Positions 1-64,000 of a DNA stretch of 64,000 bases are shown in pieces. Source of the DNA: Candidatus Saccharimonadota bacterium (GTDB taxonomy: Bacteria > Patescibacteriota > Saccharimonadia > Saccharimonadales > Saccharimonadaceae); the NCBI GenBank assembly GCA_017432305.1, contig JAFRJK010000001.1, positions 62,001-126,000 on the forward strand, written 5' to 3'. Position 1 is the first letter of the stretch. Each line of letters starts with the position of its first letter. The position numbers were made by a program, and so were the translations under genes. The notes beneath the pieces were generated by a model. It was not told the origin of the DNA. It saw only the letters and a program-made list of their open reading frames with translations, and did not search any database.

Positions 1-1
1 T

Positions 2-283
2 AATGCTATGGGTGCAGGTGTAGATTACGTCCAAACGTCTTTAAAAACGAAAATTTCAAAATTTTTCAACAAAAATTTCCATAAAAAGTGGCGTGAAGAT
101 ACAAGAAAATACCTCGTCCAGGCCGAACATCTCATCGAGAAAAATCCCGACAAAGAAAACCCCGTCATGGAAAAATTCATTAAAATTTCGAAATATAAAA
201 ACGGTGCTCACCGTGTAATTAGTTTTTATATCAATCACTATCGTACTGAAGATTGGTGGGTGTTAATTGAACGTGGTTTTTAG
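2..283 (+). CDS. C-terminal fragment of an unidentified protein (5' end outside window)
   Basis: The reading frame is open to the left edge and ends at TAG 281-283, so only the last 93 or so residues are present. The fragment is rich in Lys, Phe and Trp, ends in W-W-V-L-I-E-R-G-F and shows no membrane segment. Its position directly before the dTDP-rhamnose genes suggests a glycosyltransferase or another polysaccharide enzyme, but nothing in the fragment proves this. An in-frame ATG lies at position 8, but the frame continues upstream of it, so that ATG is probably internal. Confidence 0.6.
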   Translation, partial: NAMGAGVDYVQTSLKTKISKFFNKNFHKKWREDTRKYLVQAEHLIEKNPDKENPVMEKFIKISKYKNGAHRVISFYINHYRTEDWWVLIERGF

Positions 284-306
284 ACGAAAATACTATCTTT
301 TTATGA

Positions 307-312
307 TATAAT
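307..312 (+). promoter_or_regulatory. -10 box of leaderless promoter for rfbD
   Basis: TATAAT preceded by TATGA (extended -10) lies 9 bp before the rfbD ATG. Transcription would start at or next to the start codon, and no Shine-Dalgarno fits in the gap. The same arrangement recurs before many genes in the window. Confidence 0.6.
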
Positions 313-321
313 TAAAGAGAT

Positions 322-1191
322 ATGAGGATTTTAATCACAGGTGCAAACGGGATGCTTGCGCAATCCGTTAAAGCAAAATTTGAAAAAGAAAACGAGTTAA
401 TTTTAACCGATTCGAAAGAGCTCGACATTACAGATAAAGATGCCGTAATTTCTGAAGTTAGTAAGCTAAAACCGGAACTTATCATAAACTGCGCTGCCTA
501 TACAAACGTTGATGGCGCTGAAGAAAATGTAGAATTATGTGAAAGAGTAAATGCCCTCGGCCCGACAAACCTCGCAATCGTCGCAAAGTTAGTCGACGCT
601 CCGCTCGTTCACATTTCGACTGATTATGTCTTTGGTGGTAATAAACCGATAACTGAAGAATACTCCGAAGATGACGAAAAAGCTCCAGAATCAGTTTACG
701 GGAAAACAAAACTAGCAGGTGAAGTAGGAATTATTAAAAACACCGATAAATTCTATATTTTCCGTACCGCTTGGCTCTACGGTGAAGGAAAAAATTTCGT
801 CCGCACAATGTTAAACGCCGGAAAAACCCATGACGAAGTTACTGTCGTAGATGACCAACACGGTTCTCCGACCTACGCCGAAGATTTAACCTCTATTATT
901 TACGAAGCTATAACGAAAAAAATCCCGTTTGGTATTTATAATTCAACTAACGAAGGTTATACGACTTGGTGCGATTTCACAAAGAAAATTTATGAACTCT
1001 CTAACCTAAAAACGAAAGTTACCGGGATTTCGACCGCAGAATATATGGAGAATGCAAAAAAGCCAGTTGCAAAACGCCCACTAAATTCGAAAATGAGTAA
1101 AGATAAATTAAAATCCGCCGGGATTGATGTCCCGACTTGGGAAGATGCTTTAAAACGTTATTTAGTTAAAGAAGGAGAAATAAATGGCTAG
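322..1191 (+). CDS. rfbD: dTDP-4-dehydrorhamnose reductase
   Basis: A 289-residue short-chain dehydrogenase of the RfbD/RmlD family. It catalyses the last step of dTDP-L-rhamnose synthesis, NAD(P)H-dependent reduction of dTDP-4-dehydro-rhamnose. The N-terminal nucleotide-binding motif I-T-G-A-N-G-M-L is at residues 5-12, and the catalytic Y-x-x-x-K is Y126-K130 (V-Y-G-K-T-K). Length is normal for the family. It opens a four-gene rfb operon and overlaps rfbA by 8 bp. The gene order D-A-C-B differs from the classical B-D-A-C. Confidence 0.95.
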   Translation: MRILITGANGMLAQSVKAKFEKENELILTDSKELDITDKDAVISEVSKLKPELIINCAAYTNVDGAEENVELCERVNALGPTNLAIVAKLVDAPLVHISTDYVFGGNKPITEEYSEDDEKAPESVYGKTKLAGEVGIIKNTDKFYIFRTAWLYGEGKNFVRTMLNAGKTHDEVTVVDDQHGSPTYAEDLTSIIYEAITKKIPFGIYNSTNEGYTTWCDFTKKIYELSNLKTKVTGISTAEYMENAKKPVAKRPLNSKMSKDKLKSAGIDVPTWEDALKRYLVKEGEING

Positions 1192-2062
1192 AAAAGGTAT
1201 TATTCTTGCAGGAGGCTCGGGGACAAGACTTTATCCTCTGACGCTTGCCACTTCAAAACAACTTATGCCGGTTTATGATAAACCAATGATCTATTATCCA
1301 CTTGCCACCTTGATGGATGCTGGAATTCGTGAAGTTTTAGTTATCACCACCCCGCGTGATAATGAAGCATTTAAAAATCTCCTTGGCGACGGTAAAAAAT
1401 GGGGAATGAGAATCGAGTATAAAATTCAAGAGAATCCGAACGGCCTCGCTGAAGCTTTCATTATTGGCGAAGAATTTATCGGAAGCGATAATGTCGTCCT
1501 CATTCTCGGCGATAATCTTTTCTACGGTGAAAGCTTTAAAGAAATTTTAAAGCGCGCCACTTCTCGCGAAGATGAATCGACCATCTTCGGCTATCACGTT
1601 GATGATCCAAGGCGCTATGGCGTTGTCGAAATCGACGAAAGCGGAAAAGCTATCTCCATCGAAGAAAAACCAGAAAATCCAAAGAGTGATTTTGCTGTTC
1701 CTGGACTTTATTTCTACACAAATGACGTAGTTAACATCGCAAAAACGATTCAACCTTCCGACCGTGGAGAACTCGAAATTACCTCTGTTAATGAGGAATA
1801 TATGAAAAATCGCAAGCTCCATGTCGAAAAACTTGGTCGTGGAATTGCTTGGTTTGATACCGGTACTCATGACGCCCTTATTGAAACCTCCCAATTCGTC
1901 CAAACAATTGAAAAGCGCCAAGGTATGCAAATTTGTTGCCCAGACGAAATTGCTTTTGAAAATGGTTGGATTTCTGCCGACGAATTGAAAGTCCTAGCTG
2001 AACCATTTATGAAAACCGACTACGGAAAATTCTTAAAGCGTCTAGCAGATGGGGAAATTTAG
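1184..2062 (+). CDS. rfbA: Glucose-1-phosphate thymidylyltransferase
   Basis: A 292-residue nucleotidyltransferase that makes dTDP-glucose from dTTP and glucose-1-phosphate, the first step towards dTDP-rhamnose. The signature G-G-S-G-T-R-L-Y-P-L-T is at residues 10-20, followed by the conserved K-P-M-I-Y-Y-P segment. Length matches RmlA. The start codon overlaps the end of rfbD and is preceded by GAAGGAGA, so translation is probably coupled. Confidence 0.96.
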   Translation: MARKGIILAGGSGTRLYPLTLATSKQLMPVYDKPMIYYPLATLMDAGIREVLVITTPRDNEAFKNLLGDGKKWGMRIEYKIQENPNGLAEAFIIGEEFIGSDNVVLILGDNLFYGESFKEILKRATSREDESTIFGYHVDDPRRYGVVEIDESGKAISIEEKPENPKSDFAVPGLYFYTNDVVNIAKTIQPSDRGELEITSVNEEYMKNRKLHVEKLGRGIAWFDTGTHDALIETSQFVQTIEKRQGMQICCPDEIAFENGWISADELKVLAEPFMKTDYGKFLKRLADGEI

Positions 2063-2063
2063 G

Positions 2064-2615
2064 ATGGGAAAATTTATTAAAAAAGAAACTGGGATTGAAG
2101 GACTTTTTGTAATTGAACCGACCGTCTATAGTGACGAGCGTGGATACTTTATGGAAACTTACGTTAAAAAAGATTTTGTTGAGCTTGGAATTGATACCGA
2201 ATTCGTCCAAGACAACCAATCAAAGTCGAAAAAAGGCGTTCTCCGCGGCCTTCATTACCAAATAGACTATCCGCAATCTAAGCTTGTCCGTGTCATTTCT
2301 GGCGAAGTTTATGATGTTGCAGTCGACCTTCGTGAAGGCTCTGAAACTTATGGGAAATACTTTGGCGAGATTCTCTCAGCCGAAAATAAGAAACAATTTT
2401 TCATTCCGAAAGGGTTCGCCCATGGGTTCTTAGTTTTATCTGATGAAGCTGAATTCGTCTATAAAGTTGACGATTTTTATCATCCAAACGACGAAGGTGG
2501 AATTATCTATAACGATGAAACTATCAATATAGATTGGCCACTTGATCGAGTTGAAAACCTAATTCTATCTGAAAAAGATCAAAAATGGCCTACTTTAAAC
2601 GAAAGGAATAAATAA
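2064..2615 (+). CDS. rfbC: dTDP-4-dehydrorhamnose 3,5-epimerase
   Basis: A 183-residue RmlC cupin enzyme that epimerises C3 and C5 of dTDP-4-dehydro-6-deoxyglucose. R-G-L-H-Y-Q with catalytic His64 and the F-I-P-x-G-F-A-H-G-F segment are diagnostic. I chose ATG 2064, one base after the rfbA stop, because it gives the family's usual length. An in-frame ATG at 2049 would add five residues and overlap rfbA. The stop shares one base with the rfbB start (TAATG). Confidence 0.94.
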   Translation: MGKFIKKETGIEGLFVIEPTVYSDERGYFMETYVKKDFVELGIDTEFVQDNQSKSKKGVLRGLHYQIDYPQSKLVRVISGEVYDVAVDLREGSETYGKYFGEILSAENKKQFFIPKGFAHGFLVLSDEAEFVYKVDDFYHPNDEGGIIYNDETINIDWPLDRVENLILSEKDQKWPTLNERNK

Positions 2616-3658
2616 TGCAGAATATTTTAGTTACTGGCGCCGCAGGATTTATTGGTAGTAATTTCGTCCAATTTTTTGCGAATAAATATCCCGATTATAA
2701 AATTGTTGTCTTAGATAAGTTAACTTACGCTGGGAATATCCATAATCTCGATCCAACTATCGATAAAATTAAATTCATTAAAGGCGATATTTGTGATCGT
2801 GAACTCGTTGAAAAAATCTTCAAAGAAGAGGAAATCAACGGTGTAATCCACTTTGCTGCTGAATCCCACGTTGACAATTCGATTAAGACTCCTTTTGTCT
2901 TTACTGAAACCAACGTTCTCGGTACTCACGTTCTCCTTGACGTTGCAAAGAATATCTGGGGTGAAGGAAGTAAAAACAAATTCGTCCACATCTCGACCGA
3001 TGAAGTTTTTGGAACTCTAGAACAAATCCCTGAAGAAATCGCGAAAAAAATCGAAGAAGACCAAGTTAAAGCGATTCTCGAGATGAGCGATGAAGAACGA
3101 AAAAAATATTATTTCTATGAAGAGCGTCAAATCGCCCCAAACAGCCCTTATTCTGCTTCTAAGGCTGGCTCCGATATGATTGCACGCGCTTACTTTGAGA
3201 CCTTTAAGATGAACGTAAATATCACGAACTGCTCGAATAATTACGGTCCATATCAACACAAAGAAAAACTTATTCCGAACACAATTAATCTCGCTCTTCA
3301 AGATAAGAAAGTCCCAGTTTATGGTGTTGGTGCAAACGTCCGCGACTGGCTCTTCGTTCTCGATCATTGCAAGGCTATCGACCTCGTTTATCACAACGCA
3401 AAAGCCGGCGAACGTTATTGTATTGGTGGCCACAACGAAAAACACAACATCGATATTGTAAAACTTATTCTAAAACACCTCGGAAAGAGCGAAGATCTAA
3501 TCGAATTCGTCACCGACCGTAAGGGCCATGACCTCCGCTACGCAATTGATCCAACTAAAATTGGCAACGATCTCGGCTGGAAACCAGAGACAAAATTCGA
3601 AGATGGGATTATTAAAACTATCGATTGGTACCTTAAACACCGCGAGTGGTTAGATTAG
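2615..3658 (+). CDS. rfbB: dTDP-glucose 4,6-dehydratase
   Basis: A 347-residue extended SDR enzyme that makes dTDP-4-dehydro-6-deoxy-D-glucose. The NAD motif G-A-A-G-F-I-G is at residues 8-14, S-T-D-E-V-F-G with catalytic D129-E130 follows, and Y179-x-x-x-K183 completes the site. An acidic, Lys-rich insertion of roughly 25 residues lies between the DE motif and the YxxxK motif, longer than in typical RmlB. It is the last gene of the rfb operon and is translationally coupled to rfbC. Confidence 0.95.
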   Translation: MQNILVTGAAGFIGSNFVQFFANKYPDYKIVVLDKLTYAGNIHNLDPTIDKIKFIKGDICDRELVEKIFKEEEINGVIHFAAESHVDNSIKTPFVFTETNVLGTHVLLDVAKNIWGEGSKNKFVHISTDEVFGTLEQIPEEIAKKIEEDQVKAILEMSDEERKKYYFYEERQIAPNSPYSASKAGSDMIARAYFETFKMNVNITNCSNNYGPYQHKEKLIPNTINLALQDKKVPVYGVGANVRDWLFVLDHCKAIDLVYHNAKAGERYCIGGHNEKHNIDIVKLILKHLGKSEDLIEFVTDRKGHDLRYAIDPTKIGNDLGWKPETKFEDGIIKTIDWYLKHREWLD

Positions 3659-3684
3659 CTCTTGTTAAAATAGCGAAAATGTGA

Positions 3685-3690
3685 TAAAAT
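3685..3690 (+). promoter_or_regulatory. -10 box of rpmG promoter
   Basis: TAAAAT preceded by TGTGA lies 10 bp before the rpmG ATG. A separate transcription start within the polysaccharide locus is consistent with a ribosomal gene embedded there. Confidence 0.45.
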
Positions 3691-3700
3691 AAAGGTAATT

Positions 3701-3910
3701 ATGGCAAAGAAGAATAATACTAAGCGAAAACTCGTCGGCCTCGTTTCTGAGGAATCTGGTGTTCGTTGCTACTACACGAAGAAAAACACCATGAATACCC
3801 CAGATAAGCTAAGTCTTAAGAAATATGACCCAGTGCTTCGAAAACACGTCGTCTTTACTGAGACAAAGAAAAACCTCGGTCGTAACGAAGTTAAAGAAAA
3901 GAAACGTTAA
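3701..3910 (+). CDS. rpmG: 50S ribosomal protein L33
   Basis: A 69-residue basic protein. The segment [22 protein letters not shown] matches the L33 core (K-N-T-x-D-x-L-E-L-K-K-Y-D-P-x-x-R-K-H). The two CxxC zinc knuckles of C+ type L33 are absent; one Cys remains (G-V-R-C-Y-Y), so this is a C- (zinc-independent) form. A basic C-terminal tail of about 15 residues extends past the usual end. A strong intrinsic terminator follows immediately. Confidence 0.85.
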
Positions 3911-3936
3911 AATAGCCCCGCGAGGGGCTATTTTTT
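3910..3936 (+). terminator. Intrinsic terminator after rpmG
   Basis: The stem AATAGCCCC / GGGGCTATT with a GCGA-type loop is followed by six T. It starts at the rpmG stop codon. Confidence 0.9.
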
Positions 3937-3959
3937 ACCTTAAGTGGAATTTAATATGA

Positions 3960-3965
3960 TATAAT
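3960..3965 (+). promoter_or_regulatory. -10 box of leaderless promoter
   Basis: TATAAT in the context ATATGATATAAT lies 8 bp before the ATG at 3974. There is no Shine-Dalgarno in between. Confidence 0.6.
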
Positions 3966-3973
3966 GAGGCTAG

Positions 3974-4813
3974 ATGAGAAGTGTGGAAATAATCATCGCT
4001 ACCCATAAAAACTACGACTTTCCTAAGGAAAAGTCTTATTTACCGTTGCAAGTAGGGGCAGCGAACACCGAAAACGATCTAGGAATAGAAAAGGATAATA
4101 CCTATGACAATATTTCCTCAAAAAATCCTTATTTCTGCGAATTAACGGGACTTTATTGGGCCTGGAAGAACGTTAATGCCGATTATGTTGGTCTCGTCCA
4201 CTATCGCCGTCATTTCACCTTGCGTTCGGGAAAAATTAAGCAAGCTGAACGCCTAAAATCTGCTCTTTCCGATATTGAAATTACAGATTTAATCGGTGAC
4301 TATGATTTAATTCTCCCGAAAAAGCGAAATTATTACATCGAAACTCTCTATTCTCATTATGAACACACCCTATTTGTCGCTCCACTTTTAAAAACTCGTG
4401 AAATTATTGAAAAACTATACCCTGAATACCTTGAAGAATTCGACCGCTTAAAAGTCCGAAAATCCGCTCATATGTTTAATATGCTAATTGCGAAAAAAGA
4501 GATTTTAAATGATTATTGTTCTTGGCTATTTAATATTCTCTTTACTCTAGAAGAAGAAATCAAAGAAGATCCCGAATTTGTCGCTGACTACGACCAATTC
4601 CACGCTCGTTTTTACGGTCGCATTTCTGAACTTTTATTTGATGTTTGGCTCTACACAAAATATCCAAGTTTAAGGAATTCTGAACTCTCCGACGATGAGA
4701 TAAGAGTAAAAGAACTTCGCGTTATTGATATTGAAAACGTAAATTGGCTGAAAAAAGGCACGAGTTTTCTACTCGCAAAATATGGAAAGAAGAAGTATGG
4801 TAAAAGTTTCTAG
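3974..4813 (+). CDS. DUF4422 family glycosyltransferase
   Basis: A 279-residue protein with the DUF4422 hallmarks: an N-terminal I-I-I-A-T-H-K strand, L-P-L-Q-V-G-A with D-N-I-S near residue 45, the E-L-T-G-L-Y-W-A-W-K-N segment, and V-G-L-V-H-Y-R-R-H-F near residue 80. Members are polysaccharide-locus proteins often annotated as exopolysaccharide glycosyltransferases. The exact sugar transferred cannot be read from sequence. It stands 5' of another glycosyltransferase, with a 21-bp gap carrying AAAGGAGGA. Confidence 0.85.
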   Translation: MRSVEIIIATHKNYDFPKEKSYLPLQVGAANTENDLGIEKDNTYDNISSKNPYFCELTGLYWAWKNVNADYVGLVHYRRHFTLRSGKIKQAERLKSALSDIEITDLIGDYDLILPKKRNYYIETLYSHYEHTLFVAPLLKTREIIEKLYPEYLEEFDRLKVRKSAHMFNMLIAKKEILNDYCSWLFNILFTLEEEIKEDPEFVADYDQFHARFYGRISELLFDVWLYTKYPSLRNSELSDDEIRVKELRVIDIENVNWLKKGTSFLLAKYGKKKYGKSF

Positions 4814-4834
4814 CGCTAAAAGAAAGGAGGAAAA

Positions 4835-5830
4835 ATGAAGAGTGAGAACGAGCTCATCTCAATCATTATTCCAGTCTATAACGTGCGGCCTTACATCGCG
4901 CGTTGTTTAGACAGCGTTATCAAACAAACATATAAAAATCTCGAAATCATCATTATCGACGATGGCTCGACTGATGGTTCCGCCAAAATCTGCGATGAAT
5001 ACACCGAGAAAGACAGTCGTATTCGCGTTATCCACCGCGGTAACGAAGGCGTGAGTTCCGCTAGAAACCTCGGCAAGGAAATCGCAACCGGACGTTGGCT
5101 TTCATTTGTTGACGCCGACGATACAATCGAGCCGGAGTTTTGCGAGGAAATGCTCCGTTGTGCAAACGACAAATGCGTTGATTATGTCTGTTCAGGTTAT
5201 AAACGCATCTTTCCGCACGGTTCAGAAGCTTATAATACCTCGTTCAAACGTAAAGTTTTAAAGAAAAACGAATTCATCTATTGTCTTTTAAACGTCCAAT
5301 TTGGCTATGGCTTTGTCCATATGAAACTCATTAAGGCTAATATTGCAAAGCTCGTTACTTTTGATAAAAATCTCGAGGTCGGCGAAGACGCACTCTATAA
5401 TCTTGAAATTGCCGATAAAATTCCAGAGGTCGCAATTCTCGAAAAACCGCTTTATAACTACTACGCAACCTCAAACTCTGTCGTCAAACGTTGGGATAAG
5501 CACTATATTGAAAAATATCGTAAAGCTGTCGAAGAAATCAAGTCCTACATAGAAGGGAAATACGGGAAAGAATACGAAGCTGACGTTGAAAACTTTATCA
5601 CTTATCATGCTTTTCTAATCCTCGTAAATTATTGTTGCCACGATAAAAATAAACATCGCCTTGATTCCTTGAAAAAACTCCTCGATATTGAAATATTTAG
5701 AGAAGCAATTGATACTTCATCTTATAAGAACCTAAGATTTAGCCGCCGTATCACGCTTTATTGCATGAAACACCGTCGTCTAAAACTCTGTATTTTTATC
5801 GGTCGACTTCGCCAATTTATGCTTAAATAA
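4835..5830 (+). CDS. Family 2 glycosyltransferase
   Basis: A 331-residue GT-A fold enzyme. The N-terminus has S-I-I-I-P-V-Y-N-V, then I-I-I-D-D-G-S-T-D-G-S and the D-A-D-D metal-binding motif (F-V-D-A-D-D), all typical of GT2 enzymes such as EpsJ. The C-terminal third is basic and probably contacts the membrane or acceptor lipid. The ribosome binding site AAAGGAGGA lies directly before the ATG. Its role is probably assembly of the rhamnose-containing surface polysaccharide repeat; donor and acceptor are unknown. Confidence 0.9.
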   Translation: MKSENELISIIIPVYNVRPYIARCLDSVIKQTYKNLEIIIIDDGSTDGSAKICDEYTEKDSRIRVIHRGNEGVSSARNLGKEIATGRWLSFVDADDTIEPEFCEEMLRCANDKCVDYVCSGYKRIFPHGSEAYNTSFKRKVLKKNEFIYCLLNVQFGYGFVHMKLIKANIAKLVTFDKNLEVGEDALYNLEIADKIPEVAILEKPLYNYYATSNSVVKRWDKHYIEKYRKAVEEIKSYIEGKYGKEYEADVENFITYHAFLILVNYCCHDKNKHRLDSLKKLLDIEIFREAIDTSSYKNLRFSRRITLYCMKHRRLKLCIFIGRLRQFMLK

Positions 5831-5843
5831 CCCTAAAAAGTGG

Positions 5844-5849
5844 TATAAT
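5844..5849 (+). promoter_or_regulatory. -10 box of leaderless promoter, GTG-start gene
   Basis: TATAAT after GTGG lies 6 bp before the GTG start at 5856. This supports GTG as the true start of the polymerase-transferase fusion. Confidence 0.55.
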
Positions 5850-5855
5850 AAAAGA

Positions 5856-8276
5856 GTGAAGAAATTAAAAAAACATTTTCCGAAATGGCTAAATTCTGAG
5901 TTATTTTTTTACATCGGAGCTGCTCTACTACCGTTCGAAAATTTCTTTTTTGCGCCAAGCAAGGGTTGGGCGACGCTCTCTCCGCTTCTTTTTGCGGTCT
6001 ATCTTGTCTTAAATTTCAAATTAATCTCCCGTTTTGTCGTTCGCTATTATAAAATTTTCATTTTCTTTATTGTTGCAATTATTCTCGGCTCGATTACTGG
6101 TTTTATCTATAATGTGAATTATAGTGATTATTTTGGTAGCTTTATCCCGCTTTTCCTCGGCGCAACTTGTCTTCTATCTTTCTCAATCTTCTATTCTAAA
6201 ACTAAGCGCCTAGATAAAATTATTAGCGTGCTTGTTGTGTCCTATAGTATTTGTCTCGTACTTGGGTTATTTGAATTTCTCTCAGTTAAACTTGGGAATT
6301 ACACTTTCTCGAACATGATAAAAGCCCTTTCCGCAAGAGATTACATTGGCCTTGGGCGTGTCCAATTTTGGTTCACAGAGCCAAGTTTCGTTGGAATGCA
6401 CCTATTTGGCGTCTTACTACCGCTCTACTTCCTCTCTCGCCGAAAAGACTTACTCTTTATCCTTACCGCCTTTGCTGCTTCTGCAATCGCTTTTCAATCT
6501 GGCGTCCGCGTCACAATCGATATCTTAATCGTTCTAATTCTTTTCTCATTGTTCCTTATTTTAAGACATAATAAAGCGAAATTTATTCCTCTAATCCTAC
6601 TTATTTTAGGCCTCGGTTTTAGCTTTGCTTATAATTCTAATTACCGCATCCAACAAATCGTCAACCAAGGCGTCTACGCTGACGGTTCGCTCGCCTCTCG
6701 CTATTTTAGAGTTGAATCGAGCGTAATCGGTTACAAAAACACCTTCCCGGCACTTTTCGCAGGCTTCGGGCTTGGCAACTCAATTTATCCGATGCGTTCT
6801 GGTTACGATGAGGCAGCCGAACACTACGATAACGAATATATTAAAGAAGTTGAAGAAATTGGTAGTCTTAATGCTTCTGGCGATAGCATCTCTTATAGCC
6901 TCTACACTCGTTTCATTTCGGAATTTGGACTAATCATGACTATAATTGCCATAATCTATCTAGTTAGCATTACGGACCGTAGCACCTTCCCACAAAAATG
7001 GCTTTATTTCTCAATCGTCCTCTATCTCTATCTCCAATTTGAATCACTCGGTTTTTACGCAATTTGGCTCTTTATCATCGTGATGTTAAATACTCGTGGC
7101 GATCTCAGCTTCTTTGAGCGTCGTAAATTAAAAAGGCATCTAGAAAACGCCGAAAAAGATAGACCTCGTCGAGTTTTAGTCTTTGGAATTACCGATAAAT
7201 CTGGTGGTGTTGAAAGCGTAATCATGAACTACTACCGTAATATCGACCGAGAAAAACTCCAATTTGATTTCCTTTGTAACACTGAGAAAGTTGCCTACGA
7301 AGACGAAATAAAATCTCTCGGCGGAAAAATCTATAAAATCCCTGCTCGCTCAAAAAACCTTGCATCTTACTATAAAAACTTAAAAGCCTTCTTTAAGGAG
7401 CATGCTAAAGATTATGATATTTTCTGGATGAACGTTTGCAGTCTTGCTAATATTGACTACCTAAAATTCGCAAAACGTTATGGGATTTCTCGTCGCATCA
7501 TCCATAGCCACAATTCTAAAAATATGGATTCTGAGATTCGTGGCCTTATTCATAAAATTAATCGCATTAATATCGATGACTACGCAACTGATTTTTGGAC
7601 CTGTTCCGATACTTCCGCTGATTGGTTCTATATTGATATAGATAAAACAAAAATTAAGAAAGTTAAAAACGCCTTTGATCTAGAAAAATTTGAATATTCT
7701 AAAAAATCTCGCGAAGCTTTTAGAAAGTCTTATAACTTAAAAGATGAAAAAGTTATTTTAAATGTCGGCCGTCTAACCTTCCAAAAGAATCAAGAATTTA
7801 TCCTTGAAATTGTTCCAGAACTTATGAAAAAGGTAAAAAATGTCAAAGTTCTTCTTGCTGGAACTGGCGAAGATAAAGAAAAATTAGAATCTCTAATTAA
7901 AAATAAAGGTCTAGAAAAGACTGTCGAATTAACTGGCGAAATTGGGAACGTTCCAGAAGCCCTTTCTGGTGCTGATATATTCCTCTTTCCGTCGAAATTT
8001 GAAGGCTCCCCAGTTGCGCTCTATGAAGCTGAAGCGAGCGCTATCCCAACCGTAGCTTCGAAAGAGTCTTATACCGAAGACCGAAAATTAAGTGATTCAA
8101 TTACTTTTCTCACACTAAAAACTCCAAGCTCAAAATGGGCTGACACTATTGCGCTTAAACTCCGTGAAAGTGCTAAAAAAGAACGTGATTCTAAAGAAAA
8201 TACCGAATACCTCGAAAAATCTGGCTTTGGAATTAAAACTGCCGCAAAATTACTTGAAGAGGAGTTCTTAAAATGA
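5856..8276 (+). CDS. Fused O-antigen polymerase-like membrane protein and GT4 glycosyltransferase
   Basis: An 806-residue two-part protein. Residues 1 to about 420 hold ten or more hydrophobic segments with a large hydrophilic loop (about 265-345), the topology of Wzy/O-antigen ligase-polymerase proteins. Residues from about 440 on form a GT-B GT4 enzyme, with V-F-G-I-T-D-K-S-G-G-V-E-S at its start, I-L-N-V-G-R-L-T-F-Q-K-N, and the acceptor motif F-P-S-K-F-E-G-S-P-V-A-L-Y-E-A-E. Such activities are normally separate proteins. The start is GTG, set by a -10 box 6 bp upstream. The stop overlaps the flippase start (ATGA). Polymerase versus ligase is undecided. Confidence 0.8.
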   Translation: MKKLKKHFPKWLNSELFFYIGAALLPFENFFFAPSKGWATLSPLLFAVYLVLNFKLISRFVVRYYKIFIFFIVAIILGSITGFIYNVNYSDYFGSFIPLFLGATCLLSFSIFYSKTKRLDKIISVLVVSYSICLVLGLFEFLSVKLGNYTFSNMIKALSARDYIGLGRVQFWFTEPSFVGMHLFGVLLPLYFLSRRKDLLFILTAFAASAIAFQSGVRVTIDILIVLILFSLFLILRHNKAKFIPLILLILGLGFSFAYNSNYRIQQIVNQGVYADGSLASRYFRVESSVIGYKNTFPALFAGFGLGNSIYPMRSGYDEAAEHYDNEYIKEVEEIGSLNASGDSISYSLYTRFISEFGLIMTIIAIIYLVSITDRSTFPQKWLYFSIVLYLYLQFESLGFYAIWLFIIVMLNTRGDLSFFERRKLKRHLENAEKDRPRRVLVFGITDKSGGVESVIMNYYRNIDREKLQFDFLCNTEKVAYEDEIKSLGGKIYKIPARSKNLASYYKNLKAFFKEHAKDYDIFWMNVCSLANIDYLKFAKRYGISRRIIHSHNSKNMDSEIRGLIHKINRINIDDYATDFWTCSDTSADWFYIDIDKTKIKKVKNAFDLEKFEYSKKSREAFRKSYNLKDEKVILNVGRLTFQKNQEFILEIVPELMKKVKNVKVLLAGTGEDKEKLESLIKNKGLEKTVELTGEIGNVPEALSGADIFLFPSKFEGSPVALYEAEASAIPTVASKESYTEDRKLSDSITFLTLKTPSSKWADTIALKLRESAKKERDSKENTEYLEKSGFGIKTAAKLLEEEFLK

Positions 8277-9724
8277 GCGGGAAAATAAAGAAAAATTACC
8301 TCTATAACCTCGCCTACCAAATCCTGGTTGTTCTTCTTCCGCTAATTACCACTCCTTATATTTCCCACGTACTTGGCTCTAATGGTGTTGGGATTTTTGG
8401 CTTTACTTATAGCGTACTTTCTTATTTTATACTCGTTAGTATGCTTGGTGTGATGCTCTATGGGCGAAGGGAAATCGCCTACCGTCAAAATGACGCTATC
8501 GCACGCTCCAAAGCTTTCTGGGAAATTAATATTATTCGTTGGGTAACAACTTTCGTTGCAGCTATTATTTATTATTTCGTCTGTATGACTTCTGATGACC
8601 TTGGAATCTATTACAAAATCTTCACTCTAGAGTTTATCGCTGGAGTATTCGATATCTCCTGGTACTTCCAAGGTATCGAACAATTTAAAACCCTCGCAAT
8701 TCGAAATATTATCATCAAATTAATCTTCGTCGCCCTAATTTTCATCTTCATTAAAACTCCAGACGACCTCGGTCTCTATATTGCTTTCTTCGGTGGCTCA
8801 GCGCTCCTTAGTAATCTTTCGGTTTGGCTCCTTCTCCCTAAAACTCTTAAAAAAGTGAAAATTACTTTTAAGGAAACGAAAAAACATATAAAACCGATTC
8901 TTGTCCTCTTTCTCCCTCAAGCTATGGCTGAAATCTATGCCATCCTCGATAAAACTATGCTCGGCATCTTAATCAAAGATATGGATGAGGTTGGTATTTA
9001 CGAACAGTCTCAAAAACTCGAAAAGTTTTCGCTCTCGGTTGTAACCGCACTTAGCCCAGTTATGGCTTCTCGTGTCGCAAACCTCTACTCCGAAGAGAAA
9101 GGTGGCGAAATCAAAGAGAAATTAAAAAAATCTTTCCACTTTATTTGGGCGCTCTCTACTCCAATTGCACTCGGTATCGTCGGTATCGCTTCAACGCTTG
9201 TGCCTTGGTTCTTAGGTCCAGATTTTCTCGGTGCAATCCCAATTATGCAAATTGGTGCTCTCCTTATTTTTGCGATTGCGCTTAGTAACGTCACTGGTCA
9301 TCAATACCTTGTTCCGACAAAGAAGCAAAACCTCTTTACTCTTAGTATCACTATCGGGATGTTAACTAATATCATCGGGAACTTGATTTTAATCCCGCCG
9401 CTCCACGCTGTCGGCGCCATTATCTCTTCTGTCTCGGCCGAATGTGCTGTTGCAATTGTCCAACTTCACTTTATTAAAAAGGCTATTCCAATTCGAGAAA
9501 TCTTTAAACCAGCAGTTAAAAGCCTCATCTCTGGCGGTATTATGTGCGGAGTCGTCCTTCTTCTAAGTTTAGTCGTCCCAAAAACAGTTAGCGGCACCTT
9601 TGTCCAAATCGTCGTTGGCGGTATTGTCTATGTTGCTACTATGACAATCTTAAAAGATGAAATCGTCCTCGAAACTTGGGGAACTATTGGTAAAATGCTT
9701 AAGAAATTAAGTCCGAAAAAATAA
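8273..9724 (+). CDS. Polysaccharide flippase (Wzx-like, MOP superfamily)
   Basis: A 483-residue protein with about 12-14 hydrophobic segments over its full length. Y-L-Y-N-L-A-Y-Q-I-L near the N-terminus, P-L-I-T-T-P-Y-I-S-H-V-L-G and Y-G-R-R-E-I-A-Y are typical of Wzx/RfbX-type flippases, which move lipid-linked oligosaccharide across the membrane. It overlaps the upstream polymerase fusion by 4 bp and has GAGGAG upstream. It closes the polysaccharide locus at a bidirectional terminator. Confidence 0.9.
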   Translation: MSGKIKKNYLYNLAYQILVVLLPLITTPYISHVLGSNGVGIFGFTYSVLSYFILVSMLGVMLYGRREIAYRQNDAIARSKAFWEINIIRWVTTFVAAIIYYFVCMTSDDLGIYYKIFTLEFIAGVFDISWYFQGIEQFKTLAIRNIIIKLIFVALIFIFIKTPDDLGLYIAFFGGSALLSNLSVWLLLPKTLKKVKITFKETKKHIKPILVLFLPQAMAEIYAILDKTMLGILIKDMDEVGIYEQSQKLEKFSLSVVTALSPVMASRVANLYSEEKGGEIKEKLKKSFHFIWALSTPIALGIVGIASTLVPWFLGPDFLGAIPIMQIGALLIFAIALSNVTGHQYLVPTKKQNLFTLSITIGMLTNIIGNLILIPPLHAVGAIISSVSAECAVAIVQLHFIKKAIPIREIFKPAVKSLISGGIMCGVVLLLSLVVPKTVSGTFVQIVVGGIVYVATMTILKDEIVLETWGTIGKMLKKLSPKK

Positions 9725-9736
9725 TAATACCTATAA

Positions 9737-9768
9737 AATAACTCCGATTCTTTCGGAGTTATTATTTT
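9737..9768. terminator. Bidirectional terminator between flippase and GH57 genes
   Basis: AATAACTCCGA / TCGGAGTTATT with a short loop, T-rich to the right and A-rich to the left. It overlaps the stop codon of the minus-strand GH57 gene, so it can serve both convergent operons. Confidence 0.85.
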
Positions 9769-11000
9769 TGTTCAAATTCTTGTTTCTTTCTAAAATTCAT
9801 TAATCGGTATTGGAGGTCTCGAATTACGTTCATAAAATACATAAATGCATCATATGGCGAATCATACGGCGAGAAATAAGCGTGGACATCACCATCGTTC
9901 CAATATTTCGTGCACATGTAGTATGGGTGATCTGAAGTGGTAAGTTTTCGCCAATCTTCAATCAATTTCTCGTCTCTAGTCATATAAACCTCATCACGCA
10001 TATCATAAAGCAAGTTTTCTGCTTCATCTTGCATTGAATTACCAAGCCAGGCCGAAAGATCGCGCTCCATATCTGCCCAGGTTACAGTTTGTGGCATCGA
10101 AACTTCATCAACTGGATTTTCTAGCGAAATCGCTTCGCTCGCCGTCACAAATTTGTTTTCATAGACCGCAAGCCAGCTCTCGATTAATTTATCCATAAAT
10201 TTAAAGATTCCGGTATCAGCCCATTGGTTTTCGCCAAAAGTCTCAAAATCCATAAAGAGATTTATGATATTACCTCTAAGGCAGTCCATATCAAGCCAAT
10301 TTTGGTATTTATCAACCGTAAGTGGCCACTCTTTCCAATTTCTATCCGAAAATCTAAACGCGATATCATCAGACAAGCGATAGTTCTTAAGAAGCAATCT
10401 CGTGTTAATCGCTCCAGGAGCCTTGTAGATATGATTTGGACTACGCCAATCTAGAACTCTATCCCAACCTTCGGCGAGTACACCATTAAAACCAAATCTC
10501 GAAAAGCCCTCCGTATCAATCCAATTCCCAAGTTCATCATTATATGCAAACTCTGTGTTTCTAAAGATCCGGGGTTTAGTATTAAAGAGTTCCTCAACCT
10601 TCTTCTGGTGTTTCTCAACTTGTTCGACGAATTCACCTCTTGAGTAGAAAAATGCAAGTGAATGATAATAAGTTTCACCAATAATTTCGACTTGCCCGGT
10701 CGCAACCATTCTTCGAACTTGTTCAATCAAAGAAGGGTCCCAAGCTTCCGCTTGTTCCATCCAAGTCCCAGTAATAGATAAAGAAACTTTAAACTCCGGG
10801 AATTTCTTTATATTCCTCTCAATTAAATCGAACATCGGGTGGTATGATTTTTCGGCCACCTTCTTAAAAATTCGTTCATTACTCTGGTTTGAATAATAAT
10901 CTGCATCGAAATAATTATGGTCTCTTGCAACATCAAAAATCGAATAAGCCCTAACGCGGTACGGCTGATGAACGTGTAAATACAAACAAATCGCTCGCAT
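9762..11000 (-). CDS. Glycoside hydrolase family 57 (alpha-amylase type)
   Basis: A 412-residue GH57 catalytic barrel. The family motifs occur in order: H-V-H-Q-P-Y near residues 9-14, G-E-T-Y-Y-H at 109-114, N-T-E-F-A-Y with nucleophile E150, and F-M-D-F-E-T-F-G with acid/base D251. There is no signal peptide, so the enzyme is cytoplasmic and probably acts on glycogen or maltodextrin. It follows a glycogen-synthase-like GT4 gene with one shared base (TAATG). Amylase, branching and 4-glucanotransferase activities all occur in GH57, and this size fits the amylase/amylopullulanase group best. Confidence 0.88.
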   Translation of the reverse strand: MRAICLYLHVHQPYRVRAYSIFDVARDHNYFDADYYSNQSNERIFKKVAEKSYHPMFDLIERNIKKFPEFKVSLSITGTWMEQAEAWDPSLIEQVRRMVATGQVEIIGETYYHSLAFFYSRGEFVEQVEKHQKKVEELFNTKPRIFRNTEFAYNDELGNWIDTEGFSRFGFNGVLAEGWDRVLDWRSPNHIYKAPGAINTRLLLKNYRLSDDIAFRFSDRNWKEWPLTVDKYQNWLDMDCLRGNIINLFMDFETFGENQWADTGIFKFMDKLIESWLAVYENKFVTASEAISLENPVDEVSMPQTVTWADMERDLSAWLGNSMQDEAENLLYDMRDEVYMTRDEKLIEDWRKLTTSDHPYYMCTKYWNDGDVHAYFSPYDSPYDAFMYFMNVIRDLQYRLMNFRKKQEFEQK

Positions 11001-12229
11001 TAGAAATTATTCCTCTTACGTTTTCTTACTTCATTATAGACCTCGATACACTTTTTCGCAATATCATCCCAAGAGATACCACGATATTCTTTCGAGACAC
11101 CACGTTTTAAGGCTGCCTTTAATGATTTCGATTTCGACACCGCAACAATTTGGTCCGCTAATTTTGTTTCGTCCCAGAAATCATACTCCATCACATTCTT
11201 TAAGACTTCCGCTACACCAGATTGTTTCGTCAAGATTAAAACATTTCCATGGTGTGCCGCTTCTAGCGCAGTTAGACCAAACGGTTCCGAAACCGAACTC
11301 ATGACAAAGATATCAGAAATTTCATAAATATCACGTAGCCTCTTTCCTCTAATAAAGCCCGTAAAGATTACATTTTTCGAAATCCTAAGATCCGCCGCTA
11401 ATTTCATTAACTCACATCGCTCTTCACCATCTCCCGCAAAGACAAACAAGAGTTTTGGTTCTTTCGTAAGGGCTTTTGCAGCCGCTCGCATCATGTGCGC
11501 GAGACCTTTTTGAATCGTGAAGCGCCCGACTGTTGAAACGATTGTATAGCCCTGTTTCTTCATTGCCTCAACGTACCTATATTGGTCCGCCTCGAATTCA
11601 TAATCTGAGTCAATAAAGCTCTCATCAAGCGAGTTATAAGCCACATCAATCTTATCAAGTGGAATATCATATCTTTCGTGAATAATTTTCTTCGTCGATT
11701 CTGAAACAGCAATAATCTTATCCGCCATTAGTAAACCTTCTCGTTCCACCGCATGGACAACCGGATTTCCACCGTTCATGCCTGAACGGTCAAATTCCGT
11801 CGCGTGAACATGCGCAATCAATGGCATACCGTATTTCTTTTTCGCCAACACGCCCGCCTCAAAAGTGAGCCAATCGTGTGCATGGACAACATCCGGTTTA
11901 TGATTCTTTAGATAGCCATCGATAAATTCACAATAACGTTTCTGGACTTCGCGAATCGAGACCATTTTCCCGTTTGAAACGTCAGGGAAGACCTCTTCTT
12001 TTATTTTTGTCGAATCATAAGCTCCAATTCCATAACGAAATAGAGGATCAAGTTTTAGGGCCGGAACGACCTCCATGAAATCAATGTCGGGATGATTTGC
12101 CTCATAAGGAACAACAAAATCAATGTTGGCACCTTCTTTAGCCAGCGCTTTCGAAAGATTTAAACAAGCTACACCAAGCCCACCGCTATTGTGAGGTGGT
12201 AGCTCCCAACCCAACATTAAAATTTTCAT
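11000..12229 (-). CDS. GT4 glycosyltransferase, glycogen synthase-like
   Basis: A 409-residue GT-B enzyme. The N-terminal G-W-E-L-P-P-H-N-S-G-G-L-G-V-A is the glycogen/starch synthase-type donor loop, followed by H-A-H-D-W-L-T and the C-terminal S-E-P-F-G-L-T-A-L-E-A (EX7E). Neighbouring GH57 points to alpha-1,4-glucan synthesis and turnover. An in-frame GTG sits directly before the ATG. A -10 TAAAAT (12238-12243 on the complement) lies 8 bp before the ATG, favouring the ATG start and a leaderless message. Confidence 0.85.
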   Translation of the reverse strand: MKILMLGWELPPHNSGGLGVACLNLSKALAKEGANIDFVVPYEANHPDIDFMEVVPALKLDPLFRYGIGAYDSTKIKEEVFPDVSNGKMVSIREVQKRYCEFIDGYLKNHKPDVVHAHDWLTFEAGVLAKKKYGMPLIAHVHATEFDRSGMNGGNPVVHAVEREGLLMADKIIAVSESTKKIIHERYDIPLDKIDVAYNSLDESFIDSDYEFEADQYRYVEAMKKQGYTIVSTVGRFTIQKGLAHMMRAAAKALTKEPKLLFVFAGDGEERCELMKLAADLRISKNVIFTGFIRGKRLRDIYEISDIFVMSSVSEPFGLTALEAAHHGNVLILTKQSGVAEVLKNVMEYDFWDETKLADQIVAVSKSKSLKAALKRGVSKEYRGISWDDIAKKCIEVYNEVRKRKRNNF

Positions 12230-12292
12230 CACCTATTATTTTATCACGTTTATGCTAAACTTTTCAACCTTTATTTAAGAGATTTTTTATGT

Positions 12293-12298
12293 TATAAT
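12293..12298 (+). promoter_or_regulatory. -10 box of tRNA-Trp promoter
   Basis: TATAAT preceded by TTATGT lies 9 bp before the first tRNA base. Confidence 0.6.
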
Positions 12299-12307
12299 AC
12301 CTCTCAT

Positions 12308-12383
12308 AGGGATGTAGCTCAGTTGGTAGAGCACTGGTCTCCAAAACCAGGTGTCGCGAGTTCGAGTCTTGCCATCCCTGCCA
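12308..12383 (+). tRNA. tRNA-Trp (CCA anticodon)
   Basis: Complete cloverleaf: acceptor AGGGATG/CATCCCT, D-loop AGTTGGTAGA, anticodon stem CTGGT/ACCAG with loop CTCCAAA (anticodon CCA), T-arm GCGAG-TTCGAGT-CTTGC, discriminator G and encoded CCA. Confidence 0.95.
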
Positions 12384-12414
12384 GATTTTAGGCCATTTGG
12401 CCTTATTTTTATGT

Positions 12415-12420
12415 TATACT
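12415..12420 (+). promoter_or_regulatory. -10 box of leaderless promoter (YgjV-like gene)
   Basis: TATACT after TATGT lies 8 bp before the ATG at 12429. It rules out the longer frame that would run back into the tRNA. Confidence 0.5.
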
Positions 12421-12428
12421 TAATTTTA

Positions 12429-12974
12429 ATGGATTATACTTATGTTTTAGCCCAAATTATTGGTTCTATCGCCTTCGCCCTTTCTATTGTCCGCTTTTTC
12501 CAGAAAAATAAAGAGCTTGTAATGAAGTTCTCAATTTTAACTTCAACCCTTCACATTATTCACTACATCTTACTCGGCGCAATTTTTGGTTGTTACACCC
12601 TTATTATTGCCCTTTTCCGCGACTTTTATATCTACCAGCGCGAGAAACATCACAAAAAGTATCGCCATCGTTTCCTCTTTAACAACATCTTAGTCCTTAT
12701 ATTTTTTGCAACTATTTATCTTATTTTCATTTCCTTAGAAATCAAAAATCCAATCAATATCCTCCCGCCAATTGCTGGTTTAATTTATCTCTTCGCCGAA
12801 TGGTTCGCGAATAAAATCGAATTAAAAATTTGGGCCGCAATCACTTCGGCTCCTTGGCTTATCTATGATTTTTCTGTCGTTTCAATTCCAGGAATTTTGC
12901 TCGACATTAGTATCATTATCGCCTCATTAATCGGGGCTTATCGCGATTCAAAAAAGCGTGAGCGTCGCCGATAA
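12429..12974 (+). CDS. YgjV family inner-membrane protein
   Basis: A 181-residue integral membrane protein with five or six hydrophobic segments. The pattern (N-terminal A-Q-I-I-G-S-I-A-F, then F-F-Q-K-N-K, L-H-I-I-H-Y-I-L-L-G, and R-D-F-Y-I-Y) matches the YgjV (Imp-YgjV) family, whose function is unknown. The start at 12429 is set by the -10 box; the frame is open further upstream but would overlap tRNA-Trp. The C-terminus is strongly basic (K-K-R-E-R-R-R). Confidence 0.75.
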   Translation: MDYTYVLAQIIGSIAFALSIVRFFQKNKELVMKFSILTSTLHIIHYILLGAIFGCYTLIIALFRDFYIYQREKHHKKYRHRFLFNNILVLIFFATIYLIFISLEIKNPINILPPIAGLIYLFAEWFANKIELKIWAAITSAPWLIYDFSVVSIPGILLDISIIIASLIGAYRDSKKRERRR

Positions 12975-12992
12975 TATGGTATAATCAAGCCA

Positions 12993-13820
12993 ATGAGTAG
13001 ACCAAAAAAAATTTGGATTTCTAAACTCCTAGATTATGCTCGCTCGATTGACCGCTCATGGCTTATTACTTGGAGTCTAATTTTTATTAGTTTTATCGTA
13101 CTCGATTCTTTTTTCCAAACTCATTTTTCTGGTCAAGACATTTTTTATGATATGAACTTATTTGGAAAAGATCTCCACTTTGAAGTTGTCAAAAACGGGA
13201 CTTTTATCGGTGTCACAATCATAAAATACGCCGGAATTGTTCTAAGTTTTATCTACGCAAAAGTAAAATTTAAAAGAGATTACATTCTCCAAATCGCTTT
13301 ACTTTTTACTCTCCTTGCCGACACAATTCTAACTCTAGATTCAATCTCCGAACTTGGCGTCCTCGCCTTTTGTCTTGCTCAATATTTCCATAATGCTCGT
13401 TTTGCCGGAATGAAGCCTTACGCTTTTATTGCTTGGTCAGTTTTCTTGCTCTTAATCCTAATGTTTGGTCACTTTCATCACATTAACAACATGTATAGCC
13501 TCGCAATTATCTATGGAACTTCACTTATTGCAAATATCATTCTAACTTACCGTTGGTGGAGAAAGTCAAAAAAACCTTGGAATAAAGCGACCGATCGCGA
13601 AATCATTGCTAGTACTTGCGCTTTCTTTGGATTCATCCTCTTTATTCTTTGTGACATCAATGTTGGAATCTCATATCTCTCCGTTACTGGTGTCTTACCA
13701 TTAAAACTTGCAACATTCGCTAACTTTTTTGCCTGGATGTTCTATTACCCAAGTCAAGTTTTAATTAGTAATTCCTCTCCTTTAGACGGTAAAGTTAAAA
13801 GAAAAGTTGAAAAACTTTAA
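12993..13820 (+). CDS. Multi-spanning membrane protein, YhhN-like (tentative)
   Basis: A 275-residue protein with seven or eight hydrophobic segments. The stretch from about residue 70 (I-K-Y-A-G-I-V-L-S-F-I-Y-A, L-L-F-T-L-L-A-D-T-I-L, L-A-F-C-L-A-Q-Y-F-H) resembles the YhhN/TMEM86 lysoplasmalogenase family, but I cannot confirm this without a profile search. TATAAT at 12980-12985 lies 7 bp before the ATG, so the mRNA is probably leaderless. Confidence 0.6.
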   Translation: MSRPKKIWISKLLDYARSIDRSWLITWSLIFISFIVLDSFFQTHFSGQDIFYDMNLFGKDLHFEVVKNGTFIGVTIIKYAGIVLSFIYAKVKFKRDYILQIALLFTLLADTILTLDSISELGVLAFCLAQYFHNARFAGMKPYAFIAWSVFLLLILMFGHFHHINNMYSLAIIYGTSLIANIILTYRWWRKSKKPWNKATDREIIASTCAFFGFILFILCDINVGISYLSVTGVLPLKLATFANFFAWMFYYPSQVLISNSSPLDGKVKRKVEKL

Positions 13821-13865
13821 GATTTCTTGCAACTTTTCTATAATCTGTGATACAATAAAACTACT

Positions 13866-14351
13866 ATGGAAGGTAATAAGAAGACAAAACCACGCGCTAT
13901 TTTAGTATTCGGTGCTCCTTGTAGTGGCAAGACGACTTTTTGTGAAAAGTTTTCGCGTCGTTTCAAAGCTCCGTATTACGATCTTGGGCAGTTGCGTGAA
14001 GAAGCAGATTTCACAGAAAAACAAATCCACGTCATCCTCGAGGCAATCTCGAAGACTGGACAAAATATCATTATCGAGGGCGGTCTAAATACCGAGATTG
14101 AGCGTGAGGGTGTTAAGAAACTCTTGAAGCTCTGCGGTTATACTCCGACTTTAATCTGGATTCAAACTGATATCAACACGATTAAAGCTCGTCTTAAAAT
14201 GAAGACTAAATCAGTTGCTCGTGCTAAAGAAGAATATGACGCAAAAATCCGCGTTATGGAAGCTCCGGCTGAGTCCGAAAAACCAATTATTCTATCTGGG
14301 AAACATACTTTCGAGACACAACTTTCCCACGTCTTAGCACAATTAGCTTAA
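13866..14351 (+). CDS. P-loop nucleotide kinase-like protein
   Basis: A 161-residue AAA/kinase-like NTPase. Walker A G-A-P-C-S-G-K-T-T is at residues 16-24, I-I-I-E-G-G provides a Walker B-like strand near residue 80, and R-L-K-M-K could be a lid arginine region. Length fits small predicted kinases. Substrate is unknown. A TACAAT -10 lies 9 bp before the ATG. Confidence 0.7.
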   Translation: MEGNKKTKPRAILVFGAPCSGKTTFCEKFSRRFKAPYYDLGQLREEADFTEKQIHVILEAISKTGQNIIIEGGLNTEIEREGVKKLLKLCGYTPTLIWIQTDINTIKARLKMKTKSVARAKEEYDAKIRVMEAPAESEKPIILSGKHTFETQLSHVLAQLA

Positions 14352-14405
14352 GACTAAAACTTACCTAAAACTCAAGTTTTTTGATGTCAAAAACCTTCCA
14401 TCCTT

Positions 14406-14966
14406 ATGATTATTAAAGACTCCGAATTTGGCGAAATCATCATTAGAAAAAGTGCGCTTTCTCATAGCGTAAAGTTTTCCGTTTCTACCTCCGGTCGGCT
14501 CCAGATGTCCGTTCCGAAATATGCAACGAATTTTTTAATTAAACGTTTTCTAAACTCCTCAAGAAAACAAATCCGTGAAAACCTAAAATTAAAAGATCCC
14601 TCGACACAACGTGCTCGTGATGCAAAAAAGAAAATTTTGATGAAAAAAGCAAAGGAATATCTCCCCTACCGTCTTAACTATTATGCGAAGCTCTATGGCT
14701 ATACTTACGACAATTTCCGTGTTTCTCATGCCTCAACGCGTTGGGGTTCCTGCACTCGCCACGGGAAGACCGGCTCGACCACAATTTCTTTAAATATCGG
14801 CCTAATGCAAGTCCCGGAGCCACTCCGCGATTATGTCATTATCCATGAACTTGCCCATTTAAACCACATGGACCATTCCTCTGCTTTTTGGGAAGAAGTC
14901 GGAAGTCATGATCCAAAATATAAGCTCCATCGGAAACGTTTAAAGATGTTTAACCCTGGTGTATAG
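14406..14966 (+). CDS. YgjP-type (M48-like, DUF45) metallopeptidase
   Basis: A 186-residue protein with the DUF45/YgjP signature: S-T-R-W-G-S-C near residue 110, S-L-N-I-G-L at 128-133, and H-E-L-A-H (147-151) with a third His ligand at about 157 (M-D-H-S). These form a zinc-binding site. There is no signal peptide or membrane segment, so it is probably cytoplasmic. The physiological substrate is unknown. It lies 54 bp after the kinase-like gene without a clear promoter, so the two are probably cotranscribed. Confidence 0.88.
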   Translation: MIIKDSEFGEIIIRKSALSHSVKFSVSTSGRLQMSVPKYATNFLIKRFLNSSRKQIRENLKLKDPSTQRARDAKKKILMKKAKEYLPYRLNYYAKLYGYTYDNFRVSHASTRWGSCTRHGKTGSTTISLNIGLMQVPEPLRDYVIIHELAHLNHMDHSSAFWEEVGSHDPKYKLHRKRLKMFNPGV

Positions 14967-15010
14967 ACCTAAATTTGGTAATTTGAAAGGCTCGTGATAT
15001 AATTATGAAA

Positions 15011-15472
15011 ATGGCAGGTAATAAAGATTATCTAAAACTCCTCGACCCATCTAAGGTCCACAATAGTATTTTTGAGCGAAAATTCATGTATCTTGCAGAT
15101 ATTATCGATCCGATTTACCACGAATATGTAATTCGTCTTGAGAAAACCGGCCACACTCTCGATCTTGATATTCTAAGACGTCATCACCAAGTTGAAAACT
15201 ATATCGATGTCGCAAAAATCCTCGTTAGCTATTTTGATTTTGCTTGTAAAAGTAACGAAAAGGGAAATATCGTTATCTCGATGAATACCCAGAAAAACAC
15301 CATGACCGACCTTTCTCCAGTTGAATATTGTATTATAATTAAAGACACTTCGGTTCTTATGAACCTTGAACAACGCGAAAAATTCGCAATCATGGGCGCA
15401 AAAATCCGCTCTCGCCTCGGCTTTGGTACTGTACTCCAGATCCCGGTGATTGAACCATACGATCGATTATAA
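15011..15472 (+). CDS. Conserved-looking hypothetical protein
   Basis: A 153-residue soluble protein I do not recognise. It has no signal peptide, membrane segment or repeats; it is rich in Ile, Leu and Asp with mixed alpha/beta composition. I start it at ATG 15011 rather than ATG 15005 because TATAAT at 14998-15003 leaves only one base before 15005 but 7 bp before 15011, matching other leaderless genes. Its stop codon lies at the outer edge of cassette array A. Confidence 0.7.
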   Translation: MAGNKDYLKLLDPSKVHNSIFERKFMYLADIIDPIYHEYVIRLEKTGHTLDLDILRRHHQVENYIDVAKILVSYFDFACKSNEKGNIVISMNTQKNTMTDLSPVEYCIIIKDTSVLMNLEQREKFAIMGAKIRSRLGFGTVLQIPVIEPYDRL

Positions 15473-15507
15473 AAATCACAAACCTTAAACCTAACTTATG
15501 CAACGGA
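15471..15507. repeat. Array edge repeat, left end of array A
   Basis: AAAAATCACAAACC followed by TTAAACCTAACTTA and then the half palindrome GCAACGGA. Related sequence occurs at 16409-16440, 16458-16496 (inverted), 43131-43148 and 48808-48850 (inverted). Confidence 0.7.
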
Positions 15508-15694
15508 GAAAGAACCCGGCGCCTCGATTACTATTACCTGGTAACCAAACGTAAGAGCTAGTAGAAACATGTGTATGTAAGGAGTATCCATTTTCTGATG
15601 ATGATGCCGCTATGCCCCACTGGCTACCAGTGCCATTACGGCCGCGGACGCCACCGTTGCTGCGATCATAATTCCCACCCCTCCAAAAATCCAA
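15491..15694 (-). other. Silent FISUMP C-terminal cassette A1
   Basis: The frame begins L-D-F-W-R-G-G-N-Y (type I head, TTGGAT) and ends L-R-C-I-S-stop. It contains the family-conserved R and W positions. There is no ATG or upstream ribosome binding site. The palindrome half at its end reads CTCCGTTGC, one base off. Confidence 0.85.
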
Positions 15695-15742
15695 CGGAGT
15701 AAAATTAAACTTTAATATTAAAGAAAGCTAATATTGCTCCAT

Positions 15743-15951
15743 TATATTTTTGGAGGGGTGGGCAGTATAGTTGGCAAAATGGATATGTTCATTCTCGTAA
15801 AACATATGGCTTTTGGTGGCAATCAACTGCTCCTAATGCGCGTGATGGTCGTGATTTCGAGACGTTCAGTACTGGTGATAGTTCCACAGTATGGGTAACT
15901 AGCTCATTTTATCGAGGGAGGGGGCTTATTATCCGTTGCGCAACGGATTAG
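15743..15951 (+). other. Silent FISUMP C-terminal cassette A2
   Basis: Begins L-Y-F-W-R-G-G (type II head, TTATAT), contains Y-G-F-W-W-Q-S-T (the FISUMP G-x-W-W-x-S-T position) and ends I-I-R-C-A-T-D-stop. It shares its final 18 bp with A3. Confidence 0.88.
15931..15948. repeat. Perfect 18-bp palindrome, A2/A3 junction
   Basis: ATCCGTTGCGCAACGGAT. It encodes I-R-C-A-T-D in frame on both strands and closes two convergent cassettes. Confidence 0.95.
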
Positions 15952-16134
15952 CATCCCATTACCTCGGTAAGTAGTCCCTTGTGGCCATACGGAAGCAGTG
16001 CCGGTCGTTGTAATTTCCCATGCCCTGTCTGCATTCGAATCTACATGTCGTGTCCAAGTTGCCATAAAATTTACGCGTTTTTCAATATTACCGATACCAT
16101 TATCACCATAGGCACCACCCCTCCAAAAATCCAA
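15931..16134 (-). other. Silent FISUMP C-terminal cassette A3
   Basis: Begins L-D-F-W-R-G-G-A-Y (type I head) and ends G-M-L-I-R-C-A-T-D, continuing a few codons past the palindrome. No start codon or ribosome binding site. Confidence 0.87.
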
Positions 16135-16185
16135 GAGAACACTATTTCTGATAAGTTTACCTATAAACTTAAAGTTGCTCTGTAG

Positions 16186-16396
16186 TATTTTTGGAGGGGT
16201 GGGAATTATGGGCGCAGGTATGGCGCGTTGCAGAACAGAACTACTCATACCCGTATATGGTTAGGCTATGCTTTCTCGACGGATTATGCTCTTGTTGCCG
16301 TTGTCATTGGCAATAGTACTTCTGCTACTGTTGCGAACGAAATGAACACGGCTCTTGAGCGAGGTATGGGGCAATCTATCCGTTGCATAAAAATAA
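16186..16396 (+). other. Silent FISUMP C-terminal cassette A4
   Basis: Type II head preceded by an in-frame TAG (stop-Y-F-W-R-G-G-N-Y). Ends Q-S-I-R-C-I-K-I at the array edge, where ATCCGTTGC is followed by ATAAAAATAA instead of the second palindrome half. B7 ends the same way. Confidence 0.86.
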
Positions 16397-16408
16397 TAAG
16401 GAAAAAGG

Positions 16409-16496
16409 GGGGAATCATCAAACCTAAACCTAGATTACATTAAAAACACGAGTCAACGAAAATCTAGGTTTAGGGTTTGTGATTTTTCCACCCACC
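16409..16496. repeat. Inverted pair of array edge repeats, right end of array A
   Basis: GAATCATCAAACCTAAACC-TAGATT (16412-16436) is inverted as AATCTAGGTTTAGGG-TTTGTGATTTTT (16460-16487), separated by about 23 bp. It could fold into a long hairpin ending in a T-run and act as a terminator. The second arm and its CCACCCACCCCT tail match the sequence flanking array F at 48813-48848. Confidence 0.7.
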
Positions 16497-16520
16497 CCTA
16501 TCATTTTCATGTTCTACTTA

Positions 16521-16549
16521 TTGACATTTTAGCATAAGTATGATATAAT
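16521..16549 (+). promoter_or_regulatory. Sigma-70-type promoter for sortase 1
   Basis: TTGACA (16521-16526), 17-bp spacer, TATAAT (16544-16549). Transcription would give a leader of about 25 nt containing the GAGGAG Shine-Dalgarno. Confidence 0.8.
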
Positions 16550-16582
16550 TAAGGTAAGAAAAGGTCAATTGAGGAGATTTCT

Positions 16583-17239
16583 ATGAGAGAGAAATTAAGA
16601 CTTATCTTACCTGTTTTATTCGCTATCTTTTTGCCGCTTCAAGGTTATAAAGCGCTTTCTACACCTGTTTCTGACAATACCGACCTCTCTACAGTTTTCA
16701 CCGCAAAAGCCGAAAAATCTACTGTTTCTAAGGTTGAAAATAAGGTTAAAACAGAGGTAAAATCTGTTACAACCTCTAACACTACTACTACTAAAGCCTC
16801 TGATGCTGTAAAAGCTGCCGCTTCTGGTTCAAAAACTCTTGATTTAACAGGGGTAAAAACCGTTTCTAAAGACTGTAACAACGACATGTCTGTTATGAAT
16901 TCTGGTGCTTACTACTGTAAATTCCGTGGTTCTGCCTCTACCTTTATCTATGGCCACAACCGTGCTGGTACCTTCGATACTCTTAAAACCTTAAAAATCG
17001 GCGATTCTATTAAAATTAAGATTAACGGTGTTATAAAAACTTATAAAGTTGTTAACACTTTCCGTCTCGAATATGCAAACCTTAAGGGTAGCGATAAAAG
17101 TGATCTCCGTACCTCTCTTTATAAGTCTACTTACGGTAATAACTGGGGTGGTGCAAATGCTTCAAAACGTGTCACTTTCCAAACCTGTGAAGGTAAAAAT
17201 GATGCTTACCGCCGTTATATCCAAGCGGTTGAGGTTTAA
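16583..17239 (+). CDS. Sortase-fold secreted transpeptidase
   Basis: A 218-residue protein with an N-terminal signal/anchor (residues 5-22), a Ser/Thr/Lys-rich linker to about 85, and a sortase-like domain. The three sortase catalytic residues are visible: H125 in F-I-Y-G-H-N-R, C202 in F-Q-T-C-E-G, and R210/R211 before the final strand. Two extra Cys (C98, C112) could form a disulfide. Sortases join surface proteins with C-terminal sorting signals to the wall or to each other; no LPXTG substrate lies in this window. A GAGGAG ribosome binding site and a consensus promoter precede it. Confidence 0.8.
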   Translation: MREKLRLILPVLFAIFLPLQGYKALSTPVSDNTDLSTVFTAKAEKSTVSKVENKVKTEVKSVTTSNTTTTKASDAVKAAASGSKTLDLTGVKTVSKDCNNDMSVMNSGAYYCKFRGSASTFIYGHNRAGTFDTLKTLKIGDSIKIKINGVIKTYKVVNTFRLEYANLKGSDKSDLRTSLYKSTYGNNWGGANASKRVTFQTCEGKNDAYRRYIQAVEV

Positions 17240-17256
17240 TCCTTAATAAATCATTA

Positions 17257-17293
17257 TAGGACCTCTAGTTTCTCTCTGGAGGTCCTTTTTTGT
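17257..17293 (+). terminator. Intrinsic terminator after sortase 1
   Basis: GGACCTC / GAGGTCC stem with a pyrimidine-rich loop, followed by six T. Confidence 0.88.
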
Positions 17294-17314
17294 ATCCTCA
17301 GTCGACCTCTGTAA

Positions 17315-17330
17315 AACCGAACAAATGTTC
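17315..17330. repeat. Short inverted repeat upstream of sortase 2
   Basis: CCGAAC-AAAT-GTTCGG lies about 70 bp before a TATACT -10 box. It could be a protein-binding operator or a small hairpin; nothing else supports either role. Confidence 0.35.
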
Positions 17331-17474
17331 GGAAATTAACCCATAAAAAATCTTAAAAATCAATACTAAAAACCACTAACATTTTCATTTTGTTTATGTT
17401 ATACTAAGCTTAAATAGGAGTGGAGGAAAGCTTCTATAAAATGCGAGGTATCTCGAGGAGGAGAGATAATTTTC

Positions 17475-17981
17475 ATGAACAAAAGAAGCAGAAATTTTAG
17501 GCTAAAACGACCAAAAATCGGTATGGTCTTAGCGATTCTTTATTTTACAATCGCCGCTGGTCTCACAGCCTACATCTTCATGCCAAAAATCGCCGATGCG
17601 AGCTCTGATGAACGCCTCTTTATCCCGTCGATTGGTCTCGTTGCGAGGGTAAAAGACATTGAAAAACAGGGGAAAACCCTTACTCCTCCCGACACGATTG
17701 CCGGCGCTTATAAAGCCTCCTCGAATAAAACAGTCTTAATCGGCCACTCTTCGACCATCTTTAAAGATTTGAAGAATATTACTTACGGAGACCGCTTTAA
17801 ATTCGACGATAAAAATTACCGTGTAAATAAGATCGAAATTGTAGAGAAAGCGACCATCGATATGGGGGAAATTGTTCGTGAAACCGAAGAAAACACCGTC
17901 GTAATTATGACCTGTTATGGTGAACCGCTCGGAACACAAGATTATACTCATCGCTTAATCGTCACGGCGGAGGAGGTTTAA
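17475..17981 (+). CDS. Sortase (second copy)
   Basis: A 168-residue protein with a short basic N-terminus, one membrane anchor (about residues 16-37) and a compact sortase domain. The catalytic residues are H91 (L-I-G-H-S-S), C147 (I-M-T-C-Y-G) and R160 (Y-T-H-R-L-I-V). The substrate entry segment R-L-F-I-P-S-I-G is typical of sortases. A long leader with CTCGAGGAGGAGAG supplies the ribosome binding site. It lies 2 bp before the GH97 gene, which probably shares its transcript. Confidence 0.85.
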   Translation: MNKRSRNFRLKRPKIGMVLAILYFTIAAGLTAYIFMPKIADASSDERLFIPSIGLVARVKDIEKQGKTLTPPDTIAGAYKASSNKTVLIGHSSTIFKDLKNITYGDRFKFDDKNYRVNKIEIVEKATIDMGEIVRETEENTVVIMTCYGEPLGTQDYTHRLIVTAEEV

Positions 17982-17983
17982 GG

Positions 17984-19963
17984 GTGGGCTTTTTTGAGCG
18001 ACTTTTTGGTAGTTTTATAAAACCCAAACTCGACCATGATCAACAGATTATCTCGCCGAATGGTCGGGTTTCTTGTTATGTTAAACTAAAGCTCGGAAGC
18101 TTAACCTACTCTGTTAAAAAAGATGGAAAAATCATCCTTAGAGAATCTGGACTCGGAATAAACGTCCAGGGCGATCAACCTCTAAAACAGGGGTTAATGA
18201 TTGTCCGTACCCAAAATAAGAAACTCGACGAAACTTGGACTTCGCTTATTGGCGAACAGAGAATAATTAGAAATAACTACACTGAAGCAACTTTTTATCT
18301 CGCTGAAACTGCCGAAAATGGGCGCATGTTCACTATCCGCTTTCGTGTTTTTGACGATGGCGTCGCTTTTCGCTATGAAATCCCGCCTCAGCCAAAATTC
18401 CAACGCCTAATTATTTCTGATGAGCTAACTGAATTTAATATCGATTCTAACTCCCAAGCCTGGCGCATCCCAGCTTACCAACCCGATCGCTACGAATATA
18501 ACTACGAAAAACGCCCAGTTTACGCCCTCGCATCCTCTGTTCACACCCCTTTGACAATCGAAACTCCACTCGGGCACTACGTCTCAATTCACGAGGCCGC
18601 TCTTTATAATTACGGTTCGATGACCTTAAAACTAAATTCTCTCGGCCGACTCCAATCTGATATTACTCCACTTTCGGACGGGATGCGCGCTTATGTCGAC
18701 TTACCATTCAACACTCCTTGGCGCGTTATTATGATTGCCGATTCTCCGATTGAACTAATCACAAACCGCATCGTCCTAAACCTAAATGATCCTCCAAAAG
18801 AAGATTTTTCTTGGGTAAAACCATTGAAATTCATCGGTATTTGGTGGGCAATGTTTGTCGGTGAGTGGACTTGGGCGCCTGGGGAACGCCACGGCGCAAC
18901 AACAAAACACGCTATCGAATATATTGATGCTGCAAAACGTCTTGGGATTGAAGGGCTTCTCATCGAAGGCTGGAACAATGGTTGGGAAGGCGATTGGCTC
19001 CAAAATGGCGCAACGACCGACTTCCTAAAGCCAGTTTCTGATCTCGACCTCGATAAAGTTGCCGAATATGCAAAAGAAAACGGTATTAAGCTAATCGGCC
19101 ACCACGAAACTGTCGGCTTTATCGATAACTATGAAGCCCAAATGGAAGATGCCTTTAAATTCTACACCGAAAGAGGTATAAACTACATAAAACCAGGTTA
19201 TGCCGGCTCAATGATGACCGTCCAGGGTCGAAAAGAATTCCACCACTCCCAAGCTGGCGTTCGTCACTACCAAAAAGCTGTCGAGCTCGCCGCGAAATAT
19301 CACATCTGCCTCGACGTTCACGAACCAATCAAGGGGACTGGGATTGAGAGAACTTGGCCAAATCTCTTAACTCGTGAAGGTGCTCGCGGTCAAGAATACG
19401 AAGGTGGCGCTTTAAGCCCATCTCACGCCACAATCCTCCCGTTCACCCGTCTTCTTGCTGGCGGCATGGACTACACAAGCGGCATTTTCGATGTTACAAA
19501 CGTTGCAAAACGTTTAGCCTCGACTTTAGCTCGCCAACTCGCCTATTACGTCACTATCTACTCCGGGATGCAAATGGCCGCAGATCGCCCAAGGTTCTAT
19601 GAAGAAGTCCAGCCTGCAGCTTACGAATTTATTCGCAACGTCCCAATTAACTGGGAAAGAACCGTTCCACTCCTCGGGAAAATCGGTGAATATTATGTCG
19701 TTGCAAGACAAGAACGCGAATCAAGCAATTGGTATATTGGTGGCGTGACGAACGAAGAAGCTCACCGCGTCCGATTAAATCTTGATTTTCTCGATGATGA
19801 CTCAACTTATACTGCCGAAATCTATCGCGACTCCGACACCGCCCACTATCGTGATAACCAACTCGGGATTACGATTGAAAGCCGAAAAATTTCTAAAACT
19901 GACTACCTCGATATCTGGATGGCTCCAGGAGGTGGCTTTGCCGTTCGAATTACAAAATCATAG
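17984..19963 (+). CDS. Glycoside hydrolase family 97 (alpha-glucosidase/galactosidase type)
   Basis: A 659-residue protein with GH97 layout: an N-terminal beta-sandwich (1 to about 270), a central barrel beginning I-G-I-W-W-A-M-F and containing G-I-E-G-L-L-I-E-G-W-N, and a C-terminal beta domain. Other barrel landmarks are G-H-H-E-T-V and D-V-H-E-P-I. No signal peptide is visible at the GTG start, which is unusual for GH97, so it may act in the cytoplasm. The start GTG 17984 follows GGAGGAGG. Retaining versus inverting mechanism was not resolved. Confidence 0.88.
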   Translation: MGFFERLFGSFIKPKLDHDQQIISPNGRVSCYVKLKLGSLTYSVKKDGKIILRESGLGINVQGDQPLKQGLMIVRTQNKKLDETWTSLIGEQRIIRNNYTEATFYLAETAENGRMFTIRFRVFDDGVAFRYEIPPQPKFQRLIISDELTEFNIDSNSQAWRIPAYQPDRYEYNYEKRPVYALASSVHTPLTIETPLGHYVSIHEAALYNYGSMTLKLNSLGRLQSDITPLSDGMRAYVDLPFNTPWRVIMIADSPIELITNRIVLNLNDPPKEDFSWVKPLKFIGIWWAMFVGEWTWAPGERHGATTKHAIEYIDAAKRLGIEGLLIEGWNNGWEGDWLQNGATTDFLKPVSDLDLDKVAEYAKENGIKLIGHHETVGFIDNYEAQMEDAFKFYTERGINYIKPGYAGSMMTVQGRKEFHHSQAGVRHYQKAVELAAKYHICLDVHEPIKGTGIERTWPNLLTREGARGQEYEGGALSPSHATILPFTRLLAGGMDYTSGIFDVTNVAKRLASTLARQLAYYVTIYSGMQMAADRPRFYEEVQPAAYEFIRNVPINWERTVPLLGKIGEYYVVARQERESSNWYIGGVTNEEAHRVRLNLDFLDDDSTYTAEIYRDSDTAHYRDNQLGITIESRKISKTDYLDIWMAPGGGFAVRITKS

Positions 19964-19986
19964 TATAATAGAGAAAAGGAGGTAAG

Positions 19987-21591
19987 ATGTATAAACAGCC
20001 CGAAAGAGAGCATGACTACACTGAAGAAGATATAAGAAATGAGTCGAAACGACGTGATTTTAGCCGTAAACAGAAAAAGGGTGGAGTTGGAAAAATAATT
20101 ACCTTTTTAGTTATCGCAATTTTAATCGCTGGTGGTGTTTTAGTAAAACTTTGGCTCGACACTGACCCATTCGTCAAACCTGGCGAAGTCTCGATTGATG
20201 ATTCCGTGTCTGAAACGAACCGCAACATCATTAACGAAAACATCGAGAAATGGAAAAACAGCGGCAATAAAATCCGCCACGACATAAAATACTCCGAAAA
20301 AACCGTCTATTCGATGGCTGAAGCGGGAGAAAACGACGTTTTAGTAAAAATTGAACTCCCGACCGTCGATTTTTATGACTCGGAACTTAATATTTCTTCC
20401 TCCGAAGCCGAATCCGAGTCCAGTTCGAAAAAAATCACTTGGGTTGATTTTATAAATATCACCCCCGAAGCTCGCGTTGTTTCGATTGACGACAACTATT
20501 TCTTCGACAATATCGAAAAAGGCGGAAAATACACTTATATCTCTTATGAAACCGATAATTCTGAAAAAAGTGCTGCAATTTGGATTGCCACCGCCGACCA
20601 AAATTACGACCAAAAATACCCAGAAAGCTCGAAAGATTTCCTCTCCTTCGCTCAAACTGGTGTGACTGCTCTTACTCGCGCAATGACTCTCACCTTAAAC
20701 GGCAAAGCTGGCGGCCGTGGTTCATATTTTGCTGATAAGATTAAAGATTTCCTAAGTTCGAAAGACTTAACGCATATCTCGAACGAGGTTTCTTTCACCG
20801 ATGGTTGTAAAGGCTCAACCGGTACAATGAGCCTTTGTGCAGATTGGCGTAGTCTTGATTCTATCACCGCAATTGGCACTGATATCGTTGAATTAACCGG
20901 TAACCATAACAACAACTATGGCACTTCTAATAACATTAAAACCATCGAAAAATACGAAGAACTCGGGATGAAAACCGTTGGTGGCGGAAAAACCGAAGAA
21001 GAAGCGGCAAAACCGCTTGAACTCGATGAAAAAGGCAATAAAATCACTCTCCTCGCTTATAACCACTCAACATCAACGAAGGGAAACGGTGAACTCGCAG
21101 ATGGGAATAGGCCTGGCGCAAACGGTTTCACTGAAGAAAAAGCGAAAAAAGACATTAAAGAGGCGAAAGAGCGTGGCGATTTTATCATCGTTGATATCCA
21201 ATATTCCGAATGTTATAGCTACCCTGATGGCTACACCGAAATGCCATCTTGTGACAAGCCAATCTCTGGTCAAAAGAACTTCTTCCGCCAATTTATTGAC
21301 TGGGGCGCAGACGTCGTTATCGGTACCCAAGCTCACCACCCACAAACTTTCGAACTCTACGAAGGAAAACCGATTTATTACGGCCTTGGAAACCTCTTCT
21401 TCGACCAAACTTATTGGCCTGGTACTCAACGTGGCTACATCTTAACTCACTACTTCTATAATGGTAAACTCCTAAACACTAGAATCAGCCCAACTTGGTA
21501 CGACGCTTCCCATCAAGTTTATCTCACCGATGAATCGACCTCTGAAAAATTTATTAAACGCTTAATGGAAGCAAGCCCGAAAGGAAAATAA
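19987..21591 (+). CDS. CapA-family (PGA_cap) protein with N-terminal membrane anchor
   Basis: A 534-residue protein with a charged cytoplasmic N-terminus, a membrane anchor at about 35-55, an extracytoplasmic linker, and a CapA metallophosphatase-like domain from about 240. Diagnostic segments are V-E-L-T-G-N-H-N-N-N-Y-G, the H-x-x-x-x near A-Y-N-H-S-T, and V-I-G-T-Q-A-H-H-P-Q with G-L-G-N-L-F-F-D-Q. CapA proteins act in poly-gamma-glutamate capsule formation, but many homologues are just surface phosphoesterase-like proteins. The stop overlaps the next start (TAATG). Confidence 0.88.
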   Translation: MYKQPEREHDYTEEDIRNESKRRDFSRKQKKGGVGKIITFLVIAILIAGGVLVKLWLDTDPFVKPGEVSIDDSVSETNRNIINENIEKWKNSGNKIRHDIKYSEKTVYSMAEAGENDVLVKIELPTVDFYDSELNISSSEAESESSSKKITWVDFINITPEARVVSIDDNYFFDNIEKGGKYTYISYETDNSEKSAAIWIATADQNYDQKYPESSKDFLSFAQTGVTALTRAMTLTLNGKAGGRGSYFADKIKDFLSSKDLTHISNEVSFTDGCKGSTGTMSLCADWRSLDSITAIGTDIVELTGNHNNNYGTSNNIKTIEKYEELGMKTVGGGKTEEEAAKPLELDEKGNKITLLAYNHSTSTKGNGELADGNRPGANGFTEEKAKKDIKEAKERGDFIIVDIQYSECYSYPDGYTEMPSCDKPISGQKNFFRQFIDWGADVVIGTQAHHPQTFELYEGKPIYYGLGNLFFDQTYWPGTQRGYILTHYFYNGKLLNTRISPTWYDASHQVYLTDESTSEKFIKRLMEASPKGK

Positions 21592-22616
21592 TGGATCCAC
21601 AAGATTACATGGCCAGCCAACCAAAACAAGAAAAAGTTTTTAACGCAAAAAAGATTGTCGGAATTGTTCTTGTCGTTGTCTTAGTTGTTGTTTTAGTTGC
21701 AGCCGGCATCGTCTTTGCAATTAAAAAGTTAAACGAAAATAATTCCTCTAATTCTAACAACCAGAATAATACTCCTGCCACACCGGTTGAACCAGAAGAA
21801 CCAAAAACTCCTGAAAAAATCGACTTCCAGCTCATTACCGATCAATGGATCACTGCTCAAGGCAATTCCGCCAACTTCGAAGTGATGATTTACGACCTCG
21901 ACAATAGCGAGATTGTCGCTCGTCATAACGAAGACAAACCAATGTATATCGCTTCGATTTATAAGATGTTTGTTGCTTATGAGGGCTATTATCGCATCGA
22001 TCATAACATTTGGGACGGGAATGGTACTTATGGTCTCGGTAAGGATATTGAGGGGAATCAATTTACCCGCTCAAAATGTCTCGACTATATGATTCGCTAC
22101 TCTTATTCGCCTTGTGCTGAAACAATGTGGAACGAAATCGGTCACGACAAACTCCAAGCAATCTACAACGAAAAAGGTTATAAGAATACGAATATCGCCG
22201 GCATTACCTCGACTCCGAGCGACCTCGTAAAGCTTTATCGCGAATACTATAAACACACCGATTTGACCGACGAATCTTGGGAGAAAATCCAAGATAGTAT
22301 GTTAAATCAAGAAGCTCCAAGAGGTGCCGCAAGTGTCTACGCCCAAGATTGGCGCAAAGGTCTCCCAGCTGGTTTCTCAACCGCTAAGGTTTATGATAAA
22401 GTTGGCTGGTGGGGCGATGGTAAGGGAAATTGGTACTATTATGCTGACGCTGCTTTTGTTACTTTCCCAGAGGCAAAAGATAAAGACACCGGAAAAACTC
22501 GCCCAGAACGTCATTACATTGTCATTGTCTTGACAAAAAGCTCTAATCCAGCCGAAATCATTAAATTCGGCCGCAAAATCGAAGAAACCGTCAAAACTAC
22601 TGATAATTACATCTAA
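21591..22616 (+). CDS. Class A beta-lactamase-like serine hydrolase
   Basis: A 341-residue protein with an N-terminal anchor (about 21-44), an Asn/Pro-rich linker and a beta-lactamase2 (PF13354-like) domain. The nucleophile motif S-x-x-K is S122-I-Y-K125, and K-V-G-W-W-G near residue 260 takes the KTG position. It is likely a D,D-peptidase-like or peptidoglycan-active enzyme outside the membrane rather than a resistance gene. It is coupled to the CapA gene by a one-base overlap. Confidence 0.82.
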   Translation: MDPQDYMASQPKQEKVFNAKKIVGIVLVVVLVVVLVAAGIVFAIKKLNENNSSNSNNQNNTPATPVEPEEPKTPEKIDFQLITDQWITAQGNSANFEVMIYDLDNSEIVARHNEDKPMYIASIYKMFVAYEGYYRIDHNIWDGNGTYGLGKDIEGNQFTRSKCLDYMIRYSYSPCAETMWNEIGHDKLQAIYNEKGYKNTNIAGITSTPSDLVKLYREYYKHTDLTDESWEKIQDSMLNQEAPRGAASVYAQDWRKGLPAGFSTAKVYDKVGWWGDGKGNWYYYADAAFVTFPEAKDKDTGKTRPERHYIVIVLTKSSNPAEIIKFGRKIEETVKTTDNYI

Positions 22617-22632
22617 AAATAACCAAAAAAAT

Positions 22633-22665
22633 AAAGGCCTCACAAATTTCGTGAGACCTTTTTTA
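22633..22665 (+). terminator. Intrinsic terminator after the serine hydrolase
   Basis: AAGGCCTCAC / GTGAGACCTT stem, six-base loop, then T-run. Confidence 0.88.
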
Positions 22666-22685
22666 ATTGGGGGAATGTAGGGATA

Positions 22686-23246
22686 TTAGTCAACGCCTAT
22701 TGCGGCCAGTTCATCTAAGTCCTCGAAATAATCAGGTTTCTTTGGGACCTCAATTAAAATTGTGTCTATCACCTCTGCAAGATCATCGTCGCCAAGTTCA
22801 AGATACCTAGAAATCTCGTCCTGGCGAGTCAAGACCTTTGCAATATCCTTTGGTGACTTACCCTTAGCACGCATACGCTCTATCTTCTTTCCATATACTT
22901 TATGAAGATGTTCCGTAGTGCGCCTTAAGGCCTGCTTATCTCCGTCTATCGCGTCATAGCAATAGTCAGGGAGATTATCTGCAAATGATTTTATTGCTTC
23001 TATAAGGGTACGCGATCCCTTTGTGCCATAACCGATATTCGTGAATTTCTTCAAAACCCTATCAGCATGGCCTCTACGACGAGTACAAATAAGCGTGCAA
23101 TTCTTCTTGATTAAGAAAACAATTGCCTCGTCTTCTTTAAGTAGATCATATAATTTGTCCAAGAGAGCTAAAAGCCCCATCTCTGTTGCAAGTTCTCCCT
23201 TGATGTCATCAATTTCCTGAAAAAACAATGTCAAATATCCACCCAT
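22686..23246 (-). CDS. Accessory hypothetical protein, SD-led with long leader
   Basis: A 186-residue soluble, charged, helix-rich protein I do not recognise. It has a basic central part (C-T-R-R-R-G-H-A-D-R) and an acidic C-terminus. I place the start at 23246 because GGAGGAAC lies 5 bp upstream; the frame extends further but without a better site. A TATAAT lies about 90 bp upstream near 23335 on the complement, giving a long 5' leader, unlike the leaderless housekeeping genes. Codon choice (more AAG, CTT and AGG) differs from neighbours, which suggests recent acquisition. Confidence 0.6.
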   Translation of the reverse strand: MGGYLTLFFQEIDDIKGELATEMGLLALLDKLYDLLKEDEAIVFLIKKNCTLICTRRRGHADRVLKKFTNIGYGTKGSRTLIEAIKSFADNLPDYCYDAIDGDKQALRRTTEHLHKVYGKKIERMRAKGKSPKDIAKVLTRQDEISRYLELGDDDLAEVIDTILIEVPKKPDYFEDLDELAAIGVD

Positions 23247-23408
23247 TTCTGTTCCTCCTAAGGTTCTAAGTGTGCGGGCATTAGAGCCCAATTATAGTTT
23301 CAATTACCTATACCCCCCAAACCACATTCAATTACATTATACCACACTTTTTATAAATTGTCAATACATAAGCGCTTTCCCTCTGTAAACCCCCTGTCAA
23401 AACTGTGC

Positions 23409-23414
23409 TATAAT
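23409..23414 (+). promoter_or_regulatory. -10 box of leaderless rarA promoter
   Basis: TATAAT in TGTGCTATAAT lies 6 bp before ATG 23421. It decides the start against the longer open frame from 23358. Confidence 0.6.
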
Positions 23415-23420
23415 AGGGTT

Positions 23421-24620
23421 ATGGAACAGGGAAGTAACAGAGTACCACTCGCTGAGCGTATGCGCCCAAAATCTCTCTCCGAAGTTGTCGGCCAAGAGGA
23501 AATTATCGGTGATGGGAAGATTTTGACCGAAATTGTCAAAAAAGGTGAGCCTGTTAACCTGATTTTCTGGGGTCCCCCGGGAACTGGAAAAACTACTCTT
23601 GCTCGCATTTTAGCGAATGAATATAAAGCTGACTTCGTCGAACTTTCCGCTGTTACCTCTGGGAAAAAAGATATCGAAACCGTCGTCGAGCGTGCAAAAA
23701 GAAACTGGAATTTAAAAATTCGAACTGTTCTTTTCGTTGACGAAATTCACCGCTTTAATAAAGCCCAACAAGACGCTTTCCTCCCTCATGTCGAATCTGG
23801 ACTAATCATTTTGATTGGCGCTACAACCGAAAACCCAAGTTTTGAAGTTATCTCGCCACTTTTATCCCGTTCTCGCGTTGTTATTGTAAATTCTCTCTCT
23901 AAAGATGCGATTATTGAGGTTTTAAAACGCGCGGTTAAGGCCGAAAAAGCCTCGAAGCGTGTTTCAAAAAAGGCTATTAACTATCTTGCGGAACTCTCTG
24001 GTGGCGACGCTAGATCCGCCCTCGGCGACCTTGAACTTGCGCTTTCTCTCTCTGATAAAGTTGACGAAAATGTCGTAAAAGAGGCTGCTGGACGGAAAGT
24101 CCCCGGATACGACAAAAAAGGCGACAAACACTATGACAATATCTCTGCCTTTATTAAATCAATGCGCGGTTCCGACGTTGATGCAACACTTTATTATCTT
24201 GCAAGAATGCTCGAAGCTGGCGAAGACCCAAAATTTATCGCCCGCCGCATGGTAATTTTCGCTTCCGAAGATATTGGACTTGCTGGAAATGGCGGGCTTA
24301 ACCTCGCTGTCGCAGCCTTTGAGGCGGTTGAACGGGTTGGGATGCCAGAGTGCCAAATTACTTTATCACACGTCGCTTGTGCGCTCGCTCTCTCGAAAAA
24401 GAGTCGAAGAAGCTACGATGCCTTCCTCCGTGCAAAAGAAGCAGCTCATAATTCAATGGGGTTACCCGTCCCAATTAAACTTCGCAACGCCCCGACAAAA
24501 CTAATGAAAGACCTAGGCTTCGGAAAAGGCCAAAAATGGGAGGCTGGTTTCCATCTCGACGGCTCTTATCTCCCTAACGAGATAAAAGATCAGAAATTCT
24601 TCCTCCCAGAAAAGAGCTAA
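23421..24620 (+). CDS. rarA: Replication-associated recombination protein A (MgsA/RarA AAA+ ATPase)
   Basis: A 399-residue clamp-loader-like AAA+ ATPase that acts at stalled replication forks. The opening P-L-A-E-R-M-R-P-K-S-L-S-E-V-V-G-Q is the RarA signature; Walker A G-P-P-G-T-G-K-T-T is at 51-59, Walker B V-L-F-V-D-E-I-H-R-F follows, and the C-terminal M-K-D-L-G-F-G-K-G-Q-K-W-E segment is typical. Cassette array B begins 10 bp after its stop codon. Confidence 0.95.
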   Translation: MEQGSNRVPLAERMRPKSLSEVVGQEEIIGDGKILTEIVKKGEPVNLIFWGPPGTGKTTLARILANEYKADFVELSAVTSGKKDIETVVERAKRNWNLKIRTVLFVDEIHRFNKAQQDAFLPHVESGLIILIGATTENPSFEVISPLLSRSRVVIVNSLSKDAIIEVLKRAVKAEKASKRVSKKAINYLAELSGGDARSALGDLELALSLSDKVDENVVKEAAGRKVPGYDKKGDKHYDNISAFIKSMRGSDVDATLYYLARMLEAGEDPKFIARRMVIFASEDIGLAGNGGLNLAVAAFEAVERVGMPECQITLSHVACALALSKKSRRSYDAFLRAKEAAHNSMGLPVPIKLRNAPTKLMKDLGFGKGQKWEAGFHLDGSYLPNEIKDQKFFLPEKS

Positions 24621-24630
24621 TAGTGCTCTC

Positions 24631-24837
24631 TTGGATTTTTGGAGGGGTGGGAGATATCATCGCTCAAGTGGTAGTGTTGCAGCTCGCCTTTCGGCCTACC
24701 ACTCCTGGGAACGACTCTCTGCTAGTACCGACATTAGCCGATATCTAAATGTTGATCTCTTTGAGGCTACTGGCTACGTTGGGACAGAATACACTACCAG
24801 TCGAGGGCATGGGATGTTTATCCGTTGCACAACGGAT
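24631..24837 (+). other. Silent FISUMP C-terminal cassette B1
   Basis: Type I head L-D-F-W-R-G-G-R-Y, end M-F-I-R-C-T-T-D. It follows the rarA stop directly and has no divergent partner. Confidence 0.87.
24820..24837. repeat. 18-bp palindrome with one mismatch, B1/B2 junction
   Basis: ATCCGTTGCACAACGGAT. Reads I-R-C-T-T-D on plus and I-R-C-A-T-D on minus. Confidence 0.9.
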
Positions 24838-25029
24838 AGACATTCCGTAGCCCCTAATGTCATTACTGTGTGGGCCCACGTCACCAGTAGCGCTAGATAT
24901 CTTAGTAATGAAGAAAAAGCTACGGTCTGGATACATGGAGACTCGTGAGCGAAAAACAGCGAAACTAGTACGAACCTGCCAATCAATCCTACCATCGGCA
25001 GCAATATAATCTCCACCCCTCCAAAAATA
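24820..25029 (-). other. Silent FISUMP C-terminal cassette B2
   Basis: Type II head Y-F-W-R-G-G-D-Y preceded by in-frame TAG; end G-M-S-I-R-C-A-T-D. Confidence 0.86.
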
Positions 25030-25066
25030 CTACAGAGCAATATTAGCTTTCTTTAATATTACCCCG

Positions 25067-25288
25067 TTGGATTTTTGGAGGGGTGGAGCTTATGATAACG
25101 ATAATTTAGCTAATAGTTTTGGTGCAATTAGAAGCCGTACTGTAAATAGTGAACATTGGACCAACTCGAAACTAAACGGCACCCATGCCCACGAAATTGA
25201 TATCTACATTGGTGCTAGCGGATCGAGAGTTTTTCCACAACATACTACATATATAGCACGTGGAATTCGTATCCGTTGCGCAACGGAT
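25067..25288 (+). other. Silent FISUMP C-terminal cassette B3
   Basis: Type I head L-D-F-W-R-G-G-A-Y; end R-I-R-C-A-T-D. Slightly longer than average (222 bp) and still in frame. Confidence 0.87.
25271..25288. repeat. Perfect 18-bp palindrome, B3/B4 junction
   Basis: ATCCGTTGCGCAACGGAT, shared by convergent cassettes. Confidence 0.95.
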
Positions 25289-25475
25289 AAAATATCCTGA
25301 ATATCGTGATAATGGAACATCTACCCAGACATCCATAGTATTATACCCAGCAAAAGTACCGAAGGAAAAAGCCTGCCTACTAGTACCCATGGCTTTTCGT
25401 CCCCGCCAAGCACCCGTAGAAGTGCGGTTGTAGACAATAAAAGTACCACCATAATTCCCACCCCTCCAAAAATAC
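25271..25475 (-). other. Silent FISUMP C-terminal cassette B4
   Basis: Type II head Y-F-W-R-G-G-N-Y; end G-Y-F-I-R-C-A-T-D. Confidence 0.86.
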
Positions 25476-25523
25476 TACAAAGCAATATTATAGTTTTTTA
25501 ATATTATAGTAATTTTATTCCGA

Positions 25524-25730
25524 TTGGATTTTTGGAGGGGTGGGATATACTCTGTACAAAATGGCTCAATTTTATGGCAGGTACTTAACAATTCAATATG
25601 GATAAACTACAAAACGACTGACTATTTTATATTCTACTCTTCAGATCAAGAAAATGGACAAACTGGACGTGTTCAGCTCAGAACCTTTACTAGCGCAAGT
25701 GGTGGGAGACTTATCCGTTGCGCAACGGAT
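25524..25730 (+). other. Silent FISUMP C-terminal cassette B5
   Basis: Type I head L-D-F-W-R-G-G-I-Y; end R-L-I-R-C-A-T-D. Confidence 0.87.
25713..25730. repeat. Perfect 18-bp palindrome, B5/B6 junction
   Basis: ATCCGTTGCGCAACGGAT, shared by convergent cassettes. Confidence 0.95.
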
Positions 25731-25937
25731 ACGAAACCCCTGACTTCGATAATAGACCCCTTGGGGGTTTATCCATCCAGTAGTGGGGTCACCGGTTTGT
25801 AGGATAATGTAAAAGTAATAGGTAGCTGGAAGATTGTCTCTCACAGTGGCGTAATTTACAACCCAAGAGGCCTCATGTCCACGACCAGTAGGCCGACCAT
25901 TAGCAGCACTATAACTCCCACCCCTCCAAAAATCCAA
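25713..25937 (-). other. Silent FISUMP C-terminal cassette B6
   Basis: Type I head L-D-F-W-R-G-G-S-Y; end F-R-I-R-C-A-T-D. At 225 bp it is the longest cassette. Confidence 0.87.
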
Positions 25938-25986
25938 TCGGAACAAAATTACCATAATATAAAGTAAAACTAATTATGCTCTGTAG

Positions 25987-26181
25987 TATTTTTGGAGGGG
26001 TGGGGTTTATAGTCTTGGCCGTATTGATAGTCGTACCAGAGATGGCCTTTGGTATTCTAATAGTACTGGATCTTCTGATGGTGCATATTTTTATCATACT
26101 TCGATAGAAAATAACACTGGACTTGCTCGAGGTAACGGAGGAAAAAGACATCATGGGTTTTCTATCCGTTGCATAAAAATA
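25987..26181 (+). other. Silent FISUMP C-terminal cassette B7
   Basis: Type II head Y-F-W-R-G-G-V-Y after in-frame TAG; end F-S-I-R-C-I-K-I at the array edge, the same end sequence as A4. Confidence 0.86.
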
Positions 26182-26182
26182 A

Positions 26183-26301
26183 GCGAAGATTACCAAATTT
26201 TACGGGACCTGTCGCAACCCTAGCGGGCGAGGCCGAGGAGGACCACCCCGTGAAGACAGGGGTGGGAACTCCGTAGTCCCGTAAAATTTTGGTAATTTCG
26301 C
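26183..26301. repeat. Long inverted repeat with GC-rich structured apex
   Basis: Arms 26183-26208 and 26276-26301 are about 26 bp, nearly perfectly complementary and AT-rich. The 67-bp apex is GC-rich and can form a 7-bp stem CCACCCC/GGGGTGG enclosed by GGAG/CTCC with GA-rich internal loops; CCTGTC/GACAGG is an alternative pairing. It could be a structured RNA, a MITE-like element or a strong terminator. It is not part of the cassette repeat. Confidence 0.6.
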
Positions 26302-26337
26302 GTTTTTAAAATTTATTGATTTTCAACCAATAAAGAA

Positions 26338-26868
26338 TTATTGCTCATTCCAGCGAGCGATTGCATCCGCAATAACTTTCTTCGCTGAATCAACACCCTC
26401 AAATGCCATAACTTTTGTCGTCCCTGGCTTTTTCAAGTCTTTGTAATGATTAAAGTGGAATTCGATTTGTTCGATTAATCTCTTTGGTAAATCTTCGAGA
26501 GTTTGATACATATCGCCATTGTTTCGATCGTCTGCTGGCACTGCGATAATTTTATCGTCAACTTCGCCATCATCAACAAATTTCATAACACCAAGAACGC
26601 GTGCAGTAGTATAAATTCCAGTCGTTAAAGGTTGGTCAGTAATCATGAGAACATCGAGTTCATCGCCATCTTCATCAAGAGTTTGTGGGATAAAACCGTA
26701 GTTACAAGGTTTAGCAAACGCAATTGGCTCAACACGATCAAGCATAAAACAAGCGTTTTTTCGATCCCACTCAATCTTATGATTCGAACCAGCCGGGATT
26801 TCAATCACGACATTAATCTCGCCGTTTTCATAATCTCCAGGTTCTAAAATTTTATTAAAATCTGCCAT
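26338..26868 (-). CDS. ppa: Inorganic pyrophosphatase
   Basis: A 176-residue family I soluble pyrophosphatase. The motifs are E-I-P-A-G-S-N-H-K-I-E-W-D near residue 25, Y-G-F-I-P-Q-T-L near 58, and the metal-binding D-G-D-E-L-D-V-L-M-I plus D-D-K-I-I-A-V-P near residue 105. It hydrolyses PPi to drive nucleotide and aminoacyl-tRNA reactions. AAGGAG lies before the ATG. Confidence 0.95.
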   Translation of the reverse strand: MADFNKILEPGDYENGEINVVIEIPAGSNHKIEWDRKNACFMLDRVEPIAFAKPCNYGFIPQTLDEDGDELDVLMITDQPLTTGIYTTARVLGVMKFVDDGEVDDKIIAVPADDRNNGDMYQTLEDLPKRLIEQIEFHFNHYKDLKKPGTTKVMAFEGVDSAKKVIADAIARWNEQ

Positions 26869-26949
26869 AAAACTCCTTTTTCTTTTCTAAAAGCATTTTA
26901 AAAACAGTTTTTATTATACCACTTTTTTACCTATTTATAAACTATTTGC

Positions 26950-26955
26950 TATAAT
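26950..26955 (+). promoter_or_regulatory. -10 box of leaderless promoter (DUF2130 gene)
   Basis: TATAAT after TTTGC lies 6 bp before ATG 26962. Confidence 0.55.
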
Positions 26956-26961
26956 TAAATT

Positions 26962-28131
26962 ATGTCAGAGATTAAATGTCCAAATTGCGGGAAAACTTTC
27001 AAAATTGATGAGAATTCTTATGCAGAAATCGTAAAACAGGTTCGTGATGCCGAATTTTCGAGCGATATCGAAGCGAAAATTCACGACGCAACCGAAGTTC
27101 TTCACGCAAAGTCAGCCGCGGAATATTTGAAATTAAAAAACGAAAAAGACGCCGAAATCTCGAAGCTCGAAGCAAAGATTTCTAGCTTCGAAGCTGAGAA
27201 AAAATTGGCTATTTCCGAAGCAGTTTCGAAAGTTGAAAAAGAACGTGACGAGATAAAAAACAAGCTTGAAGTCTCAGTCGCAGAAAATAAATCGAAAGAA
27301 ATTGTCTTAAAAGAGAAATACGAAGGCGCGCTCGCCTTAAAAGATGAACAGATTTCCCAACTAAAAGACTTCAAAGCGAAACAATCGACAAAGATGGTTG
27401 GGGAAAGTCTCGAGCAATTTTGTCACGATGAATTTGATAAAATTCGTATGACCGCTTTCCCTAATGCTTATTTCGAAAAAGATAACGACGCAAAAACTGG
27501 CAGTAAAGGCGACTTTATCTTTAGAGATTTCGATGAAAACGGAGTCGAAATTGTTTCGATTATGTTCGAAATGAAAAACGAAATGGACACGACCGCGACA
27601 AAACACAAAAATGAGGATTTTTTCAAGGAGCTCGACAAGGATCGAAATGAGAAAAAATGTGAATATGCTGTTTTAGTTTCACTTCTCGAAGCCAACCACG
27701 AACTCTATAACACCGGAATCGTCGACGTATCTTACAGATATCCGAAAATGTATGTCGTTCGCCCACAATTTTTCATTACAATTATTACTTTACTTCGAAA
27801 CGCAGCCTTAAAATCTCTTGAGATGAAACGCGAACTCGCCCTAGCTCGAGAACAAAATCTCGACATTACTCATTTCGAGGAAAATATCGAAGCCTTTAAG
27901 GCCGGATTTGCAAGAAATTATGAACTTGCCTCAAAAAAATTTAAGACCGCAATCGAAGAAATCGATAAAACAATCGACCATCTCCAAAAAACGAAAGAGG
28001 CTCTGCTTCGCTCGGAAGATAATCTTCGTCTCGCGAACGATAAAGCCGACAACCTCTCTGTGAAACGCCTCACTCGTGGTAATCCAACTATGAAAGCAAA
28101 ATTTGACGAACTAAAAAATTCGCAAAAATAA
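26962..28131 (+). CDS. DUF2130 domain protein with N-terminal zinc knuckle and coiled coil
   Basis: A 389-residue protein. It starts with I-K-C-P-N-C-G-K (half zinc knuckle), has a long Glu/Lys/Ala-rich coiled coil from about 40 to 150, and then the DUF2130 core ([26 protein letters not shown]). The E-x-K-N-E and preceding D residues look like a restriction-endonuclease-like active site, so a nuclease role is possible. Function is not established. Confidence 0.85.
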
Positions 28132-28154
28132 TCCGGTTATGCTAAAATAGATTT

Positions 28155-28817
28155 ATGGATAAAGAATCTCCTGAAATTATAGGGAAAGAAGCCCCGGAAA
28201 TCGCTCCAAAAAACATGACCGAGGAGCTTGATAGTGCCGTAAAAGCGGTCGTTTCTGAAGAGAATAAACCGCCTCTCTCCGACGAAGAAAAAGAGAAAAA
28301 ACAGGAGTATTACGTCGATCCTTTTGAACAAGAAGAGAAAATGAAGGCAAAACTCGCCGAAATTGAAAATAAGAAGAAATTCGGACCACCTTCCGAAGAT
28401 GACAATAAACCTGTTGCTCAAGCTCCTGGAATTACTGAAACAATCCGTCCAGATATGAACGTCACTGGCTATTTTAGCGCTGGCGAAACCGCAAAAAAAC
28501 GTAGCGACATTATGCGCCGCCCGACCTCTCGAAAAACCGCGAAAAGGTGCTTTATTTTAAGTGTCATCAGCATCTTTCTCTCGGCAATCTTCCTACTTAC
28601 CCTTTTTATAACGAGCTTTAGCGCCCATTGGTTCTTTAACTGGACCTATCTTATCGCGCTCGCCCTCTCCGTAATTACCGCATTTTTCGCAATCCGCTCT
28701 CGAAATTCCGCCGATCCCGAGACGAAACGCTATGCTCTCTTGAATCTTGTTCTCTCTAGTATCACTGTCATACCGCTTCTCGTAGTAATTCTCAATTCAA
28801 TTTTCAAATTTATCTAA
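28155..28817 (+). CDS. Hypothetical membrane protein with acidic N-terminal domain
   Basis: A 220-residue protein. Residues 1-120 are hydrophilic, acidic and Pro/Lys-rich, and the C-terminal 100 hold three hydrophobic segments typical of small DUF4190/DUF4870-like proteins; I make no family call. Its mRNA is probably leaderless, with TAAAAT at 28143-28148, 6 bp before the ATG. Confidence 0.6.
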   Translation: MDKESPEIIGKEAPEIAPKNMTEELDSAVKAVVSEENKPPLSDEEKEKKQEYYVDPFEQEEKMKAKLAEIENKKKFGPPSEDDNKPVAQAPGITETIRPDMNVTGYFSAGETAKKRSDIMRRPTSRKTAKRCFILSVISIFLSAIFLLTLFITSFSAHWFFNWTYLIALALSVITAFFAIRSRNSADPETKRYALLNLVLSSITVIPLLVVILNSIFKFI

Positions 28818-28820
28818 AGC

Positions 28821-28850
28821 CCCGTCCATAGGGGGTATTTTTTGTCAAGG
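28821..28850 (+). terminator. Possible terminator
   Basis: GCCCC-gtccata-GGGGG followed by TATTTTTT. The stem is short. Confidence 0.5.
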
Positions 28851-28911
28851 CTAGACAAAAACACTAAAAATGCGCTATAATATCAGATATAAAAGGTCAT
28901 AAAAGGGAAAA

Positions 28912-30138
28912 ATGAAGAGCAACATTTTTATGAAAAAAGTTGCGCCTCTCGGAGTAGGCTTGGCTCTTTCTGCCGGGCTCTTTTTGTCTCCATTTTTAAC
29001 GGCGCAAGCAACCGGCTTTGATGGAAAAGCCTATCTTATTTGGGAATGTGGAGAAGATACTCCGTGTTATCATCTCTTTGAAGATATTAACACTGACAAT
29101 ACTTACACTATCTATAATGACAGCGATGTCACGGCGGACAACCACGATGGGAAAACTTTCAGTGCCGTAAATGTCGACACAAATAACACGACTTTTGCGC
29201 TTAAATACGCCTTCGACGCCTATCTTAGCGGTTTTACGTCTTTCACCATGCAAGATGTCATGACCTATGAAGATAGTGAGCATAACCGTCTCGCACTCGA
29301 CCCGCTCGAGGCACCAATCGAAGCGAATGCATACAGCCACTTCGGAGATCGAAACTTTAAAGTCATGATAAAAAGCCCGAACTACATTGGTGTTTCTCTT
29401 AAAAACGCCACTTCCGGTTATGAGCCTGACTTCGGCAACGCCCTAAATAGCGCCGCTTATCGCGACATTTCCGGAAGCACCCTAGGAAGTCCGGTCACCC
29501 TTTATGCGATTCCACAACAGGACGAAGTTATAATCTCTGGTGTCGATGGTGCCTTTAATAGTGTAACGGCCAAAAATCTCGAAAAGGCTAGCGCCGTCCA
29601 AATTACCCCTGTAGCTGGCGGACATAAAATCAAATTTAACTCGAATTATTATGACCGCGTTATTTTCGAAGTCACACAAGGCTCCACCAAAAAATACATC
29701 CGAATCTTTAGGACCGCTATCCAAACCCAACAAGTCGATGTAAATCCAAACTCGAAAGCCGTAAACGCAATTGTCTATTTCGATTCTTCGAGAGACTGCG
29801 ATGATTATAACCTCTTCGCAAAACTCGAATATAAGAACGGCTCAAATAAAACAATCCAGCTCGCTCCAGCCGAAGAGCACGATGACGGATATGGCAATAT
29901 TAACCCAGGCTGTATTGAAGAAGGCGGAACAAATCTTAAAAAAGGCTACTATACCGCCGAAGCTGACGTAAAATTAAACCAACTCAGTGGTATTTACTTC
30001 ACGGTTTTAAAAGCTGGCTCGACTAGTACGAGCTACGCTGGAACTCTTAGCGGTTCGAAGAGAGGAATCTATTTAAACCTCGAAAGTCTTCCGATGACAA
30101 ACACTAACTGGGGCAAAATCACCCCGGAGAAGAATTAG
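28912..30138 (+). CDS. Secreted hypothetical protein
   Basis: A 408-residue protein with a signal peptide (residues 1-35, hydrophobic core after K9-K10, cleavage near A-Q-A-T). The mature part is rich in Asp, Asn, Thr and Ser with beta-strand character, plus Cys pairs (W-E-C-G-E-D-T-P-C and R-D-C-D/P-G-C) that could form disulfides. No known domain is recognised and no sorting signal is seen. It is followed after 9 bp by another secreted protein with GGAGGAAA, so they form one operon. Confidence 0.65.
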   Translation: MKSNIFMKKVAPLGVGLALSAGLFLSPFLTAQATGFDGKAYLIWECGEDTPCYHLFEDINTDNTYTIYNDSDVTADNHDGKTFSAVNVDTNNTTFALKYAFDAYLSGFTSFTMQDVMTYEDSEHNRLALDPLEAPIEANAYSHFGDRNFKVMIKSPNYIGVSLKNATSGYEPDFGNALNSAAYRDISGSTLGSPVTLYAIPQQDEVIISGVDGAFNSVTAKNLEKASAVQITPVAGGHKIKFNSNYYDRVIFEVTQGSTKKYIRIFRTAIQTQQVDVNPNSKAVNAIVYFDSSRDCDDYNLFAKLEYKNGSNKTIQLAPAEEHDDGYGNINPGCIEEGGTNLKKGYYTAEADVKLNQLSGIYFTVLKAGSTSTSYAGTLSGSKRGIYLNLESLPMTNTNWGKITPEKN

Positions 30139-30147
30139 GAGGAAACT

Positions 30148-31008
30148 ATGAAAAGTTTTAAATATATCTTATCAAGTTTGGCTCTTACACTTTCCATGGT
30201 TCTTCCAGTCGCGAATGCTTCTGCTATCGGTGGAACTGTCTCGGGTGTCATTGCCTATGTTGACGGTAATTCACTCCACGTCAAAGGTGAGGCCTCCGGC
30301 GGAACAAACGTCGTCGCCATCTCCGTTTATGACGAAACTGGAACTTCCATGATTGCCGGTCCAGAAACGACCGAAACCGATGAGAACTATCGTTTTAACT
30401 ATGATTTCTCCGGTAGCTTCGATACTGATACAACCTACACAATTTGTGCGGCCGACTACGACGGTGGCCTTTGTATGCCAACCCAAACAAAGAAACTTAT
30501 CAAATCCGTTAATGTTACTGTAAAAAATCCTATAGAAGGTGACGAGGTTAAGGAAGACACCGGAGGCTTTAGCCCAGACAAAATCCCAGAAGCTAGTGCA
30601 TCTTCGGATGAGTATGAAATGTGGGATGCTTGGTGGACAACGGTTGATGGTATAGAACTTTTCTATGGCGTCTTCGAAAAAGACACAGATTATTACGCCT
30701 TTGTTGATCTTGGTGCGGCGGCTGGTTATATCTTCACAGAAAATACAACTGTAAAGGTTAACGGTATCGTAAACACAAATATTACTGTCTGGCCGGATGG
30801 TAGCGGTCTTGCAGTAATTGCAACTCTTCGTGTGGCCGAAGATGCCGAACCTATTCCAACTCCAGATTCTGGTACTGCTCCGATTACATCAGTCGAAATT
30901 ACGAAAGACAAAGCCGTCACAAACATCTCACTCGGCGTCAGCATCGTCATCGCTTCTGCGATTACTTATGGCGTTTATCTAATCAATAAAAAATCTGAAC
31001 GTAAGTAA
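30148..31008 (+). CDS. Secreted hypothetical protein with C-terminal membrane anchor
   Basis: A 286-residue protein with a signal peptide (1-26, ending A-N-A-S-A), an extracellular beta-rich region starting with a short Ig/FN3-like stretch, and a C-terminal hydrophobic helix followed by K-K-S-E-R-K. This arrangement looks like a wall- or membrane-anchored surface protein, but no LPXTG precedes the helix. The ribosome binding site is GGAGGAAACT. Confidence 0.65.
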   Translation: MKSFKYILSSLALTLSMVLPVANASAIGGTVSGVIAYVDGNSLHVKGEASGGTNVVAISVYDETGTSMIAGPETTETDENYRFNYDFSGSFDTDTTYTICAADYDGGLCMPTQTKKLIKSVNVTVKNPIEGDEVKEDTGGFSPDKIPEASASSDEYEMWDAWWTTVDGIELFYGVFEKDTDYYAFVDLGAAAGYIFTENTTVKVNGIVNTNITVWPDGSGLAVIATLRVAEDAEPIPTPDSGTAPITSVEITKDKAVTNISLGVSIVIASAITYGVYLINKKSERK

Positions 31009-31147
31009 AATCCAATACAATGCCTATGTGGATGGAAAATTATGGGAATTTAAAGCACCGAATAGCAGCAAATTAGATGCTATTGAAAGAAATTTAAGAC
31101 GCGCTAAAAATCAGTCAGCATACAACATTTATGTAAAATCACGATAA
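31007..31147 (+). pseudogene. Truncated CdiA-type tRNase toxin-domain fragment
   Basis: Frame from 31007 to the TAA at 31145-31147 reads Y-V-D-G-K-L-W-E-F-K-A-P-N-S, then A-I-E-R-N-L-R-R-A-K-N-Q-S. This resembles the C-terminal nuclease domain of CdiA/polymorphic toxins (W-E-F-K plus R-x-L-x-K-A-x-x-Q). There is no start codon in frame and the upstream part is missing, so it is a remnant. It abuts the stop of the secreted-protein gene. Confidence 0.55.
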
Positions 31148-31159
31148 AATAAAAGTATT

Positions 31160-31207
31160 GAAACCATCGGACGGTACGGAAGTACCTCCCCCGAAGGTTT
31201 CTTTTTT
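31160..31207 (+). terminator. Terminator with branched stem
   Basis: GAAACC-TCGG pairs with CCGA-GGTTTC, with an internal GGTAC/GTACC hairpin, followed by six T. Cassette C1 begins 10 bp later. Confidence 0.7.
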
Positions 31208-31216
31208 GGTGTTCTA

Positions 31217-31423
31217 TTGGATTTTTGGAGGGGTGGGTATTATTATCGTGCGTATGGCGGTATTCACGCGCGGCCATCACTCGGATATATTTATGGAAAT
31301 AATGCGGTTGGAAATATTTATGGTAGTTCTATGCTTTCGCATAATCCATCTGGAACATCCTCTGTGGCACCAACGGCGATATCGCATCGAGGACATGGGG
31401 AACTCATCCGTTGCGCAACGGAT
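31217..31423 (+). other. Silent FISUMP C-terminal cassette C1
   Basis: Type I head L-D-F-W-R-G-G-Y-Y; end E-L-I-R-C-A-T-D. No divergent partner. Confidence 0.87.
31406..31423. repeat. Perfect 18-bp palindrome, C1/C2 junction
   Basis: ATCCGTTGCGCAACGGAT, shared by convergent cassettes. Confidence 0.95.
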
Positions 31424-31612
31424 AGTAAATCCATAATCTCTTGTTGCACCAGCAACCACCCAAACACCTCCAGAGCCGCTATTTAAGTTTATACTAAGGT
31501 ATTGAGCTTGAGTTGTACTTATCGATGTAATATTCCACCAGCTGCTAGCTTGGATTCTTCCACCAATAGCTCCGTAGACGCGATTTTAACCCCCACCCCT
31601 CCAAAAATCCAA
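31406..31612 (-). other. Silent FISUMP C-terminal cassette C2, with internal stop
   Basis: Type I head, but the codon at the conserved Tyr position just after F-W-R-G-G-G is TAA. The remaining frame (N-R-V-Y-G to T-I-R-C-A-T-D) is intact, containing S-S-W-W-N-I. A nonsense mutation in one cassette fits a non-expressed copy. Confidence 0.82.
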
Positions 31613-31641
31613 GAGAGTACTAATTACTTAATAATGCTCCA

Positions 31642-31700
31642 TTATATTTTTGGAGGGGTGGGTATTATGTCCAGTCAAATGGTGGTGTTTGGGGATTTTC
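31642..31700 (+). other. Truncated FISUMP cassette C3
   Basis: Type II head L-Y-F-W-R-G-G-Y-Y-V-Q-S-N-G-G-V-W-G-F-S, then similarity stops at the glgP end. About two thirds of the cassette and the palindrome are missing. Confidence 0.75.
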
Positions 31701-31705
31701 CTTAA

Positions 31706-33448
31706 CTAGAACAAATATTCTAAATAATCTTTCAACATCCTCGAACCCGAAATAACCGGCATATAATTCTTAAGTTCAACCTTAACAGTCGATTCGAGAT
31801 CGAAATCGTTACTCCAAATCCTCGCTGCTTCTTCCATCCTAAGGTAGAGATTTTCCGTCTCTTCCGCCTCATTTTTCCCAGAAATTGAAAGATAACTATC
31901 ACTCGGGCAATCCGCTACTCCGCCATCATGTGTCGAAATAAGTACCCCGAGATTTATAATATCTTTCATCCAACTCGTCCCGCAAGCCTCAAGCCCAACA
32001 ATCGGCGTGTTAATCGAAACATTCGCCCCGATTGAAAGCGCTCGCCCGAGTTCTTCATCATAATCCGGAAGATAATGCACGCGTTTTTTAAGAATTGAAT
32101 TTCTATCGACAATTTCAAGAAGCCTCTTAAGTTTCGCAGCCATCGTGTGGTCGCCTTCATGTACTCGTCCAGCGAGAAAATAATGAATATTATATCGTTC
32201 CAAAATGTCCGCAAGTCTCTCCTGGTCTTTAAACGGCAACCACGGCCTCTTATAATCGACGAATCTACGTTTAAAATCGAAGACTAGCGCCTCGCCCTCA
32301 ACCACTGGATGATTTCCGTATTGATCGAGTCGATGCGATAAAACTCGGTTCATTTCCGCTCGCCCCAAATCTTTCAAAACTCTAATATCTTTCGCCTCAA
32401 TTTTTTCAATATTTTCTAGATATTTCTCGGTCGGAAGGTCAAATTTGTCGATAATTTCCGTCTTTTTAAGATAGTCGACAATCTCTGGAAGCGTCCAAGT
32501 CGGAATATCAATTCCGTTCGTTACCGCTTTAAATTTCACTTTGTTTCCCGCAAGATCATGGTAATTCGCAACCCTCGCGTGAAGTTTTGAAACCCCCGAG
32601 CGAAGTTCCGCAATCTCGATTGTAACTGCGCTGAGTTTTATTCTTCCATCATTAAACTTGTCCGAAAGCCACTTTTTTACCGCTTTTGAACGTAGATTAG
32701 GGAAGACATAACGCTCAAATTGCGCATAAGAAAATTCCGCTTCCGCTGCTTGGACAAGTGTGTGGTTCGTATAGAGCGTGTGTTTTCTCGTATAAACCAT
32801 CGCCTCATAAAAATCCATTCCATTACTAGTTAATTCATCAAGTCGAGCAAGCGCCGCGAAAAATGTCGCGACCTCATTTAATTGCATAATTGCCGGTTTA
32901 AGCCCGACCAATTTAAGAGCCTGGTATCCGCCGAATCCGAGCGAAACCTCTTGATAAAGTCGGTGGTCTCCGCCCGAATCGCCCGAATAAAGCTCACCGA
33001 AATTCGGCTCCGTCACACAGAGAATTCTTGTACTCCCAAGTTGTTTCTCAATCACATCAAGCGTACAAATCTGGTTATTTGCCTTGATATTTACCGTATC
33101 AATGAAGGAAAAACCATATTGGGCGTAAGAAACTTTTTCGTGGTATGCGCCATTTTCAAAATTCGAATAAGTCTGGTGTGGTTCAGAAGGGTAAAACGGT
33201 GTAATTAAGGTGAACGGGACTTGTTGGCGTTCCGCGACTCGACGCGTATCGGCAGCAAGCACTCCGAGACCTCCGCCTCCGCGGATTCCATTACTCTTAT
33301 CATAAAGCTCAATCGTCCAATAAGTATATGGGCGTTCTGGCGACATGGAATTAGAAAGGTGCTTGCGGTCGATTGCCTCATAAAACTCCTTGACGTCCTC
33401 GATATTGTCTAGCCGATGAAATAACTTATCAGAAAGATTGCCCATCAT
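31706..33448 (-). CDS. glgP: Alpha-glucan (glycogen/maltodextrin) phosphorylase, short form
   Basis: A 580-residue GT35 enzyme that releases glucose-1-phosphate from alpha-1,4-glucans. Landmarks are G-G-G-G-L-G-V-L-A-A-D near residue 60, H-x-x-x-x-H-T-L-V-Q near 240, and the PLP site E-A-C-G-T-S-W-M-K with Lys495, followed by S-T-H-D-G-G. It is about 250 residues shorter than E. coli MalP, as in the short bacterial/archaeal subfamily. It completes a glucan module with the GT4 and GH57 genes at 9762-12229. A TATACT -10 lies 9 bp before the ATG. Confidence 0.88.
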   Translation of the reverse strand: MMGNLSDKLFHRLDNIEDVKEFYEAIDRKHLSNSMSPERPYTYWTIELYDKSNGIRGGGGLGVLAADTRRVAERQQVPFTLITPFYPSEPHQTYSNFENGAYHEKVSYAQYGFSFIDTVNIKANNQICTLDVIEKQLGSTRILCVTEPNFGELYSGDSGGDHRLYQEVSLGFGGYQALKLVGLKPAIMQLNEVATFFAALARLDELTSNGMDFYEAMVYTRKHTLYTNHTLVQAAEAEFSYAQFERYVFPNLRSKAVKKWLSDKFNDGRIKLSAVTIEIAELRSGVSKLHARVANYHDLAGNKVKFKAVTNGIDIPTWTLPEIVDYLKKTEIIDKFDLPTEKYLENIEKIEAKDIRVLKDLGRAEMNRVLSHRLDQYGNHPVVEGEALVFDFKRRFVDYKRPWLPFKDQERLADILERYNIHYFLAGRVHEGDHTMAAKLKRLLEIVDRNSILKKRVHYLPDYDEELGRALSIGANVSINTPIVGLEACGTSWMKDIINLGVLISTHDGGVADCPSDSYLSISGKNEAEETENLYLRMEEAARIWSNDFDLESTVKVELKNYMPVISGSRMLKDYLEYLF

Positions 33449-33534
33449 ATTACCATAAGTATAATGGATTTTCCCCTTAAGGTAAAGCCTTTATTTTTCC
33501 GCCCAAATATGGTATTATATCAAAGTAACACCGT

Positions 33535-33609
33535 TAGGGCGTCGCCAAGTGGTAAGGCAGTGGGTTCTGGTCCCACCATTCGGGGGTTCGAATCCCTCCG
33601 CCCTAGCCA
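33535..33609 (+). tRNA. tRNA-Gln (CTG anticodon)
   Basis: Acceptor TAGGGCG/CGCCCTA, anticodon stem GTGGG/CCCAC with loop TTCTGGT (anticodon CTG), T-arm GGGGG-TTCGAAT-CCCTC, discriminator G, encoded CCA. Confidence 0.93.
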
Positions 33610-33655
33610 TAAATAAAAAGAAATGGCCGTTAGGTCATTTATTTTTATCTATTTG
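33610..33655 (+). terminator. Terminator after tRNA-Gln
   Basis: AAATGGCC-GTTA-GGTCATTT stem flanked by A-rich 5' and T-rich 3' runs. Confidence 0.7.
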
Positions 33656-33661
33656 GATATA

Positions 33662-33792
33662 AGCGGAGGGATACGAACCCGAAGGGTTCGGACGCCGTAG
33701 GAGCTCGAGAAAGAGAAAATTTATTTTCTATTTCGAGACGACGCCCGGCGTAGTTCTCGCTTCGCGAGAACGTATCCCTCCGCCCTAGCCAT
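33662..33792. repeat. Small structured element carrying copies of the tRNA-Gln 3' end
   Basis: The outer 13-bp stem GCGGAGGGATACG / CGTATCCCTCCGC encloses three parts: a hairpin AACCC-GAA-GGGTT; a stem ACGCCG/CGGCGT with internal strands TAGGAG and ACGACGCC around a long A/T hairpin; and GTTCTCGC-TTCG-CGAGAAC. The right end repeats the tRNA terminus (ATCCCTCCGCCCTAGCCAT) as a direct copy, and the left end resembles the inverted T-arm. It is related to 50242-50403 and 42756-42831. Confidence 0.7.
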
Positions 33793-33795
33793 TTT

Positions 33796-36591
33796 TTATT
33801 TCATCACACATCTCGCCGACAAGCCGTTCGTCTCAAGCCCGCCGAATTTCGGATCAATGCTACCCTTATTAAACATCATTGCATAACTCTTGTTTGTCAC
33901 ATTCGAATGAGTCGAAGTCCAAAGATACGTAATCGACCCTCGTTCTTTAACCACTATATTATTTGAATCGAACCACCCACCAAGCACAATCGACGCAGCA
34001 TTTCGCATATTCGACACATTTCGCCCATACGCATTAAAGAGTATATCTGTCTCGCCATTTTCACCACCAGTCGGAAGCCTCCATCCTGCCGGACAGATAT
34101 CATATTCAGCATCTTGTGGTGATTCATATTCACAAACCGTCCCCGCCGTAATTGCACAATAGTTGTAGTAAGTCCCAGTCGTCTTACTCCCACCAGTCCC
34201 ATAAGACGTCGGCTGGTCGTTTTTATTATCCGTATTTATCATTGGTCTTCCATATTCTCGTCTAATCTCACTCGATTCCGGGAGCGTAAAGTTAGATCCT
34301 TCCGGCATATTTGTATTTTCTATCGATAACTGTTCCGTTAGGTTTTCATTTGAAATTCTTAAGTTATCAATCATCCAACATCTATTATCCGCAAGACGTT
34401 GGATATAGTATGGCTCCTCATCACGAATATCATAAGCAATCTTTGGCGTCGATGAACAAGATGAGAATTCCATATTCTGAAGATAGAGTTTCGTCGTTCT
34501 AACTTTCGCCGAAGCAGAAAGGCTCGCCTCACTACTAACTACATATAGCGTCGAGTCCTTCGGTCTCGGGATCAACACACCACCGAGTGTTGAATTATAT
34601 CCAACGAATTCATACCCGTCTTCAAGATCAACCATGAGCCGATAAGTCTTCTCCGACACAAGCTTTACTATCGTATTATTTTCCGTAACTTCAAACGACG
34701 CATATTCATCACTTATTAGCGAAACTTTCGAAATTCCATTTGTTACAAACTTAACCGTAACATCAACAAAGCGATACACTTCCCACTGCGCATAAAGCGT
34801 GACAGTTTCACCAGCCCGAGCAAGATCTAGAATTTCACCCTCATCATCAAAGCTCTCGCCACTACCGTCAGCTTCCGTATTCCACCCGATAAATTTATAT
34901 CCTTCGCTCTCTGCGTTCTCGATATTATACGGACTCTTCGGAAGCGTAGTTTTCACACCAACACTCACCCCGAGATCCGGGACTTCCCCATCTGCCATCT
35001 TGTCACTATTCGCATCAAAATGTATCTTGTAATGTTTATTATAGACGCAGCGCATCGTATGCCCATTTATTTTCTTACCGCCGTTTGAATTAAAGTTAAT
35101 CGCCGTTGTTCTCATCCAAAGGTTCAGCGCCCGAGTCTGATCCGATGGGTTCGCAGTATGGTAGTTACCAGTTTCACCAATCGTAATAATCGCATTTTTA
35201 TTAAATTCACCGGAATAAATCAAGTTATTCGGGTATCTACGCCAACGTTCACTCGCCGCAGCCGTAGTTGCATTTTTGCCATTTCCACCAAGCGCAATAT
35301 CGAGTTGCGTCAAATCGCCACTATCTCCATATCCCGTTGGTAGACTCCATCCCGCCGGACAAATATCCCCGAACACCATAAACTTCGAGTTATTCTTCGA
35401 GAAAGTTCCGTTTCCAGCCGTCGCTGTGTACCAGTTATAATAGCCACCATACGAGCTCCAATAACTCTCCGATTCAATATCAATATTACTCGTATTAAAG
35501 TTAATCCGATTAATACAATTTTTCGTAGTATCGGTACAAAATTCGTCTTTCGAGCTTGGATTTCTATTAATCTCCTCAATAAATTCCGGCGTCGGATTAT
35601 TCGTATTTTCGGAAGTTATTGCCGACCCAGATTTCGAGAGATCGAGCCTCAAATTCTCCACCATCCAACAACCTTTATCTGGCAATTTCGCAATCGCATA
35701 AGTATTTCCGTCGCGAGAATCCGTCAAGCCAATCACATCCCCAATCGCCATATTTTCGCAACCATTCCACTCCTGGAGCGTCCCCTCCGATTTCACCCAT
35801 TTCGCATAGAGTGTCATCCCGTTATTTATAATTTTTTCCGTCTCAATCGCCTCATTCGGTCCATAGCTAATCCCCTCCCCATCCCTTTTTGTGTTCCAGC
35901 CTGCAAATCCATATCCCGACTTCGAATAATCTGGTGCCGTTAAATCAACTTTCGTCGGAGCGTCGTTTTTCGTAAATCCGACCAGCTGTTTTTCTAGCGA
36001 CCCATCCATATCTCCGCCATTTCGGTCATAACAGATATATCCAGCCTCACAAACCGACGGATCCATCGCAATCGCCGTAATTGTGAAGGTATTTTCATAG
36101 GTTCCCGCCGGAACCGACCTGTCAACTTTCGCCCCAAAAGTCAACTCGTGTTCGTTCGGTTCGTCTATCGACGGGCTATAATTTTCCGCAATCACGACAC
36201 CATCCCCACCAGTTTCCGGAACTGGCCTAAAGTTTATCCCGTCCATACTGAATCCATACGAATTATCGAGCGAATTTAGCGGAATGTCCACGCGCCCAGC
36301 CGGAAGCGTTAAGTTCGAAATCTTCTGGCTATTATCTTCCTTATTCACTAAATCTGTCGACTCGCCACTCGTCTCCATCTTAAGAAGATAACCGTTTGCG
36401 TTATCCGTAATAATCGAAATCGGAAACTTTGCCGTACTTGCATTTCCTGGCATCATATTCCAATTTACTGACTGGCTAATCGTCATCGAAAGACTTGCTT
36501 CATCTCCGGCATAAACACAAGGGCACAAAAAGACCAACTGGGCAAAAAGCGCAGCCAAAAACAAAACCCATTTATAGGATTTTACACGCAA
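33796..36591 (-). CDS. Large secreted surface protein with two FISUMP domains and InlB-type repeats
   Basis: A 931-residue protein. The signal peptide covers residues 1-28 (hydrophobic run ending C-V-Y-A-G). A beta-rich region follows to about 175. InlB B-repeat-like units occur near 180-265 (G-Y-G-F-A-G-W-N-T...L-Y-A-K-W) and 525-605 (G-W-N-T-E...L-Y-A-Q-W). FISUMP domains lie near 270-520 and 700-931, with D-x-R-D-x-x-x-Y-x-I, C-W-M-(I/V)-x-N-L, I-C-P-A-G-W and a final R-C-V. The C-terminal part of each FISUMP domain aligns with the silent cassettes, but the DNA lacks the TTTTTGGAGGGGTGG head. The frame starts at TTG 36591; a better ATG with AGGAGG upstream is out of frame by one base. Confidence 0.88.
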   Translation of the reverse strand: MRVKSYKWVLFLAALFAQLVFLCPCVYAGDEASLSMTISQSVNWNMMPGNASTAKFPISIITDNANGYLLKMETSGESTDLVNKEDNSQKISNLTLPAGRVDIPLNSLDNSYGFSMDGINFRPVPETGGDGVVIAENYSPSIDEPNEHELTFGAKVDRSVPAGTYENTFTITAIAMDPSVCEAGYICYDRNGGDMDGSLEKQLVGFTKNDAPTKVDLTAPDYSKSGYGFAGWNTKRDGEGISYGPNEAIETEKIINNGMTLYAKWVKSEGTLQEWNGCENMAIGDVIGLTDSRDGNTYAIAKLPDKGCWMVENLRLDLSKSGSAITSENTNNPTPEFIEEINRNPSSKDEFCTDTTKNCINRINFNTSNIDIESESYWSSYGGYYNWYTATAGNGTFSKNNSKFMVFGDICPAGWSLPTGYGDSGDLTQLDIALGGNGKNATTAAASERWRRYPNNLIYSGEFNKNAIITIGETGNYHTANPSDQTRALNLWMRTTAINFNSNGGKKINGHTMRCVYNKHYKIHFDANSDKMADGEVPDLGVSVGVKTTLPKSPYNIENAESEGYKFIGWNTEADGSGESFDDEGEILDLARAGETVTLYAQWEVYRFVDVTVKFVTNGISKVSLISDEYASFEVTENNTIVKLVSEKTYRLMVDLEDGYEFVGYNSTLGGVLIPRPKDSTLYVVSSEASLSASAKVRTTKLYLQNMEFSSCSSTPKIAYDIRDEEPYYIQRLADNRCWMIDNLRISNENLTEQLSIENTNMPEGSNFTLPESSEIRREYGRPMINTDNKNDQPTSYGTGGSKTTGTYYNYCAITAGTVCEYESPQDAEYDICPAGWRLPTGGENGETDILFNAYGRNVSNMRNAASIVLGGWFDSNNIVVKERGSITYLWTSTHSNVTNKSYAMMFNKGSIDPKFGGLETNGLSARCVMK

Positions 36592-36623
36592 GAGGACCCC
36601 CAGCCCCTCATCTTTGACCTCCT
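36582..36623 (-). promoter_or_regulatory. Shine-Dalgarno and ATG out of frame with the FISUMP gene; G5 tract between
   Basis: On the minus strand GGAGG is followed after 6 bases by ATG (36609-36611), which opens only nine codons (M-R-G-W-G-S-S-C-V-stop). The large gene's frame starts at TTG 20 bases downstream. One extra G in the run of five (36597-36601) would put this ATG in frame with the signal peptide. A TATAAT lies upstream at about 36642-36647 on the complement. Confidence 0.65.
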
Positions 36624-36700
36624 TTTTGTTTTACTCTTTAATTATATCATAAAAGCATAAAGATTTTAGCCCTTTTTCCTCTTATTTTTATCTTTTTTGC

Positions 36701-36706
36701 TATAAT
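36701..36706 (+). promoter_or_regulatory. -10 box of leaderless promoter (VanZ gene)
   Basis: TATAAT after TTTGC lies 6 bp before ATG 36713. Confidence 0.55.
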
Positions 36707-36712
36707 TTTTAT

Positions 36713-37135
36713 ATGAACCGAAAAAAACTCGGAAAATTCCTTAAAAACTGGTCTCCAGTCATCCTTTTAATGTTCATTATTTTTATTTTCAGCAACTTCG
36801 CCGCGACCGACTCCGACAAACAGTCCGGCTTATTTGTAAATTTAATAAAGACTCTCTTTCCAAACCTCGAAAATGCCAGTTTTCTTATCAATCTCGTTCG
36901 AAAATCCGCTCATTTTCTCGAATACGCTGTTTTTGGCTTTTTTACCGCTCGCGCCTTTAAAAAGTCAGGAAAGAGCCCTCTTTTCGCCATTGACTTTTGT
37001 CTTGCCTACTCGATTACCGACGAACTCCACCAATATTTCGTCCCCGGCCGTAGTATGCAACTCTCTGACATTTTACTCGACACTCTCGGTGCCACTTTCG
37101 GTATTTTTATCTATCATCTCACCCATAAAAAATAA
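36713..37135 (+). CDS. VanZ family membrane protein
   Basis: A 140-residue protein with four hydrophobic segments. The VanZ-like core is present: K-S-A-H-F-L-E-Y-A-V-F-G near residue 64, D-E-L-H-Q-Y-F-V-P-G-R near 103, and D-I-L-L-D-T-L-G-A near 119. VanZ-type proteins sit in the cytoplasmic membrane and affect envelope antibiotic tolerance in some bacteria; the biochemical role is unknown. Confidence 0.9.
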   Translation: MNRKKLGKFLKNWSPVILLMFIIFIFSNFAATDSDKQSGLFVNLIKTLFPNLENASFLINLVRKSAHFLEYAVFGFFTARAFKKSGKSPLFAIDFCLAYSITDELHQYFVPGRSMQLSDILLDTLGATFGIFIYHLTHKK

Positions 37136-37166
37136 CCCTTCACCCCTGGAAAAAGCGTTAGCTCTA

Positions 37167-37195
37167 TTGATTTTTTAGATAAAATATGATATAAT
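37167..37195 (+). promoter_or_regulatory. Sigma-70-type promoter of accessory gene
   Basis: TTGATT, 17-bp spacer, TATAAT (37190-37195), giving a leader of about 70 nt with an AGAGG/CCTCT hairpin. Confidence 0.6.
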
Positions 37196-37271
37196 AAAGA
37201 AATAGAGGGCATTTTTATACCTCTAGTGTCACTGCAAACCCAACATTTTTACACAAAAGGAGGATGGGATT

Positions 37272-37922
37272 ATGTTGGAAAGTTTAACAGCATATGACTT
37301 TATTGCAACAGTTTCTACTGATCAAGTGAGAATGATACTTAACGAATCCTTGGATACGCAAAATGCAGTAGCATTTCCTATTGCGGTCAAAGAGCTTATT
37401 CGTCGGAAGCGACTCTGCGAAGCTATCTATAGTATCGTGAGAGCGTTTGATGAACTTCGCTTAAAAATCGCCTACGATTCAGCTTTTGCTATCGTATTCA
37501 CGGATATATGCTACGAGTATAGGGGAATTGTGCCGTTTTTCACTGAGTGGTACAAGAATTTCAGGAAGAACAGGCGTAATAGCCACGAGTTTTTTTCAAA
37601 AGAAACTTTTGAAAATATTCATGGGCGAAGAGGTATTGCTTTTCGTTTTCACTGCTATATCAGCGGAACAACTATTGCTGATATAGACCTTACTACTTGG
37701 AATGATATTATTAGTCATGAAACAGATCTTTTTATGCGTAGTGGACAATATCAAGAATTAGTCGAAGCTCGCAAAGCCGCATTAAGTTACATAAACGATT
37801 TTTTAGAAGATGCAGTGTATGAACTAATCAAGTATCCTGGTATAGACGTGTTAGATGCGCATATTCGGGCAGATCTCATGATCGATGAAAAAATCGAGAA
37901 CTTAACGGCTATTCCGGCGTAG
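37272..37922 (+). CDS. Accessory hypothetical protein, SD-led with long leader
   Basis: A 216-residue soluble, helix-rich, charged protein I do not recognise. There is no signal peptide or membrane segment. It has an AAAGGAGGATG ribosome binding site, a long 5' leader and its own terminator. Codon usage is more relaxed than in neighbouring genes (frequent GTA, ATA and AGT). It sits between vanZ and secE, in the same style as the accessory genes at 22686, 39169, 39745 and 45239. Confidence 0.6.
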   Translation: MLESLTAYDFIATVSTDQVRMILNESLDTQNAVAFPIAVKELIRRKRLCEAIYSIVRAFDELRLKIAYDSAFAIVFTDICYEYRGIVPFFTEWYKNFRKNRRNSHEFFSKETFENIHGRRGIAFRFHCYISGTTIADIDLTTWNDIISHETDLFMRSGQYQELVEARKAALSYINDFLEDAVYELIKYPGIDVLDAHIRADLMIDEKIENLTAIPA

Positions 37923-37939
37923 AAACTAGCAATACGATA

Positions 37940-37968
37940 ATCCTCGCGGTTTTACCGTGGGGATTTTT
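37940..37968 (+). terminator. Terminator after accessory gene
   Basis: ATCCTCGCGGT / ACCGTGGGGAT stem with G-T pairs and a short loop, then T-run. Confidence 0.8.
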
Positions 37969-37982
37969 CATGATTTTCTATC

Positions 37983-38011
37983 TTGACGCACCGAAGAAAA
38001 TAGAGTATACT
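37983..38011 (+). promoter_or_regulatory. Sigma-70-type promoter for secE-nusG
   Basis: TTGACG, 17-bp spacer, TATACT (38006-38011), followed by a leader with GGAAGGAGA before secE. Confidence 0.7.
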
Positions 38012-38053
38012 TGACATAAGGTCTAAAAGACCATTTTTTATTGGAAGGAGAAT

Positions 38054-38443
38054 ATGGCGCACGTCACTAGAATCAAAGCTGGCGATAAAAAGTCGGAAGA
38101 CGAGTCGAAAAAAGCTACTTCAAAAAACGTAAAAGACGCAATTAAAATTGCGAAAAATATCGTAAAAGAAGAGAAATTAGAAAAACCAGAAAAAAAGACC
38201 GTCAAAAAAGAAAAAGTCGCGAAAACGACCACTAAAAAAGAGAATGTTTTTAAGAGAGTTGTCCTCGCTCCAGGCCGTTATATTAAAAATTCTTGGATCG
38301 AAATTCGCCAAGTTCGTTGGCCAAACCGAAAAGCAACTTGGAAACTTGTTGGCGCAATCTTCATCTATTCGGCGTTTTTCATCGTTCTAGTGATGCTTCT
38401 CGACGCGCTATTTAACTTTATCTTTAGTAAAATTATAGGCTAG
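38054..38443 (+). CDS. secE: Preprotein translocase subunit SecE
   Basis: A 129-residue protein with a Lys-rich hydrophilic N-terminal extension of about 70 residues, then the SecE core (Y-I-K-N-S-W-I-E-I-R-Q-V-R-W-P-N-R-K) and one C-terminal membrane helix. The extension is longer than in minimal SecE. It sits 13 bp upstream of nusG, the canonical order, and forms the SecYEG channel with partners encoded elsewhere. Confidence 0.92.
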   Translation: MAHVTRIKAGDKKSEDESKKATSKNVKDAIKIAKNIVKEEKLEKPEKKTVKKEKVAKTTTKKENVFKRVVLAPGRYIKNSWIEIRQVRWPNRKATWKLVGAIFIYSAFFIVLVMLLDALFNFIFSKIIG

Positions 38444-38456
38444 AAAGGAATTATTT

Positions 38457-39005
38457 ATGGCAGTAAACCGTTATGATGGCAGTCGCGCTTGGTACACAAT
38501 TAGTACCTACAGTGGCTACGAAGACAAGGTCGCAGACTCGATTAACCAACGTCTCGAAAAACCTGAGTTCCAAAAGAAAATCTTCGGCGCAATGGTCCCA
38601 AAAGAGAAACAAATTGAAATTAAAAATGGGAAAAGAAAAGTCGTCGATCGTAAAATTTTCCAAGGCTACGTTCTCGTCGAGATGTGTCTCTCTGATGAAA
38701 CTTGGTATATCATTCGAAACACCCCTGGTGTAACCGGCTTTGTCGGTACTGGGACTCAGCCAACTCCTGTTTCCGAAAAGGAAATTGCAAAAATTAAACG
38801 TCGTATGGGCGTTGAAGATCCGAAATACACGATTAACTACCAGATTAACGAAGTTGTTTCTATCACCGACGGCCCATTCAAAGGCTTTGAAGGTACGATT
38901 GCTGAAATCGACTCTGCAAAAGGGAAACTTAAAGTTCTCGTCTCGATGTTTGGTCGTGAAACACCAGTCGAACTTGACGCGCTCCAAGTTAAGAAAATTA
39001 GCTAA
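38457..39005 (+). CDS. nusG: Transcription termination/antitermination protein NusG
   Basis: A 182-residue protein with an N-terminal NGN domain (W-Y-T-I-S-T-Y-S-G-Y-E, G-Y-V-L-V-E-M, N-T-P-G-V-T-G-F-V-G) and a C-terminal KOW motif (I-T-D-G-P-F-K-G-F-E-G-T-I). It couples RNA polymerase to ribosomes or Rho. Normally followed by rplK; here a terminator and two accessory genes intervene. Confidence 0.96.
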   Translation: MAVNRYDGSRAWYTISTYSGYEDKVADSINQRLEKPEFQKKIFGAMVPKEKQIEIKNGKRKVVDRKIFQGYVLVEMCLSDETWYIIRNTPGVTGFVGTGTQPTPVSEKEIAKIKRRMGVEDPKYTINYQINEVVSITDGPFKGFEGTIAEIDSAKGKLKVLVSMFGRETPVELDALQVKKIS

Positions 39006-39024
39006 TTTTCAAAAAATATTCTTA

Positions 39025-39057
39025 AAATACGGACATAAATCATGTCCGTATTTTTTA
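39025..39057 (+). terminator. Intrinsic terminator after nusG
   Basis: AAAATACGGACAT / ATGTCCGTATTTT stem with a 5-base loop and T-run. Confidence 0.92.
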
Positions 39058-39075
39058 TTATAACAGATAGCAAAA

Positions 39076-39104
39076 TTGACTTTTTAGCGATTTTGTGATA
39101 TAAT
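39076..39104 (+). promoter_or_regulatory. Sigma-70-type promoter of accessory gene pair
   Basis: TTGACT, 17-bp spacer, TATAAT (39099-39104). The leader is about 58 nt and contains ACATGTATGCATGC. Confidence 0.7.
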
Positions 39105-39168
39105 AGAATTATAAGCACCTTAACATGTATGCATGCACACTTTTTTTATTCACGAAAGGGGGAAAACT

Positions 39169-39708
39169 ATGAATAAAAAGCCAAAACTAAACAACGTCAT
39201 GACATATGAAAAGTGGAAAGAAACTAAAGATTATGTCGACATCGCAAGAACTATAGTGTTTTTTGCGGAGTTAATAGTAGCTATCGTATTTTTTCTTGCC
39301 GTAGATGACTCCTCGGTAAGAACGGTAAAAACTTTAACTACGATAGTAATAGTACTAACTATTCTACTTTTAACATCAGTCGTTTTTTGGGTTTACTTGT
39401 CCACGATAGGGAAGGAGTATTTCCATCGTTACGCCACAATGATGATTGATTATAACGATGAAATCGATGTGGTCGGGATTATGCTCGACGATGAAGATCT
39501 CTACCTCGAAGTGCGAGATAAGGACGACTTACACAGAATCGACACCGAATCTATAAACTTCAGGACTTATGAAATCGAAGTAGAAATTCGGGACGACGTC
39601 GAAAAGCCGTTGTTTTCTCTAGAAGACGGACTGATAACGAGTCTTGCCATTCCTTACATTAAGGACGGTGAGTATGAATTTGACGCGTATGAAATTGAAC
39701 GTGCATAA
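39169..39708 (+). CDS. Accessory membrane protein of unknown function
   Basis: A 179-residue protein with two adjacent hydrophobic helices (about 28-48 and 55-77) and an acidic C-terminal domain. The start at 39169 is chosen for GAAAGGGGG just upstream; an earlier in-frame ATG at 39133 lacks one. No family recognised. It is paired with the gene at 39745 (36-bp gap). Confidence 0.6.
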   Translation: MNKKPKLNNVMTYEKWKETKDYVDIARTIVFFAELIVAIVFFLAVDDSSVRTVKTLTTIVIVLTILLLTSVVFWVYLSTIGKEYFHRYATMMIDYNDEIDVVGIMLDDEDLYLEVRDKDDLHRIDTESINFRTYEIEVEIRDDVEKPLFSLEDGLITSLAIPYIKDGEYEFDAYEIERA

Positions 39709-39744
39709 ACTTTCATTTTTAGGGGGAACCCAAGGAGGGTAAAA

Positions 39745-40440
39745 ATGAGCAAGCAACAATATAGGTATGACAAGAACAGCTTCGCTCCAATCGAGATAAT
39801 TGCTAGACTTTTTAGCGGCATTGCTATTATCTATGCCGTGATTATGATATTCTTCTCATTTTTCGCGGTCATCAACCAATCCGCGGATATAAATTCCGAT
39901 TTTGAGAAAAGCATCTCCGAAAGTAATGGGTTGAGCTTTCAAAACGGCGCCAAAAACGTCGACGGTCATCCGAATTTCGATATCCCGGGGGCAAATTTCG
40001 TACTCTATGACGAAGATTTTCCCTATGAGGAAATTGAAAAGAATAGTAATTATTCTATCGGAGGAATTATCGGGCCAGATCGCGGATGGGAAACAAAACC
40101 AGAAGATACATGTGGATCATGGTTTTACCTTTCGGAGGCTAAAATGAAAATGGTCCCCGGAGGTTTTTATGAAGTCGCAATTATCAAGACCGAGCGCCTT
40201 GATTATTCAGTCACACCTGGAGCACTATCAATAGATGAACAGATTAGCTCCAGGGACGAGGTTATGTTAATCCTTCAGGGATATAATAAGCGAACAAAGA
40301 AAGCAGAGACAATGGATGTGTTCTATTATAATCATGGGGAAGACCCAATTCTCCTCTTTGATAATAAGAGCCAGATCGTCATACCATGTAAGGTTAATCG
40401 TCGCTATCACTATGTAATAGCAGAACAAGAAACCATTTAA
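39745..40440 (+). CDS. Accessory membrane-anchored protein of unknown function
   Basis: A 231-residue protein with one N-terminal membrane anchor (about 20-42), then a mostly hydrophilic, probably extracytoplasmic domain. No family recognised. The ribosome binding site is AAGGAGGG. With 39169 it forms a two-gene unit inserted between nusG and the inverted rplK. Confidence 0.6.
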   Translation: MSKQQYRYDKNSFAPIEIIARLFSGIAIIYAVIMIFFSFFAVINQSADINSDFEKSISESNGLSFQNGAKNVDGHPNFDIPGANFVLYDEDFPYEEIEKNSNYSIGGIIGPDRGWETKPEDTCGSWFYLSEAKMKMVPGGFYEVAIIKTERLDYSVTPGALSIDEQISSRDEVMLILQGYNKRTKKAETMDVFYYNHGEDPILLFDNKSQIVIPCKVNRRYHYVIAEQETI

Positions 40441-40447
40441 GCACTTT

Positions 40448-40476
40448 AAAAGACCGCTAGAACAGCGGTCTTTTTT
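40448..40476. terminator. Bidirectional terminator between accessory pair and rplK
   Basis: AAAGACCGCT / AGCGGTCTTT stem with T-run on the plus strand and A-run on the other side. Confidence 0.85.
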
Positions 40477-40488
40477 GCATTTTAAGAT

Positions 40489-40920
40489 TTAACCTTCGAC
40501 TTCGACACCCATCGAGCGAGCAGTGCCGGCGATGACTTTTACTGCGCCCTTAAGATCAACTGCGTTAAGTTGGTCCATTTTCGCTTGTGCGATTTTTTCG
40601 AGTTGTGCGCGAGTGATTTTCCCGACTTTCTCAGTGTTTGGCTTACCTGAGCCTTTAGCGAGCTTAATCTCTTCACGGATTAAGTCGTCGACTGGTTGTC
40701 CGAGACAAACCCAATCAAAAGTTCGATCTTCGTAAACTTTAATATGAACGATCACATTCTTACCCATGAAGTCTTTTGTTGCTTCATTAAATGGGTTAAT
40801 GAAATCCATCATGTTAAGTCCCCATTGACCGAGAGTCGAGCCAACTGGAGGACCAGCGGTCGCCTTTCCGCCAGGGATACGAAGTTTAAGATTCCCAATG
40901 CATTTTTTTGCTTCTGCCAT
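40489..40920 (-). CDS. rplK: 50S ribosomal protein L11
   Basis: A 143-residue protein with L11 N-domain (L-R-I-P-G-G-K-A-T-A-G-P-P-V-G-S-T-L-G) and C-terminal RNA-binding domain (I-A-G-T-A-R-S-M-G-V-E-V-E-G). It is encoded on the minus strand, opposite to nusG and rplA, although these normally form one operon; this indicates a local inversion. AAGGA precedes the ATG. Confidence 0.95.
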   Translation of the reverse strand: MAEAKKCIGNLKLRIPGGKATAGPPVGSTLGQWGLNMMDFINPFNEATKDFMGKNVIVHIKVYEDRTFDWVCLGQPVDDLIREEIKLAKGSGKPNTEKVGKITRAQLEKIAQAKMDQLNAVDLKGAVKVIAGTARSMGVEVEG

Positions 40921-41103
40921 AAAAAATCCTTAAGATTTACTAATATATTAGTGCGTAACGGATTTATTTTATCATATAAAGCCAAAAAAGTAAAGATAAT
41001 AAGTCTCTTACCCTTGAATTTTTATTGATTTTATGATAAAATTACTCTATCAAAAATTAATGTTGGGAGAGGAAAGCCTCGTTATCACCACAGAAAGGAT
41101 TTT

Positions 41104-42066
41104 ATGGCTAAAAAGGCCGAACTTGAAGCTGCCGAAGCAGAAAAAGATGCTAAGGTAGTCGAAGAAACTAAAACTCCAGCTGAGGAAGCTCCAAAAGCTG
41201 AAGAAAAAGCTCCTGAAACAGAGGAGAAATTTGCTAAATCTGGCAAAAAATCGAAAAAACACATCGAAGAAGTAAAGGCGGAAGAAGAACGCCAAGCCAG
41301 AAAAGAAGAAACTAAAAAGGCTGAAAAAGCTGCTGCCGAAAAACCAAAAGGCGAAGCTCCAAAAGTTCGCCCTCTTATTGAACGCCGTGGCAAGAAATAT
41401 CAAACCGCTTATAAGAAAATCGACCGTAAAAAAGCTTATTCTCTCGAAGACGCGCTTAAGCTCGCAGTCGAAACTAACCCAGCTAAATTCGACGCAACTG
41501 TCGAGGCACACATTCGCCTTAACGTCGATCCTAGACAAGCTGACCAAAACATCCGCGCAACCGTCGTTTTACCGAACGGAAATGGTAAAACTGTCCGTGT
41601 AGCAGTCTTCGCTCCACTCGATGAAGCAAAGAAAGCTAAGACTGCTGGTGCTTATATTGCTGAGGATGAAGAGTTCTTAAAACGCCTCGATAAGGGAACT
41701 ATTGATTTCGACGTTCTCATCTCAACTCCACAATATATGCCAAAACTTGGTAAATATGCTCGTGTACTTGGTCCAAAAGGCTTAATGCCAAACCCTAAAG
41801 CTGGCACCGTTACAACCGACATTGAAAAAGCTGTCAAAGAAGCAAAAGCTGGTAAAGTTGAATATCGTGTCGATAAACAATCAATCGTTCACATCGGTCT
41901 TGGTAAAACCAACTTCACCGCAAAACAACTTCTAGAAAACGCAAACGTCTTCTTCGACTCTCTAAAGAGCCAAAGACCAGCTTCAATCAAAGGCGCATTT
42001 GTTAAAACTGTTTTCGTCACAACTACCATGGGCCCATCCGTCCCAGTTGAAAACATCTACAACTAA
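41104..42066 (+). CDS. rplA: 50S ribosomal protein L1 with long N-terminal extension
   Basis: A 320-residue protein. The C-terminal 230 residues are canonical L1 (G-K-K-Y-Q near residue 97, P-x-x-M-P-K-L-G-K near 220, G-P-K-G-L-M-P-N-P-K, and V-E-Y-R-V-D-K). The first roughly 90 residues are Ala/Glu/Lys-rich and low-complexity, absent from standard L1. It binds 23S rRNA at the L1 stalk. A terminator follows and cassette array D starts directly after its T-run. Confidence 0.95.
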   Translation: MAKKAELEAAEAEKDAKVVEETKTPAEEAPKAEEKAPETEEKFAKSGKKSKKHIEEVKAEEERQARKEETKKAEKAAAEKPKGEAPKVRPLIERRGKKYQTAYKKIDRKKAYSLEDALKLAVETNPAKFDATVEAHIRLNVDPRQADQNIRATVVLPNGNGKTVRVAVFAPLDEAKKAKTAGAYIAEDEEFLKRLDKGTIDFDVLISTPQYMPKLGKYARVLGPKGLMPNPKAGTVTTDIEKAVKEAKAGKVEYRVDKQSIVHIGLGKTNFTAKQLLENANVFFDSLKSQRPASIKGAFVKTVFVTTTMGPSVPVENIYN

Positions 42067-42081
42067 TAAAATTCAAACGCT

Positions 42082-42118
42082 AGAGGGCGCGAAATTGCCA
42101 AATTCCGCGTCCTTTTTT
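42082..42118 (+). terminator. Terminator after rplA
   Basis: GAGGGCGCGAA-AT / ATTCCGCGTCC imperfect stem followed by six T. The cassette half-palindrome ACGCAACGGAT begins in the T-run. Confidence 0.7.
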
Positions 42119-42312
42119 ACGCAACGGATAAGCCTTCCAGCGCCTCGTAATTGGTACGCTGGAAGATAAGCATAGGATGCCCCATTTTCAATTTGGGATC
42201 CTAGATAGTAAGCCCAGTCAGCTGTAGCGCTAGCACGATTCCACCAACGCCCGACATCATTGCGCTTGACTAATGCAGCATTTCGGTTATATTCTCCACC
42301 CCTCCAAAAATC
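42118..42312 (-). other. Silent FISUMP C-terminal cassette D1
   Basis: Type II head D-F-W-R-G-G-E-Y preceded by TAG; contains G-R-W-W-N-R; end G-R-L-I-R-C-V-K-K at the array edge. Confidence 0.85.
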
Positions 42313-42354
42313 CTAACAGAGCATTATTAGGATATTATAGTAATTCTGTTCCGA

Positions 42355-42558
42355 TTGGATTTTTGGAGGGGTGGGAATTACTATAATACTTATGGAAAGA
42401 TTCGGGACCGATCATTCGCGATATCTTGGTGGACTGGTTATGCGGCCTCCGGTACTAATTCAGATTTTTTGGATACATTCCGTGGTGGACAAAATGCTAA
42501 TATCGGTTTCGGCAAAGCTTTAAAAGGTCTAGGACATGCTCTCCGTTGCGCAACGGAT
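42355..42558 (+). other. Silent FISUMP C-terminal cassette D2
   Basis: Type I head L-D-F-W-R-G-G-N-Y; contains I-S-W-W-T-G; end H-A-L-R-C-A-T-D. Confidence 0.87.
42541..42558. repeat. 18-bp palindrome with one outer mismatch, D2/D3 junction
   Basis: CTCCGTTGCGCAACGGAT. The inner 16 bp are perfectly palindromic. Confidence 0.9.
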
Positions 42559-42750
42559 AGAAACTCCTTGCCCGTCAAATATCCCAGCATCAAATCTAAC
42601 ACGCGCAGTAAGAGAACCACTATTATCTTCTAGGCCGGTGTTTAATGTAACCCTAGATTTGGATGTTCGCCAATAATTATATGCGCCACCTTGAGCACGG
42701 CTAGCACGTCCCTGACTACGATCATACATCCCACCCCTCCAAAAATCCAA
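42541..42750 (-). other. Silent FISUMP C-terminal cassette D3
   Basis: Type I head L-D-F-W-R-G-G-M-Y; end V-S-I-R-C-A-T-E, the Glu caused by the palindrome mismatch. Confidence 0.86.
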
Positions 42751-42755
42751 CGGAG

Positions 42756-42831
42756 CAAGAAGCTGATAAAAAGTAAGTTTACTTACTTTTTAGAAGCGAC
42801 GCAGGTCCGTCTATATCGAAGCTAGACGGGG
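42756..42831. mobile_element. Small structured element inserted in the D3/D4 spacer
   Basis: Compared with the A1/A2 spacer (CGGAG then TAAAATTAAACTTT), about 76 bp are inserted cleanly here. The insert has a 10-bp hairpin AAAAAGTAAG/CTTACTTTTT, the motif AGCGACGC, and a 7-bp hairpin CCGTCTA/TAGACGG. It is a diverged relative of the elements at 33662 and 50242. Confidence 0.65.
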
Positions 42832-42876
42832 TAAAATTAAACTTTAGTATTAAAGAAAGCTAATATTACTCTGTAG

Positions 42877-43089
42877 CATTTTTGGAGGGGTGGGATTTAT
42901 GAAGTTTCCAATTCCGGTAAAATTTTAGCCAGAACCGATTATGGTCGTCTTTGGAGCAATACTAGACTATTAGAGAGACTTCGAGGTTCCTGTTTTAACT
43001 CTTATGTCCAAAGTAATAAGGGCACCGTAGTCCCCTCGGGTGGAGATGAAGGTGGGCATGGATATCTCATCCGTTGCGTAGTGTTGTAA
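42877..43089 (+). other. Silent FISUMP C-terminal cassette D4
   Basis: Type II-like head H-F-W-R-G-G-I-Y preceded by TAG; end Y-L-I-R-C-V-V-L-stop at the array edge. Confidence 0.85.
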
Positions 43090-43104
43090 AAATTACAACA
43101 CTTT
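43081..43104. terminator. Hairpin at the right end of array D
   Basis: GTGTTGTAA-AAA-TTACAACAC, a perfect 9-bp stem overlapping the cassette stop codon, followed by a short T-run. Confidence 0.65.
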
Positions 43105-43130
43105 GTATAAGATAAATGGAAAGAAGAAAG

Positions 43131-43148
43131 GAAAAATCATCAAACCTA
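43131..43148. repeat. Array edge repeat near array D
   Basis: GAAAAATCATCAAACCTAAAC, the same sequence as the edge of array A, separated from the last half palindrome by about 50 bp. Confidence 0.6.
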
Positions 43149-43153
43149 AACAA

Positions 43154-43846
43154 TTACCCTTTTACATTACGAATATGAATCTTCCCATCTTTAATTTCGA
43201 CCGAGCTGTCGCATTTTGCATCGTTTTTATTGCATTCTTCATCAACTCTGATGTCTAAACTATGAAAGAAGTCGTCAATGACGCGATTAATATCATCTCT
43301 ATTGCGTGAAGCCCAAACACCACCAGTGACACAGGCAGCAATAAGAAGCCCAACCCCAAGAACAAAGTTAACAATCACTCCAGCAATCCAACCTCTTTTA
43401 AGTGAAGATGGCTTAATGAAGTAGCCGACACAACGTCCGAAGATAATAAACCCGAGGACGATGAAGGCAAAGACCATCGCAATCCCAAGGCTAGCGGCAA
43501 CAATCAAAAGTGGCTTATCTGGAATATCTCCAGCAGCAAGTCCCATCATCCCGAAAATCGAAACTGGAATTAGTGCAATTAACTTTGCAACATTAGTAAT
43601 TAACCCGATAATACCGATAATGAGCAGCACAACACGAATCGCAGTCTGGGTACTTGTTTCTTTTGATTTTTCCTCTGTTTTAGCCTCTTTTGGGGCGGTT
43701 TTTGGCGCCTTCGGAGCGGTTTTTGGCGCACTTTTTGCTCTTGTGGTCTTCGAAGCGGTCTTTGCAGTCACTTTCGGCGCAGTTTTTGTCTTCGCCGAAG
43801 CAGTTTTGGTTTTAGTATTCTTCTTAGTAGTACTCTTATTTTCCAT
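43154..43846 (-). CDS. Hypothetical membrane protein with Lys/Ala/Thr-rich N-terminal tail
   Basis: A 230-residue protein. The first 75 residues are low-complexity Lys/Thr/Ala/Pro, reminiscent of histone-like tails. Four hydrophobic segments follow (about 78-180), then an acidic Asp-rich C-terminus with two Cys. No family assigned. TATAAT on the complement (43853-43858) lies 6 bp before the ATG. It is placed between rplA and rplJ on the opposite strand. Confidence 0.65.
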   Translation of the reverse strand: MENKSTTKKNTKTKTASAKTKTAPKVTAKTASKTTRAKSAPKTAPKAPKTAPKEAKTEEKSKETSTQTAIRVVLLIIGIIGLITNVAKLIALIPVSIFGMMGLAAGDIPDKPLLIVAASLGIAMVFAFIVLGFIIFGRCVGYFIKPSSLKRGWIAGVIVNFVLGVGLLIAACVTGGVWASRNRDDINRVIDDFFHSLDIRVDEECNKNDAKCDSSVEIKDGKIHIRNVKG

Positions 43847-43907
43847 AATTTCATTATAACACGCCCGTCAATTTCGCTATACTCTTGTAAAAATCCTTCC
43901 TTCGTGA

Positions 43908-43913
43908 TATAAT
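43908..43913 (+). promoter_or_regulatory. -10 box of rplJL promoter
   Basis: TATAAT after TCGTGA, with the transcript expected to begin near 43920 and a leader of about 145 nt. Confidence 0.65.
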
Positions 43914-43919
43914 GTACGA

Positions 43920-44010
43920 AGTTACCAAAGACAGCGACGGAAAGAAAACAAAACTTTCTTAATTATGTCGCCGAGGAAAATATCTTTTTTCGAGGTTTTT
44001 AGTAACGAAT
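43920..44010 (+). promoter_or_regulatory. L10-type ribosomal protein leader
   Basis: The closing stem GTTAC (43921) / GTAAC (about 44001) encloses CAGCGACGGAAAG paired with CTTTC...GTCGCCGAGG. GACGG/CCGAGG-type elements around a kink-like internal loop are the features of the L10(L12)4-binding leader upstream of rplJ, which allows autoregulation. Assignment is by eye; a covariance-model search would settle it. Confidence 0.65.
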
Positions 44011-44063
44011 TTTAACAATTCACTAGTTTTTAATAATAAATTAATAACCAATGGGAGCCAAAA

Positions 44064-44588
44064 ATGGCAATTTCAAAGGATAAAAAGAATACATTGGTTG
44101 CTGATTTAACCGAGCTTTTAAATTCTAGCAAAATGACCGTTTACGCTAAATATCAAGGCCTTACAGTTGCTGAACTTCAGGAACTTCGTAAGAACGCTCG
44201 TGAAAATGGCGTAAAAATCAAGGTCGTAAAGAACCGCTTGGTTCGCGTCGCTATGAACTCCGTTGCAGTCTATAAAGATACCGACACAACTGGTCTTACC
44301 GGCCAATTACTCTACGCTATCTCTGACTCTGACGAAGTCGCTCCTGCAAAAGTGCTCGCTGAGTTTTCTAAGAATCACGACATCTTACAAATTGTAGGTG
44401 GTTTTAACGACAGTGGTAATAACCTCTCTGATGCTGAGATCAAAGCACTTGCTTCTCTCCCATCGAAGAACGAGCTTATCGCTCAAGTTGTTGCGAACCT
44501 TCTTTCCCCAGTCAACGAATCTATCTCTGGTCTTGCAAACGGAGTTTCGGAAATCGTTTCTGGCCTTGAAGCAAAAGCAAACGCTTAA
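44064..44588 (+). CDS. rplJ: 50S ribosomal protein L10
   Basis: A 174-residue protein with K-x-x-x-V-A-D-L-T-E-L near the start, Y-Q-G-L-T-V-A-E-L-Q-E-L-R, and V-K-N-R-L-V-R-V-A (the L10 RNA-binding region), plus a C-terminal helix for L12 dimers. It has a structured leader and GGGAG before the ATG, with rplL 34 bp downstream. Confidence 0.95.
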   Translation: MAISKDKKNTLVADLTELLNSSKMTVYAKYQGLTVAELQELRKNARENGVKIKVVKNRLVRVAMNSVAVYKDTDTTGLTGQLLYAISDSDEVAPAKVLAEFSKNHDILQIVGGFNDSGNNLSDAEIKALASLPSKNELIAQVVANLLSPVNESISGLANGVSEIVSGLEAKANA

Positions 44589-44622
44589 ATTAGCAATCTA
44601 TTAATAAGTAAAGGAATATACT

Positions 44623-45003
44623 ATGGCTGATATCAAAAAATTAGCTGAGGAACTCGTAAACCTCACCGTTCTTGAAGTTAACGAACTTAAGAACACTCTT
44701 AAAGATGAATATGGCATCGAGCCAGCTGCTGCTGCAGCTGTTGCTGTCGCTGCTCCTGCTGCAGGTGATGCAGCTGCTGCCGATGAAGGCAAATCTGAAT
44801 TCACCGTCGTCCTTAAAGACGCTGGTGCACAAAAAATCGCAGTTATCAAAGCTGTTAAAGAAGCTACCGGCCTCGGTCTTGGCGAAGCTAAAGCAATCGT
44901 TGACGGTGCTCCTGCAAACGTTAAAGAAAAAGTCGCTAAAGACGAAGCTGAAGCTCTCAAGAAAGCTCTTGAAGAAGCTGGCGCTACTGTCGAGCTCGCT
45001 TAA
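44623..45003 (+). CDS. rplL: 50S ribosomal protein L7/L12
   Basis: A 126-residue protein with an N-terminal dimerisation domain, an Ala-rich hinge (about 35-55) and the canonical C-terminal domain: [29 protein letters not shown] and [10 protein letters not shown]. It recruits translation factors. Confidence 0.97.
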
Positions 45004-45040
45004 ACGAACAGAATCGCTTAGAACTAGTGAATTGTCTTAT

Positions 45041-45078
45041 AAAATAGCATCTCTATCTATTAGGGATGCTATTTTTTA
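45041..45078 (+). terminator. Terminator after rplL
   Basis: AAAATAGCATC / GATGCTATTTT stem with a 13-base loop, then T-run. Confidence 0.85.
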
Positions 45079-45123
45079 TTTCTGTTATATCAACCTAAAA
45101 TTAGATAAGCATAAGCTTCTACT

Positions 45124-45151
45124 TGACTTTTTAATTCATTTGTGCTATAAT
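45124..45151 (+). promoter_or_regulatory. Sigma-70-type promoter of accessory gene
   Basis: TTGACT, 16-bp spacer, TATAAT (45146-45151). The leader of about 80 nt has hairpins TAGTC/GACTA and CCCTTTTA/TAAAAGGG. Confidence 0.7.
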
Positions 45152-45238
45152 AAAAATATAGTAGTCTAATAGTGGACTATTAAAACCATTTGCCCCTTTT
45201 ATGGATGTAAAAGGGAGAGAACATTAGGAGGTATTCGT

Positions 45239-45589
45239 ATGAATACAACAGCAGAGAAAACTTTATATGACATTATCGACGGCCCTAACAGGGACATGCT
45301 CTTCGACGCTTGCAAGTATGCGTATAGTAATCTTGCAAAAGTCGATATTAGGTTCGCAGTCGCGAAGGCCTATACAGCACCTAAGGATAGCCAAAAAGCC
45401 CTGTTTATACCAATCAGGACAAAGGATGTCGTAATAACTCAAATCCAGCACGAAGATGGATCCGGCGAATCCTTCAACTTAGTCGGATTCTGCAAGACCG
45501 ATGTTGAAAGGGAACTTGAGTTTAAGCCTTGTAATTTCGAGGCCTATTACAACACTAAAACCAGAAATGGCAAAATAAGTTTCTTCTAA
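45239..45589 (+). CDS. Accessory hypothetical protein, SD-led with long leader
   Basis: A 116-residue soluble protein of mixed charge, not recognised. TTAGGAGGTATTCGT before the ATG is a strong Shine-Dalgarno. It has its own promoter and terminator and sits between rplL and rlmH. Confidence 0.6.
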   Translation: MNTTAEKTLYDIIDGPNRDMLFDACKYAYSNLAKVDIRFAVAKAYTAPKDSQKALFIPIRTKDVVITQIQHEDGSGESFNLVGFCKTDVERELEFKPCNFEAYYNTKTRNGKISFF

Positions 45590-45597
45590 ACTCCAAC

Positions 45598-45627
45598 GCC
45601 AGGGGCATAAAACCCCTGGCATTTTTT
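45598..45627 (+). terminator. Terminator after accessory gene
   Basis: GCCAGGGG / CCCCTGGC perfect stem, 7-base loop, then six T. Confidence 0.92.
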
Positions 45628-45646
45628 ATTCTAAGAATTCTAAAAA

Positions 45647-46078
45647 CTATTCGTGGTGATACTTTCCACCGTGCGAAATCTCTTGCGCACGATAGATTTG
45701 TTCAACCATCATAATCCGCATCAACATGTGAGGGAAGACTAATTTCGAAAAGCTCCAAACAAAATCGGCTTTATCCCGCGCTGCTTCTGAAACTCCATAC
45801 GCCCCGCCAATAATAATCACTACTTCCGAACTTGCGTTAAAAATCTTGTTTAGTTTATCCGAAAGCTCCGGGGAAGAGATATTTTTGCCCTTCTCATCCG
45901 CCAAAATCACGACCTCGTTCGACTTAAAGTCCCATTTCTCAAGTTTTTTCGCAAGTTTTTCTTCGTCTAAAACTTCCCACTTAACATCAAACGGCTTTTT
46001 TAAGCGTTTCTCATATTCTGCGCACGCTTCTTCCACCCAACCACTCGATTTCTTTCCGCCAGCAATAATTCTTATCAT
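45647..46078 (-). CDS. rlmH: 23S rRNA pseudouridine-1915 N3-methyltransferase
   Basis: A 143-residue SPOUT methyltransferase. The knot motif I-I-I-G-G-A-Y-G-V-S near residue 92 and the C-terminal L-V-F-P-H-M-L-M-R-I-M-M-V-E-Q-I-Y-R-A, with the final G-x-x-Y-H-H, are diagnostic. It acts on assembled ribosomes, using SAM. Confidence 0.95.
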   Translation of the reverse strand: MIRIIAGGKKSSGWVEEACAEYEKRLKKPFDVKWEVLDEEKLAKKLEKWDFKSNEVVILADEKGKNISSPELSDKLNKIFNASSEVVIIIGGAYGVSEAARDKADFVWSFSKLVFPHMLMRIMMVEQIYRAQEISHGGKYHHE

Positions 46079-46263
46079 TTTGCCTGTTCCCCTTTTCTAA
46101 TTTCATTGTATTTTATTTTAGTATTTTTTACAACGCCCGCTGTGGAAAAAGTCGTAAGTCGCCCCTTAAAACCTCAGTATTTTTTTCTTCTAAAAAATCT
46201 TGACAAAAATATATTGCCGATATAATATAATATTAATACTATATTAACAGACAGGATGCGAGG

Positions 46264-46782
46264 ATGTCTGAATTACCAGAAAAACAAATAAAGAGGTTAC
46301 GTTCACTTATCCAAGAGGCGGAGACTAATTTAGCAGCAGCTAAAGAGCTTTTAATTTCTATTGTTGGCGACGGAGATACTATTACTGCACCTCGCGATGT
46401 TACGGTTTCTGATCCTGAAGGGAAGATTATTGAAGGCGTCTTTGATGGCCAAATTATGATTGACCAAGAAGGGAAGAACTACCCTGTCCCGGCAAACTAC
46501 GCATCGAAATCTAAACTCGTCGAAGGCGATATCATGAAACTTACTATCACACCTGATGGAAAGTTCCTCTATAAACAAATCGGTCCAGTCGAGCGAAAAA
46601 CCGTTATCGGAACCCTCACCCACCATGACGATAAATACTTTGTTGAAGTAAACGGCCGTGAATACGAAGTACTTTACGCATCAGTTACTTACTTCCATCT
46701 AAAAGAAGGCTCGCAAGTTTCGGTCGTCATCCCGGCGCAAAACGAAGAAGCAAACTGGGCAGCAGTTGAAGCCGCATTATAA
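46264..46782 (+). CDS. Conserved hypothetical protein (predicted beta-barrel, CPR-type)
   Basis: A 172-residue protein with a short N-terminal helix (about 1-35, E-x-x-I-K-R-L-R-S-L-I-Q-E-A-E) followed by two small beta domains (I-E-G-V-F-D-G-Q, Y-P-V-P-A-N-Y-A-S-K-S-K-L-V-E-G-D, then F-L-Y-K-Q-I-G-P-V-E-R). I have seen this architecture as a conserved hypothetical protein of CPR genomes, but it has no assigned function. TTGACA (46200-46205) and TATAAT repeats provide a promoter. Confidence 0.65.
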   Translation: MSELPEKQIKRLRSLIQEAETNLAAAKELLISIVGDGDTITAPRDVTVSDPEGKIIEGVFDGQIMIDQEGKNYPVPANYASKSKLVEGDIMKLTITPDGKFLYKQIGPVERKTVIGTLTHHDDKYFVEVNGREYEVLYASVTYFHLKEGSQVSVVIPAQNEEANWAAVEAAL

Positions 46783-46793
46783 AATTAGTTTTA

Positions 46794-46818
46794 AAGACCG
46801 CCGAAAGGCGGTTTTTTC
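46794..46818 (+). terminator. Intrinsic terminator
   Basis: GACCGCC-GAAA-GGCGGTT followed by T-run. Confidence 0.9.
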
Positions 46819-46845
46819 TATCCAAATTATTTTTTTATTTTATCC

Positions 46846-47048
46846 ACTACGCAACGGATAGACCTCCCGGCTCCTCTCCACATTCCACCAGCAGGCTCAA
46901 CCCACCCAGTAGCACTACCATTATTACCACCGATAGATACTGTATAGAAGGCTCTATCTGCACTAAGAGCACGGCGAATCCAGAGAATCGACACGACGAG
47001 GCGACCACTAACAGTCGGTTCATATAACCCACCCCTCCAAAAATATAA
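46846..47048 (-). other. Silent FISUMP C-terminal cassette E1
   Basis: Type II head L-Y-F-W-R-G-G-L-Y; end R-S-I-R-C-V-V-D at the array edge (ATCCGTTGCGTAGTG, same as D4). Confidence 0.84.
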
Positions 47049-47092
47049 TGGAGTATTATTAAGATAAGGATGTCTGTTTTTTTGGTTAACCG

Positions 47093-47314
47093 TTGGATTT
47101 TTGGAGGGGTGGGGCTATGGCACCTGGTGGGTCATCGTTCATTTGGGGACGTTATCAACAGGCAGTTGCGCATTATTGGCCTAATAGGGCTGCAAGTGCC
47201 AATTCTGGTCATGTAATACTTACGTTTGTAGATGACAAAGTTAATCAGGGAGCTGTTAGAGTCACGGATTCCTATAGTAGAGGCTTCGGGATTTCTATCC
47301 GTTACGCAACGGAT
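47093..47314 (+). other. Silent FISUMP C-terminal cassette E2
   Basis: Type I head L-D-F-W-R-G-G-A-M; contains H-Y-W-P-N-R; end I-S-I-R-Y-A-T-D, so the otherwise conserved Cys is Tyr. Confidence 0.85.
47297..47314. repeat. 18-bp palindrome with one mismatch, E2/E3 junction
   Basis: ATCCGTTACGCAACGGAT. Confidence 0.88.
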
Positions 47315-47512
47315 GCGAATCCCTCTGCCTTTACTACCACCTCCACCTTGCGGGAATACAGCACCGGTATCACTCCCAAAATCTGTGAAAGGGAGAGTGT
47401 CAAGATAAGTGCCATTATGATTTGAGCCAATACTTTTTGTCCACCAATACCCGCCTACTATGCGCTGTATAACACGGTTATTCGTATAAACCCCACCCCT
47501 CCAAAAATCCAA
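47297..47512 (-). other. Silent FISUMP C-terminal cassette E3
   Basis: Type I head L-D-F-W-R-G-G-V-Y; contains G-G-Y-W-W-T-K; end I-R-I-R-C-V-T-D. No divergent partner; the ndk promoter follows. Confidence 0.86.
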
Positions 47513-47565
47513 CGGAGACACATTGCTGGAATTGTGGTATAATACAGAAAACTAAAGGAGTTAAA

Positions 47566-48093
47566 ATGGTACAAAAAGCAAAAGATCTTGTCCAAAGAAC
47601 GCTCGTTTTATGCAAACCTGATGCGGTTCAACGCGGAATTGTTGGTGAAATTATCCAACGTTTCGAACGTGTAGGACTTAAAATTGTTGGTATTAAAATG
47701 GTCGCTCCGGACGCGAAGCTTTACGAAAAACATTACGAGGAAATTGGAAAACTTATCACTCGTCGTGGTGAGCAAACTTTCCGTTACAACCTTAATTATA
47801 TGTTAACCGGTCCGGTCATTGCGATTTGTCTTGAAGGTATCGAGGCAGTCGAGCTCGTTCGTAAAATTGTTGGCCCAACCGAACCAAAATCGGCACCAAT
47901 GGGCACAATTCGTGGCGATTATTCTCACATGAGCTTTGGCTATTCTGATGCAAAAGGCATTGGCGTTCCTAACCTCGTTCACGCTTCTGGCTCTGTCGAG
48001 GAAGCAAAAGACGAAGTCAAACTCTGGTTTACCGAAGAAGAAACCTACGATTACGAAGATCTTTCCGAAAAGTACACTCGCGGAAACTGGTAA
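47566..48093 (+). CDS. ndk: Nucleoside diphosphate kinase
   Basis: A 175-residue NDK. Catalytic His139 lies in N-L-V-H-A-S-G-S (family N-x-V-H-x-S-D-S); the N-terminus has T-L-V-L-C-K-P-D-A-V-Q-R-G, and M-G-T-I-R-G-D-Y sits before it. It is about 30 residues longer than E. coli Ndk, with a small insertion in the Kpn-loop region, and the C-terminus is extended. It balances NTP/dNTP pools. The leader has AAAGGAG before the ATG, and TATAAT is near 47537-47542. Confidence 0.95.
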   Translation: MVQKAKDLVQRTLVLCKPDAVQRGIVGEIIQRFERVGLKIVGIKMVAPDAKLYEKHYEEIGKLITRRGEQTFRYNLNYMLTGPVIAICLEGIEAVELVRKIVGPTEPKSAPMGTIRGDYSHMSFGYSDAKGIGVPNLVHASGSVEEAKDEVKLWFTEEETYDYEDLSEKYTRGNW

Positions 48094-48100
48094 TTACTAT

Positions 48101-48126
48101 AAAAGCGTGCTAAAAGCACGCTTTTT
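48101..48126 (+). terminator. Intrinsic terminator after ndk
   Basis: AAAAGCGTGC-TAAAA-GCACGCTTTTT. Array F starts 10 bp later. Confidence 0.92.
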
Positions 48127-48135
48127 GGTGTTCTC

Positions 48136-48342
48136 TTGGATTTTTGGAGGGGTGGGATGTATGAATACAGTGGCGGTATTCAAGTTCGTGTATCAAAAGG
48201 CTATTGGTGGAGGCCATCTACCGCTGGCGTTAGTACTGCTCATAACCTTGCTACTGGCCTTAGCGGTAATGGTACTGCTTATTTTTGGCTACCAGGTGGC
48301 GACCCGAAAGGTTTGGGGTATTCTATCCGTTACGGAGTTTGA
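48136..48342 (+). other. Silent FISUMP C-terminal cassette F1
   Basis: Type I head L-D-F-W-R-G-G-M-Y; contains K-G-Y-W-W-R-P-S-T; end Y-S-I-R-Y-G-V-stop, a diverged terminus. Confidence 0.86.
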
Positions 48343-48344
48343 GT

Positions 48345-48554
48345 CTATAAGCAACGGACAAGATACCCATGGCCAGAATAATCGCTGCCTGAGACATACA
48401 CGGCTCCGCTATTTGCAGGAAAAGTATTCAATAGACCAGATAAGCCTGACTGCGCAAAAGTAAAAGCACCAGTCCAGAAGCGTCCACTATTAGTTCGACT
48501 ATAAACTTTGCCACTTCCTGCTACCTCATACATTCCACCCCTCCAAAAATCCAA
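48345..48554 (-). other. Silent FISUMP C-terminal cassette F2
   Basis: Type I head L-D-F-W-R-G-G-M-Y; contains G-R-F-W-T-G; end Y-L-V-R-C-L-stop. Confidence 0.86.
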
Positions 48555-48601
48555 CGGTTAACCAAAAAACAAATATCCTTGTCTTAATAATGCTCTGTTA
48601 G

Positions 48602-48817
48602 GATTTTTGGAGGGGTGGGGCTTATTATAAAGGTGGAGTTTGGGATCCTGATAAAGATTTTCGTGCTTGGATAGGTTATGTCGATAATTCGTATGGAGAT
48701 ACTCATGGGCTATATGCAAACATATCTTCGCAAACCACCACTGGTACAGGCGGAGTTTGGCTGGAAGACCGATATGCAGGTAGGGGGCTAGGATATCTCA
48801 TCCGTTGCGTAAGCTAG
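48602..48817 (+). other. Silent FISUMP C-terminal cassette F3
   Basis: Type II head D-F-W-R-G-G-A-Y after in-frame TAG; end Y-L-I-R-C-V-S-stop, running into the array edge repeat. Confidence 0.86.
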
Positions 48818-48850
48818 GTTTAGTGTTTATGATTTTTCAACCACCCCTTG
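48808..48850. repeat. Array edge repeat, right end of array F
   Basis: CGTAAGCTAGGTTTAGTG-TTTATGATTTTTCAACCACCCCT, the inverse of the array A left edge and similar to 16458-16500. Confidence 0.7.
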
Positions 48851-48901
48851 CAAAAACAGGGAATATGTGCTAAAATAAAGAAGTTATTAATTTTAATGAA
48901 A

Positions 48902-48934
48902 CAGCTTCGCCACGTTTTCCTGACGAAAAGGCGA
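48902..48934 (+). promoter_or_regulatory. Possible structured leader of rpsB
   Basis: GCTTCGCC / GGCGAAGT stem with a second internal CGTTTTC/GAAAAG pairing lies just before the Shine-Dalgarno. rpsB leaders are often autoregulatory, but this assignment is only by position and structure. Confidence 0.4.
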
Positions 48935-48953
48935 AGTGAAGGGAAAGGAAAAC

Positions 48954-49640
48954 ATGTCTGCTAATATTGACATGAAAGCTCTCCTTGAAGCGGGAGCACA
49001 CTTTGGTCATAAGACCAGTCGTTGGCATCCGAAAATGGCGCCTTATATTCACAGCAAACGCCAAGATGCTCATATTATCAACCTCGAGAAAACCGTTGAA
49101 GGCCTCGAAAAAGCTCTAGCTAAGACTGCTGATGTAGTTAAAAGCGGTAAAAAAGTTCTCTTTGTTGGTACTAAAAAACAAGTAAAAGAAATCGTAAAAA
49201 CCGCAGCTGAATCTGTTGAAATGCCTTATGTAACGGTCCGTTGGGTTGGTGGCGCTCTTACGAACGTTGAAACCGTTAACCGCCAAATTAAAAAGGTAAA
49301 AGATCTTGAGCGTAAAATGAAGAACGGCGAACTTGAAGCTCGTTATTCTAAACTCGAAGTTCAAAGATTCCAAGAAGAAATTGACACGTTAAACGAACGC
49401 TACGGCGGTATTAAAGACATGAACGAACAACCATCTCTCGTTATTGTGGTTGATGTTCCTGAAGACAAAAATGCCGTAAAAGAAGCAAAAACTCTTGGTA
49501 TCCCGGTAGTTGCACTTTGTGATACAAACGTCGATCCAAGTAATATTGACTTCGTTATCCCAGCAAATGACGATTCAGTCAAAGCAACAAAACTCATTCT
49601 CGACTACTTTGTCGAGGCAATTAAAGGCGCAAGAAAATAA
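48954..49640 (+). CDS. rpsB: 30S ribosomal protein S2
   Basis: A 228-residue protein with A-L-L-E-A-G-A-H-F-G-H-K-T-S-R-W-H-P-K-M near the start, V-L-F-V-G-T-K-K-Q, R-W-V-G-G-A-L-T-N and the C-terminal P-V-V-A-L-C-D-T-N-V-D-P. ATG 48954 is chosen because GGGAAAGGAAAAC lies directly before it; an in-frame ATG at 48936 would absorb this site. The pair rpsB-tsf is the usual operon. Confidence 0.95.
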   Translation: MSANIDMKALLEAGAHFGHKTSRWHPKMAPYIHSKRQDAHIINLEKTVEGLEKALAKTADVVKSGKKVLFVGTKKQVKEIVKTAAESVEMPYVTVRWVGGALTNVETVNRQIKKVKDLERKMKNGELEARYSKLEVQRFQEEIDTLNERYGGIKDMNEQPSLVIVVDVPEDKNAVKEAKTLGIPVVALCDTNVDPSNIDFVIPANDDSVKATKLILDYFVEAIKGARK

Positions 49641-49656
49641 TTTATAGGAGGCTCCC

Positions 49657-50250
49657 ATGGCGGGAAAAATTGATATTGAAACCATTAAAAAATTAAAAGA
49701 ACTTTCTGGCGTTGGGCTTACTGACGCAAAGAACGCCCTCGTCGAAGCTGGTGGTGATTTTGATAAAGCTCTCGAAGCTATGAGAAAGAAAGGCTTAACT
49801 AAAGCCGAAAAACGTGGCGATCGTGAAACTCGTGAAGGTTTAATTGACTCTTATGTCCATGATGGTCGTATTGGTGCAATCATCGAAGTTAACTGTGAAA
49901 CTTCTTTCGTCGCAAAAACTGATGAATTTAAAGACCTCGCTCATAAACTCGCAATGCAAGTTGCATCGATGGCTCCACTTTACGTTTCTGAAGAAGATAT
50001 TCCTGAGGTTGACAAAAAGGCTAAAATGAAGGAATTAGAAGCTAACTTTAAAGGCCCAGAAAAAATGAAGGAACAAATTCTTGGTGGCCAAATGAAGAAA
50101 GCTTTTGCAGATAAGGTCTTAATGTCTCAACCTTATATTCTCGACGATACAAAAACCGTCGCTGACTTCATTAAAGACAACATCGCAAAAACTGGTGAGA
50201 ATATCACCGTCAAACAATTCAAGAGAATCGAGCTCGGCGTCACCGAGTAA
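49657..50250 (+). CDS. tsf: Elongation factor Ts
   Basis: A 197-residue protein with the EF-Ts UBA domain (I-K-K-L-K-E-L-S-G-V-G-L-T-D-A-K) and the core G-x-I-G-A-I-I-E-V-N-C-E-T-S-F-V-A. It is shorter than E. coli EF-Ts, as in the single-subdomain forms. The C-terminal codons (V-T-E-stop) are part of the first unit of the tandem repeat that follows. Confidence 0.95.
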   Translation: MAGKIDIETIKKLKELSGVGLTDAKNALVEAGGDFDKALEAMRKKGLTKAEKRGDRETREGLIDSYVHDGRIGAIIEVNCETSFVAKTDEFKDLAHKLAMQVASMAPLYVSEEDIPEVDKKAKMKELEANFKGPEKMKEQILGGQMKKAFADKVLMSQPYILDDTKTVADFIKDNIAKTGENITVKQFKRIELGVTE

Positions 50251-50403
50251 GGAGTCCGAGAGAAAGTAAATTTATTTACTTTATCGAGGCGACGCAACTC
50301 GGAAAACTCGCAGTACGAGATTACCGAGTAGGGAGTCCGAGAGAAAGTAAATTTATTTACTTTATCGAGGCGACGCAACTCGGAAAACTCGCGAAGCGAG
50401 CTA
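50242..50403. repeat. Tandem pair of 81-bp structured elements after tsf
   Basis: Units 50242-50322 and 50323-50403 are nearly identical. Each has stem CCGAGT/ACTCGG, internal strands AGGAGTC and GGCGACGCA, a hairpin AAAGTAAA-TTTA-TTTACTTT, and a 3' hairpin (CTCGC-GAA-GCGAG in the second). Unit 1 includes the last codons and stop of tsf. It is related to 33662-33792. Confidence 0.8.
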
Positions 50404-50425
50404 AGTGATTTTTGTTACATAGTGA

Positions 50426-50431
50426 TATAAT
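50426..50431 (+). promoter_or_regulatory. -10 box of leaderless promoter for a small membrane protein
   Basis: TATAAT in AGTGATATAAT lies 6 bp before ATG 50438. Confidence 0.55.
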
Positions 50432-50437
50432 AGTGTT

Positions 50438-50533
50438 ATGTCACCATCCCCGATTTTCAACCCCTATCTCTTCACGATTCTTCTTGCCATTCTTGTCCTG
50501 TATGTATATTACGCCACCCATAATAAAAAGTAG
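50438..50533 (+). CDS. 31-residue single-span membrane protein
   Basis: A short frame encoding M-S-P-S-P-I-F-N-P, a hydrophobic helix (about residues 10-26, Y-L-F-T-I-L-L-A-I-L-V-L-Y-V-Y-Y) and a basic tail (H-N-K-K). It has the same TATAAT-to-ATG spacing as other leaderless genes here, and the next gene (rseP) has its own -10 box at 50539-50544. Likely a real small protein; function unknown. Confidence 0.55.
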   Translation: MSPSPIFNPYLFTILLAILVLYVYYATHNKK

Positions 50534-50550
50534 TATGCTATAATATTTTT

Positions 50551-51918
50551 ATGGATATATTTTTTGGAGTTTTAGTCGGAATACTTGTTTTAACTTTGGT
50601 CGTTACGATTCATGAATTCGGCCATTTTATTATTGCAAAGAAAAATGGTGTCAGAGTTAATGAATTTGGGATTGGTTTCCCGCCGAAAGCAAAAACCTGG
50701 CTTCATATCCCTGCAAAGGAAGCTAAAAACTATTGTAAAAAATTCAAATTCGACGACGTAAAAACCGAAAAAATTCTTAAAAAATCCGAGAAAAAACTAG
50801 CCTCGAAGAAGGGTAAAGATAGTTGGCTTTGGATTCCATTACCGAGAGATGAATGGTTTGAAGAAGTTGATAATGAAGTCGTCCCAAAAACCCAAAAATA
50901 CCTTATTTTTAGCTTAAATCTTCTTCCAATCGGTGGTTTCTGCCAGATGGATGGCGAGTCTAATACCGATACAAAAAAGGGAACTTTCGGGGCAGCAAGT
51001 TTTTGGAGTAAAACGAAAATTTTATTTGCCGGCGTTGCGATGAACTGGCTTCTCGCTTTTGTGATTTTTACAGTTTTGGCTTGGGTTGGAATGCCAGAAA
51101 TGTTCAGCAACCAATATCGCGTCAAAGACGATTCAATTGCCGTCGGGGAAGCAATTATTACCGTTAAAAACGTCGTTGATGACTCCCCGGCAAAAGCTGG
51201 AAATTTTGAAGTTGGGGACATAATTTTAGAAGCAACCGAAACTGAAAACGGAAAAAACATAAAAGTCGTTTCCGCTACCGCTTTAACCGATTTTAATAAC
51301 GAAAATGCTGGGAAAGAAGTCGAATATAAAATTAAACGAAAAACCGGCGAAGAAGAAACCGAATTAACTTTAAAAACGACCTTAAACAGCCTTGACTCAA
51401 ATTACCGCCTTGGTATCTCTATGGGTCAAACCGGTCAAGTACTTTACCGCTCAACTTGGTCTGCTCCGATTGTCGGAGCTGTCACAACCGTCCAACTCAC
51501 TGGCGAAACTTACCGCGGCATCGGAACGCTTTTCGGAAATATTTTCTCTGGTATTGCAAAACAATTTAGTCCAGACGAATCGGTGCGTGCCGAGGGGAAA
51601 GATAGCATCAAATCCGCTGGTGACTCCGTCTCTGGTCCAGTCGGAATTATTGGCGTCCTTTTCCCAGCCATCACCCAAACTGGCCTTATAAACGTGCTCT
51701 TCTTAATGGCAATCATCTCAATCTCGCTTGCCTGTATGAACGTCCTTCCAATTCCAGCTCTAGATGGTGGGCGTTGGCTTCTAATTGCAATCTTTAAAGC
51801 CCTTCATCGTCCACTCGATCCTGAAACTGAAAACAAAATCGTCAGCCGAGCCTTCACAATTCTCCTAATTCTTGCCGCAATTATCACCGTTCTCGATGTC
51901 ATAAAAATCGTAAGGTAA
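50551..51918 (+). CDS. rseP: Site-2 protease RseP-type zinc metalloprotease
   Basis: A 455-residue M50 intramembrane protease. Zinc motif H-E-F-G-H is at 21-25 in the first membrane helix, a PDZ domain lies at about 195-290 (D-D-S-P-A-K-A-G-N-F-E-V-G-D-I-I), and the second zinc ligand is in A-L-D-G-G-R-W near residue 405. It has a charged insertion of about 75 residues after the first helix. It cleaves membrane-bound regulators or signal-peptide remnants. The transcript is probably leaderless. Confidence 0.9.
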   Translation: MDIFFGVLVGILVLTLVVTIHEFGHFIIAKKNGVRVNEFGIGFPPKAKTWLHIPAKEAKNYCKKFKFDDVKTEKILKKSEKKLASKKGKDSWLWIPLPRDEWFEEVDNEVVPKTQKYLIFSLNLLPIGGFCQMDGESNTDTKKGTFGAASFWSKTKILFAGVAMNWLLAFVIFTVLAWVGMPEMFSNQYRVKDDSIAVGEAIITVKNVVDDSPAKAGNFEVGDIILEATETENGKNIKVVSATALTDFNNENAGKEVEYKIKRKTGEEETELTLKTTLNSLDSNYRLGISMGQTGQVLYRSTWSAPIVGAVTTVQLTGETYRGIGTLFGNIFSGIAKQFSPDESVRAEGKDSIKSAGDSVSGPVGIIGVLFPAITQTGLINVLFLMAIISISLACMNVLPIPALDGGRWLLIAIFKALHRPLDPETENKIVSRAFTILLILAAIITVLDVIKIVR

Positions 51919-51920
51919 CA

Positions 51921-52646
51921 ATGGAAAAGGTGGATAAATCCAAAAAATTTAATTGGCGCCTAGTCGGAAAAATCGCCGTTTTAGTCCTTTGGGTTGGGGT
52001 AGCTTGTATTGCAGTCCAATATATTGTTGGCTATCCACTGCTCTGGATTTTAGGAAAAGAAACTTTTACCACTCCACTTTGGACAACAATTTACAGCGCC
52101 CTAACTTACATCGTTACAGCCCTAGTCGTTATCTTTATCCCGAAAAAAATTAAGAAAAATTGGGGAACAACGCGCATAGAGCTCGGGCTATCTAACCTTC
52201 CGACTTTTGTTGATATCGGACTTGGTCTTCTTGGGTTTATTGCCACAATTCTAATTTCCGCCTTTGTCACAAATATTATGAGCGGGTTTGATTGGTTTGA
52301 TGCGAATCAAGCCCAAAATATTGGCTACAACGTCTTAAATACCGGCTTTGACCGCATTGTTGCATTTCTCGCACTCGTCGTATTTGCGCCTATCGCCGAA
52401 GAAATCATCTTCCGTGGTTGGCTCTATGGAAAACTTCGCAAAACCATCGCTGCCCCAGCCGCAATCATCCTAGTTTCATTCCTTTTCGGTTTTCTTCACG
52501 GACAACTCAATGTCGGGATAACTGTAGGGATTATGAGCATCGCTATGTGTGTCGAACGAGAAATGACCGGCACGATTTATGCCAGCATTCTCACTCACAT
52601 GATTAAAAATGGTATTGCTTTTTGGATTATTTATGTTTTAACTTAA
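51921..52646 (+). CDS. CPBP (CAAX/bacteriocin-processing) intramembrane metalloprotease
   Basis: A 241-residue protein with six to eight hydrophobic segments. The CPBP motifs are present: A-E-E-I-I-F-R-G-W-L near residue 155, F-L-F-G-F-L-H-G near 190, and H-M-I-K-N-G near the end. It lies 2 bp after rseP, so the two membrane proteases are cotranscribed. Confidence 0.9.
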   Translation: MEKVDKSKKFNWRLVGKIAVLVLWVGVACIAVQYIVGYPLLWILGKETFTTPLWTTIYSALTYIVTALVVIFIPKKIKKNWGTTRIELGLSNLPTFVDIGLGLLGFIATILISAFVTNIMSGFDWFDANQAQNIGYNVLNTGFDRIVAFLALVVFAPIAEEIIFRGWLYGKLRKTIAAPAAIILVSFLFGFLHGQLNVGITVGIMSIAMCVEREMTGTIYASILTHMIKNGIAFWIIYVLT

Positions 52647-53185
52647 ATTTTCATAATTTCAGCTTCTTTATCGCTGAAAGCTTTTTCGATTTTATCATTG
52701 AATTCTTTTGTTAAATCATCAATTTCTTTTTCACCGCGTTTCTTCACATCTTCTGGAAGTTCCGCGCCTTTTAATTCTTTTCTAGCGTCTTCGCGTACGT
52801 TTCTAATTCCAACTTTTGCTTCCTCAACTTTCGATGAAGCAGTCTTAACAATTTCTTTTCTACGCTCCTCAGTAAGTGGTGGAACTGGCACGCGAATCAC
52901 ACGCCCATCATCCGATGGATTAAGCCCTAAGGTCTGATCTGCACGAATTGCCGAAGAAATATTTGCGATAGTTGAAGGATCAAAAGGTGTAACAAGAAGC
53001 ATTGTCGCATCCGAAACTGTCACGTTTGCAACTTGGTTCAAAGGCATATATTGGCCGTAAGCCTCGACTTTCACGCCCATAATCATATCTGGATGTGCGC
53101 GCCCAGTACGGACTTTCGCCATTTCGCCATTAAAACGCTCAACGACCGCTTCCATTGCTTTACGATATTCTTTAGAATCAAACAT
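52643..53185 (-). CDS. frr: Ribosome recycling factor
   Basis: A 180-residue protein with the RRF core: K-V-R-T-G-R-A-H-P near residue 26, V-K-V-E-A-Y-G, L-N-Q-V-A-N-V-T-V, and R-V-P-V-P-P-L-T-E-E-R-R-K-E near 105. It splits post-termination ribosomes with EF-G. It is convergent with the CPBP gene, overlapping by 4 bp. AGGAG precedes the ATG. Confidence 0.96.
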   Translation of the reverse strand: MFDSKEYRKAMEAVVERFNGEMAKVRTGRAHPDMIMGVKVEAYGQYMPLNQVANVTVSDATMLLVTPFDPSTIANISSAIRADQTLGLNPSDDGRVIRVPVPPLTEERRKEIVKTASSKVEEAKVGIRNVREDARKELKGAELPEDVKKRGEKEIDDLTKEFNDKIEKAFSDKEAEIMKI

Positions 53186-53236
53186 AAAATCTCCTAATAT
53201 TATTACCTTAATAATATCAGAAAATTAGCGAAATTT

Positions 53237-53683
53237 CTACGAGATTTCTACAATCTTACCTTTATTGCCATTTGGGAGCTCAAAGGATTCGCCAACTTTT
53301 TTACCCATGAGAGCCTTCCCAATCGGCGAAACATCCGAGATGCGGCCATTCAACGGATCTGCTTCGACTGGTCCAACAATCGAATAAGTATTTTTCTTCC
53401 CAGAAATCGAAACTGTTACCGTCGCGCCCATCGCTACCTTATCGTGCGAAGCGTTACGAATCAATTTCGCAGACTTCAAAATTTCTTCAATTTCTAAAAT
53501 ACGATTTTCAATCTGTTTCTGCTCAGAACGAGCAGAGCTATATTCTTCATTTTCAGACAAATCACCGAAAGCACGCGCTGTTGCAATTCTTTCAGCAATC
53601 GCCGGGCGCTGCGCAATTAAGCCTTCAAGTTCTTTCTCTAGCTCAGCTTTCCCATCTTTCGTTAAACTAACTGTCTTTTTCAT
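53237..53683 (-). CDS. greA: Transcription elongation factor GreA
   Basis: A 148-residue protein with a coiled-coil N-domain (A-R-A-F-G-D-L-S-E-N-E-E-Y, the acidic tip that enters the RNAP channel) and a C-terminal domain with P-I-G-K-A-L-M-G-K-K-V-G. It rescues backtracked RNA polymerase. It precedes frr on the same strand. Confidence 0.96.
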   Translation of the reverse strand: MKKTVSLTKDGKAELEKELEGLIAQRPAIAERIATARAFGDLSENEEYSSARSEQKQIENRILEIEEILKSAKLIRNASHDKVAMGATVTVSISGKKNTYSIVGPVEADPLNGRISDVSPIGKALMGKKVGESFELPNGNKGKIVEIS

Positions 53684-53810
53684 ACAACTATAAAAATATC
53701 TTAATCTCCCTATTTTGTCAATAATTTTTTTGCTAAAATTGGCTTTTTATCTCTATTATTTCGGAGTATTTTGTGCTATAATTTAGGAAAATAATAGTGA
53801 TTGGGTAAAA

Positions 53811-55040
53811 ATGAAATTAAGTAAAACCTTTGTTAAGACTTTCCGTGAAGTCGGAAAAGATGAAACGGCGAAAAATGCCGAACTTTTAATTCGCGCGGGC
53901 TATATCAATAAAGAGATGGCCGGAGTCTATAGTTATCTTCCGCTCGGGTTAAAAACTCTGAAAAACATCGAAAATATTATTCGAGAAGAATTAAATAAAA
54001 TTGGTTGCGAAGAAATCAATCTCACCGCTTTACAAAACCCTGAACCTTGGGAAAAATCTGGGCGTTGGAATAGCGATAAAATGGATATTTGGTTTAAAAC
54101 CGAACTCGCCTCTGGCGGAGAACTTGGCCTTGCTCCTACCCACGAAGAGCCAATCACTAACTTGATGAAAAAATACATCAGCTCTTATAAAGATCTCCCA
54201 ATCTACGCTTACCAATTCCAAACAAAATTCCGAAACGAACTTCGTGCAAAATCTGGCATCCTCCGAACTCGTGAATTCTTAATGAAAGATCTCTATTCTT
54301 TTACTGCTGACGAAGAAACTCATAACGAATTCTATGAAAAGGCAACTGGTGCCTACTTTAAGATTTATGACCGTCTCGGACTTGGCGACTGTACTTATAA
54401 ATGTTTTGCTTCTGGCGGAGTTTTCTCAAAATATTCTCACGAATTCCAAACTTTTCTCCCAGTTGGTGAAGACACAGTCTACTACAACAAAGATAAAACC
54501 GTTGTTTTAAATGAAGAAGTCTTAAACGATGAAGTCCTTGTTGACTTAGGTGTAAAAAGAGAAGAATTAGAGAAAACTAACGCTGCTGAAGTTGGGAACA
54601 TCTTCACTCTCAAATACAAATTCTCTGAACCATTAGATCTCACCTTTAATGATAAAGACGGTGAAAGAAAAACTGTTTATATGGGCTGTTATGGCATCGG
54701 CGTTTCGCGCGTTATGGGTGTGATTGTTGAAAAATACGCTGATGAAAAAGGTCTAATCTGGCCGGAAAATATTGCCCCATTTAAGTACTACTTAATCGGT
54801 ATCGGTGAGGAAGGCGAAAAGAAGGCACTTGAACTTTATGAAAAAAATCCTGAAAACATTATCTTAGACGACCGCGACCTTCGTCCAGGTCAAAAGTTTG
54901 CTGATAGCGAACTAATGGGAATTCCTTATCGTGTCGTAATCTCAGATAAAACTCTAGCTGAAGGCTCAGTCGAAATAACTGAAAGAAAAACTGGCGAATC
55001 GAAAATGATAAAATTAGAAGATTTAAAGGTGGAGGCATAA
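53811..55040 (+). CDS. proS: Prolyl-tRNA synthetase, short form without editing insertion
   Basis: A 409-residue class II aaRS. Motif 2 is in F-R-N-E-L-R-A-K-S-G-I-L-R-T-R-E-F, and motif 3 in Y-G-I-G-V-S-R-V-M-G. The INS editing domain of about 180 residues normally between motifs 2 and 3 in bacterial ProRS is missing. The C-terminal anticodon-binding domain is present. First of a proS-lysS-serS cluster. Confidence 0.94.
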   Translation: MKLSKTFVKTFREVGKDETAKNAELLIRAGYINKEMAGVYSYLPLGLKTLKNIENIIREELNKIGCEEINLTALQNPEPWEKSGRWNSDKMDIWFKTELASGGELGLAPTHEEPITNLMKKYISSYKDLPIYAYQFQTKFRNELRAKSGILRTREFLMKDLYSFTADEETHNEFYEKATGAYFKIYDRLGLGDCTYKCFASGGVFSKYSHEFQTFLPVGEDTVYYNKDKTVVLNEEVLNDEVLVDLGVKREELEKTNAAEVGNIFTLKYKFSEPLDLTFNDKDGERKTVYMGCYGIGVSRVMGVIVEKYADEKGLIWPENIAPFKYYLIGIGEEGEKKALELYEKNPENIILDDRDLRPGQKFADSELMGIPYRVVISDKTLAEGSVEITERKTGESKMIKLEDLKVEA

Positions 55041-56528
55041 ATGGCAACTTTAGAAGATTACCGTAATGAGCGTCTTAGAAAACTCGAAGAAATTAAAGCT
55101 CTTAGGATAAACCCATATCCATCAAAATCAAACCGTAGTGAAAAAATCGGAACAATCATTTCTGAATTTGAAAAATTCGAAGGAAAAGAAGTTACGCTCG
55201 TCGGACGTATTACTGCAATCCGTTCTTTCGGGAAACTTGCCTTTATTAAAATCCGTGACTATTTTGGCGAAATCCAAATTTTCATGAAAGATGAAGGCGA
55301 AGCTGAGCCGGGTTATCTCGGGACGAAACAAGTTAAACTTCTCGATACTGGTGATTTTATCGAAGCAACTGGTAAAATCGGAAAAAGCCAAACTGGCGAA
55401 ATTTCGATTTTTAGTAACAGTGTTCGACTCCTCACAAAATCACTCCGACCACTTCCTGGACGTGATGGGTTCACAAACAAGGAAGAGCGCTATCGTCGTC
55501 GCTATGTCGATATGAACGTCAACCCTGAAGTTAGAGAACGTATGGTTAGACGCTCGAAATTCTGGGAAGCAACAAGAAAATTCATGCTCGACCACGGCTT
55601 TATTGAAATTAACATTCCAGTTCTTGAACACACAACCGGTGGCGCCGATGCAACTCCGTTTACAACTCATATTAATGCTTATGACGAAGACCTTTATCTC
55701 CGTATTTCGCACGAATTACCTCTGAAACGTCTTCTCGGCGCAGGCTTCGAAAAAGTCTTCGACATTGGCCCAAGATTTCGAAACGAAGGTGTTGATGATG
55801 AGCACCTCCCAGAACACATCGCATTTGAATCTTATGCTGCCTACGAAAATTATGAAGACGGCATGAAACTCTACGAGGAAATGATAAAATACGTCGCAAT
55901 GGAAACTTGGGGAACCTTGAAGTTCCACGTTGGTGGTTTTGATATTGATTTAGACCAAGAATGGCCACGTATTAAATACGCTGATCTCCTTAAAGAGAAA
56001 TTCGATGTCGACGTCTTTAATCCGGATGAAGAACAATTAAAACGTATCCTGAAAGAAAACAACGTCGAACTTTCTGGAGAAGTTTCAACGGCTCGTATGA
56101 TTGATAATGTTTGGAAACTGATTCGTAAAAATTCTGGTGGTCCATATTGGCTTATCCACGAACCGACTTCACTCAGTCCGCTCGCTAAAGTTGATCCAGA
56201 ACATCCAGAAATTACTGAACGTTTCCACCCAATTATTGCTGGAACCGAAATGGGGAATGGGTTCTCTGAATTAAACGATCCGCTCGACCAACTCGCTCGT
56301 TTTAAGGAACAACAAGCAATGCGTGACGCTGGCGATGACGAAGCTCAAATGCTTGATATGGACTTTGTGGAAATGCTTGAATACGGCATGCCACCAGCTT
56401 GTGGTTGGGGAAATAGCGAAAGAAACTTCTGGTTACTCGAAGGTGTACCTGGTCGCGAAGGCGTACCTTTCCCACTAATGAAACGCCGCGACGGAAATGA
56501 GAATAAGAAGGAGGAAGAAAATGCTTGA
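55041..56528 (+). CDS. lysS: Lysyl-tRNA synthetase (class II)
   Basis: A 495-residue enzyme with an OB-fold anticodon domain (1 to about 140) and a class II catalytic domain: motif 2 R-F-R-N-E-G-V-D-D-E-H near residue 250 and E-M-G-N-G-F-S-E-L-N-D-P. The motif 3 region reads C-G-W-G-N-S-E-R, not the usual G-x-G-x-D-R; the Arg is kept but the Asp is Glu. The start is directly after the proS stop. It overlaps serS by 8 bp. Confidence 0.93.
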   Translation: MATLEDYRNERLRKLEEIKALRINPYPSKSNRSEKIGTIISEFEKFEGKEVTLVGRITAIRSFGKLAFIKIRDYFGEIQIFMKDEGEAEPGYLGTKQVKLLDTGDFIEATGKIGKSQTGEISIFSNSVRLLTKSLRPLPGRDGFTNKEERYRRRYVDMNVNPEVRERMVRRSKFWEATRKFMLDHGFIEINIPVLEHTTGGADATPFTTHINAYDEDLYLRISHELPLKRLLGAGFEKVFDIGPRFRNEGVDDEHLPEHIAFESYAAYENYEDGMKLYEEMIKYVAMETWGTLKFHVGGFDIDLDQEWPRIKYADLLKEKFDVDVFNPDEEQLKRILKENNVELSGEVSTARMIDNVWKLIRKNSGGPYWLIHEPTSLSPLAKVDPEHPEITERFHPIIAGTEMGNGFSELNDPLDQLARFKEQQAMRDAGDDEAQMLDMDFVEMLEYGMPPACGWGNSERNFWLLEGVPGREGVPFPLMKRRDGNENKKEEENA

Positions 56529-57768
56529 TATTAATTTTATTAGAGAAAATCTTGAGCTTGTTAAGAAATCAGCGACCGAAAAAGGCTATAAAAATGTCGA
56601 TCTAAAATCACTTTTAAAGCTCGATGATGACCGCAAAGAGGCTCTAAAAATCGTTGAAGACCTCCGTAAAGAAAGAAATGAAACCGCTGCGAAAATGAAA
56701 GGTGGTAAGCCTTCTGATGAGCTGATTAAAAAGGGTAAGGAAATTAAAGAAAAACTTGCAACCGAAGAAAAAACTCTCGAAGATATCGAAATAAAGCTTA
56801 AAGAAACCCTAAAATCCGTCCCGAATATTATTCTAGAAGATGTTCCTTTAGGTCCTGAAGAAAACTCTGTCGAAGTTAAAAAGTGGGGCGAGCCAAAGAA
56901 GGAAGGTATCGACCATCTTGATTTTGCAACAAGTCGTGATTGGGTTGATTTTGAACGTGGAGCAAAAGTTGCTGGTGCAAAATTCTATTACACAAAAGGC
57001 GATCTTGCACTTCTCGAGAATGCTTTACTCCAATTCGGATTAAAGAAAGTTACTGAACATGGCTTTACTTTCATGTATGTCCCAGATATGGTTTCTTCAC
57101 GCGTTCTTGAAGGTTGTGGTTTTAACCCCAGAACTTCTGACCAATCCGATGAATATTACATCGAAGGCGAAGATCTTGCGATGATTGCAACTGCCGAAAT
57201 GCCACTTACTGGCTATCATATGGACGAAATCTTAGATGAAAAAGATTTACCACTTTTCTATGCCGGTTATTCCGCATGTTTTAGAAAAGAAGCTGGTGCT
57301 TACGGAAAATACACTCGCGGCCTCTTCCGCGTTCACCAATTCAACAAACTTGAGATGTATTGTTTCTGTCTCCCAGAACAATCAAAAGAAATCCACGAAA
57401 AAATTCTTGGTATTGAGGAAGAAATTTGGCAAGAGCTTAATATCCCATACCACATTATCAACATCGCCGCTGGAGATCTCGGTGCTCCAGCCGCAAAGAA
57501 ATATGATCTTGAATATTGGAGCCCAGTCAACCAAAAATATCAAGAGCTAACTAGTTGTTCAAACTGTACTGATTTCCAAGCTCGCTCAGTTAATTGCCGT
57601 GTTAGGAGAAAAGACGGTTCGCTCGAATTCGTCCACACTCTTAATGGCACCGCAATCTCGCTTGCTCGTACTATGGTTGCAGTAATTGAAAACTACGCTA
57701 CGAAAGATGGAAAGTTAAAAGTTCCTGAGGCTTTAAAACCATATCTAGGTGACAGAGACGAATTATAG
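56521..57768 (+). CDS. serS: Seryl-tRNA synthetase
   Basis: A 415-residue enzyme with an N-terminal helical arm (about 30-105, Lys/Glu-rich coiled coil) and a class II catalytic core: motif 2 F-R-K-E-A-G-A-Y-G-K-Y-T-R-G, and motif 3 N-G-T-A-I-S-L-A-R. ATG 56521 follows GAAGGAGGAAGAAA, so the earlier in-frame codons at 56497 belong to lysS and are not the start. Confidence 0.96.
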   Translation: MLDINFIRENLELVKKSATEKGYKNVDLKSLLKLDDDRKEALKIVEDLRKERNETAAKMKGGKPSDELIKKGKEIKEKLATEEKTLEDIEIKLKETLKSVPNIILEDVPLGPEENSVEVKKWGEPKKEGIDHLDFATSRDWVDFERGAKVAGAKFYYTKGDLALLENALLQFGLKKVTEHGFTFMYVPDMVSSRVLEGCGFNPRTSDQSDEYYIEGEDLAMIATAEMPLTGYHMDEILDEKDLPLFYAGYSACFRKEAGAYGKYTRGLFRVHQFNKLEMYCFCLPEQSKEIHEKILGIEEEIWQELNIPYHIINIAAGDLGAPAAKKYDLEYWSPVNQKYQELTSCSNCTDFQARSVNCRVRRKDGSLEFVHTLNGTAISLARTMVAVIENYATKDGKLKVPEALKPYLGDRDEL

Positions 57769-57793
57769 TATAATTATTTTAAGGAGTTAACCT

Positions 57794-58153
57794 ATGATTG
57801 AAAAAATTGATATTAGCGGTAGTAACTATAAATTAGAGGATAATTTTAAGAAATACACAAGTAAACGTATTGGAAAACTTGATCGTTATCTTCCACGTAA
57901 TAATAAAAAAGACGTAGTTGTAAAAATCGTCGTGACCGAAGTTAACCGTGCCCACGGGAATAAATACGAAATTTCCGCAAATATGGAAATCCCTGGCGGA
58001 AAAGTCATCTCCGCAAAAGACGAATGTTCAAACATCTATGCTGGAATCGATATTCTCGAAGCAAAGCTTACTGGCCAAATCCGCCGCTTCAAAACTGAAA
58101 CAAGCCCTCGTATCCGAAAAAATCCACTTTCATTTTTCAAACGAAACAAATAG
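57794..58153 (+). CDS. hpf: Ribosome hibernation promoting factor / RaiA family
   Basis: A 119-residue short HPF-type protein with the N-terminal I-x-G-x-N-Y-K-L and Y-T-S-K-R-I-G-K-L-D-R-Y pattern and a D-I-L-E-A-K-L-T-G-Q strand-helix. It binds the 30S subunit and stabilises inactive ribosomes. AAGGAG precedes the ATG. Confidence 0.9.
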   Translation: MIEKIDISGSNYKLEDNFKKYTSKRIGKLDRYLPRNNKKDVVVKIVVTEVNRAHGNKYEISANMEIPGGKVISAKDECSNIYAGIDILEAKLTGQIRRFKTETSPRIRKNPLSFFKRNK

Positions 58154-58230
58154 TTTTCTCTTTATTTTAAGAGATAAATATGCTAAAATAAAAGATATAT
58201 TATTATCCTGATTTGGAGGTTTTGACTGTG

Positions 58231-61047
58231 ATGTCGAAAAAAGAAGTAAAAGAGAAGAAGGTTAAAGAGAAAAAACCGACCGATAAATTGGCCGATAAAA
58301 CCTTAATGACAAAAATCCTACAAGGAATTTTTGGTGACGCCCAAAAGAAAACTTTAGTTCGCTATGCTAAAAAAGCGATTGAGATTAACAATCTCGAAGA
58401 AAAATACCAAAAGATGAGCGATAAAGAGCTCGCTTCACAAACTGAAATTTTAAAGAAAAAATTCGGAAAATTAACTAAATCCGAACAAAATAAAGCTCTC
58501 GCTGAAAAGGTTAAAAACTCTGAAAAACAGGATAAAAAATCAAAAAAGACTTCGAAAAAACTCCTTAAGAAACCTGAGGACAAAGTCCTTGACGAACTTC
58601 TCCCGGATGCTTTTGCAATCGTCCGCGAAGCGACAAACCGTAAACTAAAAATGCGCCATTTCGACGTCCAGCTTATTGGTGGTATTGCTCTCCACGAAGG
58701 CAACGTTGCCGAAATGAAGACTGGTGAAGGTAAAACCCTCGTTGCACTTCTCCCATCTTACCTTAATGCCTTAACTGGAAAAGGTGTCCATGTTGTAACT
58801 GTAAACGACTACCTCGCACAACGTGATGCTGGCTGGAATGGCCCAGTTTTTGACTTCCTTGGCATGACCGTCGGTGTGATTATCGCTGAAGCAAGCTTTA
58901 TCTACGATAAAAATTACATCAACGAGGACCATGAAGATGAACGTTTCCGTCACCTAAAACCTTGTACGAGAAAAGAGGCCTATAATGCCGATGTGACTTA
59001 CGGCACAAATAACGAATTCGGCTTTGATTATCTCCGTGACAACATGGTAAACGAAGTCCAATATCTCCGTCAAAGAGAATTAAATTTCGCAATCGTTGAT
59101 GAGGTCGACTCGATTCTTATTGATGAAGCAAGAACTCCGCTTATTATTTCCGCTCCAGCTGGCGATAATCCGGACTCCTATTACCAATTTGCTAAAATCG
59201 CCGCAAAACTCGGCCCGGAAGATTACGTCCTCGACGAAAAACGCCGTTCCGTCACACTAACTGACGCTGGTATCGACAAAGTACAAAACATCCTCGGTAT
59301 CGATAATCTTTACTCAAGCGAAAACACCCGTCTCGTCTATCACATGGACCAAGCATTACGCGCTGAAGTTGTTTTCAACCGCGATAAAGATTACGTTGTG
59401 ACAAATTCCGGTGAAGTTATTATCGTCGATGAACACACTGGCCGTTTGATGCACGGACGTCGCTATAACGAAGGCTTACATCAAGCTATCGAAGCTAAAG
59501 AGGGTGTAACTGTTAAGGAAGAGTCGATGACTCTCGCTACGATTTCGTTCCAGAACTTCTTCCGTCTCTATAATAAACTTTCCGGTATGACCGGTACTGC
59601 CTTTACTGAAGCTGAAGAGTTCCAACAAATTTACTCGCTCGACGTCGTTCAAATCCCGCCTAACCGTCCAATTGCTCGTGTCGATGAAGACGATTTAATC
59701 TATCGTACCGAAGACGGAAAACTCCGTGCTATTGTCGAAGAAGTAAAGAAATACCATAAAAAAGGTCAACCAGTCCTTATCGGTTCTGCGTCTATCGTTA
59801 AAAATGAAAAAATCGCTGGCTATCTCGATAAAGCCGGATTAAAATACGAGATTTTAAACGCGAAAAACAATGAACGTGAAGCTGCGATTGTCGCAAAAGC
59901 TGGCGAAAAGGGTGCAATTACTCTCGCTACAAACATGGCTGGTCGTGGTACCGACATTAAACTTGGAAAAGGCGTAAAAGAACTAGGCGGGCTTGTCGTG
60001 ATTGGTTCTGAACGTCACGATTCAAGACGTGTTGATAACCAGCTCCGTGGTCGTGGTGGTCGTCAAGGCGATCCTGGCACAACCCAATTCTTCGTGAGTT
60101 GCGAAGATGACCTTATGCGTATCTTCCAAGGTGATCGAATCTCCGTTCTTATGCAAAGATTAGGTGTCGATGAAGACACACCGATTCAAAATCGCTCCGT
60201 AACAAAAACTCTTGAAGCTGCTCAAAAACGCATCGAAGGCTTTAATTTCGACTCCCGTAAAAACGTCGTTCAATACGATAACGTGATTAACCGTCATCGC
60301 CGTGTCGTTTATATGATGCGTCGTAAAATTCTTGAAGGCGAAAATATTACAGACGAGATTAACCGCTTAATGAAAGATTGCGCTGAAGATTTAACAATGT
60401 TTTCTTCGCGCGCAAATAAAGATTTCGTTAAAAACTTTAAATCTGTTTTCGACTTTGATGAAGGTCTAATCGAGGAAATCGGTAAAAAACACAAAGAAAA
60501 AGATCGCTCCAGCCTCGCTCTCACCGCGATTAAAGAGGCTTACGCAATGAAAGAAGCGGAGTTTGGCTCCGAAGTTATGCGAAAAGTTGAACGTGAAGTT
60601 TATTTGAAAGTTCTAGACGGACTTTGGATGCAACACCTCGAAAATATGCAACATCTCCGTGAAGGTATCCATTGGCGTTCTGTTGGACAACGTGATCCGC
60701 TCGTCGAATATCGCTCTGAGTCGCAAAAACTCTTCGACGGTCTTCAAAAGAATCTCCGCGAAGTCGTATTAAAGATGCTCTTAACTCTAACAATGCAAGA
60801 TGCAAACGAAGCTGACCTTACTGACGGCGAAGAATATGAATCCGAACTCACGAAGATGGCCGAAAGTTCGACCGAAAAAGGCGTGAACGAGGTAAGCAAA
60901 GGCGTCGAAAATATGGATAAAGAGTTCAAAAAGGAAAGTTCAGCCGGAAAAAGCAGTAGTAAGAATAAAACTGCGAACGCAAAACGAAACGCCGCTAGAA
61001 AGTCTAAGAAAAAACAGCGCCAAAACAAGAAGAAAGGCCGTCGCTAA
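58231..61047 (+). CDS. secA: Preprotein translocase ATPase SecA
   Basis: A roughly 938-residue protein. Walker A region M-K-T-G-E-G-K-T, the N-E-F-G-F-D-Y-L-R-D-N-M segment, D-E-V-D-S-I-L-I-D-E-A-R-T-P-L-I-I and the G-R-G-G-R-Q-G-D-P-G motif are all present. The C-terminal zinc finger is absent and replaced by a Lys/Arg/Ser-rich tail. GTG 58228 and ATG 58231 are both possible starts, 8 and 11 bases after GGAGG; TTG 58213 is unlikely as it precedes the SD. The protein has an unusual Lys-rich insertion near residues 95-130. Confidence 0.95.
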   Translation: MSKKEVKEKKVKEKKPTDKLADKTLMTKILQGIFGDAQKKTLVRYAKKAIEINNLEEKYQKMSDKELASQTEILKKKFGKLTKSEQNKALAEKVKNSEKQDKKSKKTSKKLLKKPEDKVLDELLPDAFAIVREATNRKLKMRHFDVQLIGGIALHEGNVAEMKTGEGKTLVALLPSYLNALTGKGVHVVTVNDYLAQRDAGWNGPVFDFLGMTVGVIIAEASFIYDKNYINEDHEDERFRHLKPCTRKEAYNADVTYGTNNEFGFDYLRDNMVNEVQYLRQRELNFAIVDEVDSILIDEARTPLIISAPAGDNPDSYYQFAKIAAKLGPEDYVLDEKRRSVTLTDAGIDKVQNILGIDNLYSSENTRLVYHMDQALRAEVVFNRDKDYVVTNSGEVIIVDEHTGRLMHGRRYNEGLHQAIEAKEGVTVKEESMTLATISFQNFFRLYNKLSGMTGTAFTEAEEFQQIYSLDVVQIPPNRPIARVDEDDLIYRTEDGKLRAIVEEVKKYHKKGQPVLIGSASIVKNEKIAGYLDKAGLKYEILNAKNNEREAAIVAKAGEKGAITLATNMAGRGTDIKLGKGVKELGGLVVIGSERHDSRRVDNQLRGRGGRQGDPGTTQFFVSCEDDLMRIFQGDRISVLMQRLGVDEDTPIQNRSVTKTLEAAQKRIEGFNFDSRKNVVQYDNVINRHRRVVYMMRRKILEGENITDEINRLMKDCAEDLTMFSSRANKDFVKNFKSVFDFDEGLIEEIGKKHKEKDRSSLALTAIKEAYAMKEAEFGSEVMRKVEREVYLKVLDGLWMQHLENMQHLREGIHWRSVGQRDPLVEYRSESQKLFDGLQKNLREVVLKMLLTLTMQDANEADLTDGEEYESELTKMAESSTEKGVNEVSKGVENMDKEFKKESSAGKSSSKNKTANAKRNAARKSKKKQRQNKKKGRR

Positions 61048-61057
61048 CCCTATAGCT

Positions 61058-62329
61058 ATGAAACATAGTGTTGAGGAAGTCAAGCTTAAAAACGGGGCCG
61101 AAGGACTTTTAATCGACATTCCTAATGCCTCCGTTATGACCACGAGAGTTCACTTTCGTGGAGGAATGCGCTACGCAAAAAATCCAAGCGTTTATGAAAT
61201 TGCTCACGTCGTCGAACATCTATCTTTTGGAGCAAACGCTAAATATAAGGATGAGAAAGCTTACGAAGCCGAATTTACAAAAAACGGCGCCTACCACAAT
61301 GCCTGGACTTCCGATTTTTCGGTCTGTTATGAAACCGAATGTGCGGATTTCGAGTGGGATAGAATCCTCGATTTAAAACGTATAGCAATCACTTCTCCGC
61401 GCTTTAATGAAGATGAATTAAAGAGCGAAAAAGGGAATGTAAAAAGTGAATTAACTGGCTATATGAACGATTACTCGAGACTCCTATGGCCAAGATTACA
61501 AAAAGCCATCGGCGAGGATGTACTTGACCTCCGCGAACGCATAAACACTCTCCCGAACATTGAAGTAAAAGATATCCGCGAGCATTACCGCCGCACCCAT
61601 ACCTCGAAGAATATGCGCTTTATTATTGCTGGCCAAGTCAAACATCGCAAAAAAGAGATCATTAAAAACCTTGAGGAGTGGGATCTAAAAGAAGGTGAAC
61701 GTTTCGACGCGATTGAAGATAGTCTCCACGCTTCCGACGCAATTTTAATCCGCCGAAAAGATGCAAACAACTTAACTTTCGGTTTTTCTTTAATCACTCC
61801 GAGACGTTTAAGTGTTGCTGAGTCCCAAACCATGGGAGCTTTAAACCATATTTTAAACGGAACAATGAGTTCAAAAATCTTTGGTGAAGCGAGAAGGCTC
61901 GGGCTAGTTTATGGAATGGGTTCAGATGTCTCACACAGTATAAACTATTCAAGCTGGGACTTCGATGGCGAAGTTAATGAAGACTCCGCTGAAGCACTCT
62001 TCGACCTTATCCAAAAAGAGATGGTAAAAGTTTTAAACGGCGAAATTGAAGAAGAGGACATCGAAGCTGCGAAAACTTACGCTCTCGGTCGCTACCAAAT
62101 GGGCGCCCAAACCGTCAACCAAATTTCCGATTATTACGCCGAAACTTATTTCTCGACCGGAGTTATTAACCGTTACGATGATATTCCAAATATTATTAAT
62201 AAAATCAACAAAACCTCAATTGTCGAACTCGCTCGCGAATTCGCTGCCAGTGGAATTCACGCCTTTGTTGCCGTTGGCTCCTGCGAAAAAGCTCTTATAA
62301 ATTCATTAGAAGACAGATTAAAATTTTAG
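61058..62329 (+). CDS. M16-family metallopeptidase
   Basis: A 423-residue protein with the inverted zinc motif H50-V-V-E-H54 followed downstream by E-K-G-N-V-K-S-E (third ligand). A second, inactive M16-like half occupies the C-terminus. There is no signal peptide, so it is probably cytoplasmic. Such peptidases degrade peptides or process small substrates. It lies 10 bp after secA. Confidence 0.88.
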   Translation: MKHSVEEVKLKNGAEGLLIDIPNASVMTTRVHFRGGMRYAKNPSVYEIAHVVEHLSFGANAKYKDEKAYEAEFTKNGAYHNAWTSDFSVCYETECADFEWDRILDLKRIAITSPRFNEDELKSEKGNVKSELTGYMNDYSRLLWPRLQKAIGEDVLDLRERINTLPNIEVKDIREHYRRTHTSKNMRFIIAGQVKHRKKEIIKNLEEWDLKEGERFDAIEDSLHASDAILIRRKDANNLTFGFSLITPRRLSVAESQTMGALNHILNGTMSSKIFGEARRLGLVYGMGSDVSHSINYSSWDFDGEVNEDSAEALFDLIQKEMVKVLNGEIEEEDIEAAKTYALGRYQMGAQTVNQISDYYAETYFSTGVINRYDDIPNIINKINKTSIVELAREFAASGIHAFVAVGSCEKALINSLEDRLKF

Positions 62330-62341
62330 TGAGACTCGTGC

Positions 62342-62347
62342 TATAAT
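62342..62347 (+). promoter_or_regulatory. -10 box of leaderless murD promoter
   Basis: TATAAT in GTGCTATAAT lies 6 bp before ATG 62354. Confidence 0.6.
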
Positions 62348-62353
62348 ATACTT

Positions 62354-63679
62354 ATGAATATTGCAGTTCTCGGCGGTGGCGTCGAGGGAAACGCTATCAA
62401 GAAATATTTTGTTGAGCGCGGTGACCACGTCCAGATTTTTGACGGTTTCAGAGATGAAAACATTAAAAGCTTTCAGCTTGAAGATTACGACTTAGTTTTT
62501 CGAAGTCCTTCCGTCCATCCTTTAGATAAAAGTTGGACTTCAATGACAAAATATTTCTTCGACCATAAAAAATCAAAAGTAATCGGCGTAACTGGAACAA
62601 AAGGAAAAGGTACGACCTGTTTACTTATTAAAAGTATTTTAGACGAAATTATTAAAAATTCCGAGTGGCCGAGCCGTGAAGTTTTTCTTGTTGGGAATAT
62701 TGGAAATCCGAGTATTGATGTTTTAGATAAGGCCAGCGAAGATGATATTATCGTTTTTGAAATGAGCAGCTTCCAACTTTGGGACCTTGAAAAATCTCCA
62801 GAAGTTGCGGTAGTTCTTCGCGTTGAACAAGACCATCTCGACCGCCATTATAGTCTTGAAGATTATCACGAAGCAAAAGCGAATATTACAAAACACCAGA
62901 CTGATGAAGACTATACGGTTTATTATTCTAAAAATGCAGTCTCGAAGAAAATTGGCGAGCTATCAAAAGGGACTAAGGTGTCTTATCCGCTCGAGATTAA
63001 CGAAAAAATTAAAGAACTTCTCGACTCTTTAAATGTCCCAGGCGGACACAACCGCGAAAATGCCGAAGCGGCTATTGTTGCGGTTTCTAGTTTCTTTAAG
63101 AAATCCGTTAATGATCTTCTCGAAGATGAAAATATTTTTGAAAGTATTAAAAATGGAATTAAAAACTTCAAGGGACTTCCACATCGCATTGAATTTGTTC
63201 GCGAATTAAATAATGTTAGTTACTTTGATGATAATTATTCTTCCGCCTTCCCAGCCCTAGACGTCGCAATTAAAACTTTTGAAAAACGCCCGACTATTTT
63301 GATTGCTGGCGGGAAAGATCGCGGGCTCAATTTAACTGAAATGAAACGTTGTATTTTCGACGCAAATAATGTTAAGAAAGCAATTTTAATTGGCGAAACA
63401 AAAGAGAAATTAGCCGAAAATGAAGATCCTGAAAAATTTGAATTTGCCGAATCGCTCGAAGAAGCAGTTAAAAAAGCAAGAGAAAAAGCCGAAGAAATCG
63501 CCGAAGCTGAAGAAAGTAATTTCGACCTTTGTATCCCTTGCACTCCGAAAGAATTGAATGGAAAAGAAAATCCAAAACCAGTCGTCTTAATGTCACCTGG
63601 CGCTGCTAGCTTTGATATGTTCGAGAATTTTGAAGACCGTGGACAAAAATTTAAAAAAATCGTAAATGAATTAGGATAA
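62354..63679 (+). CDS. murD: MurD-type UDP-MurNAc-L-alanine:glutamate ligase
   Basis: A 441-residue Mur ligase: N-terminal UDP-binding domain (V-L-G-G-G-V-E-G-N), central ATPase with P-loop G-T-K-G-K-G-T-T at 81-88, F-E-M-S-S-F-Q-L, H-N-R-E-N near residue 235 and C-terminal F-D-D-N-Y-S-S. It adds glutamate to UDP-MurNAc-L-Ala. The adjacent MurL-like gene suggests it may be the MurD2 type that uses L-glutamate, but this cannot be read from residues alone. Confidence 0.88.
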   Translation: MNIAVLGGGVEGNAIKKYFVERGDHVQIFDGFRDENIKSFQLEDYDLVFRSPSVHPLDKSWTSMTKYFFDHKKSKVIGVTGTKGKGTTCLLIKSILDEIIKNSEWPSREVFLVGNIGNPSIDVLDKASEDDIIVFEMSSFQLWDLEKSPEVAVVLRVEQDHLDRHYSLEDYHEAKANITKHQTDEDYTVYYSKNAVSKKIGELSKGTKVSYPLEINEKIKELLDSLNVPGGHNRENAEAAIVAVSSFFKKSVNDLLEDENIFESIKNGIKNFKGLPHRIEFVRELNNVSYFDDNYSSAFPALDVAIKTFEKRPTILIAGGKDRGLNLTEMKRCIFDANNVKKAILIGETKEKLAENEDPEKFEFAESLEEAVKKAREKAEEIAEAEESNFDLCIPCTPKELNGKENPKPVVLMSPGAASFDMFENFEDRGQKFKKIVNELG

Positions 63680-63682
63680 AAT

Positions 63683-64000
63683 ATGGAAGGTGGACAAATA
63701 AATCAAAATCAACCAGCCGCAATGGTTAACCCAATGGCGCAATCTAACTACGTCTTTAAATTTTTAAGTTATTATTTTGATAAAACTTCACAGACCGGCA
63801 CCTTCGTTTATCAGGGGATTGATAATACAATTTTTACCGAAAGAGTTATTTTTGCAAAACATCCGGGCGAAAAAGAGGGGAAAAAGTTTAATGTTCTAAA
63901 CGACCCAACGCTTGATAAAGTCCTCGATTCCGCGATGTTCCTTGCTTTTGTCTTAATTGGTACAAGCTATTATAAAGCTCATCCGACGCCTTACGTTCAT
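63683..64000 (+). CDS. murL: MurL-like UDP-MurNAc-L-Ala-L-Glu epimerase, N-terminal part (cut by window end)
   Basis: 106 codons without a stop, starting 3 bp after murD. After a Gln/Asn/Pro-rich N-terminus, the frame has F-T-E-R-V-I-F and L-A-F-V-L-I-G-T-S-Y-Y-K-A-H-P. The G-T-S-Y-Y-K segment near residue 97 resembles MurL, which epimerises the glutamate after MurD2 has added L-Glu. The match covers only a short region, and the rest of the gene is outside the window. Confidence 0.6.
   Translation, partial: MEGGQINQNQPAAMVNPMAQSNYVFKFLSYYFDKTSQTGTFVYQGIDNTIFTERVIFAKHPGEKEGKKFNVLNDPTLDKVLDSAMFLAFVLIGTSYYKAHPTPYVH

Follow-up and report, generated by a model that had tools for sequence, protein, structure and literature searches.

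A putative nine-codon leader ORF overlapping the TTG start of a FISUMP surface-protein gene in a Saccharimonadaceae bacterium

Where does translation of a large secreted protein begin when the best-looking start codon lies one base out of frame with it? This question is raised by a gene for a 931-residue FISUMP surface protein within the 64,000-nucleotide stretch of DNA analyzed here (the window), which belongs to a genome of 748 kb in 8 contigs. Automatic annotation would label such genes mis-started or frameshifted. The first-pass annotation of this DNA suggested that the arrangement could be phase variation, a recent mutation or a base-calling error. We propose instead, with somewhat better than even confidence, that the out-of-frame ATG at 36611 opens a real nine-codon leader ORF that overlaps the start of the FISUMP gene and is translationally coupled to it.

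Two starts in different frames

The start region is made up of the following elements.

36641-36649, minus strand: extended -10 promoter TGATATAAT, predicted from sequence
36617-36624, minus strand: Shine-Dalgarno (SD) sequence AAGGAGGT belonging to the leader ORF, pairing with the anti-SD at -13.0 kcal/mol
36582-36611, minus strand: nine-codon leader ORF, MRGWGSSCV and stop, in the -1 frame, with a 10-nt overlap with the main ORF
36597-36601, minus strand: G5 tract, which probably serves the TTG as its SD at 5 nt spacing
36589-36591, minus strand: TTG, likely start codon of the main ORF from its SD and the signal-peptide length
33796-36591, minus strand: main ORF, a 931-aa secreted protein with a 28-aa signal peptide, Flg_new/List_Bact repeats and FISUMP (Fib_succ_major) regions

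The short upstream ORF has an initiation signal of its own (AAGGAGGT-6-ATG), the gap of 6 nt between GGAGG and the ATG at 36611-36609 being ideal SD spacing. Its codons are ATG AGG GGC TGG GGG TCC TCT TGC GTG TAA. The stop (36584-36582) starts 7 nt past the first base of the TTG, so that stop and downstream start lie only a few bases apart and the two ORFs share the 10 nt TTGCGTGTAA. From ATG 36611 to TTG 36591 the distance is 20 nt, and one extra base between them would therefore join both frames. Our reading of the region thus confirms the earlier description of an ideally placed SD and ATG opening only nine codons, and bears out its remark that an additional G in the G5 tract would fuse this ATG with the 931-aa protein. 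The 21 bp at the FISUMP promoter are identical to those preceding a probably leaderless gene at window 322.

The ATG is very probably used as a start. AGGAGG-N(4-9)-ATG sites occur ten times in the window, and all nine others (9/9) are gene starts, opening genes of at least 116 aa; only 36611 opens a short ORF.

The TTG has initiation signals as well. With the anti-SD taken to be of the common CCUCC type, as for all SD pairing energies here, the G5 tract pairs at -9.6 kcal/mol, which is equalled or bettered by 1.4% of random 18-mers and sits inside the range of the tested relatives with an upstream ORF (uORF; -2.9 to -10.7). It occupies the position of TGGAGG in those relatives and, read as GGGGGT within the leader ORF 5 nt before the TTG, is probably the SD of this start, a point absent from the first-pass annotation. 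The sole other near-start in frame with the main ORF is a CTG at 36603. Signal-peptide lengths, based on cleavage sites assigned by a simple pattern, point the same way: counted from the TTG the window protein has 28 residues, compared with 27-29 in homologs of the uORF class (27.6 +/- 0.6, sd), mostly 28-31 in simple fused relatives, 34-39 in fused double-start homologs with a doubled N-terminus, and 38-39 in L007 and L008. A hypothetical fused form of the window protein would have 36. These lengths favour the TTG as the working start and are compatible with a fused ancestor. The earlier claim that the protein must start at TTG 36591 is thus supported by both the G5 SD and the 28-residue signal peptide.

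Recurrence of the layout in distant homologs

A protein search detected homologs in 173 of the 174 species genomes of the genus, own genome counted. Beyond the window itself, the best full-length homologs reach just 44-45% identity. A scan of the genome_contigs collection returned no close homolog of the surface protein, and the sole named homolog with long coverage, from an uncultured Saccharibacteria MAG, shows 31% identity. We examined the 5' ends of 44 loci, namely the window and 43 same-genus homologs, all distant and with one genome per species. In 17 of the 43, a leader of 8-9 codons in the -1 frame to the main gene begins at an ATG 5-9 nt past the -10 box and encodes peptides such as MRECWRKDL, MRVWRKVP, MRMWSMLR and MKKTEKRE, each followed by a stop. 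In these 17 homologs the leader TGA shares bases with the main start, giving GTGA, ATGA or TTGA; the frequency of this overlap is partly ascertained because it was demanded by the pattern that confirmed 15 of them after selection by eye (L018 and L102 were found otherwise). The equivalent ATG is fused in frame with the protein (MRVWRK...) in 19 homologs, a pair of closely related loci carry an ORF of 6 codons that does not overlap the main gene, and three are plain at the 5' end. In the remaining two, L007 and L008, the frames are fused but no ATG adjoins the -10 box.

In a tree of these loci the uORF form appears at several places, with at least three label changes. The window clusters with L007 and L008 (44-45% identity to it) on long branches, and since these nearest homologs are fused in frame, fusion may already have been the state of their common ancestor with the window. 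No synteny was found between the window locus and either of them. The divergent VanZ-like neighbour of the surface gene (window 36713-37135) is present in just 3 of 30 relatives, own genome counted, so the surface-gene locus is not syntenic.

At the nucleotide level, the window and the 23-nt relatives align as ATG-6 nt-TGG[A/G]GG-(5 or 8 nt)-NTG, with 5 nt in the window and 8 in the relatives; as the spacings differ by 3 nt, the frame relation is preserved between them. L019 appears to be a uORF form that has lost one base (TGTTGG to TGTGG), with TTA in place of the loop TTG, and it is fused in frame. Because it resembles a uORF locus turned fused, the comparison supports the view that the frames at this start site switch over evolutionary time.

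Within the short ORF the uORF relatives carry a TGGAG(G)-like SD, at a distance of about 8 nt from the main start in the clearest examples. Most of these relatives also have a hairpin of 5-9 bp, better than shuffles, with the main start codon in its loop or right beside it; L018 has no start-codon hairpin. The case for the hairpin is made by the stems differing in sequence across clades (GGACC/GGTCC, GCTCC/GGAGC, GGCCC/GGGCC, TTCCC/GGGAA), covariation among the closest seven relatives being weak alone (one two-sided pair, 71/500 shuffles). A leader model of this start-in-loop element (R1) matched 12 of 345 sampled genomes of the order, all in the same genus, and agreed with the window at the promoter only, not in its leader and hairpin features. 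Around the TTG of the window there is no such structure for leader translation to open: no hairpin encloses the start codon (P 0.99 in shuffles), and fold z-scores run from -0.2 to -1.3. Coupling by unfolding would call for a structure of this kind, whereas reinitiation would not. Attenuation of the Trp-leader type was rejected, the W and R codons coinciding with the TGGAGG SD.

Proposed coupling and competing explanations

In the arrangement that we propose, ribosomes would load at the strong SD AAGGAGGT, start at ATG 36611 and translate the leader through the second SD in the G5 tract, terminating at the TAA at 36584-36582 just past the TTG. Terminating or following ribosomes could then initiate at TTG 36591, either by termination-reinitiation or by fresh initiation, as demonstrated for E. 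coli iraD ORF27 (PMC5574718) and argued more generally for short uORFs (PMC12548453). The leader would thereby supply ribosomes to a weak TTG start and determine how much surface protein is made; nothing in the data points to a regulator. Counted against coupling were the missing hairpin, the match to the R1 model at the promoter only, an overlap of 10 rather than 4 nt and the fused state of the nearest homologs.

That last feature is also what lends weight to a different account, in which the protein normally starts at ATG 36611, the one-base difference in the assembly is a real frameshift of the lineage or a consensus error, and translation from the TTG is now weak or absent. The signal peptides of L007 and L008, both of them fused forms, measure 38-39 aa, and the 36 aa of a fused window form would fall inside the 34-39 of the fused double-start homologs. 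However, the leader layout is found again in 17 homologs, so no error is needed to explain the window arrangement, and the TTG has its own SD and yields a signal peptide of typical length (28 aa). The window is moreover tiled by long ORFs and 90% coding, so the assembly bears no sign of systematic indels. Tracts such as G5 are easy for most sequencers. We consider a frameshift or error rather unlikely. It is less probable still that the ATG is barely or never translated and that TTG 36591 works alone with the G5 SD, leaving the nine codons incidental: the SD of the TTG would suffice and its spacing is acceptable, but a stronger SD and a better start codon lie upstream, and all other such SD-ATG sites in the window are gene starts.

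We give very little credence to mechanisms acting on the G tract itself. Programmed -1 frameshifting on TGG GGG TCC could fuse the leader to the main frame, since re-pairing of the GGG codon one base back is feasible and the shift required is indeed -1; a two-codon slippery heptamer and a well-placed stimulatory structure were both not found, though, and slippery runs are absent from relatives that share this frame relation. Equally improbable is slippage at the G5 tract that toggles the protein between two starts. Surface genes are common targets of phase variation and a single base changes the frame here, but five Gs are far under the usual phase-variable lengths (typically 8 or more); in Neisseria, varying homopolymers are mostly of 8 or more, with one C5/C6 case noted (PMC5084427). 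The window has 17 G/C runs of length 5 and two of length 6, with nothing beyond that, which is fewer than shuffled sequence contains; no long G tract was seen at this site in the homologs examined, and the protein would still be made in both states. While the sequence and frames described in the first-pass annotation stand, its interpretation is therefore partly supported at best: the TTG start is upheld and phase variation is not.

Leaderless short ORFs occur in mycobacteria, and the leader ORFs of the relatives likewise begin almost at the predicted transcription start. The phylum is unrelated, however, and the window leader ORF is SD-led rather than leaderless. A parallel to the coupled leader proposed here might be E. 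coli iraD, where ORF27, a leader ORF of 27 codons, together with an SD-sequestering structure and CsrA control, was shown experimentally (PMC5574718). Both loci have a short SD-led upstream ORF whose stop overlaps the start of a gene with its own SD, but the window leader has nine codons, lacks an SD-sequestering structure and has no known regulator. NTGA is the commonest coupling spacing, and it has been proposed that short uORFs merely deliver ribosomes (review, PMC12548453). The 17 homologs have exactly such spacing after an 8-9 codon ORF. They depart from generic NTGA coupling in that the leader ORF begins about 10 nt or less from the -10 box and most of them carry the start codon in a hairpin loop; the window departs from it in its overlap of 10 nt.

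More tentatively, and with less than even confidence, we suggest that in these bacteria, which have small genomes and are probably of Saccharibacteria type, a genus-specific translation module may control large surface proteins. In this module an 8-9 codon ORF near the transcript 5' end would terminate on a hairpin-loop start, species would have switched repeatedly between the coupled and the N-terminally fused form, and the window would represent an SD-led, hairpin-less variant. A real leader ORF would mean that start calls across this surface family have to be corrected, and would provide a simple testable handle on surface-protein tuning in hard-to-culture bacteria.

Neighbouring genes and repeats

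A tRNA gene (33535-33606, plus strand) lies just past the 3' end of the surface gene, and an Rfam search of the window returned nothing but this tRNA. Many genes, among them those at window 322, 26962, 28155, 36713, 50551 and 62354, begin only about 5-8 nt behind a -10 box resembling TGCTATAAT and are probably leaderless.

The genome also contains a 20-bp repeat, TTGGATTTTTGGAGGGGTGG (LDFWRGG), in 111 copies with at most 2 mismatches across its 748 kb; the reversed control gave 0.

15675-48620: span of the TTGGATTTTTGGAGGGGTGG copies in the window, e.g. at 24631, 25067, 31217, 42355, 47093 and 48136

The repeat heads cassettes of about 68 aa that differ in sequence (LDFWRGGNYYNTYGK..., LDFWRGGYYYRAYGG...), many of which sit in intergenic gaps and face each other in pairs, separated by about 400 bp. 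In appearance they resemble silent cassettes of a FISUMP-type domain. Elsewhere in the window's genome (G000:C8), a secreted FISUMP-like gene at L140:9291-10856 leads into LDFWRGG..., with 64 bases of contig left past the repeat. Surface variation based on cassettes could have its expression site here, and heterogeneity may have broken the assembly at this point.
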